Assembly (NCBI GenBank): GCA_001627335.1 | Contig: LUPK01000033.1 | Location: 1 to 64,000, forward strand | Origin: Nocardioides sp. REDSEA-S33_B3 | Lineage (GTDB): Bacteria > Actinomycetota > Actinomycetes > Propionibacteriales > Nocardioidaceae | Reading direction: 5' to 3' | Length of the DNA: 64,000 nt | Notes under the pieces: model-generated | Database searches by the model: none | What the model was told of the DNA's origin: nothing | What the model saw: the letters and a program-made list of their open reading frames with translations, nothing else | Part shown: positions 1-64,000 of the stretch, in pieces | Position numbering within the stretch: position 1 is the first letter of the stretch | How the letters are laid out: each line of letters opens with the position of its first letter | Position numbers and translations under genes: made by a program

Positions 1-242
1 CGGTTCGCCGGCCCGCCCCGGGTACCGACCCCTATGGCCCAAGTGGCCATCAACCAAGAAACCAACCGCGACCGACTCCACGCAGGTTGACAGGTTCCGC
101 CCACGTCAGGGTCTGTCGGCCGGCCGATGAACCTTGCCAGGCCACCACGCGCAACGGCCCGCCACCCCGGAGGGGCAGCGGGCCGTCGTACGCCGGATCA
201 GGCGTCGAGCTCAGGCGTCGAGGCTAGACATTGAGTCTGGGC
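1..242. other. Left-edge intergenic stretch, no gene supported
   Basis: No convincing coding frame starts or ends here. A hairpin with 7-bp arms at 156-162 and 178-184, enclosing a second CCCC/GGGG stem at 165-175, lies downstream of the acyl-CoA dehydrogenase stop at 243 and may be its terminator. An 18-codon frame at 34-90 is too short and featureless to call, although a gene ending here from beyond the window edge cannot be excluded. Confidence 0.4.
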
Positions 243-2105
243 TCAGAAGGACGCCTCGTCGATCTCCATCAGCGACAGGTCGGTCGCTTCGGCGATCGCG
301 CGCTCGGCGGCGAGCTTGGGCAGCACGTTCTGGGCGAAGAACTGGGCCGCAGCGACCTTGCCCTCGTAGAACGCCTTGTCCTTGCCGCCGCCGTCGGGGC
401 CACCGAGCTTCTCCAAGGCCACCTCGGCGCCGCGGAGCAGCAGCCAGGCGCAGACCACGTCACCGAGCGTCATCAGCAGACGCGAGGTGTTGAGGCCGAC
501 CTTGTAGATGTTGCGGATCTCCTCCTGCGCCGACATCAGGTCGTTGATCAGGTGACCGACCATGGCGTTGGCGTCGTCGAGGGCGGTGGCCAGCAGGGCG
601 CGCTCGTTCTTCAGGCGGCCGTTGCCGCCCTCGGCGTCGAGGAAAGCCTGGATCTCGCCGGCCAGGTGGCCCAGCGCCTTGCCCTGGTCCTTGACGATCT
701 TGCGGAAGAAGAAGTCCTGGCCCTGGATCGCGGTGGTGCCCTCGTAGAGGGTGTCGATCTTGGCGTCGCGGACGTACTGCTCGATGGGGTACTCCTGCAG
801 GAAGCCGGAGCCGCCGAAGGTCTGCAGGGACTCGGTGCCCAGCAGGGTCCAGGAGCGCTCGGAGCCGTAGCCCTTCACGATCGGGAGCAGCAGGTCGTTG
901 ACGGCCTCGGCCAGCTTGTCCTCCTCGCCGTTGTGCTCGGCGATGGCGACCCGGTCCTGCCAGGACGCGGTGTAGAGGACCAGCGAGCGCATCGCCTCGG
1001 CGTAGGCCTTCTGCGTCATCAGCGAGCGGCGCACGTCGGGGTGGTGGGTGATCGTCACGCGGGGGGCGGTCTTGTCACCGGACTGGGTCAGGTCGGCACC
1101 CTGGACGCGGGACTTCGCGAACTCCAGCGCGTTGAGGTAGCCGGTCGACAGCGTCGCGATGGCCTTGGTGCCGACCATCATGCGGGCGTTCTCGATGACC
1201 TGGAACATCTGGGCGATGCCGTCGTGGACCTCGCCGAGCAGCCAGCCGCGGGCCGGCTCGCCGCCACCGACGGCGGGGTCGCCGAAGGTGACCTCGCAGG
1301 TGTTGGAGACCTTGATGCCCATCTTGTGCTCGACGTTGGTGACGTAGGCGCCGTTGCGCTCGCCCAGCTCACCGGTCTCGAGGTCGAAGTGGAACTTCGG
1401 GACGATGAAGAGCGAGAGGCCCTTGGTGCCCGGGCCGCCGGCGCCCTCGACGCCCGAGGGGCGCGCGAGCACGAGGTGGATGACGTTGTCGGAGAGGTCG
1501 GACTCGGCGGAGGTGATGAACCGCTTGACGCCCTCGATGTTCCAGGTGCCGTCCTCGTTGGGGGTGGCCTTGGTGCGGCCCGCGCCCACGTCGGAGCCGG
1601 CGTCGGGCTCGGTGAGCACCATGGTGGCGACCCAGCCCTTGTCGATCATCATCTGCGCGATCTTCTTGTCACGCTCGATGCCGTTGCGGTGCAGCACGCC
1701 CGCGAACATCGGGCCGGCGCCGTACATCCAGATGGCGGGGTTGGCGCCGAGCACGAGCTCGCCGATGCCCCACGAGATGGTCGGGGGCGCGGGGGTGCCA
1801 CCGAGCTCGGCGAAGGTCTGCAGGCGCCAGAACTCGGAGTCCATCCAGGCCTGGTAGGACTTCTTGAACGACTCAGGGAGCGGAGCGGTGTTGGTGGTCG
1901 GGTCGAAGACTGGGGGGTTGCGGTCCGCGTCGACGAACGACGCGGCGAGGTCCTCGCGGGCGAGGCGCTCGACCTCGGCCAGCACCTCGCGGGCGGTCTC
2001 GCCGTCCACCTCGGCGAACGGACCGGTGCCGAGGACCTCGTCGCGGCCCAGCACCTCGAAGAGGTTGAACTCGATGTCGCGCAGGTTGCTCTTGTAGTGG
2101 CTCAC
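243..2105 (-). CDS. Acyl-CoA dehydrogenase, long (about 620 aa) form
   Basis: This is a flavin enzyme that oxidises an acyl-CoA to the enoyl-CoA and passes electrons to ETF. At 620 aa it matches the long acyl-CoA dehydrogenase class with an extra C-terminal domain (DmdC-like, FadE5-like), not the usual 380-aa form. Visible family signatures are the central [12 protein letters not shown] stretch, FITSAESDL, the [19 protein letters not shown] segment before the C-terminal helices, and [12 protein letters not shown]. The GTG start at 2105 ([13 protein letters not shown]) follows an AGAAGG ribosome site; longer readings run into the promoter. It diverges from the Rrf2-type gene. The substrate is unknown; the long form suggests medium to long, or sulphur-containing, acyl chains. 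The EtfD-like protein at 13993-17532 is a plausible downstream electron acceptor. Confidence 0.93.
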
Positions 2106-2313
2106 GGGGGCCCACCTTCTGTTCTCGGGAACCGGCTTCGCATGCAGGGCAGTACGTCGGCGTACTACTGGCCGGTAACATAATGATACGCGTGGGTAAC
2201 TTAGCGTGCAACCACTTCGGGGTGGTGCGGAACGCCTGTGTGGTAACGCGATCGCGGCCGCCAAGTCCACGAAGTCGAGTGATCTGATCGACTCGTCTGA
2301 CACACTGGACCTC
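2106..2313. promoter_or_regulatory. Divergent promoter region with two GGTAAC boxes
   Basis: The region separates the acyl-CoA dehydrogenase (leftward) from the Rrf2-type regulator (rightward). GGTAAC occurs at 2174-2179 and 2195-2200, exactly 21 bp (two helical turns) apart, and the first lies in a near-palindrome, TACTGGCCGGTA. GGTAAC also occurs at 17645-17650 next to the palindrome CCTACCGGTAGG, upstream of the EtfD-like gene. A shared regulator of beta-oxidation genes is an inference. Confidence 0.35.
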
Positions 2314-2772
2314 ATGCGTGTGTCCGCCAAGTCCGACTACGCGCTGCGAGCCCTCATCGAGATGGCCACCCGCGCCGATCGGGCGGCGGTGAGCGCCGAG
2401 GAGCTCGGCAAGCTGCAGGACATCCCGCGCAACTTCCTCCAAGCGATCCTGGCGGACCTGCGTCGCGCCGGCGTGGTCATCAGCCAGCGTGGTCAGTCCG
2501 GCGGCTGGAAGCTGGCCCGGGCGGCGGGCGACGTCACGGTCGCCGACGTCATCCGTGCCGTCGACGGGCCGCTGGTATCGGTCTACGGCCTGCGGCCCGA
2601 GGCGGTCGAGTACAACGACCGGGCCGAGCCGCTGCAGCAGGTCTGGATCGCCGCGCGCCGCTCGCTGCGCGACGTCTTCGAGCACGTCTCGATCCAGGAG
2701 CTGGCCGACCAGCGGCTCCCGGAGTGCGTGAGCCGGCGTACGGCGGACGAGGACGCCTGGGCGCCGCACTGA
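2314..2772 (+). CDS. Rrf2-family transcriptional regulator lacking the Fe-S cysteines
   Basis: This 152-aa winged-helix repressor-like protein begins [18 protein letters not shown], the classic Rrf2 start, and has the recognition region [16 protein letters not shown] followed by the wing [13 protein letters not shown]. Iron-sulphur Rrf2 proteins (IscR, NsrR, RsrR) carry three clustered cysteines in the C-terminal half. Here only one cysteine is present, close to the C-terminus (PECVSR), so a cluster bound in the usual way is unlikely. The ATG at 2314 was chosen because homologues begin there; an in-frame extension to 2206 crosses the promoter. It diverges from the acyl-CoA dehydrogenase gene, which is its most likely target. 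Confidence 0.88.
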
Positions 2773-2785
2773 TTCCTCGCGCCCC

Positions 2786-2810
2786 GGTGGTCGCGGACGT
2801 CGAGACCACC
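2786..2810. terminator. Hairpin between convergent genes
   Basis: GGTGGTC at 2786-2792 pairs with GACCACC at 2804-2810. It lies between the Rrf2 stop (2772) and the stop of the leftward gene at 2831, so it can serve both. Read on the minus strand it contains GGTGGTCTCGACG, also found at 7845 and 17662. Confidence 0.5.
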
Positions 2811-2830
2811 CGTTCTCGAGCGTGAGTCCC

Positions 2831-3943
2831 TCAGCCCTCGGCGAGCGCCGCAGCCAGCCGGGTCCGGAGCTTGGCCTTCTTCCGCTCCAGCTTGGCGTTG
2901 CGCTTCTGCAGCTCCTCGGCGCGCTCCCGGGTGCGGGCCAGCTCGACGAGCAGGTCGGCCAGGGCGTCCGTGGTGCTGGCGAGGCGCTCCTCGAGCGTCG
3001 GGTCGGCCGGGGCCGCGACCGGCGCGGCGGCGGGCAGTAGGTCCGAGGCGTCCCCGGTGACGGCGTACCCGCCCTCGGCCAGCGCCTTGCCCCACGCCTC
3101 GGCGAGCTCGGTCAGCTCCTCGTGCAGGTCGGCGGGCACCGCGGTGGGAGCGTCGGTGCTGCGGACCAGGTGGGCCTCGACGAGCTGGCGCTGGGTACGC
3201 CGGTCCGCGCGGCCGTCGACGGAGGCGTTGACGTCGCGCAGCACGGCCAGCGAGGCCGCGTCGGGTGCGGTGGCGGTCGCGGTCACGGGCAGCGCGTCCG
3301 CGTCGGCCCCGACCAGCCGCGCGATCGTGGCCCAGCCCGCCCGCGCGGGGTCTTGCTCGGTGCCGGGGACGACGACGTGGACGCGGTCCGGACGCCGCAG
3401 CTCGGCGGCCCAGCGGTCCAGGACCGCCGGCACGTCCTGGTCGGCCCAGAAGGTGGCCGCCTCGTCGAGGCGACGGTCGGGGTCCAGCACCCGCCGGGCG
3501 TAGCGGCGCAGCTCCAGCTCGGAGCCGGCGCGCACCGCGTCGGTCCAGGCGGCCGCCAGCTGTCGGGCGGGGTCGGCGAGGACGGCGACCACGTGGACCT
3601 CGAAGCCGGCCAGGCTGTCCAGCAGCAGGGCGATCTGCTCGCGGCTGGCCCCGGCGAGCAGGTCGTCGGAGACGACGACCGCGTCGTGCGACTTCGCCCC
3701 CTCCTTGCGGGCCCGCTTGCACAGCAGCGCCCAGGTGCCTTCGACCTCCTTGCGCTTGAAGCCGTAGGTCGAGTGCAACCGTCGCAGCTCCAGAGCGGCG
3801 CGGCGCGCCTCGTCGGCGCTGCGCGCGGGGACGCGGACGCCGACCTCGGCCAGGGCGGCGGCGTGGTCGCTCAGCGCCCCGGCGAGGGAGCCTCCGCCTG
3901 CGTGGGGGAGGCCGATGTGGATCACGAACCTGCGCTTGGCCAT
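2831..3943 (-). CDS. Sulfotransferase-like P-loop-fold protein with C-terminal coiled coil
   Basis: The 370-aa product starts MAKRRFVIHIGLPHAGGGSL, which lines up with the IHxGLPKTGTT start of bacterial sulfotransferase-like proteins. However, the Lys and Thr residues that bind the PAPS phosphate are replaced by His, Ala and Gly. Later segments (VHVVAVLADPARQLAAAW, VHVVVPGTEQDP) fit the same fold. The last 50 residues are a highly charged heptad-like helix (ERAEELQKRNAKLERKKAKL). Start ATG 3943. Catalysis is doubtful given the altered loop. A structural or sugar-modification role is possible, but nothing adjacent points to a substrate. Confidence 0.6.
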   Translation of the reverse strand: MAKRRFVIHIGLPHAGGGSLAGALSDHAAALAEVGVRVPARSADEARRAALELRRLHSTYGFKRKEVEGTWALLCKRARKEGAKSHDAVVVSDDLLAGASREQIALLLDSLAGFEVHVVAVLADPARQLAAAWTDAVRAGSELELRRYARRVLDPDRRLDEAATFWADQDVPAVLDRWAAELRRPDRVHVVVPGTEQDPARAGWATIARLVGADADALPVTATATAPDAASLAVLRDVNASVDGRADRRTQRQLVEAHLVRSTDAPTAVPADLHEELTELAEAWGKALAEGGYAVTGDASDLLPAAAPVAAPADPTLEERLASTTDALADLLVELARTRERAEELQKRNAKLERKKAKLRTRLAAALAEG

Positions 3944-4011
3944 GCCCGCAGGGTGGCCGGCGCAGGGGAGCGGCAGGTGAACGGCCGGTGGTGGCCCGGC
4001 CGTCGCGCGGT

Positions 4012-4497
4012 CTAAGCCTTGGTGAAGGTGGCCATCGTCCGCTCGGGCTCCCAGAACGCCTTCATGGAGGCGACGCGGCCGTCGTCGTGGACGACGTAGA
4101 CCATGATCAGGTCTGTCGTCGTGTGCGAGCCGTCGGGGAACGACGTGCGGATCGAGCCGATGTTGGCGCAGGTGTTGCTGCCCGCGTTGGCGAAGGAGTC
4201 GGAGATCGTGAACTCGAAGGTCGCGATCGGCGCGATCGCCAGCTCCCAGAAGGCCCTGATCCCCTCGTGGCCGTGGTGGCCGCGGCCCTCCGGGTCGAAC
4301 ATGGAGGGCCCGACCGGGTCCTCGAGCACCGCGTCCTCGGCGTACACCGTCAGCCACTCGGCCAGGTCGCCCTTCGCGACCGCGGAGTAGGAGCGCATCG
4401 AGGCCATCCGGGCCGGGTGCTCGTCGGTGGCGGCGCGCCAGTCGATGGCGTCGGAGGTGATCGCGGCGGGACGGGAGGCGTCGGTGGAGGTGCTCAC
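4012..4497 (-). CDS. NTF2-like/SnoaL-type protein (ketosteroid-isomerase fold)
   Basis: This 161-aa protein has the cone-shaped NTF2-like fold, recognisable from YSAVAKGDLAEWLTVYAEDAVLEDPVG, a mid-protein GHEGIRAFWE helix, and a terminal strand run (TTTDLIMVYVVHDDGRVASMKAFWEPERTM). The family includes ketosteroid isomerases, dehydratases and non-enzymatic binders. A site matching the KstR consensus (4520-4533) lies 23 bp upstream of the ATG, which points to steroid or related lipid catabolism. The reaction cannot be assigned from sequence alone. Confidence 0.75.
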   Translation of the reverse strand: MSTSTDASRPAAITSDAIDWRAATDEHPARMASMRSYSAVAKGDLAEWLTVYAEDAVLEDPVGPSMFDPEGRGHHGHEGIRAFWELAIAPIATFEFTISDSFANAGSNTCANIGSIRTSFPDGSHTTTDLIMVYVVHDDGRVASMKAFWEPERTMATFTKA

Positions 4498-4519
4498 CCG
4501 CGGGATCGTACGCCGGAAC

Positions 4520-4533
4520 TGGAACGTGTTCTA
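4520..4533. promoter_or_regulatory. KstR-type operator
   Basis: TGGAACGTGTTCTA fits TNNAACNNGTTNNA, the 14-bp motif of the TetR-family repressor KstR, at all eight fixed positions. It sits just upstream of the NTF2-like gene starting at 4497; the gene on its other side ends at 4553 and is not promoted from here. A second match is at 54033-54046. Confidence 0.65.
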
Positions 4534-4552
4534 GTGGTCGGACGTGCGTCGC

Positions 4553-5185
4553 TCAGTCCCGGACGTGCCGCTGGACCCACTCCACGAACGGGCGCAGCGT
4601 GCGCCAGTCCTCGCGCACCAGGTCCAGCGCCTCGGGGGTGTGGATCACCGGCTCGAAGCCGTGCTGCCGACCGAGTGTCAGCGCCTTGTGCCGCAGCAGC
4701 CCGATGCGCGGGTGGTCGGCGTCGAAGCCGCGCGGCTGGGTCTTGAGGGTGTCGCCGCCGACCTCGAAGCCGGCGCTCTCGAGCTCGGCGACCAGCGCCT
4801 CGAGCTCGGGGCCGAAGGTGTCGTGGGCGACCGCCTCGCGAAACGCGGCCAGGCGGGTGCCTGAGGCCTCGTAGAAGCCGGCGCCGGTGCGCAGGCCCCG
4901 CGGGCTGATCTCGACGTACCACCCGGTCGCGGGGCCGACGCCGACGTAGGCCCCCTGGTGTGTCTTGTAGGGCGTCTTGTCCTTCGCGAACCGGACGTCG
5001 CGGTAGGGGCGGAAGATCTTGGCCTTGCCGAACTCCGGCTCGAGCGACGCGCACAGAGCGGTCATCGGCGCCCTCACCGACTCGGCGTAGACGTGCTTGT
5101 GCGCCTCCCAGAACGACTTGGTGTTGTCGACCTCGAGGTCGTCGTAGAAGTCGAGCGCGGCGACGGGAAAGCCTTGGAACTCCAC
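4553..5185 (-). CDS. DUF2461 domain protein
   Basis: The 210-aa product carries the hallmarks of DUF2461: FYDDLEVDNTKSFWEAHK near the N-terminus, KIFRPYRDVRFAKDKTPYKTH in the middle, and GFYEASGTRLAAFREAV. The family is widespread in bacteria and has no established function. The GTG at 5185 was chosen because any longer reading runs through the neighbouring tRNA gene. The coding sequence is about 80 bp downstream of tRNA-Gly on the same strand. Confidence 0.88.
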   Translation of the reverse strand: MEFQGFPVAALDFYDDLEVDNTKSFWEAHKHVYAESVRAPMTALCASLEPEFGKAKIFRPYRDVRFAKDKTPYKTHQGAYVGVGPATGWYVEISPRGLRTGAGFYEASGTRLAAFREAVAHDTFGPELEALVAELESAGFEVGGDTLKTQPRGFDADHPRIGLLRHKALTLGRQHGFEPVIHTPEALDLVREDWRTLRPFVEWVQRHVRD

Positions 5186-5265
5186 GGCCCCGAGCCTAGG
5201 TGGCGGCCGGGGGACGTCATACGTCCGGAGGGAGGGGACGTCCTGTCCGTATGACGTCCCGGGTG

Positions 5266-5341
5266 TGGAGCGGATGACGAGACTCGAACTCGCGACATCG
5301 ACCTTGGGAAGGTCGCGCTCTACCAACTGAGCTACATCCGC
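5266..5341 (-). tRNA. tRNA-Gly (anticodon CCC), CCA encoded
   Basis: Read on the minus strand, a 7-bp acceptor stem GCGGATG/CATCCGC encloses a D-arm (GCTCAGTTGGTAGAGC), an anticodon stem CGACC/GGTCG with loop TTCCCAA (anticodon CCC), and the T-arm GCGAGTTCGAGTCTCGT. Discriminator T is followed by an encoded CCA at 5266-5268. All four arms pair, so this is a functional tRNA reading GGG codons. Confidence 0.97.
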
Positions 5342-5377
5342 ACGGCCGGTGTGACCAGCCGCGCACATGCTAGACGA

Positions 5378-6154
5378 TCAGGTGGTGGTCCGGTGCGGCG
5401 GCCGCGCCAGCGTGGGCCAGCGGGGGTCGAGACCGTCGCCGGAGGAGCGGCCGGTGAGGCGGCGGTGCACCCAGGGGGCGGCGGAGTCGCGGACCCAGGT
5501 GGCGTGCTGTCGCCACTGCTCACGACGGGCGAGCTCGGTGATCTCGCGCGGGTCGGGGACGGCGAGGTCGTGCTCCACGCCGAGGGTGTCGAGGACGGCG
5601 ACGGCCATCCGCTGGTGGCCGGCGGGACCCATGTGCATGCGGTCCTCGTCCCAGTAGCCCCAGTGGCGGTACTCCCGCATCCGCCAGAAGTCCACGACGG
5701 TCGCTCCGTGCCGGTCGGCGGCCTCGCGGACCAGCTCGTTGTAGAGCGCGAAGCGGCCGCGCAGGAGGCGGTACGTCGCGGAGCCGCCCGGGTCGAAGGC
5801 GGTGAACACGACCACCCGGGCACCGGCCGCGGCCAGGCGCGCCAGCCCGTCGTCGTACGCGGCGACGAGCATGTCGACGTCGACGCTGGGCCGCAGGATG
5901 TCGTTGGCGCCGGCGTAGACGGTCACGAGGTCGGGCTCGAGGGCCAGGGCCGGCTCGAGCTGCTCAGCGAGGATCGGCAGCAGCTTGCGACCGCGGATCG
6001 CGAGGTTGGCGTAGCCGAAGTCGGGCTCGCGCTCGGCGAGCACCTCGGCGACGCGGTCGGCCCAGCCGCGTACGCCGTTGGGCCGGGTCGGGTCGGGGTC
6101 GCCGACGCCCTCGGTGAAGGAGTCGCCGAGGGCGACGTAGCGCTGGAAGCTCAC
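5378..6154 (-). CDS. SGNH/GDSL-family hydrolase
   Basis: This 258-aa enzyme of the SGNH esterase/lipase superfamily shows GDSFTEGVGD at residue 10 (nucleophile Ser12), Gly in the block around NLAIRGRKL, the GAND motif (VTVYAGANDILRP), and a terminal D-x-x-H-type block (DRMHMGPAGH). No signal peptide is visible, so it is probably cytoplasmic. The GTG start at 6154 places the catalytic block at the usual distance from the N-terminus. Substrates in this family range from lysophospholipids to acetylated sugars; no neighbour narrows it. Confidence 0.9.
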   Translation of the reverse strand: MSFQRYVALGDSFTEGVGDPDPTRPNGVRGWADRVAEVLAEREPDFGYANLAIRGRKLLPILAEQLEPALALEPDLVTVYAGANDILRPSVDVDMLVAAYDDGLARLAAAGARVVVFTAFDPGGSATYRLLRGRFALYNELVREAADRHGATVVDFWRMREYRHWGYWDEDRMHMGPAGHQRMAVAVLDTLGVEHDLAVPDPREITELARREQWRQHATWVRDSAAPWVHRRLTGRSSGDGLDPRWPTLARPPHRTTT

Positions 6155-6254
6155 GACCCCATCGTGCCCGGGCGGTCCTCGTCCCCGGACGCCGAGGTGG
6201 CTCCGGCGGCGAGAGGGAGGGTTCGGCCCGGCGTACGGACGATAGGTTGACCCC

Positions 6255-6830
6255 GTGCTGCTCTCAGACCGGGACATCCTCGCCGAGATCGACGCGGGCC
6301 GGGTCGTCCTCGACCCCTACGAGCCGGGCATGCTCCAGCCGTCCTCGATCGACGTGCGGCTGGACCGCTTCTTCCGGGTCTTCGACAACCACAAGTACCC
6401 CCACATCGACCCCGCGCAGGACCAGTCCGACCTGACCCGGCTGGTCGAGCCCGACGGCGACGAGCCGTTCATCCTGCACCCGGGCGAGTTCGTGCTGGGG
6501 TCGACGTACGAGACCGTCACCCTCCCCGACGACATCGCGGCGCGCGTCGAGGGCAAGTCCTCGTTGGGGCGCCTGGGTCTGCTCACCCACGCCACCGCCG
6601 GCTTCGTAGACCCCGGCTTCAGCGGCCACGTCACCCTCGAGCTCGCCAACGTCGCGACGCTGCCGATCAAGCTCTACCCCGGGATGAAGATCGGGCAGTT
6701 CTGCTTCCTGCGGCTCTCCTCGCCCTCGCAGCACCCCTACGGCTCGGCGAAGTACGGCTCGCGCTACCAGGGCCAGCGCGGCCCCACGCCGTCGCGCTCC
6801 TTCCAGAGCTTCCACCGCACCTCGATCTGA
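6255..6830 (+). CDS. dcd: dCTP deaminase, probably bifunctional (dUMP-forming)
   Basis: The 191-aa protein is a trimeric dCTP deaminase. [21 protein letters not shown] and the following [10 protein letters not shown] contain the catalytic Glu129. In place of the HVTAHR found in the monofunctional E. coli enzyme, it has HATAGF with Ala115-Gly116, as in the bifunctional deaminase/dUTPase of M. tuberculosis and Methanocaldococcus. It therefore probably converts dCTP directly to dUMP plus diphosphate, supplying thymidylate synthesis without free dUTP. GTG start at 6255; the length equals that of actinobacterial homologues. Confidence 0.95.
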
Positions 6831-6840
6831 GGACTACTGG

Positions 6841-6874
6841 TTTGGTGAGGCAACCCTAAGTTAGGGTGGCCTCA
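6841..6874. promoter_or_regulatory. Iron box (IdeR/DtxR type) in a 29-bp inverted repeat
   Basis: TTTGGTGAGGCAACCCTAA at 6841-6859 matches 15 of 19 positions of the DtxR/IdeR consensus TTAGGTTAGGCTAACCTAA. Overlapping it, 6846-6859 and 6861-6874 form an inverted repeat with 13 of 14 positions paired around one base, reaching the A of the ATG at 6874. Iron-replete repression of the following siderophore-interacting protein is expected. Confidence 0.7.
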
Positions 6875-7824
6875 TGACGATCACCCAGACGGCCCGCCCG
6901 TTCGTGCTCTGCGAGGCCGAGGTCGTGCTGGCGCAGCGGCTCTCGCCCTCCTTCGTCCGCGTCCACCTCGCGGCCCCCGAGCTCGCGGAGTTCGGCACCG
7001 TCGGACCGAGCTACGACCAGCGGATCAAGCTGGTCTTCCCCCACGAGGGCGGCCCGCTCCCGGTGCTCGGCGAGGGCCAGGACTGGTACGCCGAGTGGCT
7101 GGCGCTGCCCGAGGCCCAGCGCGGCCACATGCGCACCTACACCGTCCGCGACGTGCTGGGCTCGGGCCCCGACACCCGCGTCGTGGTCGACCTCGTCACC
7201 CACGGCACCGACGGCCACGGCGAGGCGGGGCCGGGCTCGCGCTGGGCGGCCTCGGCGACGGTCGGGTCGCGCGTGCTGCTGCTGGGCCCGCGCAAGGGCG
7301 TGGTCTACGGCGGCATCGAGTTCGCGGCGCCCGAGGACTCCGAGCTGCTCCTCGTCGGTGACGAGACCGCCGTCCCCGCGATCGCCGCCGTGCTGGCCCA
7401 GCTGCCGGTGGACGCGGCCGGTGCGGCGTTCCTCGAGGTGCCGCTCGGGGTCGACGTGCAGTCGCTGGTCCACCCGCCGCGGGTCGAGGTCACCTGGCTA
7501 CCGCGCGAGGGGCGGCCGGTCGGGTCCCTCCTGCACGAGGCCGTCCTGGGTCACCTGGGCGCGGGCGCCGCGCCGGTCGAGGTGCCGGAGGCCGAGGTCG
7601 AGGTCGGGCTGTGGGAGACCCCGACGTACTCCTCCTCCGGCGACTCCCTCGACGAGCACACCACCTCGGTCGGCCACGACCTCGCCGACCTCTACGCCTG
7701 GATCGCGGGGGAGTCGCGCGTGGTGACCGGGCTGCGTCGCGCGCTGGTGCGCGACCTCGGGCTCGACCGCCGGCAGGTCGCCTTCATGGGCTACTGGCGC
7801 GAGGGCGTCTCGATGGGCACCTGA
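6874..7824 (+). CDS. Siderophore-interacting protein (FAD/NAD(P)H ferric-siderophore reductase family)
   Basis: The 316-aa cytosolic flavoprotein releases iron by reducing imported ferric siderophores. The FAD-binding domain is at the N-terminus (RLSPSFVRVHLAAPELAEF; RTYTVRDV is the flavin-binding RxYTxR motif), and the SIP-type NAD(P)H domain follows (LLLVGDETAVPAIAAVL, then the C-terminal YAWIAGESRVVTGLRRALV and GYWREG). It stands alone, without transport genes nearby. The ATG overlaps the inverted repeat of the iron box, leaving room for only a weak ribosome site, so a very short leader is likely. Confidence 0.95.
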   Translation: MTITQTARPFVLCEAEVVLAQRLSPSFVRVHLAAPELAEFGTVGPSYDQRIKLVFPHEGGPLPVLGEGQDWYAEWLALPEAQRGHMRTYTVRDVLGSGPDTRVVVDLVTHGTDGHGEAGPGSRWAASATVGSRVLLLGPRKGVVYGGIEFAAPEDSELLLVGDETAVPAIAAVLAQLPVDAAGAAFLEVPLGVDVQSLVHPPRVEVTWLPREGRPVGSLLHEAVLGHLGAGAAPVEVPEAEVEVGLWETPTYSSSGDSLDEHTTSVGHDLADLYAWIAGESRVVTGLRRALVRDLGLDRRQVAFMGYWREGVSMGT

Positions 7825-7844
7825 GCGTCGTACTCCTGCGGGAG

Positions 7845-7881
7845 GGTGGTCTCGACGCCCGCTCCTCGCTGCTCGACCACC
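7845..7881. repeat. Intergenic hairpin repeat, GGTGGTCTCGACG type
   Basis: GGTGGTC (7845-7851) pairs with GACCACC (7875-7881). The first 20 bases (7845-7864) recur exactly at 17662-17681, and the first 13 recur on the minus strand at 2798-2810. All three copies lie just past gene ends. This copy may terminate the siderophore-interacting protein gene. Confidence 0.5.
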
Positions 7882-7897
7882 GGACGGCGGCAGCGGC

Positions 7898-8050
7898 TCA
7901 ACCGTCGAGCCGGTCGGCGACGCGGCGCAGGCTGGTCGCGAGGCGGTGGCGCTGCGTGACGCGCGGCATCCGGGGCTGCCTGCTGCGGACGAGGCGGTCG
8001 GCACGCCGGGCGCGCGCCTCGGCCTCGAGGGTGCTGGGGTGGTCGAGCAT
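7898..8050 (-). CDS. Small basic protein of unknown function (50 aa)
   Basis: A 50-residue arginine-rich product begins MLDHPSTLEAEARARRADRL and ends with a basic helix (RHRLATSLRRVADRLDG). An AAGGAG ribosome site sits about eight bases before the ATG at 8050, which is the main evidence that it is real. It has no membrane segment, no recognised domain and no cysteines. It follows the DUF4097 gene on the same strand but is separated from it by a strong hairpin. Confidence 0.5.
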   Translation of the reverse strand: MLDHPSTLEAEARARRADRLVRSRQPRMPRVTQRHRLATSLRRVADRLDG

Positions 8051-8098
8051 GACGAGCTCCTTGCAGGTGGTCGGTCTGTGATGGCTGGTGGGCGAGAG

Positions 8099-8140
8099 GC
8101 CGAACCGGCTCGTCCTTCCGGAAGGTCGCGCCGGTTCGGC
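8099..8140 (-). terminator. Strong hairpin terminator (GCCGAACCGGC stem)
   Basis: Arms GCCGAACCGGC (8099-8109) and its complement (8130-8140) enclose an inner palindrome, CCTTCCGGAAGG (8114-8125). It is placed ten bases after the DUF4097 stop. The same outer stem is used at 25097-25147 and at 61255-61322. Confidence 0.7.
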
Positions 8141-8150
8141 GGGGGATGGG

Positions 8151-9008
8151 TCAGACCTGGAGGAGGGAGACGTTGCCGCTGACGGTGGCGGCGCGGACCT
8201 CAACGTGGTCCTGGCCCTCCTCGGGCTGGCCGGCGCCGGCGAGGGTGGAGTGGATGCGACCGGTGAGCGAGCTGATGTCGGTCCACACCGGGACGCCGGC
8301 CGGGACGCCGACCCGGACGTCGCCGGAGGCGACCTTGGCCGAGATGCGCCCGCGGCGGATCGCGGAGATCCCGAGGCTGCCGGAGCCGCTGGTGAAGGCG
8401 ACGTCCGCGCAGGTCGCGTCGACGCGCAGGTCGCCGGAGCCGGTCTTGGTCAGGACGGCGCCGTCGGCCGTGGCCACGTGCACGTCGCCGGACCCCGACG
8501 ACACCGACAGCTCGTCGAGGACCTCGCGCAGGGTCACGTCGCCGGAGCCGGTCCGCACCTTCAGCGCGGCCCCGGCCCGGTCCACGCGGACGTCGCCCGA
8601 GCCGGTGTCGATGCTGCTGGGGGCGTCGAGGCTCTCGACGCTCACCTCGCCCGACCCGGTCCGCAGGCGTACGCCGCCGGCCGGCCCGGTCACGCTCACC
8701 CCGGCGCTGCCCAGCTTGGTCGCCACGTTGCTGCGCGGCGGGGTGGTGACCGTGACGTCCAGGGGGCTGTCGAAGGCCGACAGCAGGCCGCCCCGGGGGG
8801 CGACCACGCTGACCTGGCCGTCGCGGTCGTGCACGTCGACCCGGTCGGCGTCGCGACCCTCGACGGTGACGGTGGTGGTCTCGGTGCCGGGGGTCTCGGC
8901 GCAGCGGACGCGGACCTCGCCGCGGCCGATCTCGACGTAGACCGAGGCGGGTGAGGGGGTGGCGAACTCGAAGCGGGGCACGGCGGTCTCCAGTGGTCGG
9001 CGGGGCAT
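8151..9008 (-). CDS. DUF4097 beta-strand-repeat protein
   Basis: The 285-aa protein is built of short repeated beta strands with glycine turns, of the type GSGEVSVESL, GSGDVRVDRA, GSGDVTLREV and GSGDVHVATA, repeated about every 17-20 residues from residue 115 to 235. This is the DUF4097 (putative adhesin-like) right-handed beta-helix pattern. There is no signal peptide or membrane anchor, so it is probably cytosolic. It lies 66 bp downstream of a ribbon-helix-helix protein gene and is probably cotranscribed from the operator at 9617-9661. The molecular role is not known. The N-terminus could begin a few codons later, at the VPRFEFATP segment. Confidence 0.8.
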   Translation of the reverse strand: MPRRPLETAVPRFEFATPSPASVYVEIGRGEVRVRCAETPGTETTTVTVEGRDADRVDVHDRDGQVSVVAPRGGLLSAFDSPLDVTVTTPPRSNVATKLGSAGVSVTGPAGGVRLRTGSGEVSVESLDAPSSIDTGSGDVRVDRAGAALKVRTGSGDVTLREVLDELSVSSGSGDVHVATADGAVLTKTGSGDLRVDATCADVAFTSGSGSLGISAIRRGRISAKVASGDVRVGVPAGVPVWTDISSLTGRIHSTLAGAGQPEEGQDHVEVRAATVSGNVSLLQV

Positions 9009-9074
9009 GAAGGGTGTGCGGGGCCGCGGGGCCGGCCGAGCCGGTCCCGTGCGGCGGGGTGGGAGGGGTGCGGG

Positions 9075-9605
9075 TCAGACCCAGCCGGTCATCCGGCGGT
9101 TGCCGCGCCGGGCCGGGTCGGAGCCGAAGAACGGCATGGAGGAGAGATCGATGTCGACGTGGACGGCGCCCTCGTGGGTCGCCGAGCGCACGGCCTGGAC
9201 CAGCCAGGTGTTGAGCGAGGAGCCGGCGGCCGCCGCCGCGTCCTCGGCCTTGGTCTTGAGCGACTCCGGCAGTCGCAGGGTGATCCGGGCGACGCTGGCG
9301 TCCTCCTCGACCTCCTCGGGGCGGGGCGGCGCCGGGGGAGCCGGCGGCGTCGGGGGAGCCGGGGGCGCGGCGTCGACCACGAAGTCGAGGTCGCGACCGT
9401 CGAGGCGGACGTCCACGCCGCCCGCCGGCATCGAGGCCGTGATCTCGGCCGCGGCCTGGGAGAGCGCCTCCATCAGGGCGAGTCGCGTGGCCGGCTCGAG
9501 GGCGTAGCCCAGGCGCTCGGCCGCCGCGGCGACCTCGGGGCCGCCGGCCTCAGCGGCGGCGAGGAGGTCGCGACGCAGGCTGTCGACGTACGGCGTGATG
9601 TCCAT
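9075..9605 (-). CDS. Ribbon-helix-helix (HicB-antitoxin-like) protein
   Basis: The 176-aa product has an alpha-helical N-terminal domain (residues 1-60), a beta segment (GVDVRLDGRDLDFVVDA), a proline-rich linker (residues 81-95), and a ribbon-helix-helix DNA-binding motif at 105-140 (SVARITLRLPESLKTKAEDA then SSLNTWLVQAV). This RHH half is what gives it the HicB-antitoxin label; no HicA toxin is present. ATG 9605 was chosen over a GTG three codons upstream. The promoter contains three TGACGTCA-like boxes on one DNA face, suitable for autoregulation by an RHH dimer-of-dimers. The partner gene is DUF4097. Confidence 0.75.
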   Translation of the reverse strand: MDITPYVDSLRRDLLAAAEAGGPEVAAAAERLGYALEPATRLALMEALSQAAAEITASMPAGGVDVRLDGRDLDFVVDAAPPAPPTPPAPPAPPRPEEVEEDASVARITLRLPESLKTKAEDAAAAAGSSLNTWLVQAVRSATHEGAVHVDIDLSSMPFFGSDPARRGNRRMTGWV

Positions 9606-9616
9606 GCGCACCACGA

Positions 9617-9661
9617 TGACATCACTGTGACGTCACGTCAAGCACCAGCGACGTCACAGTG
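9617..9661. promoter_or_regulatory. Three-box operator with 12-bp inverted repeat
   Basis: CACTGTGACGTC at 9623-9634 is perfectly inverted at 9650-9661. Overlapping this are three related octamers: TGACATCA (9617), TGACGTCA (9628, a perfect palindrome) and CGACGTCA (9649). Their starts are 11 and 21 bp apart, close to one and two helical turns. The block ends 12 bp upstream of the RHH protein start. Confidence 0.6.
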
Positions 9662-9822
9662 GCGTCTCGATGGTGCCGAGGTGGTGCCCAGGTGGTGTCA
9701 GGCGGTCCCCGAGGTGCCCGGAGGGGTGGGGACGGCGCGGTCCACGGGTCCTACCGTCGGCGGGTCGTGCCCGGCCCACGCGGTCAGCCCCCAGGGCGCG
9801 ACACCTCTCGGAAAGGAAGCGC

Positions 9823-11565
9823 ATGCTCCACGCGCCTGCACCCCTGGCCAGCGACACGATCATCTCGGCGAGCTGGGTCGACTACCTGATCGTCGCGATC
9901 TACTTCGGCTTCGTCCTCGGCATCGGCCTGATGGCCCGGCGCGGCGTGTCCGACTCGGTGGACTTCTTCCTCTCGGGCCGCTCGCTGCCCGCCTGGGTCA
10001 CCGGCCTGGCCTTCATCTCCGCCAACCTCGGCGCCGTCGAGATCATGGGCATGTCCGCCAGCGGCGCGGAGTTCGGCCTCCCGACCGTGCATTACTTCTG
10101 GGTCGGTGCCATCCCGGCGATGCTGTTCCTCGGCATCGTGATGATGCCCTTCTACTACGGCTCGCAGGTGCGCTCGGTGCCGGAGTTCATGCTGCGGCGC
10201 TTCGGCACCGGCGCCCACCTGGTCAACGCGGTGTCCTTCGCCGTCGCGCAGCTGCTGATCGCCGGCATCAACCTCTACCTGCTCGGCTCGATCATCCAGG
10301 CGCTCCTGGGGCTGGACCTCTTCCTGGCCGTCGTCATCGCGGCGGTCATCGTGCTCTGCTACATCACCCTCGGCGGGCTGTCGGCCGCGATCTACAACGA
10401 GGTGCTGCAGTTCTTCGTGATCGTCGCGGCCCTCACGCCGCTGACGCTGCTCGGCCTGGACCGCGTCGGCGGCTGGCAGGGGGTCAAGGACGGCATCGCC
10501 GAGACCGCCGGCCAGGGGGACGTGCCGCCGGCCGCCGACCAGCTCAACAGCTGGCCGGGCACCGCCCTGACGGGCTTCGACTCCGAGCTGCTCTCGGTCG
10601 TCGGCATCGTCTTCGGCCTCGGCTTCGTGCTCTCCTTCGGCTACTGGACGACCAACTTCGTCGAGGTCCAGCGCGCGATGGCCACTGACTCGATCTCCTC
10701 GGCGCGCAAGACGCCGATCATCGGTGCCTTCCCCAAGATGTTCGTCCCCTTCATCACGATCATCCCCGGCATGATCGCGGCGGTCCTGGTGGCGGAGATC
10801 GCCGAGGTCAAGGCCGGCGGCGACGTCAGCGGCGGCGCGGAGGGGTCGGTCACCTACAACGACTCGCTGATCTACCTGATGCGCGACGTGCTGCCCAACG
10901 GCCTGCTCGGTGTCGCGATCGCGGGTCTGCTGGCGGCGTTCATGGCCGGCATGGCCGCCAACGTCTCGGCCTTCAACACCGTGTTCAGCGTCGACCTCTG
11001 GGAGCGGTACGCCGTCAAGGACCGCTCCGACGGCTACTACCTCCGCGTCGGCCGGTGGGCCACCGTCGGCGCGACGGTCGTGGCGGTCTTCACCGCGCAG
11101 CTGGCGGCGAGCTTCTCCAACATCATGGACTACCTCCAGACGCTGTTCGGCTTCTTCAACGCGCCGCTGTTCGCGACGTTCATCCTCGGCATGTTCTGGA
11201 AGCGGATGACCGCCACCGCCGGCTGGGCGGGGCTGGCCTCGGGCACGCTCGCCGCGGTCCTCGTCGGCTTCCTGGCCGAGGGCACCCTCGGCTCCCTGTC
11301 GATCGGCGTGCTGCCGCTCTCGGGCCAGGGCGCGGCCTTCGTCGCCGCCGGTGTCGCCTTCGCCGTCGACATCGTCGTCTCCGTGGCGGTGTCGCTGGTG
11401 ACCACGCCCAAGCCCGCCCACGAGCTGGTCGGCCTGGTCTACTCCGAGACCCCGAAGGAGGACCTCGTCGACGAGGCGGAGGCGTCCTACCCGTGGTACC
11501 GCCGCACCCTGCCGCTGGCCGGCATCGCCGCGGTCCTGACGATCATCCTCAACCTGGCCTTCTAG
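9823..11565 (+). CDS. Sodium:solute symporter (SSS/SLC5 family)
   Basis: This 580-aa inner-membrane transporter has about 13-14 hydrophobic spans and belongs to the LeuT-fold SSS family, which couples sodium entry to uptake of sugars, proline, pantothenate or carboxylates. Family features include FFLSGRSLPAWVTGLAFISANL in the first two spans, the ITLGGLSAAIYNEVLQFFVI segment, and GYWTTNFVEVQRAMA. The substrate cannot be fixed; the sequence resembles the SGLT-like branch. A GAAAGGAAG ribosome site precedes the ATG at 9823. A small two-span membrane protein follows after 8 bp and is probably a partner. Confidence 0.92.
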   Translation: MLHAPAPLASDTIISASWVDYLIVAIYFGFVLGIGLMARRGVSDSVDFFLSGRSLPAWVTGLAFISANLGAVEIMGMSASGAEFGLPTVHYFWVGAIPAMLFLGIVMMPFYYGSQVRSVPEFMLRRFGTGAHLVNAVSFAVAQLLIAGINLYLLGSIIQALLGLDLFLAVVIAAVIVLCYITLGGLSAAIYNEVLQFFVIVAALTPLTLLGLDRVGGWQGVKDGIAETAGQGDVPPAADQLNSWPGTALTGFDSELLSVVGIVFGLGFVLSFGYWTTNFVEVQRAMATDSISSARKTPIIGAFPKMFVPFITIIPGMIAAVLVAEIAEVKAGGDVSGGAEGSVTYNDSLIYLMRDVLPNGLLGVAIAGLLAAFMAGMAANVSAFNTVFSVDLWERYAVKDRSDGYYLRVGRWATVGATVVAVFTAQLAASFSNIMDYLQTLFGFFNAPLFATFILGMFWKRMTATAGWAGLASGTLAAVLVGFLAEGTLGSLSIGVLPLSGQGAAFVAAGVAFAVDIVVSVAVSLVTTPKPAHELVGLVYSETPKEDLVDEAEASYPWYRRTLPLAGIAAVLTIILNLAF

Positions 11566-11573
11566 GAGTGACC

Positions 11574-11852
11574 ATGAGCGAGCACACCCCGAGCGACGGC
11601 GCGGCCAGCACACACAAGGCCGGCCTGCTCGACATCCGCAGCATCATCGGCGCCCTCATGGGTGTCTACGGCGTGATCCTGGTGCTGATGGGGATCTTCG
11701 CCGACCCCGAGACCGACAAGACCGGCGGCACCAACGCCAACCTCTGGGCCGGGCTGGCGATGCTGCTCGTGGCCCTCGTCTTCGTGGCGTGGGCCCGGCT
11801 GCGGCCGGTCCGGGTGCCGGAGGAGCAGGAGGCTAGCGCCGCTTCTTCCTGA
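11574..11852 (+). CDS. Small membrane protein paired with the symporter
   Basis: This 92-aa protein has a soluble N-terminal tail, two hydrophobic segments (about residues 24-42, IIGALMGVYGVILVLMGIF, and 57-75, LWAGLAMLLVALVFVAWA) and a short charged C-terminus. It begins 8 bp after the symporter stop with the TAGGAGTGACC ribosome region, so the two are translated together. Small hydrophobic companions are common next to SSS transporters. A role in stability or activity of the symporter is an inference. Its last 20 bases overlap the convergent CocE/NonD gene. Confidence 0.8.
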   Translation: MSEHTPSDGAASTHKAGLLDIRSIIGALMGVYGVILVLMGIFADPETDKTGGTNANLWAGLAMLLVALVFVAWARLRPVRVPEEQEASAASS

Positions 11853-13809
11853 CCCACGGCACGGTCAGCTCCGAGGGGGTCTCCGGGCCGGTGTGCACCG
11901 TGATGACCGACAGGCTGCCCAGCAGCACCGGCAGCGTCGGGAGCAGGTGCGGCACGTCGAAGGCCTGGACGGCCACGCGCAGGCGGTGGCCCCTGCGGAT
12001 CTTCGCCGCGGTCGGGAAGACCTCGACGTCGACCGGCTCGATGCCCTCCAGCGGCGCTTGCGACTCCTCGGTGAAGGGGTGCCAGGGCTGGATGATCTTC
12101 CCGTTCAGCTTCCGGCTGCGCCGCCGGTCGGTCTCGGCGAGCGAGAGCACCTGCCAGCCGCCGGTCAGCCGGCTGACGGTGCCGTCGGGGGCGACGTCCT
12201 CCACCGACACCGAGAGCATCCCGTCGCCGCCACCGGCGACCGAGGTGTAGAGCCGGGCGTTGATCGGGCCGCGGAAGGCGGTCGCCCGCTCCATCGGCTC
12301 GGTCTCGAAGACCACGCCGGTCAGGTCGTTGACGCGGGTGTCGTCGAAGCAGGGGTTGGGGAAGGGGAACTGGCTCGCCCCGGCGTTGAGGATGCCCGCG
12401 GTCCACTGGTTGGCCGAGCGGGTGCAGGCGCCCGACACGGGCACGGGCAGCACGTCGGCGGTGCCTGCCTCCGGCGTACCGGTGGTGAGGGAGCCGTTGA
12501 CCAGGGCGGTCGTGGAGCTGCCGGAGAGGTGGTAGGAGCGGGCCCGCAGGTCGCGGTCGATCCAGCGCTTCGACCGCGTCCAGCGGCCGCTGCCCTGCTC
12601 GTAGTAGGTGAGGTTCGCGATGTCCTTGTGCAGGCGCTTGTCGCGCTTGCCCTTGACGTAGTGGTCGAACCACCGCAGCTGCAGCTCCTCGAGGCTGCCG
12701 TAGCCGGCGTCGCCGATGTCGGCGGCCGAGGATCCCTGGAGGTGGTCCCACGGTCCGGTGATCAGCTTGGTCGGGACGCCGTTGCGCTGCAGCGCCTCGA
12801 AGAGCAGCGGGGTGCCGCGCTGGAAGAGGTCGTACTCGCCGGAGACGAAGAAGGCGGGCACCTCCACCTGGTCGATCACGTTGATGACCGAGCGCTGCTC
12901 GTAGAACTCGCCGTCGTAGGCCGGCTCCTGGGCCAGCAGTGCCGCCGGGATCACCTGGGCGGTGAACCCGAACGCGCCCATGATGTGGTCGAGGTAGATC
13001 GACAGCGCGCTCTGCGGCTCGCTGGCCCCCACCGCGGGCGGGATGAGGCCGGTGGTGGTGACCAGTCCGAGCCACAGCGGGATGAACCCGACGTCGATCG
13101 CACCGCCGCTGGCCACGACGTCGCGGTAGACGTCGGCGCCGGGCACCTGCGGGAAGATCGCCTTGAGGCCCTTGGGCTGGGCGGCGGCCGCCCAGAGCTG
13201 GGAGATGCCCATGTACGACGGGCCGGTCATCGCTGTCCTGCCGTTGCTCCAGGACTGCTCGTGGGCCCAGGTCATGATCTCGCCGGCGTCGGTGTTCTCC
13301 CGGGTGTCGAAGGCGTTCCACTGGCCGCTGCTGGAGCCGGTGCCGCGGGCGTCGACGGTCAGCTGGGCGTAGCCCCGCTTGACCAGGTAGCCGCCGTCGC
13401 TGCCGCCGAGGCCACTGTTGGCCAGCACGGACTTGTTGTACGCCGTGATCGTCACGACCACCGGGAAGCGCTTGTCCACCGGCTCGCCGTCGGCGTCGGC
13501 GGGCAGGGTCAGGTCGCCGCGGAGGATGACTCCGTCCGACATCGGGATCTCGAGGTCGGTCAACGTGACCGTGTCGGCGTACTGCTCCTTGCGGGGGGAC
13601 CAGACCTTCGCAGCCTTGCCCTTGCTCTTCTTCGTGGTCTTGCCCGTGGTGACCGTGGCGCCGAGGTCGACGGCGGCGGGCGAGGACGTCGCGGCGGTGC
13701 CGGCGTGGGCCGCACCGGTAGTGACAGCGACCGGGCTCGCGACCAGCGCCAGCGTCAGCAGCCCGCCGAGGGCGCGACGGGAGCGGGTGAGGGGGGAGCG
13801 AGCGGGCAC
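11833..13809 (-). CDS. Secreted CocE/NonD-family (X-Pro dipeptidyl-peptidase-like) hydrolase
   Basis: The 658-aa exported protein has an N-terminal signal sequence (RALGGLLTLALVASPVAV...AHA) and a linker of Lys/Thr residues, then an alpha/beta-hydrolase domain. Its nucleophile motif is GPSYMGISQ, with an acidic residue in GEYDLFQRG and the histidine in GPWDHLQG. A C-terminal jelly-roll domain (PepX_C) follows, containing LYTSVAGGGDGMLSV. The family includes Xaa-Pro dipeptidyl-peptidases, cocaine esterase and glutaryl-acylases. GTG 13809 follows a GGAGG ribosome site. Likely substrates are extracellular peptides or esters. Confidence 0.9.
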   Translation of the reverse strand: MPARSPLTRSRRALGGLLTLALVASPVAVTTGAAHAGTAATSSPAAVDLGATVTTGKTTKKSKGKAAKVWSPRKEQYADTVTLTDLEIPMSDGVILRGDLTLPADADGEPVDKRFPVVVTITAYNKSVLANSGLGGSDGGYLVKRGYAQLTVDARGTGSSSGQWNAFDTRENTDAGEIMTWAHEQSWSNGRTAMTGPSYMGISQLWAAAAQPKGLKAIFPQVPGADVYRDVVASGGAIDVGFIPLWLGLVTTTGLIPPAVGASEPQSALSIYLDHIMGAFGFTAQVIPAALLAQEPAYDGEFYEQRSVINVIDQVEVPAFFVSGEYDLFQRGTPLLFEALQRNGVPTKLITGPWDHLQGSSAADIGDAGYGSLEELQLRWFDHYVKGKRDKRLHKDIANLTYYEQGSGRWTRSKRWIDRDLRARSYHLSGSSTTALVNGSLTTGTPEAGTADVLPVPVSGACTRSANQWTAGILNAGASQFPFPNPCFDDTRVNDLTGVVFETEPMERATAFRGPINARLYTSVAGGGDGMLSVSVEDVAPDGTVSRLTGGWQVLSLAETDRRRSRKLNGKIIQPWHPFTEESQAPLEGIEPVDVEVFPTAAKIRRGHRLRVAVQAFDVPHLLPTLPVLLGSLSVITVHTGPETPSELTVPWVRKKRR

Positions 13810-13930
13810 GACGGGGGACCTCCGGTGTTGACGGTGCGTCAAGAAGGCTAACGAGCGCCGGTGACAGTCGTCACGGATGTCCACGCTCTGCGCCGCGGCC
13901 CGCTGGACGCCGGGACGTGGGCTCCGGAAC

Positions 13931-13977
13931 GACCGGAGGGCGTGCCGTGACACAGGGTCACGACACGCCCTCCGGTC
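13931..13977 (-). terminator. Hairpin terminator of the EtfD-like gene
   Basis: Perfect 14-bp arms at 13931-13944 and 13964-13977, with an inner GTGA/TCAC stem, lie 16 bp after the stop at 13993. It isolates the oxidoreductase transcript from the secreted hydrolase downstream. Confidence 0.75.
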
Positions 13978-13992
13978 GGGCTGCTCCTCGGC

Positions 13993-16900
13993 TCAGAGGT
14001 CGAAGAGCGACTCCGTGCCGTCGATGTCGGCGTCCGTGCGGGGCTGGTGGGCCTCGCCGCTGGAGACCGGCTTCGGCTTCTCCTCGACGGGGGCCGCCTC
14101 GGTGGACGCCTCGGGCTCGGGCTCCTCGGTCGTCTCCGCCTCGGTCGACTCCGCGGTCTCCGGCTCCTCCGTCGACTCCTCAGCCGTCTCCTCGGCCGCT
14201 GCCTCGGGCTCCGCCTGCGCCGGCTCCTCCGGGGCAGCCGCCTCGGTCGACCCGGTCGCCTCGGGAGCGGCTGCCGGAGTCTCCGGAGCCGCGGGGGCGG
14301 CCGGGGCCGGGGCGTTCGCCGGGGCGGCGATGTCGAACAGCGAGCCGGCCGCGTCCAGGTCGACCGCGGGTGCCGCCGGCTTCTCCGGTGCGGGCGTGGG
14401 CTCGGCCTTCGCCGCAGGCTCCTCGGCCTGCGCGGGCTCGACCTTCTCCTCGGCCTGCTCCTCGGACTTCTCCGCGGCGGGCTGCTCGACCTCGGGCTCA
14501 GCCGGGGTCTCGGCCGCCGCGGGGGCGGCCGGGGCCGGCTCGTCGGCCGGGATGTCGAACAGCGAGCCGCCGCCCGAGAGGTCGACCGACTCCGTCGGCT
14601 CGGACGTCTCCGCCGGCTTCTCGGCCGGCTCCTCAGCCGCAGGTGCCTTCTCCTCGGCCTTCGGGGCAGCCGCGGCGGGCTCGTCGGCGGTCAGGTCGAA
14701 CAGCGAGCCACCGGAACCCAGGTCCGTGGACGGCTCCGGGTCGGCCTCCGTGGGCTCGGCCGCGGGCGCGGCCTTCGCCTCGGCGGGAGCAGCGGGCTCC
14801 TCCTCCGCGGCGGGGGCCTCGTCGCCGCCCAGGTCGAAGAGCGAGCCACCGCCCAGCGACTCCTCGGCCGGAGCGGCCTTCGCCTCCGGAGCGGCAGCCT
14901 GCTGCTCGGACGGCTTCTCCGCGGGCTTCTCGGCGGGCTCGTCGAACATCGACGAGGCGTCGTCGAAGAGCGACCCGCCCTTGTCGCCACCCTTGTCCGC
15001 GCCCGTGTCCTCGGACTTCTCAGGGGCGGCCTTGGCCGCGGGCTCGTCGTCGAGCATCGAGGAGGCGTCGTCGAAGAGCGAGGAGCCGCCGGAGGCCTTG
15101 GCGGCCGGACCGGCGTCCGCGGTCTCGGTGACGGTGTCCTCGGTGACCGTGACGTCGCCGGCCTCGGGCTCGGCCTTGGTCGCGACGTCGGTGTCGCCAC
15201 CAGCACCGCCGGCGGGGGCCGCCTTGGCCTTCGCCGGGGCAGCGGCCGCACCCTGGCCGGGAGCCAGCTTGGTGGCCTGCTCGCCCTTGACCGAGGCCAG
15301 CAGCATCTGCGCGACGTCGAGGACCTCGACCTCCTCGCGGGCCTCGCCCTTGGACTGCTTCATGGTCAGGCCGTCGGAGAGCATCACGCGGCAGAAGGGG
15401 CAGCCGACGGCGATCTGGTCCGCCCCCGTGCCGACGGCCTCGGTGGTGCGGTTGATGTTGATCCGCTCGCCGAGGTTCTCCTCCATCCACATGCGGGCAC
15501 CACCGGCGCCGCAGCAGAAGGAGCGCTCGTTGGCGCGCTCCATCTCGACGTACTCCGCGCCGGGCAGGACCTGCAGCAGCTCGCGGGGCGGGGTGTAGAC
15601 GCCGTTGTGGCGACCGATGTAGCAGGGGTCGTGGTAGGTGATCGAGCGCTTGTGGGCGCCGGCGCCGTCCTTGACCGGGGTCAGCTTGCCCTCGCGCACC
15701 AGCCGGTTGAGCAGCTGCGTGTGGTGGACGACCTCGAGCTCGACACCGAACTCCTTGTACTCGTTCTTGAGCGTGTTGAAGCAGTGGGCACAGGTCGAGA
15801 CGACCTTCTTGACCTTGTACTCCTTGAAGCTCTCCACGTTCTGCTGGGCCAGGCCCTGGAACACGAACTCGTTGCCCGCGCGGCGCGCGGGGTCACCGGT
15901 GCAGGTCTCGCCGTTGCCGAGGACGCCGAAGGTCACGCCGGCCATGTCGAGCAGCTCGGCGACCGCACGGGTCGTCTTCTTCGCACGGTCCTCGTAGGCG
16001 CCGGCGCAGCCGACCCAGAACAGCCAGTCGACGGAGTCGAGGTCCTCGATGTCGTCGCCGACGACCTTGACGTCGAAGGGCAGGTCCTTGGCCCAGTCCA
16101 TGCGGGCCGAGCCCGACATGTTCCAGGGGTTGCCCTTGTTCTCCAGGCCCTTGAAGAGACCGTTGAGCTCGGCGGGGAAGTTCGACTCCACCAGGATCTG
16201 ATGGCGGCGCATGTCCATGATGTGATCGACGTGCTCGATGTCGACGGGGCACTGCTGGACGCAGGCGCCGCAGGAGGTGCAGTTCCACAGCACCTCGGGG
16301 TCGATCACCGCGGCGCCGTTGGCCGGGTTGTAGAACCACTCGCCGTCCTCGAGACCGTCGAGACGGCCGCCGGTCTCGCCGACCAGCGGCTTCTCGACCT
16401 CGGTGGCCAGCGCGGTGTTGCCCTCGAGGAGCGCCTCGCGCTCGCCCTCGGGCGCCTTGAGGTAAGGCGCCTTGGCGTAGGCGTGGTCGCGCATCGCGGT
16501 GATGAGCAGCTTGGGCGACAGCGGCTTGTCGGTGTTCCACGCCGGGCACTGGGACTGGCAGCGACCGCACTCGGTGCAGGTCGTGAAATCGAGGATGCCC
16601 TTCCAGGAGAAGTCCTCGATCGCGCCCACGCCGAGCGTGGCGTCCTCGTCGAGGTCGTCGATGTCGTCGAGGGTGACCGGCTTGCCGTTGTTGGTCAGCG
16701 GCTTCATGCCACCCAGGGCCGTGGTGGCGCCGTCGGTGTCGCGGCCGACCGACTCGCGCTTGAAGAAGATGTTGAACCAGGCGGTGAAGCGGTGCCAGGC
16801 CACGCCCATGGTCAGGTTGGAGGAGATGACGATCAGCCAGGTCATGGCCAGGACGACCTTGATCATCGCGATGATCACGATGATGTTCTCCAGGACCGCC

Positions 16901-17532
16901 TCGTTGCCCTCGACGCCGGCGGGGAAGAGGAGCTCGCCGACGGGCCCGGAGATCGGGAAGTGGAAGAGGGTGAAGTCCTCGGGGTGGTCGCTGTCGATCT
17001 GGCCGAGGTTGTACTCCGCGCCGCGGATGAAGAGGATCGCCGAGCTCTCCAGCAGCACGAACGCCTCGACGAAGTAGGCCTGCCACTGGGTGGAGCCGAA
17101 GAAGCGGCTCCTGCGCCCCTTGTCGCGCGGGTGGTTGCGCTGGCGGTGGATGATCAGCGCGATGATGCCGATCGTGCCGAGCAGGCCCAGGCCCTCGCTG
17201 ACCCACTCGTAGATGAAGAAGTGGCCGATGATCGGCAACGCGAAGTCGGGGTCGAACAGCTGGACGAAGCCGGTCGCGACCGCCGCCGAAAGCACCAGGA
17301 AGGCGGCGTAGATGAACCAGTGCATCGCACCGATCCAGTGCCACTGGAGCATGCGCGTGTGGAGGAAGGACTCCTTCAGCAGCGTCACCGCCCGCTTGCC
17401 GGGGTTGTCGCTGCGGTTCATGGCCGGCTGACCGAGGCGTACCGTCGCCACGATCTGCTGCACCGCGCGCGCCGTCATGGCGACGGCGACAGCGGTGAAG
17501 GCCAGGGACACCACGATGGCGAAGGTCTGCAT
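13993..17532 (-). CDS. EtfD-like membrane Fe-S oxidoreductase with long SLFD-repeat tail
   Basis: The 1179-aa protein has about five membrane spans (within residues 5-240, histidines near 66-72), then two 4Fe-4S motifs (Cys319/322/325/329 and Cys418/421/424/428). Two heterodisulfide-reductase-type cysteine-rich domains follow, including the Cys581/584, Cys637, Cys673-674 and Cys711/714 residues. This is the architecture of mycobacterial Rv0338c (EtfD), which takes electrons from ETF and passes them to menaquinone during fatty-acid oxidation. Residues 751-1179 are an added Ala/Glu/Pro-rich, acidic, disordered tail with seven SLFD motifs (starting at 818, 854, 897, 943, 990, 1064 and 1175), the last at the C-terminus. 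ATG 17532 follows an AGGAG site. Confidence 0.9.
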   Translation of the reverse strand: MQTFAIVVSLAFTAVAVAMTARAVQQIVATVRLGQPAMNRSDNPGKRAVTLLKESFLHTRMLQWHWIGAMHWFIYAAFLVLSAAVATGFVQLFDPDFALPIIGHFFIYEWVSEGLGLLGTIGIIALIIHRQRNHPRDKGRRSRFFGSTQWQAYFVEAFVLLESSAILFIRGAEYNLGQIDSDHPEDFTLFHFPISGPVGELLFPAGVEGNEAVLENIIVIIAMIKVVLAMTWLIVISSNLTMGVAWHRFTAWFNIFFKRESVGRDTDGATTALGGMKPLTNNGKPVTLDDIDDLDEDATLGVGAIEDFSWKGILDFTTCTECGRCQSQCPAWNTDKPLSPKLLITAMRDHAYAKAPYLKAPEGEREALLEGNTALATEVEKPLVGETGGRLDGLEDGEWFYNPANGAAVIDPEVLWNCTSCGACVQQCPVDIEHVDHIMDMRRHQILVESNFPAELNGLFKGLENKGNPWNMSGSARMDWAKDLPFDVKVVGDDIEDLDSVDWLFWVGCAGAYEDRAKKTTRAVAELLDMAGVTFGVLGNGETCTGDPARRAGNEFVFQGLAQQNVESFKEYKVKKVVSTCAHCFNTLKNEYKEFGVELEVVHHTQLLNRLVREGKLTPVKDGAGAHKRSITYHDPCYIGRHNGVYTPPRELLQVLPGAEYVEMERANERSFCCGAGGARMWMEENLGERININRTTEAVGTGADQIAVGCPFCRVMLSDGLTMKQSKGEAREEVEVLDVAQMLLASVKGEQATKLAPGQGAAAAPAKAKAAPAGGAGGDTDVATKAEPEAGDVTVTEDTVTETADAGPAAKASGGSSLFDDASSMLDDEPAAKAAPEKSEDTGADKGGDKGGSLFDDASSMFDEPAEKPAEKPSEQQAAAPEAKAAPAEESLGGGSLFDLGGDEAPAAEEEPAAPAEAKAAPAAEPTEADPEPSTDLGSGGSLFDLTADEPAAAAPKAEEKAPAAEEPAEKPAETSEPTESVDLSGGGSLFDIPADEPAPAAPAAAETPAEPEVEQPAAEKSEEQAEEKVEPAQAEEPAAKAEPTPAPEKPAAPAVDLDAAGSLFDIAAPANAPAPAAPAAPETPAAAPEATGSTEAAAPEEPAQAEPEAAAEETAEESTEEPETAESTEAETTEEPEPEASTEAAPVEEKPKPVSSGEAHQPRTDADIDGTESLFDL

Positions 17533-17703
17533 GGATCTCCTCGTCTCCAGCACCTGCCCAGGGGGCGACAGGTGCTCGCGTGAGCCTAGGGGGGCCCGAC
17601 CATGTCCGTCAGGCCCGTCCGGGGTGAGGTAGATCCTACCGGTAGGTAACTTGCGGCGGTGGGTGGTCTCGACGCCCGCTCGTCGCCGGCGTGGCGCCGA
17701 GGG
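17533..17703. promoter_or_regulatory. Promoter side of the EtfD-like gene, with palindrome and repeat copy
   Basis: It contains the perfect palindrome CCTACCGGTAGG at 17635-17646 running into GGTAACTT (17645-17652), an element like that upstream of the acyl-CoA dehydrogenase gene. The 20-bp repeat GGTGGTCTCGACGCCCGCTC lies at 17662-17681, just past the stop of the next leftward gene at 17704. Confidence 0.4.
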
Positions 17704-20286
17704 TCAGGTGCGCTTGACCTTGCGCAGCTTGCCCTTGCCGTTGAACGTGGCGGTCAGCTCCACCTTCTTGCCCCGCCCGTCCTTGGCGCAGAAGCCGTAG
17801 CTCCTGCCCAGGCGGGTGTAGGGCTGGCCGACGACCTTCATCACCGTGGTGGTGCTCATGCCGCGGCGCAGCTTCTTCTGCACGGTGCCGACCGGGAGCC
17901 GGTTGCCGGGGTTGCGGCAGGAGTCGGGCGCGATGCCGTAGGCGCGCTCCCACATCTGCAGGTAGGCCTCGGCCCCGCGGGACATGTCGTCGAGGATCTT
18001 CGCGCCGTCGCCCTTCTTCGACGCCTCGGCGATCAGCGAGAGGTCCTGGATCCAGTCGGGGTAGAGGCCGTACTGCGCCACGCCGTCGACGTTGATGTCG
18101 TAGACCCGCTCGCCGGCCACCTGCTGGTCGACGCGTACGCCGCCGAGCCCCCGGAACGGGTAGGTGACCGGGTTCGGGACGTCCTCCCCGCGGGGGCCGC
18201 CCTGGGCGCCGAGCCCGTTGATGTCGGCGCCGAAGCCGAAGCCCCAGTAGTAGCGCGGGTCCGCCCAGCCCTGGTGGGAGCGCCACTTCTCCACGAAGCC
18301 GGTGCTGCCGCCGGCGTACGCGGTGATGATGCCGCCGGCCCGGTAGACGCGCGGGTAGGCGTCGAGCGTGGACCAGGAGTGGCTGGAGATCAGGCCGTGG
18401 TAGCCCATCTCCTCGATCTGGTCGAGCGTGGCGTTGCGGGCCTTCACGCTCATGTGGTCGGGGTCGAAGATGATGTGGCGCTTCGCGAGCTCGTTGATCG
18501 TGTACTCACCGAGCGTGGTGAGGCCGCGGCTGTTGCAGTGCAGCGGCGTCGGGTAGAGCGGCAGCGCGGGCAGCGCCAGCGTCCCCGACAGCATCGCGAT
18601 GGCCCCGAAGAGCGCGTCCTGCTGGCCGGCGGAGATGTCCGGGGCGGCGTACTGCGTCTTGTCGGCGCTCTCGCCGTCCTCCGGTTCGCAGTGCTGCATG
18701 TCCCAGAAGGTGCCGGTCTCGAGGAAGTTGGCGCTGTTGACCAGCACCCCGGTCTCGCCAGCGTCCCCGGCGATGCCCGACAGCGCGTTGTCGAACTTGT
18801 TGACGATCTCCATCTGACGCACGCCGAGGTCGTGCATCTCGTCGATCTGGGTGGCGATCTCCTCCTCGTCGCACGCCGGGACGTCGCCGACGAGCGGCAC
18901 GTTCTTGAAGGTGCAGCCGAACGGCACGGAGGTCTCGATGCCGAGGATCACCGCCATCTTGCCGTCGTTGATGACCTCGCGGGCCTCGTAGGGGCTGGTG
19001 ACGATGCGGTAGAAGCCCTTGCCGGGGCCGCCGAACTGGGCGTCGACGTAGTCCTGGAAGGCGTAGGTCTGGGCGGCCTGCAGGCGCACGGAGTCCATGT
19101 CGTCGCAGGAGTTCCGCTTCAGCGGGTAGAGCTGGCACAGCTGGTTGTTCTCGACCAGCAGGTTGACGAAGATGCGCTGGCCGCCGCGCCAGGCGCGCTC
19201 CATCCAGCGGTAGTAGGTGCCCTCGTGGGTCAGCGAGTCCGGTGCCGGCCAGTCCACGAACGTCGGCCAGCCGACCGGGTCGTGGCTCGGCTTGCCCGAG
19301 AGCGCCGCCTCGAGGACGGCGCCGTAGCCGCCGGTGGTGGTGTGGTCGATGCAGTCGACGAGGGCGAACGGGGCGCCGAAGGGGTCCCAGGGCTTGCCGC
19401 AGTGGGCCATGCCGCCGAGGAACTCGAAGGCCATGTGGTGGGTGTGCCCGTCGACGTACCCACGGACCTCCTGGAAGTCGCTGACACCGCCGTGCGGGTT
19501 GCCGCGGACGTTGACGCCGGCCTCGGGGTACGCCGTGCAGCCGGACGCCCGGGTGGCGCGGAAGGAGCTGGCGCCGTCGATGGTGAGCGGCTCGCCGTCC
19601 TGGGTGAGGGTCAGCTGCTTCCCGGTGAGCTCGGCGGTCCACACCGCCTCCGCCGCGGCCTCATCGACGGTGCCGCCCGGCACGAGCAGCTGGGAGTCGG
19701 GGTCCTGGATGAGGTAGGTGCCCAGCGCGGTCGGTTTGAAGTAGAGCGGGGTCCCGCCCGGCACGAGCGTGTAGCAGCCGTTGGCCAGGGCGTACTTGGT
19801 GCGCGGCGTCTTCGTGCGGCGGGGGTAGGCGCGCGTGCCGCGCAGCTTCGGGTCCGGCAGCGCCCGCTCCCGGTCGACGTAGCGCGTCGAGGCCGCCCGC
19901 TCGGCGGCGGTCGTCGGGTCCACCGGGTCGGAGGCCGACGTGCCCGCCCGGGACAGGGCGTCGCGCTCGCCGTCGCCGACGGCGCCATGGATGTCGAAGC
20001 GCTCGCCGCGCGGCCCCTCCAGCGTCATCCCGCCACCGCTGCTGGCGCGGTGCAGCTCCTTGAGGTCCACCCGCGGGGTGGTCGGCGCGTGGCCGGGCAG
20101 GGCCATCACGGCGGCCACGAGGGCGGCGGCGCTGACGCCGGCGAGCACGAGCCGGGGAGTACGTCGACGGGCGCCGCCGATGGGGTGCTGGGCCGACTGC
20201 TGGGCCGACTGCTGGGCCGGGCCGGCCGGGTCGTGCTGGCTGCGGTCGCGGCGCGGGAACCGACGGGAGCGGGGCTGGCTGGGCAT
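17704..20286 (-). CDS. Predicted secreted amidohydrolase-like metalloprotein
   Basis: The 860-aa protein has an N-terminal Arg/Gln-rich cytosolic stretch, one membrane segment at about 45-62, then a large outer domain. GYVDGHTHHMAFEF (His281, His283, His284) resembles the HxH metal motif of amidohydrolase/M19-dipeptidase barrels, supported by VNLLVENNQLC, VILGIETS, FDPDHMS and SSHSWST. A C-terminal segment (about residues 805-860, VGTVQKKLRRGMSTTTVMKVVGQPY) resembles the SmpA/OmlA lipoprotein fold. I do not recognise a named family. A renal-dipeptidase-like hydrolase is the closest guess. ATG 20286 follows a GGAGG site. Confidence 0.6.
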   Translation of the reverse strand: MPSQPRSRRFPRRDRSQHDPAGPAQQSAQQSAQHPIGGARRRTPRLVLAGVSAAALVAAVMALPGHAPTTPRVDLKELHRASSGGGMTLEGPRGERFDIHGAVGDGERDALSRAGTSASDPVDPTTAAERAASTRYVDRERALPDPKLRGTRAYPRRTKTPRTKYALANGCYTLVPGGTPLYFKPTALGTYLIQDPDSQLLVPGGTVDEAAAEAVWTAELTGKQLTLTQDGEPLTIDGASSFRATRASGCTAYPEAGVNVRGNPHGGVSDFQEVRGYVDGHTHHMAFEFLGGMAHCGKPWDPFGAPFALVDCIDHTTTGGYGAVLEAALSGKPSHDPVGWPTFVDWPAPDSLTHEGTYYRWMERAWRGGQRIFVNLLVENNQLCQLYPLKRNSCDDMDSVRLQAAQTYAFQDYVDAQFGGPGKGFYRIVTSPYEAREVINDGKMAVILGIETSVPFGCTFKNVPLVGDVPACDEEEIATQIDEMHDLGVRQMEIVNKFDNALSGIAGDAGETGVLVNSANFLETGTFWDMQHCEPEDGESADKTQYAAPDISAGQQDALFGAIAMLSGTLALPALPLYPTPLHCNSRGLTTLGEYTINELAKRHIIFDPDHMSVKARNATLDQIEEMGYHGLISSHSWSTLDAYPRVYRAGGIITAYAGGSTGFVEKWRSHQGWADPRYYWGFGFGADINGLGAQGGPRGEDVPNPVTYPFRGLGGVRVDQQVAGERVYDINVDGVAQYGLYPDWIQDLSLIAEASKKGDGAKILDDMSRGAEAYLQMWERAYGIAPDSCRNPGNRLPVGTVQKKLRRGMSTTTVMKVVGQPYTRLGRSYGFCAKDGRGKKVELTATFNGKGKLRKVKRT

Positions 20287-20389
20287 GGGGGGACCTCCGA
20301 GGTGACGTCCGGAGAATCTGACACATGTTCACATCCGTGTCGAGGGAAACGGGGTATTCGGTCACCTGCGGTGCGCAGGGTGCGGCCCC

Positions 20390-21991
20390 GTGCGTCCCCC
20401 GATCCGCCGCTCCCGGCTGCTGCCCCTGCTCCTCGTCCCCGCCCTCGCGCTGACCCCGCTGGCGACCCAGTCGGTCGCTCCGGGCGAGCGCCTGCTCGCG
20501 CCCGCCGGCGCCGAGACCGAGGACCCGGCCACCGGTGTCCCCGACCGGGTCGTGCTGAACCCGACCGAGGACACCACGACCTCGGTGATGGTCACCTGGC
20601 GCACGGCTGCGGGGCTGGAGGACCACCGCGCCCAGGTGCGGCTGCCCGGTGGTGGCCGGCTCGTCGGTGAGTTCCCCTCCTCGCACGAGGAGTCGGCGAT
20701 GTCCCAGCCCGAGGCCGAGCACCACAGCACGCTCATGGACGGCCTCGAGCCGGGCACCGCCTACGAGTACCGCGTGGGCGGCGAGGCCGGCTGGAGCCGT
20801 TGGCGCCCGATGCGCACCGCCGACGAGGGCAGCGAGCCGTTCACCTTCCTCTACTTCGGCGACGCCCAGAACGGCCTGACCGACTGGTGGCCGCCCGTCG
20901 TGCGGCGGGCGCTGCGCGGGGAGCCCGACGCCCGGCTGACCCTGCACGAGGGCGACCAGATCAACGAGGCCGACAACGACCCCGAGTGGGGCGATTGGTT
21001 CCGCGGGGCCGAGCGGCTGCTGACCTCGACGCTGACGCTGACCAGCCCCGGCAACCACGAGTACTCCGGTGACCAGTTCATCACCGGCTACCGCGCGCAC
21101 TACGAGTACCCGCTCAACGGGCCGCTGCTGCTGCGCCACGAGGACGTCTACTACGCCGACTACCAGGGCGTGCGCTTCATCGGCCTCAACGCCAACCAGC
21201 AGCTCGGCGCGCCCGACCAGGCGATCTGGCTGCGCCGCATCGCCCTGACCGAGAACCCGATGGACTGGACGGTCGTCTTCTTCCACCACCCGGTGTTCAG
21301 CGCCTCCGAGGGCCGCGACAACCCGCAGCTGCGCGCGTTCTGGCTGCCCACCTTGGAGGAGCTCGGCATCGACCTGGTCCTCCAGGGCCACGACCACACC
21401 TACGCCCGCGGCCACCTCACCGAGAACGAGACCGGACCCGGCACGCACGTGGGGCCGACGTACGTCGTCTCGGTGGCCGGCTCGAAGTACTACGAGCTGG
21501 CCCCGGCCGACGACAACGTGTGGACGCAGAACGACGCGACCCGGGTGCTGGCGCACGCCCAGACCTCGACCTACCAGGCGATCTCGGTCTCGCAGGACCG
21601 GCTGGTCTTCCGCTCGGTCATCGGTGCGAAGGGGGAGGGCAGCACCACCGACCGCGAGCGGGGCGACCTGCTGGACGCCTTCACCATCACCCGTGGCGAG
21701 GACGGCACCAAGGTCGTCGAGGACGGCCTGCCGACGCGGGTCAAGGTGCGGCGCACCCGCGTGAAGGGCCGGGAGGGCGTCGTGGTGGCGAGGCTGCTGG
21801 CGCCGCGGCACCGTCCGACCGGCCGCGTGACCGCGTGGGTGGGCGAGGAGAAGGTCGGTGCCGGCCGGCTCCGGAAGGGTCGCGTCCGGGTCACGCTGCG
21901 CGGCCTGCCGCGTCGGGCCGAGGCCGTCGAGCTGCGCTACTCCGGGGACGGTCGGGCGTGTGCCGCCACCAGGGCCGTCCCGCTCGGCTGA
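20390..21991 (+). CDS. Secreted purple-acid-phosphatase-like metallophosphoesterase
   Basis: The 533-aa exported enzyme has a signal peptide (residues 1-30), then a fibronectin-like PAP N-terminal domain (VVLNPTEDTTTSVMVTWRT, ending YEYRVGGEAGWS). The calcineurin-like domain has all the metal motifs: YFGDAQNG (Asp158), EGDQIN (Asp189), GNHEY (221-224), FFHHPVFS and QGHDHTYARGH. The C-terminal 100 residues form a basic beta domain. It probably dephosphorylates extracellular organic phosphates. GTG 20390; its last 55 bases overlap the convergent EamA gene. Confidence 0.9.
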   Translation: MRPPIRRSRLLPLLLVPALALTPLATQSVAPGERLLAPAGAETEDPATGVPDRVVLNPTEDTTTSVMVTWRTAAGLEDHRAQVRLPGGGRLVGEFPSSHEESAMSQPEAEHHSTLMDGLEPGTAYEYRVGGEAGWSRWRPMRTADEGSEPFTFLYFGDAQNGLTDWWPPVVRRALRGEPDARLTLHEGDQINEADNDPEWGDWFRGAERLLTSTLTLTSPGNHEYSGDQFITGYRAHYEYPLNGPLLLRHEDVYYADYQGVRFIGLNANQQLGAPDQAIWLRRIALTENPMDWTVVFFHHPVFSASEGRDNPQLRAFWLPTLEELGIDLVLQGHDHTYARGHLTENETGPGTHVGPTYVVSVAGSKYYELAPADDNVWTQNDATRVLAHAQTSTYQAISVSQDRLVFRSVIGAKGEGSTTDRERGDLLDAFTITRGEDGTKVVEDGLPTRVKVRRTRVKGREGVVVARLLAPRHRPTGRVTAWVGEEKVGAGRLRKGRVRVTLRGLPRRAEAVELRYSGDGRACAATRAVPLG

Positions 21992-22890
21992 ACGAGCGGG
22001 TCCTCCCGGCCGAGACCGGCCACGGCGGCGAGCACCAGCGCGGTGCCGAGCAGCCCGAGCGGGCCGATGCGCTCGTCGAGCAGCACCGCGGCGACGGCCG
22101 CCGCGGTGACGGGCTCGAGCAGGGTCGCGACGGTGGCGGCCGAGCCCGAGGTGGTGCGCAGGCCGGCGTACAGCAGGGCGTAGGCCAACGCCATCGTCAG
22201 CACGCCCAGGTAGGCGAGCAGGGCCAGTGCGCCGGGGTCGTCCGTGAGTCGCGGGCCGTCGACGAGCAGGGCGAGCGGGGCCAGCCCGACGGCACCGACG
22301 GTCGTCGTGGCGGTGGTGAGCGCGAGCGGGGAGGTCTGCCGGGCCAGCACCTCGCCCTGCGCGGTGGCGAAGGCGTACGCCGACCCCGAGGCGAGCGCCG
22401 CCAGCAGCCCGAGGCCCGGGCTGGGGCCGGTGCCGCCGCCGTGGCCGGCGCCCACGCTGACCAGCACCAGGCCGGTGAGGGCCGCGACCAGGACGAGCGC
22501 CCGGGTGCCGCCGGGCGGCCGGCGGTGCCGGAGCGACTCCGCCGCGGTCAGCAGCACCGGCGCCAGGCCGAGGCTCACCACGGTCGCGACGGAGACGCCG
22601 ACGAGGGTGACGGAGGCGAAGTAGAGGGCCTGGTAGGCCGCGGTCGCGGTGCCGACGACGACGGTGCGCCGGGGGTGCTCCCGCAGCAGCCGCAGGAGGG
22701 CGGGGGCGCTGCGGGTGGCGAGCACGGCCACCGCGAGCACGGCGGCAGCCAGCACCATCCTCCACGCGCTGATGGTGACGACGTGCATCGGCACCCGCTC
22801 GCGGACCAGCTGCACGACCAGGCCCCCGGTGCCCCACAGGACACCGGCGAGGCAGACCTGGAGCAGGCCGAGGCGCGCACGGGCGCTCAT
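21937..22890 (-). CDS. EamA-family (drug/metabolite superfamily) transporter
   Basis: The 317-aa inner-membrane protein has ten hydrophobic spans arranged as two EamA repeats. Typical segments are GVLWGTGGLVVQLVRE at the start, YQALYFASVTLVGVSVATVV in repeat one, and ALLYAGLRTTSGSAATVATLLEPVTAA in repeat two, the last with the conserved LEP turn. Such proteins export amino acids or other metabolites. It overlaps the IclR gene by 4 bp (ATGA), so the regulator probably controls it. Confidence 0.9.
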   Translation of the reverse strand: MSARARLGLLQVCLAGVLWGTGGLVVQLVRERVPMHVVTISAWRMVLAAAVLAVAVLATRSAPALLRLLREHPRRTVVVGTATAAYQALYFASVTLVGVSVATVVSLGLAPVLLTAAESLRHRRPPGGTRALVLVAALTGLVLVSVGAGHGGGTGPSPGLGLLAALASGSAYAFATAQGEVLARQTSPLALTTATTTVGAVGLAPLALLVDGPRLTDDPGALALLAYLGVLTMALAYALLYAGLRTTSGSAATVATLLEPVTAAAVAAVLLDERIGPLGLLGTALVLAAVAGLGREDPLVQPSGTALVAAHARPSPE

Positions 22891-23645
22891 GGGCGACCTC
22901 CGAGCCGCGTGGTGAGGAGCTGCGCGGTGCGGCGTACGTCGGCGGCGAGCGCGGCGGGGTCGACCTGCTGCTCGTCGACCGGGTAGGTCACCGCGATGCC
23001 CGCGGCCGGATGGCCGGTGTGGTCGAGGACCGCGGCCGCCACGCTGGCCAGACCCTCGGTGACCTCGCCGTCCTCGGTGGCATGGCCGCGCTGCCGGGTC
23101 TCGGTGAGCAGCGACCGCAGTGCCGAGGGGGTGCGAGGGCCGCGACCCGTGCGGTCGACGAAGGAGTCGGCGTGCGGGTAGAGCGCGCGCACCTGGGCGG
23201 CGGGCAGGGCCGCCAGCAGCGCGCGGCCGCTGGCGGTCAGGTGGGCCGGCAGCCGCACCCCCACGTCGGTCACGAGCGGCGGTCGGCCCGGGGCTCGCTC
23301 CTCGACGACGTACAGCACGTCACGGCCGTGCAGGACCGCGAGATGAGCGCTGTGGCCGGTGCGGTCGACCAGCTGGGCGAGCGCGCGGCGACTGATCCGC
23401 TGCAGCGGCTCCTGGCGGGTGTAGCCGCTGCCGACCTCGAACGCCGCGACCCCGAGACCGTAGCGGTGCTCCTCGGGCAGGTGGGCCACGAAGCCCTCGG
23501 CCACCATGACGCCGAGCAGGTGGTACGCCGTCGACCGCGGCAGGTCGCAGGCGCGCGCGATCCGCTCCAGCGGCACCGGGTCGGGCTGGCTGGCCAGGAA
23601 GCGCAGCACCCGCAGCGTGCGGGTCGCGGCGGGGACCTGGCTCAT
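22887..23645 (-). CDS. IclR-family transcriptional regulator
   Basis: The 252-aa regulator has an N-terminal winged helix (TRTLRVLRFLASQ, RIARACDLPRSTAYHLLGVMV) and a C-terminal effector domain (ISRRALAQLVDRTGHSAHLAVLHGRDVLYVVEE, HLTASGRALLAALP, GLASVAAAVLDHTG). It is the first gene of a two-gene operon with the EamA transporter, its likely target. The effector is unknown. Confidence 0.92.
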   Translation of the reverse strand: MSQVPAATRTLRVLRFLASQPDPVPLERIARACDLPRSTAYHLLGVMVAEGFVAHLPEEHRYGLGVAAFEVGSGYTRQEPLQRISRRALAQLVDRTGHSAHLAVLHGRDVLYVVEERAPGRPPLVTDVGVRLPAHLTASGRALLAALPAAQVRALYPHADSFVDRTGRGPRTPSALRSLLTETRQRGHATEDGEVTEGLASVAAAVLDHTGHPAAGIAVTYPVDEQQVDPAALAADVRRTAQLLTTRLGGRP

Positions 23646-23676
23646 GGGGTGAAGGCTCTCACCTGGGGCGGGTGCG

Positions 23677-23717
23677 GGGTCTCGTGGCTCGTGGCTGGCG
23701 CTCCTCGCGCCTCGACC
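23677..23717. repeat. 41-bp copy of the GGGTCTCG-GGCTCG repeat family
   Basis: This 41-bp stretch matches 50975-51015 at 38 of 41 positions. In the second locus it forms one arm of a large hairpin; here no complementary arm is seen. Confidence 0.55.
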
Positions 23718-23725
23718 AGCGGGGT

Positions 23726-23770
23726 GGGGCGACCGGCGGTGGGGCGACCGGCGGTGGGGCGACCGGCGGC
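23726..23770. repeat. Three tandem 15-bp repeats
   Basis: Units at 23726-23740, 23741-23755 and 23756-23770 read GGGGCGACCGGCGGT, the third differing only in its last base. They lie immediately after the MFS stop at 23775, between this gene and the IclR start. There is no spacer sequence, so this is not a CRISPR. Confidence 0.8.
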
Positions 23771-23774
23771 GGGG

Positions 23775-25019
23775 TCACCGCAGCGGGTGCTCCTGCTCGG
23801 CGGGGACGAGGGGGGCGGCGAGGAGCGGGCAGAGAGCGGCGAGGGCGAAGGCGGCTGCGAATCCGATCCGGTCGACGACCACGCCGGCGACGGGCGGGAC
23901 GGCGGAGGCGGCGAGGTACTGCGCGGTGTTCTGGGCACCGAGGGCGCGACCGGACCAGAACGGCCCGGCCCGCTCGGCGACGGCGGTGAAGGCGAGCCCG
24001 TTGTCGGCGACGGTGAGCACGGTGGCGACCACGACCAGCGGGACCGCGATCGCGGCGTCGAGGCCGGCGGCGACGCCGAGCGCGCCCATGCAGACCGCGG
24101 CGGCGACGGCGACCCACCGCAGCGGGCGGAGCCGGCTCGAGACGCGGTCGCTGAGCGCACCGGCCGCGATCCGTCCGAGCGCCCCGGCGACCTGCGCGAG
24201 CCCGACGAGGGACCCGGCGGCGGCCGCCGACCACCCGCGGTCGGTGATGAGCCAGACCAGGGCGAAGGTCCACACCAGGAACTGCGGCACCACGAGCAGG
24301 ACCGAGACGAGGTGGATGCGCGCGAGGTAGCCGTCGCGGCGGTAGGGATTCGGGGCGTCGCCCTCGACCCGCGGCGGCCGGGGCGGGTCCACGACGACCG
24401 CCAGCACGACGAGCGCACCCACCAGGGCGGCGACGGCGGGGACGAGCAGCGCGCTGGCGACCCCGTGCCGCTCTGCGGTGACGGCGATCGAGACCGCGGC
24501 GACGCCGACCCCGACCGGCTGGGCCATCTGCCGGATGCCCATCGCCAGGCCCCGGCGCTGCGGGGGGAACCACCCCACGACGACCCGGCCGCTGGCCGAG
24601 GCGGTGCTGGCGGCGGCCGCACCCGCGAGCAGCAGGGTCAGGCCGAGCATGGTCGGGTCCTGCGAGCGGGCACCGAGGACCGCGAGGCCGCCCGCACCCG
24701 CGGTGAGCAGCAGCCCGGTGACCAGCACCAGACGCTCCCCGCGGCGGTCGGTGACCATCCCCCAGGCGACGAGGGCCAGCACCACGCCGAGCGTCGGGGC
24801 GGCGGCGACCAGGCCCGCCTGCGGCAGGCTCAGGCCGAGCTGGTCGCGCAGCGAGGGGATGAGGAACGCCGGCCCGTGGATCGTCACCGCCGCCGCGGCC
24901 TGGGCCAGCGTGGAGGCGCCGAGCATCGCCCAGCGCCGGGTCCACCCCGGGCTGCGCTGGTCGACGATGACGCTCACCGACCCATCAGAAACCCTCGACC
25001 CCCCGGATCCGACCAGCAT
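23775..25019 (-). CDS. MFS transporter
   Basis: The 414-aa product has twelve hydrophobic spans. The loop after span two reads GMVTDRRGERLVLVTG (MFS motif A), and the second half repeats it as AGALSDRVSSRL. The overall form resembles oxalate/formate-antiporter-like or cyanate-type single-domain MFS carriers, but the substrate is unknown. ATG 25019 is taken; a GTG at 24977 is an alternative, and neither has a strong ribosome site. Confidence 0.88.
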   Translation of the reverse strand: MLVGSGGSRVSDGSVSVIVDQRSPGWTRRWAMLGASTLAQAAAAVTIHGPAFLIPSLRDQLGLSLPQAGLVAAAPTLGVVLALVAWGMVTDRRGERLVLVTGLLLTAGAGGLAVLGARSQDPTMLGLTLLLAGAAAASTASASGRVVVGWFPPQRRGLAMGIRQMAQPVGVGVAAVSIAVTAERHGVASALLVPAVAALVGALVVLAVVVDPPRPPRVEGDAPNPYRRDGYLARIHLVSVLLVVPQFLVWTFALVWLITDRGWSAAAAGSLVGLAQVAGALGRIAAGALSDRVSSRLRPLRWVAVAAAVCMGALGVAAGLDAAIAVPLVVVATVLTVADNGLAFTAVAERAGPFWSGRALGAQNTAQYLAASAVPPVAGVVVDRIGFAAAFALAALCPLLAAPLVPAEQEHPLR

Positions 25020-25096
25020 CTCGGCGTACGGCGTGTGAGAAATGCCGCCGAGAGGTCACTGGCGCACGGCCGAGGGGTCGCTCGTGCACGGCCCGG

Positions 25097-25147
25097 ACGC
25101 CGAACCGGCGCGACGCTCCGTACGGAGACGTCGCGCCGGTTCGGCGT
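25097..25147 (-). terminator. Perfect 19-bp hairpin terminator
   Basis: Arms 25097-25115 and 25129-25147 pair perfectly, and the loop contains the palindrome CTCCGTACGGAG (25116-25127). The stem includes GCCGAACCGGC, shared with 8099-8140. It sits 12 bp after the stop at 25160. Confidence 0.85.
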
Positions 25148-25159
25148 GGTGGTCCGGGG

Positions 25160-26473
25160 TCAGGACTCGGAGATCGAGAGCTTCGAGGTCGCGAAGTCGA
25201 GGACCGCGCCGGTGCCGTCGAGCAGCGTGACGCGGACGCCGACGATGCGGATGCCGCCCTTGATCTTCTTCTTCAGGCCGGTCTGGATCTTGGCCAGGCC
25301 GGGGATCTCGAGCTCACCGAGCTGGTCGAGGCTCTGCGGCTCCCCGCCCAGCGTGATGGCGCCGAAGCTGGCCCTGGCGTTGCGCTTGAGCTTGCCGTTG
25401 GCCATCCGCTTCACCTTGACCTTGGACTTGATCGCCTCGACGACCAGCTGGCCGCCCAGGTCGAGCTCGGCGACCGACGAGGCCTCCATGCCGACGGCCT
25501 TGCGCGTGGTCTGCTTGCCCTTCTGGCGGGCGCTGGCGCCCTCGACGGTGATCTCGTCGGCGAGGTTCACGTCGGCGGCGTCCATCGGGTCGAGCTCGCC
25601 GTCGGTGCCGGTGCAGGGCATCACCTGGTTGATCACCTTGCCGACCTCGACGAGCTCGCCGAGGACCTTGGCCTTGGCGGGGACGCCGCTGCCGTGGAAG
25701 ATGCCGGACTTGTAGCCCTTCTCGATCTTGGAGACCGAGCGCGCGACCTTGACCGTGGTCTCGGTCGGGATGACCTTGATGACCAGGCCGACGGCGTAGG
25801 CGCGCGCGTCGTCCTTGGTCTCCTTCTCGATGGTCCGGCCGAGCTCGATCACGGCCAGGCCCGGGATCGTGATCGGCTGGTCGGCCGAGGGGATGTCCAG
25901 GCTCTGCGGCTCGCCGCCGGGCGGGGTGTAGCTGATGCCGGCGATGTCGGACCGCGCCGTGGCGTGGAAGCCGTCGGCGTCGTGGAAGGCGCTGGTGGTC
26001 GACTCGACGCCGTCGATGGTGAGGCTGCCCAGCGGGGTGTCGGCGAGCACGATCTCGGCGACCCGGTGGACCGAGGCGGACGTGGCGACGCCCTTCTTCT
26101 GCGAGGTCGTCACGCGGGAGTAGACGCCACGGACCGTGCCGAGGCCGGGGACCTCGCTCTCGGCGACGAAGTTGCGGTGGGCCTTGCCGGCGTCGCTGGT
26201 GCAGGCGATCGAGCTGAGCGCCGTGCGGTCGGAGCCGACGGGCACCATGCCGCCGGAGGCGGAGGTGCCATAGCCGTTGGCCCGGAACGCGAACGACGTG
26301 CGGGTGAGCTTGGCGCGCTCGGCACTCTCACGGGCGCTGTCGGGGGCGGCGCTCGCCGCGGGGGCCAGCGCGACCGAGGCGGTCAGGCCGAGGGCCAGGG
26401 CGGTGAGCGTGCCGGTGGCGGCGCGCAGCGCGCGGGTGGGACGGGACGGGTGGCGGGGGGTGATGGGGGACAT
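25160..26473 (-). CDS. Secreted choice-of-anchor P-type protein, copy 1
   Basis: The 437-aa exported protein has a Sec signal (LTALALGLTASVALAPAASAA). It shares a framework with the next gene: TSFAFRANGYGTS near residue 60, a conserved pair of cysteines (ACTSD, MPCTGTDG), PITIPGLAVIELGRTIEKE in the middle, and ELEIPGLAKIQTGLKKK near the end. No LPxTG motif or membrane anchor follows, so it is probably released or held by another mechanism. Its function is unknown. The ribosome site GAGGAG precedes ATG 26473. It is one of two tandem paralogues. Confidence 0.8.
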   Translation of the reverse strand: MSPITPRHPSRPTRALRAATGTLTALALGLTASVALAPAASAAPDSARESAERAKLTRTSFAFRANGYGTSASGGMVPVGSDRTALSSIACTSDAGKAHRNFVAESEVPGLGTVRGVYSRVTTSQKKGVATSASVHRVAEIVLADTPLGSLTIDGVESTTSAFHDADGFHATARSDIAGISYTPPGGEPQSLDIPSADQPITIPGLAVIELGRTIEKETKDDARAYAVGLVIKVIPTETTVKVARSVSKIEKGYKSGIFHGSGVPAKAKVLGELVEVGKVINQVMPCTGTDGELDPMDAADVNLADEITVEGASARQKGKQTTRKAVGMEASSVAELDLGGQLVVEAIKSKVKVKRMANGKLKRNARASFGAITLGGEPQSLDQLGELEIPGLAKIQTGLKKKIKGGIRIVGVRVTLLDGTGAVLDFATSKLSISES

Positions 26474-26789
26474 CGTGCTCCTCGGCCGCGGGGCCGAGGC
26501 CCCGTGCGCTGGTGGGGGTGGTGGCGTCCTGCCGCGTCACGGGGCTGTGACGCACGTGACACAAGGGTTTCCAGCGTGCGCCCCTTCAAACCTGTTGGGG
26601 ATACGAGAGGGGTCTTGGCCTGCGCTGGTCCAGACCGGCTCGGTCTCGGGTACGAGACGGCGAGGCGGCCGGCGCGTGACCTCTGTGCGGGCGCACAGAC
26701 CTCGCCACCCCGCACCGATCGGGCTCGGTGCGGGGTGGGCGGAGGGGTCCAGCGCCCGGCGAGGGCGCCGGATGTGCCTGGGTGCGGCC
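26474..26789. other. Intergenic region between the two paralogues
   Basis: It holds the terminator at 26705-26738 and the promoter of the downstream gene. GTCTCGGGTACGAGAC near 26648-26663 has 6-bp arms and resembles the 16-bp hut box (GTCTCGGATCCCAGAC) in its outer half-sites. No open frame is supported. Confidence 0.4.
26705..26738 (-). terminator. Perfect 14-bp hairpin terminator
   Basis: Arms 26705-26718 and 26725-26738 pair without mismatch around a six-base loop, about 50 bp after the stop at 26790. Confidence 0.85.
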
Positions 26790-28145
26790 TCAGAAGGGGC
26801 GGATCTTGACCTTCGCCAGCCCGATGTCTACGACCGAGTCGATCTCGGTGCCCTCGAGCAGGCTGATCCTCAGGGCGACCACGCGCATGCCGTAGGGCGT
26901 GCGGGTGCGCACGTCGGTCTCGATCTTGGCCAGCCCGGGGATCTCGATCCCGTCGAGGTCGGGCAGGGCGAAGGACTGGCCGTTGAAGGAGATCGATCCC
27001 ACGGTGGTGCCGTCGGAGGAGCGGCGCACCTTCTTGCCGGTGCGCACGGCCGTGGCCTTCGAGCGGATCGCGTCGATGACGAGCGTCCCGCCACCCAGGT
27101 CGACCCGGCCGACGGTCGCGGTGGCGACGGCCTTGGCCTTGTTCCTGCGTCGGTTCTGGGTGGTGCGGGTGGTGCCCTGCGCGCCCTCGATCCGGATCGC
27201 GCCGGCGAGGTCGACGGTGGCCGCAGCCTCCTCCAGACGCTCACCGCCGGTGCCCAGGCAGGGCATCCGCTGCACGACCGCCTGGCCCACCGTGATCAGG
27301 TCGCCGAGCAGGCTGACCTGGACCGGGGCGCCGGCGCCGTTGAAGATGCCGCCGCGTTCGCCCTCCTCGATCTTCGCCGCGCTGCGGGAGATCTTCACGA
27401 CCGTGCCGGTGGGGATGATCTTGACCTCGAGCCCGGTGGCGTAGGAGCGGGCCTGGGTCTGGTTGGCTTTCTCGATGGTGCGGCCGAGCTGGATCCTCAG
27501 CAGGCCGGGCACGGTCACGGGCTGCTCCGGCGAGGGCAGCGGCAGGCTCTGCTCGAGTCCGCCGGGCAGGCCCAGGGTGAGCCGCCCGAGCGAGGTGCGC
27601 GCACGCGAGTCGTAGCCGTCGGGCCCGTGCCAGGCCTTGGCGACCGTGTTGACCGCGGAGATGCCGAGCGTCAGCAGGCCGGGCACGCCGATGGCGACGT
27701 CCGCCACCTTGTGCTTGCCGATGGAGGTGGTGCGGCCCTTCACGCGCTTGGTCTGGGTCGTGGAGTCGACGGTGCCGATCTGTAGAAGGCCGGGCACGTC
27801 GGCGTCCACGACGGTGTTGCTGTTGTTCTTGCCGAGCAGGTTGGTGCACCCGATCGAGCTGACGGCGGTCCGGCTGGAGTCCACGGGCAGGTCGCCGCCC
27901 TCGACGCTGGTGCCGTACCCGTTGGCGCGGAAGGCGAAGCGGGTGGAGCGCAGCTTCGTGGAGCGCTCGGCGAGCGTGGCGACGGCCCCGCTCGCGGCTG
28001 CCGGCGCGGCGGTCGCGGGGCCGCCACTCGACGCGGCGAGCGTCGGCGGGGCAGCGAACGCGAGGCCGGCGGCCAGTGCGCCGACTGCGAGGCCGGCCCC
28101 CCATCTGCGGGCTCGGTGGCGGGCAGCGGTCGTGGGTGCAGGCAT
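26790..28145 (-). CDS. Secreted choice-of-anchor P-type protein, copy 2
   Basis: The 451-aa exported paralogue of copy 1 has a signal peptide (GAGLAVGALAAGLAFAAPPTLA), then RFAFRANGYGTSVEGGDLPV, the same two conserved cysteines (IGCTNLLG, MPCLGTGG), PVTVPGLLRIQLGRTIEKA and GIEIPGLAKIETDVRTR. No sorting signal is seen. ATG 28145 has a GAGGGAG ribosome site; an upstream in-frame start at 28211 would spoil the signal peptide. It diverges from hutH. Separate terminators and promoters suggest the copies are regulated independently. Confidence 0.8.
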   Translation of the reverse strand: MPAPTTAARHRARRWGAGLAVGALAAGLAFAAPPTLAASSGGPATAAPAAASGAVATLAERSTKLRSTRFAFRANGYGTSVEGGDLPVDSSRTAVSSIGCTNLLGKNNSNTVVDADVPGLLQIGTVDSTTQTKRVKGRTTSIGKHKVADVAIGVPGLLTLGISAVNTVAKAWHGPDGYDSRARTSLGRLTLGLPGGLEQSLPLPSPEQPVTVPGLLRIQLGRTIEKANQTQARSYATGLEVKIIPTGTVVKISRSAAKIEEGERGGIFNGAGAPVQVSLLGDLITVGQAVVQRMPCLGTGGERLEEAAATVDLAGAIRIEGAQGTTRTTQNRRRNKAKAVATATVGRVDLGGGTLVIDAIRSKATAVRTGKKVRRSSDGTTVGSISFNGQSFALPDLDGIEIPGLAKIETDVRTRTPYGMRVVALRISLLEGTEIDSVVDIGLAKVKIRPF

Positions 28146-28236
28146 GGGTCTCCCTCGGATCGGGCCCTGCCCCCCGCGGACCCTGGTGTGGATGCTGCGT
28201 CGCGCCCTCACGCGATCAGCGCTCGACGGGACTCCC

Positions 28237-28284
28237 TGACCCGTCGGACAAGAGCCATCCTTGCCCAGACGGGCCGACGGGTCA
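28237..28284. promoter_or_regulatory. 11-bp inverted repeat upstream of hutH
   Basis: TGACCCGTCGG (28237-28247) is perfectly inverted at 28274-28284, with a 26-bp spacer. It lies in the 227-bp divergent region between the secreted protein gene and hutH. It may be an operator or an RNA hairpin; sequence alone does not decide. Confidence 0.4.
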
Positions 28285-28309
28285 CGTCCGGCATCCGCCA
28301 GGCGGACCG

Positions 28310-28325
28310 GTCTCGGATCCCAGAC
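28310..28325. promoter_or_regulatory. 16-bp box upstream of hutH, shared with the M20/MFS operon
   Basis: GTCTCGGATCCCAGAC is a near-perfect palindrome (GTCT...AGAC around GGATCC), 47 bp before the hutH start. The identical 16-mer occurs on the other strand at 38633-38648, 55 bp before the M20 peptidase start. A common regulator is inferred. Confidence 0.5.
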
Positions 28326-28372
28326 AGCTCCACCGGCGGACCCCTGGTGCCCCTCCGGCCCGAGGGCGTGTC

Positions 28373-29968
28373 ATGGACGACATGGAGAGCGTGTCGAGCA
28401 ACGGGGTCGATCCGGGAGCCAGGTCGGCGGTCGAGGTGGGGGTCGGCCCCCTCGCCCCCGACCAGGTCGTGGCCGTGGCGCGGGGTGGCGCCGGGGTCCG
28501 GCTGGGCGAGGACGCGCTGGCCGCGATCGACCGGGCCCGCGCGGTGGTCGAGGGGCTCGCGGCGGCCGACACCCCGGCGTACGGCGTCTCGACGGGGTTC
28601 GGGGCGCTCGCGACCCGGCACATCCCCACCGAGATGCGGGCGCGTCTGCAGCGCTCGCTGGTGCGCTCGCACGCCGCCGGCTCCGGCCCGGAGATCGAGC
28701 GCGAGGTGGTGCGGGCGCTGATGCTGCTGCGGCTCTCGACGCTGGCGACCGGTCGCACCGGGGTACGCCGGGAGACCGCCGCCCTGCTGGCCGGACTCCT
28801 CCACCACGGCATCACGCCGGTCGTGCGCGAGCACGGCTCGCTGGGTTGCTCGGGCGACCTCGCGCCGCTCTCGCACTGCGCGCTGGCGCTGATGGGGGAG
28901 GGCGAGGTGCGCGACGCCTCCGGCACCTTGATGCCCGCCGCGGACGCGTTGGCAGCCGCCGGGCTCGAGCCGGTCGAGCTGGCCGCCAAGGAGGGCCTCG
29001 CCCTCATCAACGGCACCGACGGGATGCTCGGGATGCTCGTGCTGGCGCTGCACGACCTGCGGGTGCTCCTGCGCACCGCCGACGTCGCGGCCGCCATGTC
29101 GGTCGAGGGGCTGCTCGGCACCGACCGGGTCTTCGCACCCGAGCTGCAGGCGATCCGGCCGCACCCGGGTCAGGCCGACTCGGCGGCCAACCTGGTGCGG
29201 CTGCTGGCCGGCTCGGGCGTCGTCGCGTCCCACCGCACACCCGACTGCACGCGGGTCCAGGACGCCTACTCGCTGCGCTGTGCCCCGCAGGTGCACGGCG
29301 CCGCCCGGGACACCGCGGACCACGCGGCCCGCGTCGCCTCGTGGGAGCTGGCGTCGGCGGTGGACAACCCCGTGGTCGTCGAGGATCGCGTCGAGTCCAA
29401 CGGCAACTTCCACGGCGCCCCGGTCGCCTACGTGCTCGACTTCCTCGCGATCCCGGTCGCGGACGTGGCCTCGATGAGCGAGCGGCGTACCGACCGGTTC
29501 CTCGACAGGGCCCGCAACCACGGGCTGCCGCCGTTCCTGGCCGACGACCCGGGCGTCGACAGCGGGCTGATGATCGCGCAGTACACCCAGGCCGCTGTCG
29601 TCTCCGAGCTCAAGCGGCTCGCGGTGCCGGCGTCGGTCGACTCGATCCCGTCCTCGGCGATGCAGGAGGACCACGTGTCGATGGGCTGGGGCGCGGCGCG
29701 CAAGCTGCGCCGCGCGGTCGACGGGCTGGCGCGCGTCGTCGCGATCGAGGTGATGACCGCGGCCCGCGCGCTGGACCTGCGGGCGGCGGCGCTCGGCGTC
29801 TCCCCCTCACCGGCCACCGGCGCGGTCGTCGACCTTCTCCGCTCCTCCGGCGTCGCGGGCCCCGGCCCCGATCGCCACCTGTCCCCCGAGATCGAGACCT
29901 GTGTCGACCTCGTCCGCTCCCGCGCCGTGCTGGCCGCCGCGACCTCTGTGATCGGAGACCTCGCATGA
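28373..29968 (+). CDS. hutH: Histidine ammonia-lyase
   Basis: The 531-aa enzyme deaminates L-histidine to trans-urocanate, the first step of histidine catabolism. The electrophilic MIO prosthetic group forms from residues 159-161 in [14 protein letters not shown]. Cys replaces the usual Ala, as in other actinobacterial HutH proteins. Other lyase landmarks are [19 protein letters not shown], and [14 protein letters not shown] near the middle. The start (ATG 28373 or 28382) gives a slightly long N-terminus; the conserved part begins around residue 20. It overlaps hutU by 4 bp. Confidence 0.96.
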
Positions 29969-31647
29969 CCTCCTCTCCCTCGAACCCGCGGCTGCCGATC
30001 CACGCCGCCACCGGCACCGACCTCACCGCACGCTCCTGGCAGACCGAGGCGCCGCTGCGGATGCTGATGAACAACCTCGACCCGGAGGTGGCCGAGGACC
30101 CCGACCACCTCGTCGTGTACGGCGGCACCGGCCGCGCCGCCCGCTCCTGGGAGGCCTACGACGCGATCGTCGACACCCTGCGCGACCTCGCCGACGACGA
30201 GACTCTGCTGGTGCAGTCGGGCAAGCCGGTCGCGGTGATGCGCACCCACACCTGGGCGCCGCGCGTGCTGATCGCCAACTCCAACCTCGTGGGCGACTGG
30301 GCGAGCTGGGAGGAGTTCCGTCGGCTCGAGGACCTCGGGCTGACGATGTACGGCCAGATGACCGCGGGCTCGTGGATCTACATCGGCACCCAGGGGATCC
30401 TCCAGGGCACCTACGAGACGTTCGCGGCGGTGGCCGACAAGCGGTTCGGGGGGACGCTGGCCGGCACCATCACCGTCACTGCCGGCCTGGGCGGGATGGG
30501 TGGCGCGCAGCCGCTGGCGGTGACGATGAACGACGGCGTCGCGATCTGCCTCGAGTGCGACGAGGCCCGCATCCAGCGCCGCATCGACCACCGCTACCTC
30601 GACGTGCGGGCGTCCTCGCTGGAGGAGGCCGTGTCGATGGCGGTGCGGGCCCGCGACGAGCGGCGGGCGCTGTCGATCGGCGTGCTCGGCAACGCCGCCG
30701 AGATGCTGCCGCGGCTGCTGGAGATGGACGCCCCTGTCGACGTCGTCACCGACCAGACCTCGGCCCATGACCCGTTGGCCTACCTGCCGGTCGGGGTGCC
30801 CTTCGAGGAGTGGGAGGAGCGGCGTACCGCCGACCCGGCGGCGTTCACCAAGGAGGCGCAGGCCTCGATGGCCGCCCACGTCCGGGCGATGGTGGAGCTC
30901 CAGGACCGGGGCGCCGAGGTGTTCGACTACGGCAACTCCATCCGCGACGAGGCCCGCAAGGGCGGCTACGACCGGGCCTTCGAGTTCCCGGGCTTCGTGC
31001 CGGCCTACATCCGCCCGCAGTTCTGCGGGGGCCGCGGCCCCTTCCGGTGGGCGGCGCTGTCGGGCGACCCCGCCGACATCGCGGCCACCGACCGCGCCAT
31101 CCTCGAGCTCTTCCCCGAGGACGAGAAGCTGCGCCGCTGGATCACCATGGCCGGCGAGCGCGTCCACTTCCAGGGCCTGCCGTCCCGGATCTGCTGGCTC
31201 GGCTACGGCGAGCGTGCCCGCGCAGGCGCGAAGTTCAACGAGATGGTCGCCTCGGGTGAGCTGGCCGCGCCGGTCGTGATCGGGCGCGACCACCTCGACT
31301 GCGGCTCGGTCGCCTCGCCCTACCGGGAGACCGAGTCGATGCTCGACGGCTCCGACGCGATCGCGGACTGGGCGCTGCTCAACGCGCTGGTCAACACCGC
31401 CTCCGGCGCCACGTGGGTCTCGATCCACCACGGCGGCGGCGTCGGCATCGGCCGCTCGATCCACGCCGGGCAGGTCGTCGTCGCCGACGGCACCGAGCTG
31501 GCTGCGGAGAAGATCGAGCGGGTGCTGACCAACGACCCCGGCATGGGGGTCGTGCGGCACGTCGACGCCGGCTACGACCGGGCCGACGAGGTCGCCCGCG
31601 AGCGGGGGGTGCGGGTGCCCATGGACTTCTCGTCGCGGGAGTCGTAA
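29965..31647 (+). CDS. hutU: Urocanate hydratase
   Basis: This 560-aa NAD-dependent enzyme converts urocanate to imidazolone propionate. Family landmarks include [37 protein letters not shown], the NAD-binding [34 protein letters not shown] and the active-site [15 protein letters not shown] 29965 overlaps the hutH stop (ATGA), so translation is coupled. The remaining pathway enzymes (HutI, HutF) are 8 kb away in a separate unit. Confidence 0.97.
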
Positions 31648-31685
31648 GGACTTCGTCACCGTGGTCGGCGCCTGCACCCGGCAGC

Positions 31686-31865
31686 ATGGGGACGTGCGCC
31701 GACTCCGACGTCGTCCTCTACGTCGCCGCCAGCTGGTGCCACCACTGCCAGGACACCGACGCCTCGCTCGACGCCGACGGGGTGCCGGCGGGCCTGACGC
31801 TGGTGAAGATCGACTACGACGAGCGGACCGACCGCGTCAGCGGGGGCTGTCGAGGACCATGGTGA
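31686..31865 (+). pseudogene. Truncated thioredoxin-like gene remnant
   Basis: The 59-codon frame reads like the first half of a thioredoxin: VLYVAASWCHHCQDTD carries the WCxxC redox motif, followed by GLTLVKIDYDERTD. The frame then ends in unrelated residues inside the 3' end of dtd on the other strand. The beta-3/beta-4/helix-4 half and the cis-proline are absent, so it cannot fold as a normal thioredoxin. A deletion joining a thioredoxin gene to the dtd end is the simplest explanation. It lies 38 bp after hutU. Confidence 0.55.
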
Positions 31866-32268
31866 TCGGCCCGTCGTTGACCGACGAGACCTGCATGTCG
31901 GCCCCGAAGACGCCGCGCTGCACGGGGGCGCCGAGGCGCTCCAGCTCGGTGCACACGGCGTCGTACAACGGCTCGGAGACGGGGCCGGGCGCTGCGGCGG
32001 CCCAGGTGGGTCGGCGACCCTTGCGGGCGTCGCCGTAGAGCGTGAACTGGCTGACGACCAGCACGGGGGCGCCCACGTCGGAGGCGGAGCGCTCCTCGCG
32101 CAGCAGCCGCAGCTCCCAGATCTTGCGGGCGGTCCACGCGACGTCGGCGGGGCCGTCGTCGTGGGTGACCCCGAGGTAGACGAGCAGCCCGGGCTCGGTG
32201 GTCGCGCCGACCACCTCGCCGTCGACGGTCACGCTGGCCGACAGGGTGCGCTGCACGACTGCTCGCAT
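31837..32268 (-). CDS. dtd: D-aminoacyl-tRNA deacylase
   Basis: The 143-aa protein removes D-amino acids (and misacylated glycine) from tRNA. The two signature motifs are present: [15 protein letters not shown] contains the SQFTL catalytic segment, and [13 protein letters not shown] provides the cross-subunit Gly-cisPro-type motif (here DGP). Length and the start [15 protein letters not shown] agree with the family. ATG 32268; a ten-codon extension is unsupported. Confidence 0.96.
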
Positions 32269-32280
32269 GGGCCCATCCTC

Positions 32281-32310
32281 CCCGGCGCCCGACCCCATCC
32301 GGGCGCCGGG
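32281..32310 (-). terminator. 10-bp hairpin after the 47-aa membrane protein
   Basis: CCCGGCGCCC (32281-32290) pairs with GGGCGCCGGG (32301-32310), eight bases past the stop at 32318 and before the dtd start. Confidence 0.7.
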
Positions 32311-32317
32311 GGAGGGA

Positions 32318-32461
32318 CTACCAGACCCGACGGGTGTTGCCGCCCATCGGGACGAGGTTGAGCACCAGACCGACGACCAGCAGGATCGCGCCGATCGTGG
32401 TGAGGATGGAGATCTTCGCGATGAGCCCGATGATGAGCAGGATCAGTCCGAGGACGACCAT
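32318..32461 (-). CDS. 47-aa hydrophobic membrane protein
   Basis: A perfect AGGAGG site precedes ATG 32461, and the product is almost wholly hydrophobic: [20 protein letters not shown] followed by [16 protein letters not shown] and a short basic tail, NTRRVW. It forms two closely spaced membrane helices. It resembles the short DUF6131-type actinobacterial membrane proteins, whose function is unknown. An 8-bp hairpin (32481-32501) lies in its leader and a terminator follows it, so it is probably a free-standing gene. Confidence 0.8.
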
Positions 32462-32559
32462 GGGGAACCTCCTGTAGCGGGCCCGCCCTCGGTGGGCGGG
32501 CGTTGCTCCTACCGTTTCCCGCCCTTGCCGGGGCTCACTCCGCCCGATTGGGTGAGGGG

Positions 32560-32970
32560 ATGGCGCACCCGCAGATGTTCGACGACGACGACCCGGTGCT
32601 CGCGCGGCTGCGCTCCGTGGCCCTCGCCCTGCCGGGCGCGGACATGAAGGTGTCGCACGGGCGGCCGGCGTTCTTCACGCAGAAGGTGTTCGCCTACTAC
32701 GGCGGCTCGCAGAAGGTCGACGGGTCGTGGGTGGCCCACGACTGCTCGATCATGGTGCAGCCCGACCCCGCCGACCGCCCGGCGCTGCTGGACGACCCGC
32801 GCGTCTGGGTCCCGGCCTACCTCGGCGGGGCCGGGTGGCTCGGCGTCGACCTCGACCCCGACCCGGTCGCGGTGGACTGGGCCGAGGTCGGCGAGCTGCT
32901 CGATGCGTCGTACCGGCTGACCGCGCCGGCGCGGTTGGTGCGGGAGCTGGAGGGGCGCGCGGCGGGGTAG
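32560..32970 (+). CDS. MmcQ/YjbR-family protein
   Basis: The 136-aa protein has the YjbR fold, with the family landmarks ALALPGADMKVSHGRPAFFTQKVFAYY, the central SIMVQPDP, and VPAYLGGAGWLGVDLD followed by a helix (VDWAEVGELLDASYRLTAP). These proteins are double-wing DNA-binding-like, and no defined role is agreed. ATG 32560 (MAHPQMFDDD) follows GGTGAGGGG. It is convergent with the lyase operon and separated from it by a 30-bp palindrome. Confidence 0.85.
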   Translation: MAHPQMFDDDDPVLARLRSVALALPGADMKVSHGRPAFFTQKVFAYYGGSQKVDGSWVAHDCSIMVQPDPADRPALLDDPRVWVPAYLGGAGWLGVDLDPDPVAVDWAEVGELLDASYRLTAPARLVRELEGRAAG

Positions 32971-32981
32971 TCCGAATCCCG

Positions 32982-33011
32982 TTTCCTGCTTACTGCGCAG
33001 TAAGCAGGAAA
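32982..33011. terminator. 30-bp perfect palindrome, bidirectional terminator
   Basis: TTTCCTGCTTACTG (32982-32995), central CG, and the exact complement (32998-33011), followed by an A-run on the plus strand (T-run on the minus strand). It lies between convergent genes. It is far richer in A and T than its surroundings. Confidence 0.8.
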
Positions 33012-33040
33012 AAGAATGCGTCGTAACCCGGCCGGCCGCC

Positions 33041-33895
33041 TCAGCCCAGCGCCGAGATCGCCTCGTGGATCGTCAGCGTCCGGCGGGCGGACTCGACGTG
33101 CAGGTTCTCGATCATCTTGTTCTTGTACGTCGCGACACCGGAGCCGGCCGTCTCGAAGGCCTCGATCAGGCCCTTGGCGTCCTCGACCGCCTCGGCGGAG
33201 GGGGCGAACTGCTCGTTGGCGGGCTCGACCTGTCCGGGGTGGATGAGGGTCTTGCCGTCGAAGCCCATCTGGCGGCCCTGCTCGCACTCGGCGAGGAAGC
33301 CCTCGGCGTTCTTCACGTCGTTGTAGACGCCGTCGAGGATCTGCACGCCGGCGGCGCGGGCCGCGAGCAGCGCCATCGACAGCGAGGTCATCAGCGGGGC
33401 GCGGCCGGGGACGTGCTCGGCGTACAGCTCCTTGACCAGGTCGTTGGTGCCCATCACGATCACCGCGAGCCGGTCGGAGGCGGCCGCGATCTCGCGCGCG
33501 TTGAAGATCGCCTCGGGCGTCTCGACCATCGCCCAGAGCTTGGTGTGCTCCGGCGCGCCGGCCTTCTCCATCGCCTCGACGAGGCCGAGCACCTCGGCGG
33601 CGCTGTTGACCTTGGGGACCACGATGCCGTCGGGACCGGCCTTCGCCGCGGCGGCGAGGTCGGCGTCGTGCCACTCGGTGCCGAGGCTGTTGACGCGGAT
33701 GGTGACGGTACGCCGGCCGTACTCACCGCTCGACGCGGCCGCGCACACGGCCTCCCGGGCGGCGGGCTTGGCGTCGGGGGCGACGGAGTCCTCGAGGTCG
33801 AGGATCAGGCCGTCGCAGGGGATGGTCTTGGCCTTCTCCAGGGCCCGGTCGTTGGCGCCGGGCATGTAGAGGACGGAGCGGAGAACGGTCGTCAT
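33041..33895 (-). CDS. CitE-type (HpcH/HpaI-fold) CoA-ester lyase, second gene
   Basis: The 284-aa TIM-barrel enzyme belongs to the citrate-lyase-beta/malyl-CoA-lyase superfamily. Landmarks are SVLYMPGANDRALEKA, LILDLEDSVAPDAK with the metal-binding acidic residues, IVVPKVNSA, MVETPEAIFNA, and HPGQVEPANEQFAP near the C-terminus. It follows the related gene after 2 bp, so the two may form one enzyme or act in one pathway. Reactions of this group include cleavage of malyl-CoA, methylmalyl-CoA, citramalyl-CoA or HMG-CoA. The substrate is not decided. Confidence 0.88.
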   Translation of the reverse strand: MTTVLRSVLYMPGANDRALEKAKTIPCDGLILDLEDSVAPDAKPAAREAVCAAASSGEYGRRTVTIRVNSLGTEWHDADLAAAAKAGPDGIVVPKVNSAAEVLGLVEAMEKAGAPEHTKLWAMVETPEAIFNAREIAAASDRLAVIVMGTNDLVKELYAEHVPGRAPLMTSLSMALLAARAAGVQILDGVYNDVKNAEGFLAECEQGRQMGFDGKTLIHPGQVEPANEQFAPSAEAVEDAKGLIEAFETAGSGVATYKNKMIENLHVESARRTLTIHEAISALG

Positions 33896-33897
33896 GG

Positions 33898-34968
33898 TCA
33901 GTCCACCTCGATCGCGTCGTACTGCTTCTTCAGCTCGGGGTCGATGGCGGCCAGCTGCTCGGCCAGCTCGACCATCACCAGGCACTGCTTGAGGGAGGCG
34001 TCGTCCTCCATCTTCCCGTCGAGCATCACCGCACCCGTGCCGTCGCCCATGGCGGCGACCACGCGACGGGCGTGCTTGATGTCCTCGACCGAGGGGCTGA
34101 AGACCTTGTTGGCGATGGCGATCTGCTTGGGGTGCAGGCTCCAGGTGCCGACGCAGCCGAGCAGGAAGGCGTTGCGGAACTGGTCCTCGCAGGCCACCAC
34201 GTCGGCGATGTCGCCGAAGGGGCCGTAGTAGGGGTAGATGCCGTGGGTCGCGCAGGCGTCGACCATCCGGGCGATCGTGTAGTGCCACAGGTCCTGCTGG
34301 AAGATCGCGCGGTGCGCGTCGGGCTGCTCGTGGACGGGGTCCTGACGGACGAGGTAGCCGGGGTGGCCGCCGCCGACGCGGGTGGTCTTCATGCGGCGGT
34401 CGGCGGCGAGGTCGGCCGGGCCGAGGGAGAGGCCCTGCATGCGCGGCGAGGCGCCGCAGATCTCCTCGACGTTGGCGACGCCGCGGGCGGTCTCGAGGAT
34501 CGCGTGGACCAGGATCGGCTTCTCCAGCCCGGCCTTGGCCTCGAGCTGGGCGAGCAGCCGGTCGACGTAGTGGATGTCCTCGGCGCCCTGCACCTTCGGC
34601 ACCATGATGACGTCGAGCTTGTGGCCGATCGCGGGCACGAGCCGGGTCAGGTCGTCGAGCACCCAGGGGCTGTCGAGGGAGTTGATCCGGGTCCACAGCT
34701 GCGTGGGTCCGAAGTCGGTCTCCGACGCGATCTTCACCAGGCCCTCGCGTGCGGCCTCCTTGTTGTCGGCCTTGACGGCGTCCTCGAGGTTGCCGAGCAG
34801 CACGTCGACTGTCCCGACCATCTGCGGGATCTTCGCCGCCATCTTCTCGTTGCTGGGGTCGAAGAAGTGGATCGCGCGGCTCGGCCGCGCCGGGATCTCG
34901 GTCGGCGGGGTCGGCGCACCCACGGCGAGGGGGCGGAAGAAGTCCTTGGCGCTCTTGCTGCTGGGCAT
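33898..34968 (-). CDS. CitE-type CoA-ester lyase, first gene (malyl-CoA-lyase-like)
   Basis: The 356-aa member of the same superfamily is longer and reads [77 protein letters not shown] and [17 protein letters not shown]. It most resembles L-malyl-CoA/beta-methylmalyl-CoA lyases. With the following gene it forms a two-gene operon, possibly for a heteromeric lyase serving the glyoxylate or ethylmalonyl-CoA route. ATG 34968. Confidence 0.88.
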
Positions 34969-35044
34969 GGTGCGGAAACTAGCAGCGCGTCGTTACCCGT
35001 CGGTATGACCGATCTGACAGCGGACGGTCGGGGCCTGGCGCCAG

Positions 35045-35136
35045 CCGGGTTTGTCGGCTGGCCGACAAACCCGGAAGTGGGACGACGAAACTCTGTCGTC
35101 CAGCTCCCGGGTTCAGCGGCTGACCGACACACCCGG
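35045..35136. repeat. Three-hairpin intergenic element
   Basis: A 30-bp near-perfect palindrome (arms 35045-35058 and 35061-35074) is followed by GGACGAC/GTCGTCC (35080-35086/35095-35101), then by a degenerate copy of the first palindrome (35107-35136, 25 of 30 identical). It lies between the lyase operon start and the DUF1992 stop and may terminate the DUF1992 gene. Confidence 0.65.
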
Positions 35137-35150
35137 CCGAGGCTCGCCGC

Positions 35151-35714
35151 TCACACCCACCACCGCCACCACCGGCGTCGGGGAGCGGGGGTGGCGGCGG
35201 AGCGGGCGTTCTCCGCGCGTACGGCGGCGGCCCGGTCGGCCCGGCGGGTGGCCCAGGCATCCACGGTCGCCTCGACGTCGCGGGGCATCGTGATCAACGG
35301 CGGGCCGTCGACAGGGGTGTAGCGGGCGCGGATGACGCGGGCGTTGAACTCCTCCACCTCACGGCGTACGTCGCCCTCGACCGTGTGCCGGTCCAGGCGG
35401 GCGTCCAGCTCCGCGTCGTCCTTGCGCAGCTGCAGGCTCGGGGGCAGCACGCCGGTGATCTGCTCCCGCTCGACGAGCCGCTTCACCCACCAGTCGGGGT
35501 CGTGCTGCTCGCCCAGCCCCTCGATCGGCTTGCCGGCGCCGGGGAGGTCGTCGAAGTCGCCGCGGGCGTGGGCGACGCGGATCTGCTCGTCGACCCACTG
35601 GTGCTGGTAGGCGATCCGGGCGGCGGAGGCGGACTGGGTCGAGCGCTTGCGCCGCTCGGCCTCGTCGCGGGCGCGCTGGACCTCGTTCTGCTGCGACTCC
35701 GACACGTGGACCAC
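35151..35714 (-). CDS. DUF1992 (DnaJ-subfamily-C-28-like) protein
   Basis: The 187-aa protein contains the DUF1992 domain: VDEQIRVAHARGDFDDLPGAGKPI, then EQHDPDWWVKRLVEREQI, LPPSLQLRKD, and a helix ending VEEFNARVIRARY. The domain also occurs in the eukaryotic DNAJC28; no J-domain is present here. Its function is unknown. The C-terminus ends in an odd RRRWWRWWV tail. GTG 35714, or another GTG nine bases later, is the start. Confidence 0.88.
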   Translation of the reverse strand: MVHVSESQQNEVQRARDEAERRKRSTQSASAARIAYQHQWVDEQIRVAHARGDFDDLPGAGKPIEGLGEQHDPDWWVKRLVEREQITGVLPPSLQLRKDDAELDARLDRHTVEGDVRREVEEFNARVIRARYTPVDGPPLITMPRDVEATVDAWATRRADRAAAVRAENARSAATPAPRRRWWRWWV

Positions 35715-35761
35715 CCCTGTGCGGCCAGCCTACGACCGGGGACCAGCCCACCGGCCGGGCC

Positions 35762-37231
35762 TCAGGCCCCCAGCGTCTCCGGGCGAGCCACCTCGAGGGT
35801 GACCTCGTCGGTGACCTTCGGCGCGAGCAGCAGGCAGACCGCGGCGACGACGGCGGCCACCGAGCAGACCGCCCAGACCGTGAGGTAGCCCGAGAGCGGG
35901 GCCGCGCCCTCGGCGGGCCCCTCGAGCGAGCCCGTGGAGGCCAGGGCGATCGCGAAGACCGAGGAGGCGATCGCGCCGCCGACGGTCTTGGTCGCGTTGG
36001 TCATCCCGGTCGCGAAGCCGGTGCGGTCGGGCGGGGCGGCGGCTGCGGCGGCCGCCGGCAGTGCGGCGACCAGGGCGCCGGAGCCGAGGCCCGCGATCGC
36101 CATGTTGGTCAGCGTCTGGGTCGTGGAGTCGTGGAAGGGCAGGAACAACCCGTAGCCCAGCGCCACCAGCAGCGAGGAGGCCACCAGCGCCCCGCGCGGC
36201 CCGAGCAGCCGCGCGGTCAGCGGCAGCGTGAACGCGCCGATCGCCAGGAACACGACGTACACCCCGACCAGCGTCGAGACGAAGGCAGCGTCCGCGCCGA
36301 GGCCGTAGCCGACGACGTCGGGGTCGGTGCGGGCGAAGGTGGACAGCGGGATCTGGGCGCCGAGCACGGACATGCCGAAGAGGAACGCCGTGAGCTGGAT
36401 CGGCCACTGGTCGGTGCGTGCGAGGAGCCGCACGTCGACCATCGGGTCGGCCAGCGACCGCTCGAGCCGCACGAACGGCACCAGCGCCGCCAGCCCGGCC
36501 AGCACCAGCAGCCACGGCAGCGCCGCGGCCGGGCCCTGCAGCCGGATGGCGATGAGGCCGCCCATCACCAGGCCGAGGACCAGCGTGATCATGCCCAGGC
36601 CGCGCCAGTCGTACCCGCCGGTGGCCTCCCCGGGCACGTCCTCGACGCCGAACCAGACGAGCACCAGCACGACGGTCGTCACGATCGCCGGCAGCATCAG
36701 CAGGGTCGTCATCGACGTCGCCTCGACCAGCGCGCCGGAGGTGAGCGCGCCGATGATCACCGACAGCTCCAGCGCCCCGACCAGCACGGCGGCGGCGCGA
36801 CGGGTGAGCAGCTGCTGGCGGCCGGTGTCGCGGGTACGCCGGTGGATGATCGCGACCTCGAGCGGCAACCACACGACGTACGCACCCTGGAGGGCCCACG
36901 CGACCAGGAAGGTGCCGAAGGACGGGGCGAACGCCACGCCCCACGAGGCCAGCGCGGTGACTGCGGTCGAGAGCACCAGCACCTTCTTGTGGCCGACCAG
37001 GTCGCCGAGCCGAGCCAGCGGCGGCACGCACAGCGCCGAGACGATCAGCTGTGCTGCCTCGAACCAGTTGACGTCGGCGTCGTCGATCCCGAGGTGGTCG
37101 GCGATGTCGCTGAAGATCGGCGTGTAGTAGCCCTGCAGCACGCCGCTGGCGACCTCGACGGCCACCAGCAGCCCGACGATCGCGAGCAGGCCCTGCCCGG
37201 GGGTGACGCCGGTGCGGGTGGGGGTGGTCAT
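35762..37231 (-). CDS. MFS transporter (DHA2-like, about 14 spans)
   Basis: The 489-aa integral membrane protein of the drug:H+ antiporter-2 type has ARLGDLVGHKKVLVLST after span two (motif A) and QGAYVVWLPLEVAIIHRRTR in span four. The two halves are separated by an extra pair of spans, and a late RTGFATGMTNATKTVGGAIASS segment is typical of the group. It overlaps the M20 peptidase gene by 4 bp (ATGA), so both are one operon. It may import or export the peptidase substrate or product. Confidence 0.9.
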   Translation of the reverse strand: MTTPTRTGVTPGQGLLAIVGLLVAVEVASGVLQGYYTPIFSDIADHLGIDDADVNWFEAAQLIVSALCVPPLARLGDLVGHKKVLVLSTAVTALASWGVAFAPSFGTFLVAWALQGAYVVWLPLEVAIIHRRTRDTGRQQLLTRRAAAVLVGALELSVIIGALTSGALVEATSMTTLLMLPAIVTTVVLVLVWFGVEDVPGEATGGYDWRGLGMITLVLGLVMGGLIAIRLQGPAAALPWLLVLAGLAALVPFVRLERSLADPMVDVRLLARTDQWPIQLTAFLFGMSVLGAQIPLSTFARTDPDVVGYGLGADAAFVSTLVGVYVVFLAIGAFTLPLTARLLGPRGALVASSLLVALGYGLFLPFHDSTTQTLTNMAIAGLGSGALVAALPAAAAAAAPPDRTGFATGMTNATKTVGGAIASSVFAIALASTGSLEGPAEGAAPLSGYLTVWAVCSVAAVVAAVCLLLAPKVTDEVTLEVARPETLGA

Positions 37232-38577
37232 GCGGGGAGCCTCTCGATCAGGAGCCGGTACCACGCCACGCCGTCGAGGAAGTCCTCCACGCCGAGGTGC
37301 TCGTCGTGGGAGTGGATCGCCTCACGCTGGGCCTTGCTCATCCGGAACGGCGCGAAGCGGTAGACCCGCTCGCAGATCTCGGTGAAGTGCCGCGAGTCGG
37401 TGCCGGCCATCATCACGTAGGGCGACGGCACGGCGTCGGGGAAGACCTCGCCGATCGTGGTCTCCAGCAGGTCGAAGGCGGGGTCGGCGTGCTCGGCGGT
37501 GGAGTACGGCGACAGCGGGCTCGCCTCGCCCTCCTCGACGACCTCGATGTCGACCCCACGCCCCACGGCGCGGCGGACGTGCTCGAGCACCGACTCCACG
37601 GTGTCGCCCACCATCACGCGGATGTTGACGCCCGCGGTCGCCGAGCCGGCGATGACGTTGAGGGCCGGCGACCCCTCGAGCGTGGTGACCGCGAAGGTCG
37701 TGCGGACCATGGCGGCGGTCTCGGGGCCGGCCGCGAGCAGGGTGCGGGTGAGGACCGCGGGCACCCGCGCGGCGGCCGCGACGACGGGGCGCAGCGGGAG
37801 CGGCAGGTGCGGCCCGAGCCGGCGGAACAGCTCGACGGTCGGCGCGGGCAGGGCGGGTGCCATCGGAGACGACTCCAGCGCGGTGATCGCCTTCGCGATC
37901 CGTGCGGTCGGCCCGTTGCGGGCGGGGGTCGAGGCGTGGCCGCCGCGGCCCTCGGCGCGCAGCAGCAGCGAGGTGACGCCCTTCTCGGTGACGCCGACGA
38001 CGGCGACCGGAGCACTCACGCCGGGGAAGGCCCCACCCGCGACGGCGCCGCCCTCGTCGAGGACGAACCACGGCTCGACGCCACGCTCGCGCAGCACCGC
38101 CACCGCCTCGGGCGCCGCCTGGCCGAAGACCTCCTCGTCGCAGCCGAAGGAGAGCCACATGTCCTGGGCGGGCTCGTGGCCGTCCTCGAGCAGCTCCTCG
38201 ACCGCGGCGCAGATGGCGACCACGCAGCCCTTGTCGTCCAGCGTGCCGCGACCCCAGACCACGCCGTCGACCACGGCACCGGAGAAGGGCGGGTGGGTCC
38301 AGCGAGACTCGTCCTCGATCGGCACCACGTCGAGGTGGGCCATCAGGACCACCGGCTGCGCGTCGCTCGCCCCGGGCCAGCGGAACAGCAGCCCGTGGGT
38401 GTGCACCCGGGTCAGCTCCAGGCGCTCGTGCAGCAGCGGGAAGCGCCGCTCCAGCTCGGCCAGCAACGCGTCGAACACCTCGGTGTCCACCCCGTCGCGA
38501 CGGCTCACCGTCGGGATCCGTACCGCCGCCTGCAACGCCTCCACGGCGCGCTCGCGCCGAGCCTCCCTCAAGGTCAC
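37228..38577 (-). CDS. M20-family metallopeptidase
   Basis: The 449-aa di-zinc peptidase/deacylase has VVLMAHLDVVP and GRGTLDDKGCVVA (metal His and bridging Asp), CDEEVFGQAAPE (catalytic Glu pair) and the late MMAGTDSRHFTEICERVYRF with the last metal His. The dimerisation domain lies between. It is closest in layout to PM20D1/carboxypeptidase-S-like enzymes that hydrolyse N-acyl amino acids or dipeptides. The 16-bp box shared with hutH (38633-38648) suggests a histidine-containing substrate, which is inference only. GTG 38577. Confidence 0.9.
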   Translation of the reverse strand: MTLREARRERAVEALQAAVRIPTVSRRDGVDTEVFDALLAELERRFPLLHERLELTRVHTHGLLFRWPGASDAQPVVLMAHLDVVPIEDESRWTHPPFSGAVVDGVVWGRGTLDDKGCVVAICAAVEELLEDGHEPAQDMWLSFGCDEEVFGQAAPEAVAVLRERGVEPWFVLDEGGAVAGGAFPGVSAPVAVVGVTEKGVTSLLLRAEGRGGHASTPARNGPTARIAKAITALESSPMAPALPAPTVELFRRLGPHLPLPLRPVVAAAARVPAVLTRTLLAAGPETAAMVRTTFAVTTLEGSPALNVIAGSATAGVNIRVMVGDTVESVLEHVRRAVGRGVDIEVVEEGEASPLSPYSTAEHADPAFDLLETTIGEVFPDAVPSPYVMMAGTDSRHFTEICERVYRFAPFRMSKAQREAIHSHDEHLGVEDFLDGVAWYRLLIERLPA

Positions 38578-38632
38578 GTGGGGACCCTACGCCCGCGCGT
38601 CCCTCAGCGACGGTCGATCGGCGCCCCGCCTC

Positions 38633-38648
38633 GTCTGGGATCCGAGAC
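38633..38648. promoter_or_regulatory. 16-bp box upstream of the M20/MFS operon
   Basis: The minus strand reads GTCTCGGATCCCAGAC, identical to 28310-28325 upstream of hutH. It lies 55 bp before the GTG at 38577, a suitable place for an operator. Confidence 0.5.
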
Positions 38649-38705
38649 GCCTCGGCGGCGATGCTCGTTGACCCGGCACCGCCCCGGCGATGGACTGGAG
38701 AGGTG

Positions 38706-39356
38706 TCAGTCGTCCGTGGGAGCCGAGGGCCAGGTGCCGCCCCAGCGGCCGCGGTGCGCGACGTCCTCGACGGACTTGCGCTTACGCGTGCGCGGCGAGC
38801 CCCGGTTGCCGGTGTCCTGCGCCCGGTGGCCGATCGTGATCGCGCCGATCGGGTCGACGTCGTCGGGCAGCCACAGCTCCTCGCGCAGGTCGAGCTCGCG
38901 GTGCGGCGGCAGCCCGAAGAAGCAGGCACCAAGCCCCTCGTCTACCGCGGTCTGCAGGATCAGCAGCGCGGCCATCGCAGCGTCCATGTGCCAGTACGGC
39001 ACGTTCCACGGGTCCCCGGCGGGGCTGCCGTTGCGCCGCCGGGTGCCCGCCTTGTCCGGCGCCGCGTAGCGGTCGAGGTACGCCGCTCGGTTGCTGCACG
39101 GCACGATCACGACCGGCGCGCGCATCATCCCCGCGAGCCACGGGTCGGGGTCGTCCACGTCGTCGGTCGCGGTCGTCCAGAAGCGCCGGACGTCCTCGGG
39201 CGAGTCGAGCACCACGAACGCCCACCCCTGGCTGAACCCGGCGCTCGGGGCGCGGGTCGCGTGGTCGAGCATCCGCTGCAGCACGGCCGGGTCGACCGGG
39301 GTGTCGGCGTAGTTGCGGACCATCCGGCGCCGGCGTACGACCTCGCGGAACTCCAT
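38706..39356 (-). CDS. Nitroreductase-family protein
   Basis: The 216-aa FMN-dependent oxidoreductase starts MEFREVVRRRRMVRNYADTP, with the phosphate-binding RRR(M)VR pattern, followed by HATRAPSAGFSQGWAF, APVVIVPCSN, WHMDAAMAALLILQTAVDEGLGACFFG and GAITIGHRAQD. These are all classic positions for the nitroreductase fold. The substrate is unknown. It is divergent from the M20/hutF/hutI operon; only 22 bp separate the two starts, so their promoters must overlap or lie inside the coding sequences. Confidence 0.92.
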   Translation of the reverse strand: MEFREVVRRRRMVRNYADTPVDPAVLQRMLDHATRAPSAGFSQGWAFVVLDSPEDVRRFWTTATDDVDDPDPWLAGMMRAPVVIVPCSNRAAYLDRYAAPDKAGTRRRNGSPAGDPWNVPYWHMDAAMAALLILQTAVDEGLGACFFGLPPHRELDLREELWLPDDVDPIGAITIGHRAQDTGNRGSPRTRKRKSVEDVAHRGRWGGTWPSAPTDD

Positions 39357-39378
39357 GCCCCCGACCCTAGGAGCAACC

Positions 39379-40623
39379 ATGCCCGCTGACTTCGAGGCGA
39401 TGTGGCGTGAGATCGCGCCGGTCGGGCGCAACGTCGCGACCGGGGGCTACCTGCGCCAGCCGTGGACCTCGCCGGAGGCCGAGCTGCGGGCGTGGTTCGT
39501 CGAGCAGTGCGAGGCCCGCGGCCTGCGCGTGGAGCGCGACGGCCTGGGCAACCTGGTCGGCTGGTGGGAGCCCGAGGGCACCGATCCCAGCGACCGGCTC
39601 CTCACCGGCTCGCACCTCGACAGCGTCCTCGAGGGCGGTGCGTACGACGGACCCCTCGGTGTGGTCTCGGCGCTGGCGGCCATCGACCGCATGCGCGAGC
39701 ACGCCGTGGTCCCGGCGCGACCCGTGGGGGTCGGGGTGTTCGTGGAGGAGGAGGGCTCGCGCTTCGGGCTGGCCTGCCTGGGCTCGCGGCTGCTGACCGG
39801 TGCGACGCCGTGGGCGACCGCCCGCGAGCTGCGCGACCGCGACGGGGTGTTCCTCGCCGACGCGCTGGAGGCCCAGGGGTTGCCCGGGATGACCGGCACG
39901 GCCGGCACGGCCGGCACGACCGGGGACGACGTCGACCTGCTCGCCGGGGTCACCACCTTCGTCGAGCTGCACGTCGAGCAGGGCCGTGCGCTGGTCGACC
40001 TCGGGCACGCCGTCGGCGTGGCGAGCGGGATCTGGCCGCACGGGCGCTACCGGTTCGACCTCGACGGCGTCGCCGACCACGCGGGCACGACCCGCATGGA
40101 GGACCGGCGTGACCCGATGCTCACCTACGCCACGACCGTGCTGGCGGCGAACGAGGCCGCTCGGCTCGCGGGGGAGCGCGCGACCTTCGGCCGGGTCGAG
40201 GTCAACCCCAACGGGACCAACGCGGTGCCGTCGCGGGTGACGGGCTGGCTCGACGCCCGCGCCTCGTCGGTCGCCTCGTTGGAGGCCTTGGTCGAGCGGA
40301 TCACGGCGCGGGCGAGCGAGGGGGCCGAGCGTGACGGCACCACCGTCACCGTGACCGCCGAGTCGGTCTCCGGCGAGGTCTCCTTCGACCCCGGGCTGGC
40401 GGCGTCCCTGGCCACCGGCCACGCGAGCGGCGACTGGCCGGTGCTGCCGACCCAGGCCGGCCACGACGCCGGCATCCTGTCGGCGGCCGGCATCCCCACG
40501 GCGATGCTCTTCGTCCGCAACCCCACCGGCGTCTCCCACTCGCCCGACGAGCACGCCGAGGTGCCCGACTGCCTGGCCGGCGTGGACGCGCTGGCCGAGA
40601 CGCTGACCCGGCTGGTGTCGTGA
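39379..40623 (+). CDS. M20-family amidohydrolase (allantoate-amidohydrolase-like) in the hut operon
   Basis: The 414-aa di-metal enzyme is of the AllC/HyuC branch of M20: [19 protein letters not shown] (metal His and bridging Asp), [10 protein letters not shown] (Glu pair), [47 protein letters not shown] and the terminal GVSHSPDEH. It is called allantoate amidohydrolase by homology. It is the first gene of an operon with hutF and hutI (4-bp overlaps) and no purine genes are near, so N-formyl-L-glutamate is the more likely substrate. A short [12 protein letters not shown] repeat (residues about 173-182) interrupts one loop. AGGAG precedes ATG 39379. Confidence 0.85.
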
Positions 40624-41894
40624 CCGGCTACTCGCTCCAGCGTGCGTGGGTCGACGGCACGGTCCTCGACGACGTGCTCGTCGAGGTCGCCGGGGGGCGG
40701 TTCACCCGGGTCACGCCGGACGTGGCCGCGGCCGACGTCCCGCGCGCGACCAGGCTCGACGGCCTGACCCTGCCGGGCCTGGCCAACGCCCACAGCCACG
40801 CCTTCCACCGCGCCCTGCGGGGTCGGACCCAGCGCCAGCGCGGCACCTTCTGGACCTGGCGCGAGCAGATGTACGACGTCGCCGGCCGCCTCACACCCGA
40901 CTCCTACCGCGAGCTGGCCGCCGCCACGTTCCGCGAGATGGTCGTCGCCGGCTACACGTCGGTGGGGGAGTTCCACTACCTGCACCACCAGCCCGACGGC
41001 ACCTTGCACGAGGAGCCGAACGCGATGCGCGACGCGCTGCGCGACGCCGCCGAGACCGCCAGCATCAGGCTGGTCCTGCTGGACACCGCCTACCTCTCCA
41101 GCGGGTTCGGGGCGCCGCCCGAGGGCGTGCAGGTGCGCTACTCCGACGGGTCCGGTGCGGCCTGGGCGGCGCGGGCGGGGGCCGGCCCCGCGGCCATCCA
41201 CTCCGTGCGGGCGGTGCCCCGCGACGAGCTGCACCACCTCCGCGGCCGGCACCCGCTGCACGTGCACCTGTCGGAGCAGGTCGCGGAGAACGACGGCTGC
41301 CTGGCGGCGTACGGGCTGACGCCGGCGGGGCTGCTGCACGCCGAGGGACTGCTCGGGCCGCGCACGACCGTCGTGCACGCCACCCACCTCACCGACGACG
41401 ACATCGAGCTGCTGGGGAGCACGCGCACCAACGTCTGCCTGACCCCGACCACCGAGCGCGACCTCGCCGACGGGATCGGGCCGGCGCGACGGCTGGCCGA
41501 CGCCGGCTGCCGGCTGAGCGTCGGGAGCGACAGCCACGCGGTGGTCGACCCGTTCGAGGAGCTGCGCGGGCTGGAGATGCACGAGCGGCTGGCCACCCGG
41601 GCCCGTGGGCACTTCACCGCGGCCGAGCTGCTGGACGTCGCGACCGCGCACGACGTGCTGGGCCTGGGCGACGTCGGCCGGATCGAGGTGGGCGCCCGCG
41701 CCGACCTCGTCACCCTCGACACCACCTCCCCGCGCACCGCCGGCACGGGCGACGACGAGCACACCGCGGTCTTCGCCGCCACCGCCGCCGACGTCACCCA
41801 CGTCGTGGTCGACGGCCGGGTGGCGCACCGGCGCGGGGACGAGCCGACCGTGGGTGGCGCGCTGACCGAGACGATCGGGAGGATCTGGTCATGA
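40620..41894 (+). CDS. hutF: Formimidoylglutamate deiminase
   Basis: This 424-aa amidohydrolase-superfamily enzyme converts N-formimino-L-glutamate to N-formyl-L-glutamate and ammonia. Metal ligands are in [38 protein letters not shown] and [16 protein letters not shown]. The FWTWREQMY segment is typical of HutF. GTG 40620 overlaps the preceding stop (GTGA), and its own stop overlaps hutI. The presence of HutF means formimino nitrogen is released as ammonia, and a deformylase is needed next. Confidence 0.95.
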
Positions 41895-43066
41895 CCTCGA
41901 CGCTGCTGACCAACATCGGCGAGCTGGTCACCAACGACCCCCACCGCGAGGGCCTCCTGGGCACCATCGAGGCCGCCGCGCTGGTCGTCGAGGGCGACCG
42001 GGTCGCCTGGGTCGGGCACGCCACCGACGCGCCCGCCGCGGACGCCGTCGTCGACGCGGGGGGCCGGGCGGTGCTGCCGGGGTTCGTGGACAGTCACAGC
42101 CACGTGGTCTTCGCGGGCGACCGGGCACAGGAGTTCGCGGCGCGCATGAGCGGGACGCCGTACGCCGCCGGCGGCATCCGCACCACCGTCGCCGCCACCC
42201 GCGCCGCGACCGACGAGCAGCTGCTCTCGCACGCGGCTCGGCTGGTGCAGGAGATGCTGCGACAGGGCACGACCACCGTGGAGATCAAGTCCGGCTACGG
42301 GCTGTCGGTGCGCGACGAGGCGCGCAGCCTGGCGGTGGCGCGACAGCTGACCGAGCAGACGACCTTCCTGGGCGCGCACGTCGTGCCGCAGGAGCACGCC
42401 GACGACCCGGCCGGCTACGTCGACCTGGTGACCGGGCCGATGCTCGAGGCGTGCGCCCCGCACGCGCGGTGGATCGACGCGTTCTGCGAGCGGGGTGCGT
42501 TCGACGCCGACCAGGCCCGCGCGGTGCTCGACGCCGGCGAGGCGGCCGGGCTGCGCGGGCGGCTGCACGCCAACCAGCTCGGCCCCGGCCCCGGCGTTCG
42601 GCTCGCGTGCGAGCGCGGCCTGCTGGCCGTCGACCACTGCACCTACCTCGACGACGCCGACGTCGACGCGCTGCGTGACTCCGGCACGATCGCCACCCTG
42701 CTGCCCGGCGTGGAGTTCTCCACCCGCCAGCCCTACCCCGACGCCCGCCGCCTGCTCGATGCCGGGGTCCGTGTCGCGCTGGCGTCGGACTGCAACCCCG
42801 GGTCGTGCTTCACCAGCTCCATCCCGCTCTGCGTCGCGCTGGCGGTGCGCGAGATGGGCTTGACGCCGGCTGAGGCGGTCCACGCGGTCACGGCCACGGC
42901 CGCGGCATCACTGGACCTCGACGGTGCGGACGGCGTCGGCCGGCTGGTGCCCGGGCGACGCGCCGACCTGGTGCTGCTCGACGCGCCCTCCCACGTGCAC
43001 CTGGCCTATCGCCCCGGCGTCCCGCTCGTCGCCGGCGTCTGGCAGCGCGGGCGGCCGGTGCTCTGA
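41891..43066 (+). CDS. hutI: Imidazolonepropionase
   Basis: The 391-aa zinc/iron amidohydrolase hydrolyses imidazolone propionate to N-formimino-L-glutamate. Ligands and active-site segments are visible: [63 protein letters not shown] and [16 protein letters not shown] 41891 overlaps the hutF stop. It ends 6 bp before the convergent methyltransferase stop. Confidence 0.97.
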
Positions 43067-43071
43067 CCCGG

Positions 43072-43836
43072 TCAGGCCACCGGCACCCGGCACACCACCA
43101 GCCGTCCGGCCACCGAGCCGTCGCGGAGCAGCCTGATCATCCGGTCCTGGTTGCGCTGCGCCTCCTGGAACGACTCGCTGCCGCCGTGCTCGCGCCGTAC
43201 GACGTCGTCGACCGCGTCGGCGGCGTCCTGCCAGTCCTGCGGCGGGTCGTCGAAGTCGCCGAGCCAGGCCCGATCCACGACCTCAAGACCGGCACCGCGC
43301 AGCAGCCCGTCCAGCTCGTCGGCGGTGACGAAGTGGTTACCCTCGGGCGGGTCGGTGAGCTCCTCGACGGTCCGGACGAACACCAGGAGCCCGACCGCGC
43401 CGCCCCCGGCCACCACCCGCCGCAGCTCGGCGACCTGGGCGGCCTTGTCCTCGACGGTGCACAGCACCCCGAGCGACCAGCCGGCGTCGTACTCACCGTT
43501 CCCCACCGGCAGCGCGGCCCCGTCGCCGACGAGCGCCCGGAACCCGAAGAGCCGCTCCGCGGCCCGGCACGCCCCCTCCATCGGGTCCACCAGGGTCGGC
43601 TGCACGCCGTGCGTCTCCTGGACCAGCCGCGCCGGCCCGCCGACGCCGGCGCCGCTGTCGAGCAGCCGCATCCCCGGCGCCAGCCCCATCCGGTCCGCCA
43701 GCCACCGGAGCGCGGCCGGGCTGCCGCTGCCGCGGCACGCCGCCGGCAGCGCGTGGTCCTGCCCGAGCTCCTCGACCGCGTCTGCGGTCCAGCTCGCCAC
43801 CGTGTCGAACTCCTCGACCATCGGTTCCTCGCTCAT
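43072..43836 (-). CDS. SAM-dependent methyltransferase
   Basis: The 254-aa class I methyltransferase has the SAM-binding motif LLDSGAGVGGPARLV (Ser in place of the commoner Gly after Asp), the acidic post-motif PTLVDPMEGAC, LVGDGAALPVGNGEYDAGWSLGVLC (motifs II-III) and AELRRVVAGGGAVGLLVF (motif IV). It overlaps the MTHFR-like gene by 4 bp, which suggests a joint one-carbon or methylation task. The acceptor is unknown. Confidence 0.88.
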   Translation of the reverse strand: MSEEPMVEEFDTVASWTADAVEELGQDHALPAACRGSGSPAALRWLADRMGLAPGMRLLDSGAGVGGPARLVQETHGVQPTLVDPMEGACRAAERLFGFRALVGDGAALPVGNGEYDAGWSLGVLCTVEDKAAQVAELRRVVAGGGAVGLLVFVRTVEELTDPPEGNHFVTADELDGLLRGAGLEVVDRAWLGDFDDPPQDWQDAADAVDDVVRREHGGSESFQEAQRNQDRMIRLLRDGSVAGRLVVCRVPVA

Positions 43837-44864
43837 GCACCCTCCTGGATCCGACGACCGATCTCGGCCTTCACCTCGGCGCCGTCGAGCTCGCTCGACG
43901 AGCTGCCCCGTCCCGACAGGTTGACCCCTGACACGCCCGGCACCGCGAGCAGCGCCCGAGCCTCCTCGACGGCCGCCTCGATGCCTGCCTCCCGCACGTC
44001 GCCGGCGGCCAACACCCGCTCGACCCGGGCGTCGTCGAGGTGCAGCCCGGGGAACCCCTGCAGCACCCGCGCCCCCGCGGCGTCCGTGTAGACCGCCACG
44101 CCCGCCACGACGGGGATCGTGAGCCCCAGCTCCCGGGCCCGTGCGACGAACCGCGCCACCGTCTCCGGCGACCCGGCGTGGTTGAGCACCGCCACCTGTG
44201 CCCCGGCGCGCTGCTTCTCCACCAACCGCCCCGGGCGCAGCTGCCGTGGCGCGGCCTCCGGCGACTCCGGGACACCGACCGCCAGGCCCCGCCCCGCGGC
44301 CAGCGCCGCCAACCGGGTGCCGTCGAGGTCGAAGACCTGCGTGACCCCCGGCCGCACCCCCGGAGCCCGGCCGTCCCCGGTCACGCACAGCACCCCGTCG
44401 GCCTCGACCAGTCCCAGCCCGGCGACCTCCTGCTCCAGCACCACGCGGTTGCGGTCGCGGCAGGCCAGCGTCACCCACGGCACCCCGCCGGCCTCGCGGA
44501 CCAGCGCCGCCAGCACCGTCGGCGGGAAGTCCGGCCGGTTCTGGTGCTCCCCGAGCAGCAGCGCGTCGCACGACCCGCGCATCACCGCGACGCTCTGCGC
44601 CACCGCGGCCGGGTCGTAGGACGGCAGCGTCAGGTCGCTCAGCACGGCGTCCCCGCGCTCCAGGGCTGCCAGCAGCACCGAGGACGACGGGCCGGGGGCG
44701 GCCTCACGCCCGGCCCACGGGACCGGGTCCTCGAGGTCGGCGAACGTGCACCGGTGGTCTGCCAGCTCGCAGCGCAGGTCCTCGCGCACCCCGCCGCACG
44801 GACCGAACGTCATGCCCTTCGGGCAGGCGGTCGCGGCGGTGGTCACCCCGATGACGCTACCCAC
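43833..44864 (-). CDS. MTHFR-like protein with an N-terminal MTHFR_C-type cysteine domain
   Basis: The 343-aa protein starts with a cysteine module (Cys14, 23, 32, 39; CPKGMTFGPCGGVRED), which resembles the domain normally found at the C-terminus of some methylenetetrahydrofolate reductases or as the MetV partner. A MetF-like barrel follows: VTLACRDRNRVVLEQEVAGL, VLCVTGDGRAPG, VFDLDGTRLAAL, GRLVEKQRAGAQVAVLN and IPVVAGVAVYTD. The usual N-terminal catalytic Glu segment (EFFPP type) is replaced by LSDLTLPSYDP. It is translationally coupled to the methyltransferase. GTG 44864 or GTG 44846 may be the start. An altered folate or corrinoid-linked role is inferred. Confidence 0.75.
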   Translation of the reverse strand: MGSVIGVTTAATACPKGMTFGPCGGVREDLRCELADHRCTFADLEDPVPWAGREAAPGPSSSVLLAALERGDAVLSDLTLPSYDPAAVAQSVAVMRGSCDALLLGEHQNRPDFPPTVLAALVREAGGVPWVTLACRDRNRVVLEQEVAGLGLVEADGVLCVTGDGRAPGVRPGVTQVFDLDGTRLAALAAGRGLAVGVPESPEAAPRQLRPGRLVEKQRAGAQVAVLNHAGSPETVARFVARARELGLTIPVVAGVAVYTDAAGARVLQGFPGLHLDDARVERVLAAGDVREAGIEAAVEEARALLAVPGVSGVNLSGRGSSSSELDGAEVKAEIGRRIQEGA

Positions 44865-44907
44865 GCCGCAGGCACCGACCGGGCGAGCCGGTGCCGGGCG
44901 AGCAGCC

Positions 44908-44993
44908 GGAGCCGGACGGACCGAACGAGCCCCTGCGCCGTCTCACCCCGCCGAGGGGGCCCGGCCGGAAGGCCCTTCGGTCCGTCCGGCTCC
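44908..44993. repeat. Perfect 18-bp inverted repeat between divergent genes
   Basis: GGAGCCGGACGGACCGAA (44908-44925) is exactly inverted at 44976-44993 with a 50-bp spacer that itself can fold (GGGCC...GGCCC). The right arm ends 18 bp before the M1 peptidase start. It could be an operator pair or a leader hairpin. Confidence 0.6.
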
Positions 44994-45011
44994 GACGGAT
45001 AGGTTGCGCCC

Positions 45012-46787
<1,776 letters not shown>

Positions 46788-46820
46788 CAGCGCCCGCAGT
46801 GGCCGTGAGCCCGCACGGCG

Positions 46821-46878
46821 CAGATCACGACGTTGTGCAGGTCTGGAGGCCGGATTCCCTGCAGAACGTCGTGGTCTG
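46821..46878. terminator. Bidirectional hairpin between two M1 peptidase genes
   Basis: Arms of 20 bases (46821-46840 and 46859-46878) pair with two mismatches around an 18-base loop. The stop codons of the converging genes are at 46787 and 46894. Confidence 0.75.
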
Positions 46879-46893
46879 GGTCGGCCCGGAGCG

Positions 46894-48291
46894 TCAGTAG
46901 CCCTTCGGCTTGCCGTCCAGCCGCAGCCAGTCGTCGAACAACTCGTCGAGCTGCTCGCCGGAGACCTTCTCGGCCAGCCGCTCGAAGTCACGGGTGGTGA
47001 CGTTGCCGTAGGCGTGCTTGCCCGCCCAGCGGCGGCCGAGCCTCTTGAAGTCGCGGGTGCCGATCTCGCGGCGGAGCACGAAGAGCGTCATCGCGCCGCG
47101 CTGGTAGACCGGCTCCCCGAACAGGTCGGCGGGGTCGGTGAACTCCGTGGGCGCCGGGCTCCACAGGTCGTCGTCGGCGTCGCGGGCGTAGAGCGTGTCG
47201 AACCGCTCGCGCGGGGTCCGCCCGTCGTGGGCCCCCGACCAGAGCCACTCGGTGAAGGTCGCCCAGCCCTCGGCCAGCCAGATGTCGTGCCAGTCGGTGA
47301 GGGTGACGGAGTTGCCGAACCACTGGTGCGCGGTCTCGTGCACGACCGTCGAGGTGGAGGCCCCGCCCGGCGGGTAGAACGGTCGGGTCTGGGTCTCCAG
47401 CGCGTAACCGACGTACGCGTCGTCGACGACGTGCCCACCCGAGGAGAACGGGTAGGCGCCGAAGAGCTTCTCGCAGAACGCGATCACCTCGGGCAGCACC
47501 TCGCGCGCCGGGCGGGCGCCGCCGAGCGCTGCGTCCTCGAAGAACCACAGCGGCAGCTCGCGGCCGTCGACGGAGGTGACGCTGGACTCGGTGACGTCGT
47601 AGCGGCCGATCCCGACCATCGCGAGGTACGTCGACATCGGCTCGGCCTGGCGCCAGGTCCAGGTGGTGCCGGTGCCGTGCGGGGCGGTCCCGACGAGCTC
47701 GCCGTTGGCGACGACGGAGTAGCCGGCGGGCGCGCTGACGCGGAAGGTGAAGCGGGCCTTGTCACCGGGGGTGTTGTTGGACGGCAGCCAGGTCATCGCA
47801 CCGACCGGCTCGTTGACGGCGACCGCGCCGTCGCTGGTGCGGACCCAGCCCTCGGTGCTGCCGTCGTCGTCGGTGTGCTCCGGCGGCACCCCGTCGTAGG
47901 AGACGACCGCGGTGAAGCGACCCTTCTCCAGCGTCTCGGCGGGTGTCACGACCAGCTCGTCCCCGCGGCGCACGAACGTGGCCGGCTGCTTGTCGACGGT
48001 CACCGCGGTGACCTCCGGGCCGGAGAAGTCGAGGTGGAAGCGGCGCATCTCCTGGCGGGCGACCGCCCGGATGCGGACGGTCGCGATCGCGCGGTTGGTC
48101 AGCGGGGCGTAGTCGATCGCGACGTCGTAGGCGCGCACCTGGTAGCCGCTGTTGCCCATCGACGGGAACAACGTGTCCGGCTTCGCGGCCACGAGCGGCG
48201 CGGCCAGCACCGACCCGGCGAGGACGCCGGCCACGGACAGCCCCAGCGTGCGGGCGCGGCGGGTCGGCGTACGGCGCCGGTCGTTGGTCAC
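46894..48291 (-). CDS. Secreted M1-family metallopeptidase
   Basis: The 465-aa exported peptidase has an N-terminal signal (LGLSVAGVLAGSVLAAPLVAA) and the M1 beta-saddle domain. Its zinc site is HETAHQWFG (His318, Glu319, His322) with the downstream Glu in WLAEGWATFTEW. The usual GAMEN loop reads YVGYALETQTR, a divergent version. It is shorter than full M1 enzymes because it lacks the large helical C-terminal domain. It probably trims extracellular peptides. GTG 48291. Confidence 0.9.
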   Translation of the reverse strand: MTNDRRRTPTRRARTLGLSVAGVLAGSVLAAPLVAAKPDTLFPSMGNSGYQVRAYDVAIDYAPLTNRAIATVRIRAVARQEMRRFHLDFSGPEVTAVTVDKQPATFVRRGDELVVTPAETLEKGRFTAVVSYDGVPPEHTDDDGSTEGWVRTSDGAVAVNEPVGAMTWLPSNNTPGDKARFTFRVSAPAGYSVVANGELVGTAPHGTGTTWTWRQAEPMSTYLAMVGIGRYDVTESSVTSVDGRELPLWFFEDAALGGARPAREVLPEVIAFCEKLFGAYPFSSGGHVVDDAYVGYALETQTRPFYPPGGASTSTVVHETAHQWFGNSVTLTDWHDIWLAEGWATFTEWLWSGAHDGRTPRERFDTLYARDADDDLWSPAPTEFTDPADLFGEPVYQRGAMTLFVLRREIGTRDFKRLGRRWAGKHAYGNVTTRDFERLAEKVSGEQLDELFDDWLRLDGKPKGY

Positions 48292-48356
48292 CTGCTGACA
48301 GTAGGTGAGACGGGGCTGCTCGGCCGGGTCTTCGGGGTGGACGCGGCTCCTAGGGT

Positions 48357-49784
48357 GTGACCGTGGCCACCGCGCACGAGCTCCCCGACACCGCCGACCT
48401 CACCGCCGACCGCTTCCGCAGCATGAGCGGCGCCTCCATCGGCGCCCGCGACCTGCCGCCGCCGAGCGGTGCCGGGCTGCCGCCCGGCCCCGGGTGGCCG
48501 GTGCTGGTGCAGAGCGCGGCGCTGATGCGCTTCCGGCACTGGTTCCACCCCTACCTGCAGCGGACGTACGGCGACGTGTTCACCGTCCGGCTGATCCCCG
48601 GCGGTCGGCCGCTGGTCTTCTTCACGCGGCCCGAGCACGCGCGCGAGATCTTCGCCGGCGACCCCGAGGTGTTCCACGCCGGCAAGGGCAACGCGATCCT
48701 CGGCCCGATCATGGGCCGGCACTCGCTGCTCCTGCAGGACTCGATGGAGCACAAGCGGGCGCGCAAGCTGTTGATGCCGGCGTTCAACGGGCAGGCGCTC
48801 AAGGGCTACCGCGAGCTCGTCTCGCAGCTGGCCGCCGACGAGGCCGAGCACTGGCCCGACGGTGCGACCTTCCGCTCGCTGGACCGGATGAACGCCCTCA
48901 CTCTCGAGGTCATCCTGCGCGTGGTCTTCGGTGTCACCGACGCCGACCGGCTCGCCGCGATGCGGCCGCTGGTCAACGCCACCGTCGACATCAGCCCCGT
49001 GGTGCTGCTGGGCTGGGGCTACCCGTGGCTGCAGCGGATGGGGCCGTGGAAGCGCACGGTCGACACCCAGGCGGCCCTGGACCGGCTCATCCACGCGGAG
49101 ATCCGCGAGCGGCGTACAGCGCCCGACCTCGTCGAGCGCACCGACGTGCTGTCACGACTGATCCGGGCCGGCGCCGACGAGGGCGAGCAGCCGCTGTCCG
49201 ACACCGAGCTGCGCGACCAGCTGGTCACCCTGCTGCTCGCCGGGCACGAGACGACCGCGACCTCGCTGGCGTGGGCGCTGCGCGAGCTCGGGCAGCACCC
49301 CGACCTGCTGCGTCGCAGCCAGGAGGCTGCGCGCGGCACCGGCCCCGACGGCCCCACGACCGAGGACGACGCCTGGCTGGAGGCGGTGATGAAGGAGTCG
49401 ATGCGACTGCACCCGGTGATCCCGATGGTGGTGCGCACGCTGATGGAGCCCGCCACGATCGGCGGGGTCGACCTGCCCGCCGGCACCACCGTGGGGCCGT
49501 CGATCATCGTGGCTCACCAGCGCCCGGAGAACCACCCCGAGCCCGACGCCTTCCGCCCCGAGCGGTTCCTGGGGCAGAACCCGCCGACCAACACCTGGAT
49601 CCCGTTCGGCGGCGGCGTACGACGCTGCATCGGCGCGGGCTTCGCGCAGATGGAGGGCGTGGCGGTCCTGCGTGAGGTGCTGGCCCGCTGGGACGTCGCC
49701 GCCGTCGGGCCCGAGGAGCCGAAGGTCCGCAACATCACCTCGGTGCCGAAGCGGGGTGCGCTGGTGCGGGTGACGCGGCAGTAG
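48357..49784 (+). CDS. Cytochrome P450
   Basis: The 475-aa haem monooxygenase has the I-helix oxygen-binding motif LLLAGHETTATSLAWALREL, the ExxR motif in KESMRLHPVIPMVVRTL, PERFL, and the haem loop FGGGVRRCIGAGFAQME with proximal Cys424. It is soluble, with no membrane anchor. It belongs to the bacterial CYP group with FGGGxRxCxG (CYP110/CYP1xx-like), and the subfamily is not assignable by eye. Start is GTG 48357 or GTG 48363. It ends 11 bp from the convergent sulfotransferase. Confidence 0.95.
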   Translation: MTVATAHELPDTADLTADRFRSMSGASIGARDLPPPSGAGLPPGPGWPVLVQSAALMRFRHWFHPYLQRTYGDVFTVRLIPGGRPLVFFTRPEHAREIFAGDPEVFHAGKGNAILGPIMGRHSLLLQDSMEHKRARKLLMPAFNGQALKGYRELVSQLAADEAEHWPDGATFRSLDRMNALTLEVILRVVFGVTDADRLAAMRPLVNATVDISPVVLLGWGYPWLQRMGPWKRTVDTQAALDRLIHAEIRERRTAPDLVERTDVLSRLIRAGADEGEQPLSDTELRDQLVTLLLAGHETTATSLAWALRELGQHPDLLRRSQEAARGTGPDGPTTEDDAWLEAVMKESMRLHPVIPMVVRTLMEPATIGGVDLPAGTTVGPSIIVAHQRPENHPEPDAFRPERFLGQNPPTNTWIPFGGGVRRCIGAGFAQMEGVAVLREVLARWDVAAVGPEEPKVRNITSVPKRGALVRVTRQ

Positions 49785-49795
49785 GAGCGGCTGCC

Positions 49796-50953
49796 CTACC
49801 GGTCGAACGCCGCCTGCACCTGGGCCTCCGAGAGCCCGTAGTCCTTCAGCGAGTAGCGGTGCGAGGGCTTGGCGTGCCCGGTGCGCGCCTCCTCGTCGAT
49901 CGCCTTCACAACCGCCTCGGCCTCGGCCGACAGCGACAGACCGAACGCCTCGTAGACCCCGCGGACCGTGCCCATCGGGTCGCCCTGCAGGTCGGCGAAG
50001 GAGACGTCGACGAACTGCGAGGAGTCGTAGCGCGGCCGGGCGTCGTGGAACGCGTGGTAGGCGCGGCTCCACAGGTCCAGCTGGGTGTGCCCGATGACCC
50101 CGCCGACGTAGGTGTCGCTGTGCCCGGCGGTCGTCGCCGCCGACAGCGAGCACGACGAGGCGATGCAGACGACCGGGTCGCGGTGCGTGTAGACGACCAG
50201 CGCGTCCGGGTAGACCGACATCAGCGCGTCGAGCGCCGTCATGTGCGAGGGGTTCTTGAGCACCCAGCGCTTCTCGGGGTCGTTGAGCCCGATGAGTTGC
50301 AGGTTCTCCCGGTGCCGCGCGTAGGCGTCGGTCCAGTCCTGCCCCTTGAGCCACTCGGTGTAGCGCGGCAGGTTGGCCAGCGACTCGTAGGAGTTGGACT
50401 TGCCGGTCTGGCGCAGCAGCCGCCAGCACTCCTCCTCCGAGGTCGCGTCCATGTAGTGGATCCCCATGAACTCCGGGTCCTCCACGTGGTGCGCGGCGAA
50501 GGCCTGCTGCATCGCCGAGAAGATCGGGTCGTCCTCCCAGGTCTCGCGCGGCGGCCGCGGCTGGGGGTACTGCGTCAACCACATCTCCAGGCCCTGGTGC
50601 GCGGGATCGGCGGCCAGCAGCCGGTGCAGCGCCGTGGTGCCCGTCCGCGGCAGGCCCATCACGAAGATCGGCCGTTCGACGGGTACGTCGCGGTGCTGAG
50701 GCAGCGCGTTGAACTGCGCCTGCGTGAGCAGCCGGCCGACCAGCGCCGACTTCACCTCCGAGCGCTGGAAGTAGTTCCCGCGGCCGGTCAGGCCCGCCTC
50801 GGGGGAGTTGAGGTCCTCCACCAGGACCCGCAGCCCCTCCTCGTGCGCGGTGCCGCCGAAGTCGTCCATGCCCACGGTGCGCACCGCCGCGGCCACGATG
50901 TCCTCGTAGCTGCCCACGTCGGCCCGCTCGCGGGTCATCACGTTGTCAGACAT
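49796..50953 (-). CDS. Sulfotransferase-family protein (steroid-cluster type)
   Basis: The 385-aa protein of the sulfotransferase_3 family has an intact phosphate loop (PIFVMGLPRTGTTALHRLLA), LKNPSHMTALDALMSVYPDA and VVYTHRDPVVCIASSCSL (3'-phosphate-binding). It is the last gene of a four-gene leftward unit with an SDR, DUF1214 and an LLM enzyme. As I recall, the same three-gene order (sulfotransferase-like, SDR, DUF1214-like) exists in the KstR regulon of M. tuberculosis (Rv3529c-Rv3531c). A 116-bp gap with a large hairpin separates it from the SDR. Confidence 0.88.
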   Translation of the reverse strand: MSDNVMTRERADVGSYEDIVAAAVRTVGMDDFGGTAHEEGLRVLVEDLNSPEAGLTGRGNYFQRSEVKSALVGRLLTQAQFNALPQHRDVPVERPIFVMGLPRTGTTALHRLLAADPAHQGLEMWLTQYPQPRPPRETWEDDPIFSAMQQAFAAHHVEDPEFMGIHYMDATSEEECWRLLRQTGKSNSYESLANLPRYTEWLKGQDWTDAYARHRENLQLIGLNDPEKRWVLKNPSHMTALDALMSVYPDALVVYTHRDPVVCIASSCSLSAATTAGHSDTYVGGVIGHTQLDLWSRAYHAFHDARPRYDSSQFVDVSFADLQGDPMGTVRGVYEAFGLSLSAEAEAVVKAIDEEARTGHAKPSHRYSLKDYGLSEAQVQAAFDR

Positions 50954-50974
50954 CAGGTTGCCTCTCGTCTCACC

Positions 50975-51066
50975 GGGTCTCGAGGCTCGTCGCTGGCGCT
51001 CCTCGCACCTCGACCGCCGGCTCGCCCCCGATGGTCGAGGTGCGAGCGCAGCGAGCCTCGAGACCC
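50975..51066. repeat. Large imperfect hairpin repeat within the operon
   Basis: GGGTCTCGAGGCTCG (50975-50989) and TCGCACCTCGACC (51003-51015) are both matched by the complement within 51033-51066, giving 15- and 13-bp perfect stems around an asymmetric bulge. The left arm is 38/41 identical to 23677-23717. It may partly terminate transcription before the sulfotransferase. Confidence 0.65.
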
Positions 51067-51069
51067 CTC

Positions 51070-51909
51070 TCAGTCGTGGAACTCGCCGCAGTCGACGGTG
51101 AGCATCTGGCCGGTCACCGCCGACGCGAGGTCGGAGGCGAGGAACAGCGTCGCCCGGGCGACCTCCTCCGACGACGCGAGCCGCTTCAGATCCGTGGGGG
51201 CGGCCTTCTCGGCGTACACCTCGTCGTGGGTCTTGCTCTCGACCGCGGCGAGGAAGTCGAAGTAGCCGCGGTTGACGTCCTCGTAGATGTAGGACGGCGC
51301 GACGCTGTTGACCCGGATGCCGCGCGGCCCGAGCTCGGTGGCCAGCGAGGAGGCGAGGTGCTCCAGGGCGCCCTTGGACAGCTTGTAGCCGGCGTACTCC
51401 GGCTGGCTGGAGAAGGCCACGCAGGAGTTGAGCATGATGATCGAGCCCTTGGACTCCGCGAGCGCGTCGGCGAAGAGCGCCGAGAGCCGCAGCGGCGCGA
51501 AGACGTTGGTCTCGTTGACCTTCGCCAGCTTCTTCGGGTCGATCTGGGTGATCGGGTCCATCGGCGGGATCGCGAAGGCGTTGTTGATGACGCAGTCGAC
51601 GCGGCCGAAGGCCTCCAGGGAGCGGGCGACGAGGTTGGCGCGGGAGTCCTCGTCGGTGACGTCGGTGACGACCATCGCCACCTCGGCGCCGAGCGCCTCG
51701 ACCTCGGTGGCGACCTCCTTCAGGCGCTCCTCGGTGCGGCTGGCGATGACGAGCCTCGCGCCCATCTTCGCGGCCTCGACGGCCAGCGACCGGCCCAGGC
51801 CGGGGCCGATGCCGGAGATGACGACGACCTTCCCGGCCAGCACGGGCGCGGGGGTGTAGCGGTCCTCGATGGAGGTGTCGTGGGCGGCGGCGTAGCCGAG
51901 CTGGCTCAA
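51070..51909 (-). CDS. SDR-family oxidoreductase
   Basis: The 279-aa NAD(P)-dependent short-chain dehydrogenase has the dinucleotide loop VVVISGIGPGLGRSLA, NNAF near the middle, catalytic Ser in NSCVAFSS, and the YxxxK pair in EYAGYKLSKGALEHL, then PRGIRVNSVAPSYI. The best start is a TTG at 51909 that overlaps the DUF1214 stop, with GAAGGA seven bases before it. No ATG or GTG fits the N-terminus. The context suggests oxidation of a steroid or other alicyclic alcohol. Confidence 0.88.
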   Translation of the reverse strand: MSQLGYAAAHDTSIEDRYTPAPVLAGKVVVISGIGPGLGRSLAVEAAKMGARLVIASRTEERLKEVATEVEALGAEVAMVVTDVTDEDSRANLVARSLEAFGRVDCVINNAFAIPPMDPITQIDPKKLAKVNETNVFAPLRLSALFADALAESKGSIIMLNSCVAFSSQPEYAGYKLSKGALEHLASSLATELGPRGIRVNSVAPSYIYEDVNRGYFDFLAAVESKTHDEVYAEKAAPTDLKRLASSEEVARATLFLASDLASAVTGQMLTVDCGEFHD

Positions 51910-53126
51910 CTGATCATCCTTCTCGCGATGTGGCGCTGCCGGGCGGCGATCCGCGCGGCGTACTGCTCGTGGGTGAGGGGAGTGAGGTGCGGCAGCAGCG
52001 ACGCGACGTCGCCGAGCTTCACGACCTCGACGCTCGGCCCGTCCTCGGGGCCGAGGTCGCGCTCGAGGCGCTGCCAGCGCAGCATCATCGAGCCCGTGCG
52101 GTGGCCGGTGGTCTCCAGCCAGTTGGCGAGGTACGGCGCCGCCGGGTCGCCCGAGGGCGGCTTCTCGCTGACCACGAACCGCATCACGCCGTCCGGGTCG
52201 GTCTCGGCCTGCGCCTTGGTCAGCGAGGTCTGGTGGGTCTCGTAGTCGGTGGAGGCGTACCAGTCCGAGCCGATCTGGATCGCCTGGTACGCCGCGTCGT
52301 CGCACCGGGGCACCGAGACGACCATCGCCTCGTCCTCGCCCAGCTCGTAGTGGCCGATCGAGGAGCGCTGGGAGGCCAGCCCACCGGGGGTGGAGACCGG
52401 CGCGGTGAGGGTGTTGGCCTCCTCGGCGTACTGGAACCAGTGCGGGAAGGCGAACCAGGTACGGATCGAGGAGGTGATGGAGCGGGCCGCGACCTCGTAC
52501 TTCTTGGTCAGCAGGGCGCGGGTCAGCGGCTTCGCGGCCGCCCCGAGGGCGTCGGCGCGCTCGATGGAGATCCAGCCGGGCTCCTCGGTGTCCCAGTCGC
52601 AGAACACCTCGCGCACGATCAGCGTCTTGGCGCCGGGCTCGGCGGTGTAGGTGAACTCGAAGCTGCCCTCGGCGTCCCGCTCGAGCTCGCGGTCGTCGAA
52701 GGCCATCAGCGAGGTGGCGGCCGAGTCCGCGGTGTAGGCACCGCCCATGACCTGGAAGGACAGGTCGGCCGAGGTGCCCCGCCGCCCGCGGATCACGTAC
52801 TCGACGCCCTCGCGCAGGTAGGCGTTGAAGTACATCGCGTCGGGGTTGTCCAGGCCCTGGCGGGAGAACTGGTGCGTGGGCTGGACGAACAGCGGCCGGT
52901 CGAGGTCGTAGTCGAAGGCGGTCTGCATCGCCATCCGGATGCGCCCGGCGAGGTAGTCGTAGCCCTCGAGCAGGTCGGCCTCGGTGCGGATGAACGGTGC
53001 GGCGGCGATCAGCCTCTCGCCTTCGGCGATCGCTTCGCGCAGGGGGGCAGTGAGGTCCCAGGAGCCGTCGGTGCCGTCGACCTCGGGGTTGGCCGCCGGC
53101 TCCATGCCGTGGGGTGCGTGCGACAT
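51906..53126 (-). CDS. DUF1214-domain protein
   Basis: The 406-aa product ends in a DUF1214-like region (MMLRWQRLERDLGPEDG preceded by PYLANWLETTGHRTGS) after a beta-rich central part (GRRGTSADLSFQVMGGAYT, SFEFTYTAEPGAKTLIVREVFCDWD). There is no signal peptide and no known reaction. It lies between the LLM (15-bp gap) and SDR (overlap) genes, so it is translated with them. ATG 53126. Confidence 0.8.
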   Translation of the reverse strand: MSHAPHGMEPAANPEVDGTDGSWDLTAPLREAIAEGERLIAAAPFIRTEADLLEGYDYLAGRIRMAMQTAFDYDLDRPLFVQPTHQFSRQGLDNPDAMYFNAYLREGVEYVIRGRRGTSADLSFQVMGGAYTADSAATSLMAFDDRELERDAEGSFEFTYTAEPGAKTLIVREVFCDWDTEEPGWISIERADALGAAAKPLTRALLTKKYEVAARSITSSIRTWFAFPHWFQYAEEANTLTAPVSTPGGLASQRSSIGHYELGEDEAMVVSVPRCDDAAYQAIQIGSDWYASTDYETHQTSLTKAQAETDPDGVMRFVVSEKPPSGDPAAPYLANWLETTGHRTGSMMLRWQRLERDLGPEDGPSVEVVKLGDVASLLPHLTPLTHEQYAARIAARQRHIARRMIS

Positions 53127-53141
53127 CGGATCAGCCCCGGC

Positions 53142-54020
53142 TCAGCCGTTGACCTTGGCGATGACGTTCTCGGCGTACTGCTCGAGGTGCTTGATCTTCG
53201 TCTCGAGCGGCTCGGTGTCGGGGCCCTTGATGTAGGGCACGCGGAAGCCGACGATGCAGTCGGTGACGCCCTTGTCCTCCAGGCGCTTGATGCCGTCGAC
53301 GGTGTAGGCGTCGTAGGAGATGACGTGCACCTCGAAGTCGTCGCGGGTGTCGCCCTCCTCCTCGCGGATCTCGGCGAGCCGCGTGAGCAGCCGGTCGAGC
53401 TCCTCGCCGTCACCGCCCGCGTGCATCCAGCCGTCGCCCTTGCGGACGGCGCGGCGCAGCGCAGCGTCGACGTGGCCGCCGACGAGCAGCGGGATCGGGG
53501 ACGGGGCACCGGGGCACTGCTTGAGCGACTCGATCTCGTAGAACTCCCCGGAGTAGGAGAAGAACTCGCCCGTGGTGAGGCCCTTGAGGATGTCCATGCA
53601 CTCGTCCATCCGCTTGCCGCGCTTCTCCCACGGCACGCCGAGGGCGTCGAAGTCCTCGGGCCAGGGGGAGAGCCCGACGCCGAGGCCGAGGCGGCCGCCG
53701 GAGAGGTGCGCCAGGGACGAGGCCTGCTTGGCCACGAGTACCGGCGGGCGCACGGGCAGCTTCAGCACGAACGGCGTCAGGCGCAGCGTCGTCGTGTGCG
53801 CGAAGAGGTGCGCGCACAGGACCATCGTCTCGATGAACTCCTTGCCGTCGAGGAACTCGCGGTCCCCGGTGTCGGTGTAGGGGTACTTGCTGTCGGAGCT
53901 CTCCGGGTAGATCAGGGAGTCGGCCACGGTCATCGACGTGTAGCCGGCGGCCTCGGCGGCCTGGGCCAGGGGTGCGTAGTAGGAGGCCTGGGTCATCGCC
54001 TCGGCGTAGGTGAACCGCAT
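53142..54020 (-). CDS. LLM-class F420-dependent oxidoreductase
   Basis: The 292-aa TIM-barrel protein of the luciferase-like monooxygenase family reads YYAPLAQAAEAAGYTSMTVADSL, LRLTPFVLKLPVRPPVLVAKQASSLAHLSGGRLGLGVGLSPWPEDFDALG-type segments, and PIPLLVGGHVDAALRRAV, which bind F420 or FMN. ATG 54020 is 12 bp from the KstR-type site. It is the first gene of the leftward operon. F420 use is favoured by the DUF385 gene in the divergent unit. Confidence 0.88.
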   Translation of the reverse strand: MRFTYAEAMTQASYYAPLAQAAEAAGYTSMTVADSLIYPESSDSKYPYTDTGDREFLDGKEFIETMVLCAHLFAHTTTLRLTPFVLKLPVRPPVLVAKQASSLAHLSGGRLGLGVGLSPWPEDFDALGVPWEKRGKRMDECMDILKGLTTGEFFSYSGEFYEIESLKQCPGAPSPIPLLVGGHVDAALRRAVRKGDGWMHAGGDGEELDRLLTRLAEIREEEGDTRDDFEVHVISYDAYTVDGIKRLEDKGVTDCIVGFRVPYIKGPDTEPLETKIKHLEQYAENVIAKVNG

Positions 54021-54032
54021 AAGCCATGAGAC

Positions 54033-54046
54033 TAGAACGTGTTCCA
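54033..54046. promoter_or_regulatory. KstR-type operator in a divergent promoter
   Basis: TAGAACGTGTTCCA matches TNNAACNNGTTNNA at all fixed positions. It lies 12 bp from the LLM start and 23 bp from the SnoaL-like start, so one bound repressor could block both units. The sister site is at 4520-4533. Confidence 0.7.
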
Positions 54047-54069
54047 CTTTTCTGCCAGAGTGCCGTGTC

Positions 54070-54501
54070 GTGGACCTCGCAGAGATCAGCGACCGGCTCG
54101 AGATCGCCGACGTCGTCACCCGCTACACCCGCGCCATCGACACCGGCGACTGGGACAGGCTCGACACCGTCTTCACCGCCGACGCCGACATCGACTACGT
54201 GCAGTCCGGCGGCATCCACGACACCTACGCGGTCGTGAAGCCCTGGCTGGCCGAGATGCTGCCCGCGTTCTTCCCGAAGCGGATGCACACCATCGGCCAG
54301 GTCGAGGTGCCGTGGGTCGCGGGCGCCGACGAGCTGCAGTGCGTGGCCTACTTCGACAACCCGATGCCGATGTCCGACGGGCAGGGCGGGGAGAAGATCG
54401 TCGAGGTCGGCGGGCTCTACCACCACACCATGGTCCGCACCCCCGACGGCTGGCGCTCGCGCAAGCTCGTCGAAGAGGTCGTCTGGAAGAGGGGACTGTG
54501 A
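54070..54501 (+). CDS. SnoaL-like/NTF2-fold protein
   Basis: The 143-aa protein starts MDLAEISDRLEIADVVTRYT and continues RAIDTGDWDRLDTVFTADADIDY, the standard entry of the SnoaL_4-type fold, ending in a pair of strands (YHHTMVRTPDGWRSRKLVEEVVW). Relatives act as isomerases, hydratases or dehydratases in steroid and aromatic breakdown, and some have no activity. GTG 54070 is preferred over an upstream ATG that would span the operator. It overlaps the next gene by one base. Confidence 0.82.
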   Translation: MDLAEISDRLEIADVVTRYTRAIDTGDWDRLDTVFTADADIDYVQSGGIHDTYAVVKPWLAEMLPAFFPKRMHTIGQVEVPWVAGADELQCVAYFDNPMPMSDGQGGEKIVEVGGLYHHTMVRTPDGWRSRKLVEEVVWKRGL

Positions 54502-54998
54502 TGGGCCTCCCCGAGGAGCGGCCCCCGGGCCTCGACAACCCGCGCACCGTCACGGCCATCAAGTGGATGGCCAAGATCCAGGTGGCGGTGTTCAAGGCGA
54601 CCAACGGCCGCGTCGGCAGGTACTGGCGCATCGGTGCCGGCTGGAGGAAGCCGGTCCCGACGCTGCTGCTGCACCACGTCGGCCGGAAGTCCGGCACCGC
54701 GTTCACCACGCCGCTGCTCTACCTGCCCTACGGGGACGGGCCCGACGCCGACCTGGTGATCGTGGCCTCGCAGGGGGGGCTGCCGAAGAACCCGCAGTGG
54801 TTCCACAACCTGATGGCCGCCCCCGACTGCGAGGTGAGCCTGCCGGGTCGCCGACGCGTGCCGGTGCACGCGCACCGGGCGGACTCCGCGGAGAAGGAGC
54901 GGCTGTGGCCGCTGCTGGTCGACCTGTACGCCGACTTCGCGAAGTACGCCGTGTGGACCGACCGCGACATCCCCGTGGTCGTCCTCTCGCCCCGCTGA
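54501..54998 (+). CDS. F420-dependent nitroreductase-like protein (DUF385/Ddn family)
   Basis: The 165-aa deazaflavin-dependent split-barrel protein is recognised by LLLHHVGRKSGTAFTTPLLYL, VIVASQGGLPKNPQWFHNLMAAPDCEV and the C-terminal AKYAVWTDRDIPVVVLSP. Family members use F420H2 to reduce quinones, nitro groups or enones. It is translationally coupled to the SnoaL-like gene and probably cotranscribed under the KstR-type site. Possible substrates are steroid enones or quinones. Confidence 0.9.
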   Translation: MGLPEERPPGLDNPRTVTAIKWMAKIQVAVFKATNGRVGRYWRIGAGWRKPVPTLLLHHVGRKSGTAFTTPLLYLPYGDGPDADLVIVASQGGLPKNPQWFHNLMAAPDCEVSLPGRRRVPVHAHRADSAEKERLWPLLVDLYADFAKYAVWTDRDIPVVVLSPR

Positions 54999-55089
54999 GC
55001 CCCGGTGAGCCCCACTGAGCCCCCGGTGGGCCCCGCCCGCCGTGGGGACCCGGCTTGGAAGGGCTGGACGTCTCCGCGATGATGGGCGC

Positions 55090-55665
55090 GTGATCGACAG
55101 GCTCCGGACCGAGGACCACCCCGTGCTGACGGGGCTGGTCGCCCTCGTGTCGGTGGGCCTGGTCGTCGGGCTCGTGCTCGGTGGTGTGGCGCTGGGCGCC
55201 ACCCGCTTCCTCGGTATCGGCGAGGACCCCAGCACCGAGACCGTCTCCGACGACGTCGACTTCTACCTGCCCAAGCCCTCGCCCACCGACGGTCCGTCCG
55301 GCCCGCTCATCACGCTGGCGCCGTCGGAAAAGGAGCAGGCCGGGCAGGAGCAGCCCTCGCAGCCGCAGGAGACCGAGACCGAGGAGGCCCGGGAGGACGA
55401 GATCACCCTCTCGGCCGGCCAGACCTCCGTCGGGGTCATGGAGAACATCGACCTGACCGGCGTCTACCCCGGCGGTGAGGGCTCGGTCCTGCAGGTCCAG
55501 AAGTTCTCCGGCGGCGGGTGGCAGGACTTCCCGGTGACCGCGGTCGTCAGCAACGAGACGTTCTCGACCTTCGTGCAGACCAGCTTCCAGGGCGTCAACC
55601 GGTTCCGCGTGGTCGACAACGACAGCGGGCTGGCGTCCAACGAGATCAAGGTGACGGTCGGCTGA
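55090..55665 (+). CDS. Membrane-anchored secreted protein of unknown function
   Basis: The 191-aa product has one N-terminal membrane span (about residues 13-38, rich in Gly/Val/Leu), an extended Pro/Glu/Gln-rich linker (60-103), and a C-terminal beta-rich domain (ITLSAGQTSVGVMENIDLTG to NEIKVTVG) that looks like an Ig/SH3-type fold exposed outside the cell. GTG 55090. It overlaps the following lipoprotein gene by one base (TGATG), so the two are made together. Confidence 0.7.
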   Translation: MIDRLRTEDHPVLTGLVALVSVGLVVGLVLGGVALGATRFLGIGEDPSTETVSDDVDFYLPKPSPTDGPSGPLITLAPSEKEQAGQEQPSQPQETETEEAREDEITLSAGQTSVGVMENIDLTGVYPGGEGSVLQVQKFSGGGWQDFPVTAVVSNETFSTFVQTSFQGVNRFRVVDNDSGLASNEIKVTVG

Positions 55666-56186
55666 TGCGCCGCCGGGCCGCCCTGCTCGTCGGGTCGCTC
55701 GTGGCCACGGCGGCCCTCACGGCCTGCGCGGGCGAGGAGACGTCGGCCCCGTCCCGGGGGCTGCAGGTGCGGCCGGTCCTCGGTGCGGCCGACGGCCTCG
55801 CGTGCGACGCGCTCGGGGACCGTGCGGTGGCCGACCTCGAGCGGCCCGGCAACGCTCCTGCCGAGGAGGACGTCGAGGCGTGTGCGCTCGACGGTGTCGG
55901 CTACCGGCTCGGGGAGGCGGCGGTCGACGGTGGTGTGGTGAGCGTCGAGCTCCGCGCCGCCACCGACTCCTACCTGGTCGAGATCGCCCTGGACGACGAC
56001 GCCGCGCAGGCGATGTCCGACCTCACCTCCGACGCCGCGTCCTCGGACTCCCAGGTCGCCCTGGTCGCCGACGGGGTCGTCATCAGCGCGCCGATGATCG
56101 CCGGCGTCGTGGGCGGCTCACTGCAGGTCAGCGGCCCCTGGAACGGCAGCCAGGCCGAGGAGATCGCCGCGCTGCTGCGTGGCTGA
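55665..56186 (+). CDS. Lipoprotein with a SecD-P1-like domain
   Basis: The 173-aa protein has a lipoprotein signal (ALTAC, lipidated Cys21). Residues about 102-173 resemble the SecDF P1 head: YLVEIALDDDAAQAMSDLT, VALVADGVVISAPMIAGVV, then LQVSGPWNGSQAEEIAALL. In SecD this head lies in the periplasmic loop of a translocation motor. Here it is free of the membrane channel and tethered by lipid. Its role is unknown. It is coupled to the membrane-anchored protein before it. Confidence 0.75.
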   Translation: MRRRAALLVGSLVATAALTACAGEETSAPSRGLQVRPVLGAADGLACDALGDRAVADLERPGNAPAEEDVEACALDGVGYRLGEAAVDGGVVSVELRAATDSYLVEIALDDDAAQAMSDLTSDAASSDSQVALVADGVVISAPMIAGVVGGSLQVSGPWNGSQAEEIAALLRG

Positions 56187-56244
56187 CCTCCCCGGCCCGG
56201 TGCGGTCCAGCGGTGCGCTGGCGACGTGCTGGTGAGCGGGTGCC

Positions 56245-57090
56245 TCAGGCGGGCACGTAGTCGAACGTGTCCGGGTTCGGGCCTCGACGACCGTCCTCGC
56301 CCCTGTCCAGCGCGCTGATCGCGTCGATCTCCTCCGGGCTCAGCTCGAAGTCGAAGATCGCGAAGTTCTCCTCCATGCGCTCACGCTTCATCGACTTGGG
56401 GAAGACGATGTCGCCGCGCTCGACGTGCCAGCGCAGGGTGACCTGCGACGGGGTCTTGCCGTGGGCGGCCGCGATCTTGCCGATCACCTCGTCATCGAGG
56501 ACCGCGCCCTGGGCGATCGGCGACCAGGCCTCGACCTCGACGCCGTGGCGGATGGAGGCGGCCCGGGCGTCCTCGTTGCAGAAGTAGGGGTGCACCTCGA
56601 TCTGGTTGACGGCCGGGATGACGCCGGTCTCGGCGACGATCCGGTCCAGGTGGGCGGGCTGGAAGTTCGAGACGCCGATCGACCGGGCGCGGCCGTCCGC
56701 CACGAACTCCGAGAGGGTGCGCCACGTGGAGACGTAGTCACCGTCGTACAGCGTCGGGAGCGGCCAGTGGATGAGGAACAGGTCGACGTGGTCCAGGCCC
56801 AGCGCCTCGAGCGACTGGTCGAAGGAGCGACGGGCGTCGTCGGGGGCGTGGAAGCCGTTGTCGAGCTTGGTGGTCACGTAGAGCTCGCGGCGCGGGATGC
56901 CGGAGTCGGCCAGCGCGCGACCCACGCCCTGCTCGTTCTGGTACATCTGCGCGGTGTCGATGTGGCGGTAGCCCACCTCCAGGGCGGTGCTCACCGTGTC
57001 GGCGGTCTGCTCGGGCGGCACCTGGAAGACACCGAAGCCGAGCTGCGGGATCTCTGTCTGGTTGTTCAGGGTGATGGTGGGAACGGTCAT
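56245..57090 (-). CDS. Aldo/keto reductase
   Basis: The 281-aa NADPH-dependent barrel enzyme shows IPQLGFGVFQV, the catalytic region GYRHIDTAQMYQNEQGVG (Asp, Tyr), TTKLDNG (Lys), LFLIHWP (His), SIGVSNFQPAHL, VNQIEVHPYF and the cofactor-binding VFPKSMKRERMEENFAIFDF. It is close to 2,5-diketo-gluconate-reductase-like AKR5 proteins. It stands alone. ATG 57090 has a GGGGAG ribosome site. Confidence 0.95.
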   Translation of the reverse strand: MTVPTITLNNQTEIPQLGFGVFQVPPEQTADTVSTALEVGYRHIDTAQMYQNEQGVGRALADSGIPRRELYVTTKLDNGFHAPDDARRSFDQSLEALGLDHVDLFLIHWPLPTLYDGDYVSTWRTLSEFVADGRARSIGVSNFQPAHLDRIVAETGVIPAVNQIEVHPYFCNEDARAASIRHGVEVEAWSPIAQGAVLDDEVIGKIAAAHGKTPSQVTLRWHVERGDIVFPKSMKRERMEENFAIFDFELSPEEIDAISALDRGEDGRRGPNPDTFDYVPA

Positions 57091-57180
57091 GCTCCCCACA
57101 ACACCAGTGGGTCGACCGGTATTCACCACCCGCCCGGTGGACCCGGTGAAAGCCTTCTCACAGCCCGCGCAGGTGTCGCC

Positions 57181-57930
57181 TCAGCCCCGGGCGGGAACGG
57201 GCGGCCGCGGCAGTGGCAGCGGGAGGCTCGGGTCGAGCGCCAGGTCGGCGAGCGCGTCCGCGTGCACGAGGGCCGTGTCGAGGACCGGCAGCGGTGCCGC
57301 CTCCGCCGGGACGAGCAGCCCGATCTCGGTGCAGGCCAGGGCCACCACGTCGGCGCCGCGGTCGGACATCCGTCGGATGATGTCGACATGGAGATCGCGC
57401 GAGGTCGTGCGGAAGACGCCCTGGGTGATCTCCTCGAACACCACCCGGTCCACCTCGAGCCGATCCTCGAGGTCCGGGGTCACGACCTCGAGGCCGTACG
57501 CCGCCAGCCGGGTCGCGTAGAAGTCCAGCTCCATCACGGGGCGGGTGCCGAGCAGGCCGACGCTGCGGTGACCCGCGCGCAGCGCCGCCTCGGCGACGGC
57601 GTCCGCGATGTGCAGGACCGGGGCGTCGACCGCGGCGACGAGGTCGTCGTAGTTGCGGTGCATCAGGTTGGTGCAGATCGCCAGGACCTCCGCGCCGCCG
57701 GCCTCGCAGGCCCGTCCGGCCTCGGCCAGCATCCGCCCGGAGCGGGCGTAGTCGTCGGCCACCTGGCAGGCCCGCACCTCGGAGAAGTCCAGCGACTGCA
57801 GGCTGATCCGGGCCGACGCGTGCGCGCCGCGTGCGGCGGCGACCCGCTCGTTGAGGTGGCGGTAGTAGGTCGCGGTGGAGTGCCACGACATGCCGCCGAT
57901 GAGACCCAGGGGACGCAGGCGCTCGCTCAT
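57181..57930 (-). CDS. Aspartate/glutamate racemase-family protein
   Basis: The 249-aa protein reads PLGLIGGMSWHSTATYYRHLNE at the start and has both catalytic cysteines, in LAICTNLMHRN and VALACTEIGLLV. It is a PLP-independent racemase of the YgeA type, which may act on amino acids other than Asp. Divergent from a LysR regulator 76 bp away, a common arrangement in which the regulator controls its neighbour. Confidence 0.93.
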   Translation of the reverse strand: MSERLRPLGLIGGMSWHSTATYYRHLNERVAAARGAHASARISLQSLDFSEVRACQVADDYARSGRMLAEAGRACEAGGAEVLAICTNLMHRNYDDLVAAVDAPVLHIADAVAEAALRAGHRSVGLLGTRPVMELDFYATRLAAYGLEVVTPDLEDRLEVDRVVFEEITQGVFRTTSRDLHVDIIRRMSDRGADVVALACTEIGLLVPAEAAPLPVLDTALVHADALADLALDPSLPLPLPRPPVPARG

Positions 57931-57985
57931 GCCCTCATCGTCGGTCGCGGCCGCCCGATAAGGAATCCCTGACCTCGTTGCCGGA

Positions 57986-58004
57986 CCCATAAGCCACACT
58001 TGGG
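57986..58004. promoter_or_regulatory. Possible LysR-type site
   Basis: CCCATAAGCCACACTTGGG has 4-bp inverted ends (CCCA/TGGG) and the T-N11-A spacing typical of LysR sites. It lies directly before the LysR start at 58007 in the divergent region. Confidence 0.3.
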
Positions 58005-58006
58005 TC

Positions 58007-58882
58007 ATGGACCCGCGCCGCCTGCTCGTCTTCCGTGAGGTCGCCCGTGCCGGCTCGTTGACCGCGGCAGCACGCGCGCTGGGCTGGACCCAGCCGGCGG
58101 TGAGCCAGCACCTCGCCGCGCTCGAGCGCTCCGTCGGACTCCCGCTGGTGCTGCGCGGCCCGACCGGGACGTCGCTGACCGAGGCGGGGGAGGTGCTGCT
58201 CCGCCGTGCCGACGCGGTGGCCGCCGAGCTGCACGCCGCGGAGGAGGAGCTGGCGTCCCTCGCGCAGCTGCGGGCGGGGCGGGTGCGGCTGCACTGCTTC
58301 CCCTCGGCTGCGGCCACCCTCGTGCCCGAGGCGGTGCGCGCCCTGGCGACCTCGCACCCCGGGATCAGTGTCGGGCTGGTCGAGGCCGAGCCGCCCGAGG
58401 CGCTGGCGGCGGTGGGGGCCGGCGACGCCGACCTCGCCCTGGTCTTCGGGTACGACGCCGAGCCGGTCGGTCTGGGGTCACTCGTCTGGCGGCCGCTGCT
58501 GACCGAGCCGGTGCACCTGGTGCTCCCGCCCGCGGGCACGGTGTCGTCCTTGGATGAGCTGGCCGGCGCGGACTGGATCGGAGGCTGCGAGCGCTGCCGG
58601 GTGCACCTCGTCGACTGCTGCCGGGAGGCCGGGTTCGAGCCGGCGCTGCGCCACGAGACCGACGACTACGTGGTCGTGCAGAACCTCGTCGCCCGCGGGC
58701 TCGGGGTCACCGCCCTCCCGGAGTCCGCGTTGACGGCGTACCGGCATCCCGAGGTGCGCGTGCTGGAGGAGCCGGCGCTCGGGCACCGCGTCGTCGGCGT
58801 CGCGCACCGTCCCGGCGCGGACCAGGTGCCGGCCACTGCGGCCCTCCTGCGCGAGCTGGTCACCGTCGTCGGCGGTGGGTGA
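58007..58882 (+). CDS. LysR-family transcriptional regulator
   Basis: The 291-aa regulator has the N-terminal helix-turn-helix FREVARAGSLTAAARALGWTQ followed by PAVSQHLAALERSVGLPLVL, a linker helix (residues 60-85) and the two-lobed effector domain ending VVVQNLVARGLGVTALPESAL. Its likely target is the divergent racemase gene. Confidence 0.94.
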   Translation: MDPRRLLVFREVARAGSLTAAARALGWTQPAVSQHLAALERSVGLPLVLRGPTGTSLTEAGEVLLRRADAVAAELHAAEEELASLAQLRAGRVRLHCFPSAAATLVPEAVRALATSHPGISVGLVEAEPPEALAAVGAGDADLALVFGYDAEPVGLGSLVWRPLLTEPVHLVLPPAGTVSSLDELAGADWIGGCERCRVHLVDCCREAGFEPALRHETDDYVVVQNLVARGLGVTALPESALTAYRHPEVRVLEEPALGHRVVGVAHRPGADQVPATAALLRELVTVVGGG

Positions 58883-58918
58883 CCCCCGGTCGGGAGGGGC
58901 CGCCCACCGGGCTCGTCC

Positions 58919-60691
58919 TCACGTGGGAGGACGCATCCTGGCCAACCTGCTCCGCAGCGCGTCGACGCGCTCGCGGTTGGTCTGCAGCTCCACGTAGCGC
59001 TCCCCGAGCGCCCAGAGCAGCGCGTCGTCGAGCCGGCGGACGGCGCCCGGCGGGTAGCGGTAGTCCATGCGCTCCATCAGCGTCGCGGTGTCCACCGGTC
59101 GCACGATCTCGCCGAGGTCCTTCAGCGAGGTGATGCCGAGCTCCAGCACGGTGCGTGCGATCCACGCGTAGTGCTCGGTGCGCGACCACCCGGCGTCGGG
59201 GTACTGACCGGCCAGGAACGCAGCGAGGTCGCGCGGGCTGAGCCGTGGGTCGTCGTCCTCCGGCTCCGCGGGCTGGTCGCCGGTCCCCTCGCGCAGCCGG
59301 TCGCGGATCGCCGTGAACTCCCGGTCGGCGAGCTCGAGCAGCCCGGCCGCGAGGGTGAACCTGCGGTCGAACTCCGAGACGTGCTCCTCGGGGATCGAGC
59401 CCTTGTAGCGGATGTCGTGCTCGAACTCCGCCCACGCGTGCTGCAGCACGGTCCGGATCTGGACCTGCGCCTGGCGTCCGCGCAGGGCCCGGTGCTCGGG
59501 TCGCCCCTCCTGCTCGGGGTGCAGCCCGACGAGCAGGTGCCGGCTCGCGTAGCCGAACCGCCCCTCACTCGCCGTCTCCTCGCCCAGGTCCCGGTCGTCG
59601 TGCACCGCGACCTGGTCGTCGAGCAGGTCCACCACCGCCTGCACGTCGCTGTGCACGTAGGTGATCACCCGCAGCCCGATCTGGTCGGTGATGTCGCGCT
59701 GCGGGTCGGGGTAGACCGGCCGGCCGTCGACGGTCCGCGCCACCTTCGCGGCGTACGACGCCACGGACTTCGCGCGCCCGGTCACCGTGAGGTAGTTGAT
59801 GCCGGCCTCGTCCAGGATCGACGTGACCAGCTCGACGTACCGCTCGGTGGCCTCGGTGACGGCGGCGTGGTCCTCGGCGTACCGCCGCACCGCCGCGGCC
59901 GGGTCGGCGGTGCGGCGTCGCCGTGGCTCGCGCGGGGTCGGGACGAGGTCGTCGGGCAGCGTGGGGGTGACGACGTAGCCGGTCTCGAAGTCGCCGTACG
60001 TCGTGGTCCGCTCGGGCCGGCGGTCCGCGAACATCGCGACGTAGGCGCACACCACGGCGTCGACCTGGTCCTCGACCACCCTCAGCTCGCTCTTGCGGCC
60101 CGCGCGCTCGGCCGCCCGCCGCAGGCCCTCCCAGGCCGCGGCGCCCGGGGCGTCTCCGGTCAGGCGCAGTGGCGGGTCCGCCTCGGCGAGCCCCTCGAGG
60201 AGGCCGATCAGCACCAGCAGCTCCCCGCGCAGCTGCTCGATGTCGCGGCCGGACCGCTGCTTGTACTTCAGCGTCCTGCCCAGCCGGAAGAGGACGACGG
60301 TCGCGGGGTGCGGGTAGACCTCGATCGCGCGCCGCCGCCGGCCCGAGCGCGGGTTCATGTCGAGACCCAGGCGCCCGGCGATCCGCGCCCCGCGCGGCTG
60401 CCCGCGGAACTCGGGCTTGCCGGTGTTGGAGGGGTGCGCCCCGGCGTCGAAGGTCGCGAAGTCGCGGTTGAGCAGCGCCTCCGCCGGCCGGTTGCCCGTG
60501 GGGTTGACCACGACCAACGGTGCGTCGACGGCGACCAGGCACTCGTCCCCGGCGTACGGCGTCAGGGCCGTCACGATCTCGTCGTCGCTGCGCACGGCGC
60601 TGACGTGGACCAGGCGACCGTCGCGGTCGAGGACCGCCAGGCCGGTCGGGTTCCGGTCGCCCCACGCCAGGTCGACGCCGATGAAGTTCAT
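58919..60691 (-). CDS. DUF429 - RelA/SpoT-domain fusion protein
   Basis: The 590-aa protein joins two domains. Residues 1-255 are DUF429, a predicted RNase-H-like nuclease, with acidic residues at expected places: Asp7 (GVDLAWG), Asp56 (VAVDAP), Glu124 (IEVYPHP), Asp211 (QVDAVVCAYVAMF). Residues about 270-470 are a (p)ppGpp-synthetase-type domain: GRAKSVASYAAKV, ITDQIGLRVITY, FGYASRH, and QVQIRTVLQHAWAEFEHDIRYK. At residue 409 the normally catalytic Glu of the ExQIRT motif is Gln (codon CAG). A helical C-terminal domain follows. There is no hydrolase or regulatory domain. ATG 60691 (MNFIGVD) is the natural DUF429 start. Cellular role unknown: stress signalling, tRNA modification or phage defence are possible. 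Confidence 0.88.
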   Translation of the reverse strand: MNFIGVDLAWGDRNPTGLAVLDRDGRLVHVSAVRSDDEIVTALTPYAGDECLVAVDAPLVVVNPTGNRPAEALLNRDFATFDAGAHPSNTGKPEFRGQPRGARIAGRLGLDMNPRSGRRRRAIEVYPHPATVVLFRLGRTLKYKQRSGRDIEQLRGELLVLIGLLEGLAEADPPLRLTGDAPGAAAWEGLRRAAERAGRKSELRVVEDQVDAVVCAYVAMFADRRPERTTTYGDFETGYVVTPTLPDDLVPTPREPRRRRTADPAAAVRRYAEDHAAVTEATERYVELVTSILDEAGINYLTVTGRAKSVASYAAKVARTVDGRPVYPDPQRDITDQIGLRVITYVHSDVQAVVDLLDDQVAVHDDRDLGEETASEGRFGYASRHLLVGLHPEQEGRPEHRALRGRQAQVQIRTVLQHAWAEFEHDIRYKGSIPEEHVSEFDRRFTLAAGLLELADREFTAIRDRLREGTGDQPAEPEDDDPRLSPRDLAAFLAGQYPDAGWSRTEHYAWIARTVLELGITSLKDLGEIVRPVDTATLMERMDYRYPPGAVRRLDDALLWALGERYVELQTNRERVDALRSRLARMRPPT

Positions 60692-60782
60692 GACCGCAGC
60701 CTGCCGCACCGGTGGGCGGTGCGGGGCCGGCGTGCCGGGACCGACGCCACGGTGGCTGGGGGGTCCTTGACACAATGGCCGC

Positions 60783-61226
60783 GTGCACTACACCGAGTAC
60801 GACACCCGACTGGCGGCCTACGCCGTCGTCACCGACGACGAGGGTCGGGTGCTGCTCGCGCTGTGGAACGAGGGCTCGCGGCGGCAGTGGACGCTGCCCG
60901 GCGGCGGCTTGGAGCTGCACGAGCGCGCCGAGGAGGGCGCGGTCCGCGAGGTGCTGGAGGAGTCCGGCTACCACGTCGAGCTCGACGAGCTGCTCGGCGT
61001 CGACTCCTACGTCTTCCCCGCCGAGCGCCGCAGCGCCTCGACCGACCGCCCGATGAAGGCCTTCCGGGTGCTCTACCGCGCCCACGTCGTCGGCGGCGAG
61101 CTCACCCACGAGCTCGACGGCAGCACCGACGAGGCCGCCTGGTTCCACCTCTCCGAGATCGCCGGGCTCGACCGGGTCTCCGTGGTCGACGTGGGGCTGC
61201 GGATGGCGGGCCTGATCCTGCGCTGA
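60783..61226 (+). CDS. NUDIX hydrolase
   Basis: The 147-aa pyrophosphohydrolase has a complete Nudix box, beginning GGGLELHERAEEGAVREVLE and ending with the conserved EESG, fitting GX5EX7REUXEEXGU. The start YTEYDTRLAAYAVVTDDEGRVLLALW is typical of nucleotide or NDP-sugar hydrolases. GTG 60783. Divergent from the DUF429-RelA fusion gene, sharing a 91-bp promoter region; a functional link with nucleotide alarmones is possible but not shown. Confidence 0.95.
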   Translation: MHYTEYDTRLAAYAVVTDDEGRVLLALWNEGSRRQWTLPGGGLELHERAEEGAVREVLEESGYHVELDELLGVDSYVFPAERRSASTDRPMKAFRVLYRAHVVGGELTHELDGSTDEAAWFHLSEIAGLDRVSVVDVGLRMAGLILR

Positions 61227-61254
61227 GCGGTCCCCTCGGGCGACCCCCGCAAGG

Positions 61255-61322
61255 GCCGAACCGGCGTATTGATACGCCGGCTCGACCGGCATCGAACCGG
61301 CGTATCAATACGCCGGCTCGGC
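61255..61322. terminator. 68-bp nested palindrome, bidirectional terminator
   Basis: The 68 bp are almost fully self-complementary. Each half also contains its own 9-bp hairpin (CCGGCGTAT/ATACGCCGG), so either one long stem or two tandem hairpins can form. It lies between the convergent NUDIX and GNAT genes and begins with GCCGAACCGGC, the stem used at 8099 and 25097. Confidence 0.85.
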
Positions 61323-61323
61323 G

Positions 61324-61866
61324 TCAGGTGGTGGGGACCCAGTAGCGGCGCTTGGCCGAGACCGCCTCGGTCGCCTCGGCGACGGGAAGCTCGGGGTCGA
61401 GCACGCCCCCGCAGCGCTCGATGGTGGCCGCGGAGCCGACGTTGTCGGTGTCGCAGGTGACCAGGGCGCGCTCGATGCCGAGGTCGGCGCACAGCGCCAG
61501 GCAGCCGCGCAGGATCGCCGTGGCGTGGCCGCGGCGCCGGTACGCCGGCCGCACGCCGTACCCGATGTGCCCGCCCCAGGTCGCGAGGAACTCGTTGAGC
61601 TCGTGGCGCACCGAGGCCCGGCCGACGATCTCGCCGTCGACCTCGGCGACCAGGAACGAGGCGGGCACGAACCCGGGGTCCAGGCGGCGGCCGTGCCGCT
61701 GCTCCTCCAGGCGGGCGACGTACTCCGCCCAGGTCTCCGGCGGCGCCCCCTCCTCCCGGCGCTGGGCCAGCAGGAAGGCGAAGTCGTCGGCCGCGAGCTC
61801 CTCGTGCGCGGCGCGGGCGGCCGCCTCGTCGTCGACGGTCAGCGGTCGCAACAGGAGCTCTCCCAT
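61324..61866 (-). CDS. GNAT-family acetyltransferase
   Basis: The 180-aa N-acetyltransferase has SFLVAEVDGEIVGRASVRHEL (beta4 motif), then GHIGYGVRPAYRRRGHATAIL with the acetyl-CoA loop RxxGxA, followed by RALVTCDTDNVGSAATIERCGG. The substrate is unknown. ATG 61866 is 59 bp from the dnaK HAIR operator but on the opposite strand. Confidence 0.93.
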   Translation of the reverse strand: MGELLLRPLTVDDEAAARAAHEELAADDFAFLLAQRREEGAPPETWAEYVARLEEQRHGRRLDPGFVPASFLVAEVDGEIVGRASVRHELNEFLATWGGHIGYGVRPAYRRRGHATAILRGCLALCADLGIERALVTCDTDNVGSAATIERCGGVLDPELPVAEATEAVSAKRRYWVPTT

Positions 61867-61925
61867 GTCGGCACCCGATCACGGGAATGAACTCGAGCGC
61901 CAATGCATTGAGACCAGTGAAGAAA

Positions 61926-61946
61926 GTTGAGTCAATCCCACTCAAG
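61926..61946. promoter_or_regulatory. HAIR operator (HspR) of the dnaK operon
   Basis: GTTGAGT-N7-ACTCAAG matches the HspR-associated inverted repeat CTTGAGT-N7-ACTCAAG at 13 of 14 fixed bases, 87 bp before dnaK. HspR with DnaK as corepressor is expected to repress the operon at normal temperature. Confidence 0.85.
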
Positions 61947-62033
61947 TAACTTGCCTGGAGCTCGGGAGCGACGCACACTGGCTCCGAATCCCCGGATCTT
62001 CCCCAGCACCAACTCATCGTGGAGGTAGCAACC

Positions 62034-63889
<1,856 letters not shown>

Positions 63890-63893
<4 letters not shown>

Positions 63894-64000
63894 CCCAGCC
63901 CGACCACGAGGGCACCGCCGACCGAGGGCCGCAGGACGCGGCCCCCGGTCAGGGGTCCTTCGGTGAGGAGGCAGCAACGATGACCGAGAACACCGAGGTC
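63890..64000 (+). CDS. grpE: GrpE nucleotide exchange factor, 5' end only
   Basis: The open frame continues past the window edge. It can begin at GTG 63890, which overlaps the dnaK stop, or at ATG 63980, which has a strong AGGAGG nine bases before it. The residues seen ([20 protein letters not shown]..., MTENTEV) are the poorly conserved acidic N-terminus of GrpE. The identification rests on position after dnaK more than on sequence. Confidence 0.75.

What the first reader, a model, noticed from the sequence alone, without database searches (positions are those of the whole stretch)
58919..60691. DUF429 nuclease-like domain fused to a RelA/SpoT synthetase-like domain with Glu-to-Gln at the catalytic position
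Seen: one 590-aa frame holds DUF429 (residues 1-255) and an alarmone-synthetase domain with GRAKS, DQIGLR and FGYASRH intact, but QVQIRT in place of the usual E-x-QIRT (Gln409, codon CAG). Known: the equivalent Glu (E335 of E. coli RelA) is needed for ppGpp synthesis, and E335Q is the standard inactive mutant; several toxic small alarmone synthetases act in phage defence. Inferred: this may be a nucleotide sensor, a synthetase with altered chemistry (for example pyrophosphate transfer to tRNA), or a defence effector combined with an RNase-H-like domain.
Basis: partly seen in the sequence, partly recalled or inferred. Interest (0 to 1): 0.75.

Follow-up and report, generated by a model that had tools for sequence, protein, structure and literature searches.

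The report
Alarmone enzyme family lacking catalytic glutamate
This soil-bacterium gene encodes a predicted nuclease domain joined to an alarmone-synthetase domain that, like nearly all of the close relatives read here, lacks the glutamate other alarmone synthetases carry, and because the related mycobacterial enzyme RelZ is reported to be active, the family likely makes alarmones without that residue.

Summary
The ORF (590 aa) is DUF429 (5-234) plus RelA_SpoT (305-431), with Gln409 where other synthetases have the Syn4 (ExQIRT) Glu. It is not an isolated oddity nor a new architecture: it is a homolog of mycobacterial RelZ (MS_RHII-RSD, actRel group), reviewed as making pGpp>ppGpp>pppGpp and cutting RNA-DNA hybrids. 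Of 140 RelZ-type synthetase domains read, 137 lack Glu (Gln, Ser, Ala, Thr or Asn); three Nocardioides fusions keep it. Controls keep it: 32 of 32 long Rel, 23 of 23 RelS-like, 17 of 24 other SAS (7 unread). Fourteen other active-site columns are invariant in the 128 Glu-less domains checked. In S. aureus RelP this Glu binds Mg2+ with Asp107, so its loss fits the Mg2+-independent activity reported for M. smegmatis RelZ. I could not read that protein; all 212 proteins newly listed by two mycobacterial-query searches have Ser. Best reading: an active synthetase with a changed metal/base arrangement. Main rival: a nucleotide-sensing pseudo-synthetase. Defence or tRNA-toxin roles find no support in neighbourhoods or distribution (RelZ-type match in 135 of 147 congeneric genomes).

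The parts
58919..60691 (-). RelZ-type ORF, 590 aa plus stop (ATG at 60691)
59990..60679 (-). DUF429 domain (residues 5-234), predicted RuvC-like RNase H fold
60671..60673 (-). Asp7, invariant in 51 of 51; candidate nuclease metal ligand
   Evidence: role inferred from RuvC likeness
60524..60526 (-). Asp56, invariant in 51 of 51; candidate nuclease metal ligand
   Evidence: role inferred
60059..60070 (-). Asp208-Gln-Val-Asp211 (DxxD), both Asp invariant in 51 of 51; candidate nuclease metal ligands
   Evidence: role inferred
59399..59779 (-). RelA_SpoT synthetase domain (residues 305-431)
59684..59686 (-). Asp336, counterpart (by alignment offset) of the Mg2+ ligand Asp107 of S. aureus RelP; invariant
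   Evidence: PMC5794853 passages
59465..59467 (-). Gln409 codon (CAG) at the Syn4 ExQIRT Glu position, counterpart (by alignment offset) of RelP Glu174
58934..59236 (-). C-terminal helical region (residues 486-586), also present in SYNTH-only relatives
   Evidence: secondary structure; sequences

Best explanation
This is a homolog of mycobacterial RelZ, in which a DUF429 domain (predicted RuvC-like nuclease fold) is joined to a small alarmone synthetase domain, and it likely makes pGpp and (p)ppGpp although almost all of its family has lost the Syn4 glutamate. Shown: domain order, the missing Glu, invariance of 14 other active-site columns, and the Glu in outgroups. Inferred: ATP and a guanine nucleotide bind as in RelP/RelQ; one conserved Asp (336) plus substrate phosphates hold the metal, or the reaction needs little metal; Gln409 (Ser or Ala in relatives) need not act as base. 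The DUF429 part is predicted to cut an RNA:DNA-type substrate, as reported for RelZ. The two parts are modular: each occurs without the other in relatives.
For: Both domains in one ORF. Mycobacterial homologs in A1 are 57-62% identical; several are named 'bifunctional ribonuclease/(p)ppGpp synthase' by NCBI. Syn4 position: RelZ-like 131 = Q67 S50 A9 T1 N1 E3, plus 9 more, Q3 S6. Controls with Glu: RelS-like by score 23 of 23, other SAS 13 of 13, long Rel 32 of 32, further SAS 4 of 11 with 7 unread. In the 128 Glu-less domains, R306, K308, S312, K316, D336, R341, D368, Y381, S383, H385, Q411, R413, H425 and K430 are each 128 of 128, so the site looks to be under purifying selection. SaRelP binds Mg2+ with Asp107 and Glu174 (PMC5794853, passages), which correspond to 336 and 409 by the end offsets (that alignment was not printed). 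M. smegmatis RelZ is reviewed as active, GMP>GDP>GTP (PMC7591505, passages), and as Mg2+-independent, while C. glutamicum RelS is highly Mg2+-dependent (PMC5566576, passages). Fold.
Against: No activity was tested here. The M. smegmatis protein was not named in the lists, and no exact match to its PurB was found in the 396 genomes; its Ser is inferred from relatives. The papers that report the activity were not readable. E335Q is used as the catalytic mutant of E. coli RelA (PMC4432633, passages). Asp336 stays invariant, which sits oddly with truly metal-independent chemistry. Three fusions keep Glu (L130, L175, L178).
Confidence: 0.6

Rival explanations
1. Nucleotide-sensing pseudo-synthetase: the SYNTH domain would bind ATP and a guanine nucleotide but hardly turn them over, and the binding state would control oligomerisation or the DUF429 domain.
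For: No Glu in 137 of 140 RelZ-type domains, the position drifting among Q, S, A, T, N, with a fewest count of 12 state changes (Glu state included) on a 91-row tree, while binding residues stay fixed. E335Q serves as a catalytic mutant of RelA.
Against: RelZ of M. smegmatis is reviewed as making pGpp, ppGpp and pppGpp. Asp336, a metal ligand by analogy, is invariant. SYNTH-only forms exist, in 7 of 22 checked genomes without any DUF429 match, so the domain is not kept merely as a DUF429 regulator.
Confidence: 0.25
2. Altered chemistry: the domain would pyrophosphorylate another acceptor (for example RNA ends, tRNA, or another nucleotide), alarmones being side products.
Confidence: 0.1
3. Anti-phage defence effector or toxSAS-type toxin.
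For: The DUF429 part matches PADLOC candidate PDC-S44 (E 8.2e-82) and the SYNTH part PDC-S33 more weakly (E 9.7e-9).
Against: RelZ-type synthetase match in 135 of 147 congeneric genomes, no widely recurrent neighbour, housekeeping-type neighbours, and in mycobacteria a place beside purB. None of the neighbours scanned matched a family that I know as a toxSAS antitoxin.
Confidence: 0.05

Closest known systems
RelZ / MS_RHII-RSD (MSMEG_5849) of Mycobacterium smegmatis, actRel group
   Same: N-terminal DUF429 ('RNase HII' in the papers) and C-terminal SYNTH in one chain; 57-62% identity to mycobacterial homologs in A1; Syn4 Glu absent (Ser) in all 212 proteins newly listed by the two mycobacterial-query searches.
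   Different: Gln instead of the Ser of the mycobacterial relatives; not beside purB in the window; activity of this copy untested; the M. smegmatis sequence itself not read.
RelS (Cg2324) of Corynebacterium glutamicum and RelS-like SAS
   Same: Actinobacterial SYNTH domain with HAWAEFEHD/HAWAEIEHD-type sequence after Syn4.
   Different: No DUF429; 23 of 23 RelS-like domains (by score; two of them, L133 and L134, are outliers on the tree) have Glu; RelS is reported highly Mg2+-dependent. That the set includes RelS orthologs is inferred.
RelP / RelQ (SAS2, SAS1)
   Different: Have the Syn4 Glu; single-domain; 19-27% identity in the structural alignments.
RuvC resolvases (for the DUF429 part)
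   Different: 10-17% identity; substrate and cutting untested.

Membership tests
RelZ (DUF429-SYNTH dual-domain SAS) | DUF429 followed by RelA_SpoT in one open reading frame | tested here: met
RelZ (DUF429-SYNTH dual-domain SAS) | Full-length similarity to mycobacterial proteins named bifunctional ribonuclease/(p)ppGpp synthase | tested here: met
   57-62% identity for L072 and the P0196-P0333 rows of A1; names on part of the rows
RelZ (DUF429-SYNTH dual-domain SAS) | Makes pGpp/ppGpp/pppGpp | not testable with these tools
   known to me only for M. smegmatis RelZ, from reviews
RelZ (DUF429-SYNTH dual-domain SAS) | Cuts RNA:DNA hybrids and R-loops | not testable with these tools
   reported for M. 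smegmatis RelZ; candidate nuclease Asp residues invariant
Canonical RelP/RelQ-type small alarmone synthetase | Syn4 ExQIRT glutamate | tested here: not met
   Gln409
Canonical RelP/RelQ-type small alarmone synthetase | Synthetase fold | tested here: met
toxSAS / CapRel toxin-antitoxin or defence system | Adjacent antitoxin gene or defence context | tested here: not met
   neighbours LysR, NUDIX, GNAT, DnaK, racemase, aldo/keto reductase; no neighbour family in more than 16 of 80 loci; PADLOC candidate matches within the protein itself are told
RuvC-like RNase H superfamily (DUF429 part) | RuvC-like fold with acidic active-site pattern | tested here: met
RNase HII (label used in the RelZ papers) | RNase HII fold match | tested here: inconclusive
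   one search lists RuvC, TEFM and a few other entries for residues 1-240; a family not listed is not excluded

The most novel reading that the evidence does not exclude
The RelZ branch of alarmone synthetases works without the Syn4 glutamate: after one loss following (or near) the DUF429 fusion, the position drifted among Gln, Ser, Ala, Thr and Asn while the other catalytic contacts stayed fixed. Pyrophosphate transfer would run on one metal-holding Asp (336) or nearly without Mg2+, without a carboxylate base, and with a preference for GMP. This would make the 'catalytic Glu' dispensable in nature and explain the Mg2+-independence reported for RelZ against the Mg2+-dependence of RelS.
Probability: 0.45. 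Interest if true: 0.75.

Novelty: new member of a known kind. Interest (0 to 1): 0.5.

Why it matters
The Syn4 Glu is treated as required for alarmone synthesis, and its Gln mutant is used as a dead control. A widespread, strongly conserved family that naturally lacks it, with one member reported active, makes the role of that residue directly testable and gives natural Glu/Gln/Ser/Ala variants to compare. It would also bear on how pGpp-biased synthetases choose GMP.

Tried and rejected
Decayed single copy: rejected; across 51 representatives under 75% identity R306, K308, S312, K316, D336, Y381, S383, R384, H385, Q411, R413, T414, H425 and K430 are 51 of 51, while some nearby columns vary (G305 38 of 51, R319 50 of 51). 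Defence island: no support, though DUF429 matches PADLOC PDC-S44. A compensating acid: none clear. Asp365 is acidic in 122 of 128 Glu-less domains and Gly in all 3 Glu-bearing fusions, but it is also acidic in 11 of 13 other SAS that have Glu, and the three are one clade; column 391 is acidic in 80% of Glu-less domains against 33%, 39% and 0% in the other groups, but the window has His there. Regain versus retention of Glu in L130/L175/L178: the free quick trees nest them, but the tree holding all Glu-less rows together scored higher (lnL +39, p-AU 0.94), so a single loss is not rejected; long branches meet there. RNase HII was not among the listed fold rows. No model coordinates were available, so no distances were measured; pTM is 0.55, so the domain arrangement is unsure. 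No paper saying that RelZ lacks the Syn4 Glu was found in searches; the original RelZ papers were not readable, so this is no claim of priority.

Rows missed or dropped: L053/L060 missed by the regex (Ala); P0237 and P0255 missed by it too (Ser by eye; P0255 has His at the Gln411 place); 7 SAS unread; L131, L133 and L134 left out of the second tree. P0002 and P0003 are both the window's protein. Some genes are counted twice across locus sets (L072/L086, probably L026/L127).

Full report
What is there. It encodes 590 aa with DUF429 at residues 5-234 and RelA_SpoT at 305-431. Gln409, codon CAG at 59467-59465, stands where solved synthetases have the Glu of ExQIRT. The same genome also has an ordinary long Rel (784-aa frame, Syn4 Glu) and a 261-aa small synthetase with Glu (L082).

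What family it is. The 120 listed of 3811 homologs all carry DUF429 and RelA_SpoT. Searches with mycobacterial relatives return, among others, proteins that NCBI names 'bifunctional ribonuclease/(p)ppGpp synthase'. Atkinson et al. already noted the DUF429 fusion in Mycobacterium species in the actRel group (PMC3153485, passages). M. smegmatis RelZ (MS_RHII-RSD, MSMEG_5849) is reviewed as a hexameric enzyme that makes pGpp, ppGpp and pppGpp (GMP>GDP>GTP), cuts RNA:DNA hybrids and R-loops, and loses both activities when its domains are separated (PMC7591505, passages; see also PMC10112252, passages, and PMC8622095, passages). The original papers were not held.

Is the Glu missing by accident? 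No. In 51 representatives under 75% identity the column is Q29 S21 A1. In a profile alignment of 167 SYNTH domains, RelZ-like domains (over 240 bits) number 131: fused Q66 S35 A9 T1 E3, and without DUF429 in the frame S15 Q1 N1; RelS-like (120-240 bits) 23 of 23 and other SAS 13 of 13 have Glu. Nine more Nocardioides domains gave Q3 S6, 32 of 32 long Rel gave Glu, and of 11 more SAS 4 gave Glu and 7 could not be read. So 137 of 140 RelZ-type domains lack Glu; some genes are counted twice across locus sets. The three exceptions (L130, L175, L178; fusions in the window's genus) form one clade. A single loss of Glu below them is compatible with the data (p-AU 0.94), although the free quick trees nest them.

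Mechanism. A pocket that keeps the nucleotide contacts and one metal ligand but gives up the second ligand is either an enzyme with changed metal/base needs or a sensor. The Mg2+-independent activity reported for M. smegmatis RelZ, against the high Mg2+-dependence of C. glutamicum RelS (PMC5566576, passages), is what one would expect if RelZ lacks Glu174's counterpart and RelS has it. This is inference: neither named sequence was read here. M. smegmatis was not found among the 396 Mycobacterium genomes sampled; the two nearest by PurB (97% and 96% to PDB 4NLE, recalled as M. smegmatis), G078 and G345, have Ser. PMC5566576 says that RelS and Rel of C. glutamicum deviate slightly from ExQIRT, without saying how in the passages seen. 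E335Q is used as a catalytic mutant of RelA (PMC4432633, passages), which weighs toward the sensor reading. I rate activity 0.6, sensor 0.25.

Modularity. Seventeen Glu-less RelZ-type SYNTH domains stand without DUF429 in the frame, 15 in the window's genus and 2 elsewhere (L125, L131). Of 22 genomes checked, 7 (G849, G873, G478, G875, G867, G850, G510) have no DUF429 match; 10 with a SYNTH-only gene have a separate DUF429 gene scoring 163-174 bits, against 86-99 for the fused ones, and G758 has a weaker one, 61.7 bits. In Mycobacterium, 201 of 248 sampled genomes match the RelZ query; in the truncated list 72 rows include SYNTH and the other rows shown reach residue 307 at most (my count). 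I fetched 12 of those DUF429-only loci, 9 of them picked because the lists showed them beside purB. In all 12 the DUF429-only ORF stands divergently beside purB, where the fused gene stands in others (for example G078, G247, G194), with no SYNTH remnant detectable in the 5.5-7.5 kb read. So each half can be kept alone, which sits awkwardly with the reported inactivity of separated RelZ domains.

Context. Window neighbours are a LysR regulator, a divergent NUDIX gene, a GNAT acetyltransferase, DnaK, an Asp/Glu racemase and an aldo/keto reductase. Across 80 relatives' loci (home-made ORF calls, up to six genes either side) no neighbour family recurs in more than 16, at varying places. A RelZ-type A2 match at E<=1e-40 is found in 135 of 147 genomes of the genus, some SYNTH-only; in the class 29 of 128 genomes match at E<=1e-5, 10 of them over 240 bits. 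PADLOC lists DUF429 as candidate PDC-S44, but nothing around this gene looks like a defence island.

Verdict. The sequence observation is confirmed. The fusion is a new member of the known RelZ kind. What is worth attention is that the Gln is one state of a nearly family-wide loss of the Syn4 Glu in a lineage with an enzyme reported to be active.

Noticed in passing
window 61254-61322: Two copies, 36 nt apart, of a REP-like palindrome (CGGCGTATYRATACGCCG) between the NUDIX and GNAT genes; with up to 2 mismatches it occurs at 39 sites in the genome, the reversed control at 0.
   Followed up: partly
L233-L244 (Mycobacterium genomes): A DUF429-only ORF occupies the divergent place beside purB that fused relZ holds in other mycobacteria, with no synthetase remnant found, in 12 of 12 loci fetched (9 of them chosen for lying beside purB).
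   Followed up: partly
L125, L128, L129, L131, L163-L172, L176, L181, L182: Glu-less RelZ-type synthetases without DUF429 in the frame; 7 of 22 genomes checked have no DUF429 match at all.
   Followed up: partly
L130, L175, L178: Three Nocardioides-genus DUF429-SYNTH fusions that keep the Syn4 Glu and have Gly at the column of Asp365.
   Followed up: partly
window 60783-61226 (+): NUDIX hydrolase gene starting 91 bp from the relZ-type start, divergent; weak PADLOC PDC-S07 match. Possible shared promoter region, untested.
   Followed up: no
window 51909-53126 (-): 406-aa ORF with no Pfam match at E<=0.001, beside a luciferase-like oxidoreductase.
   Followed up: no
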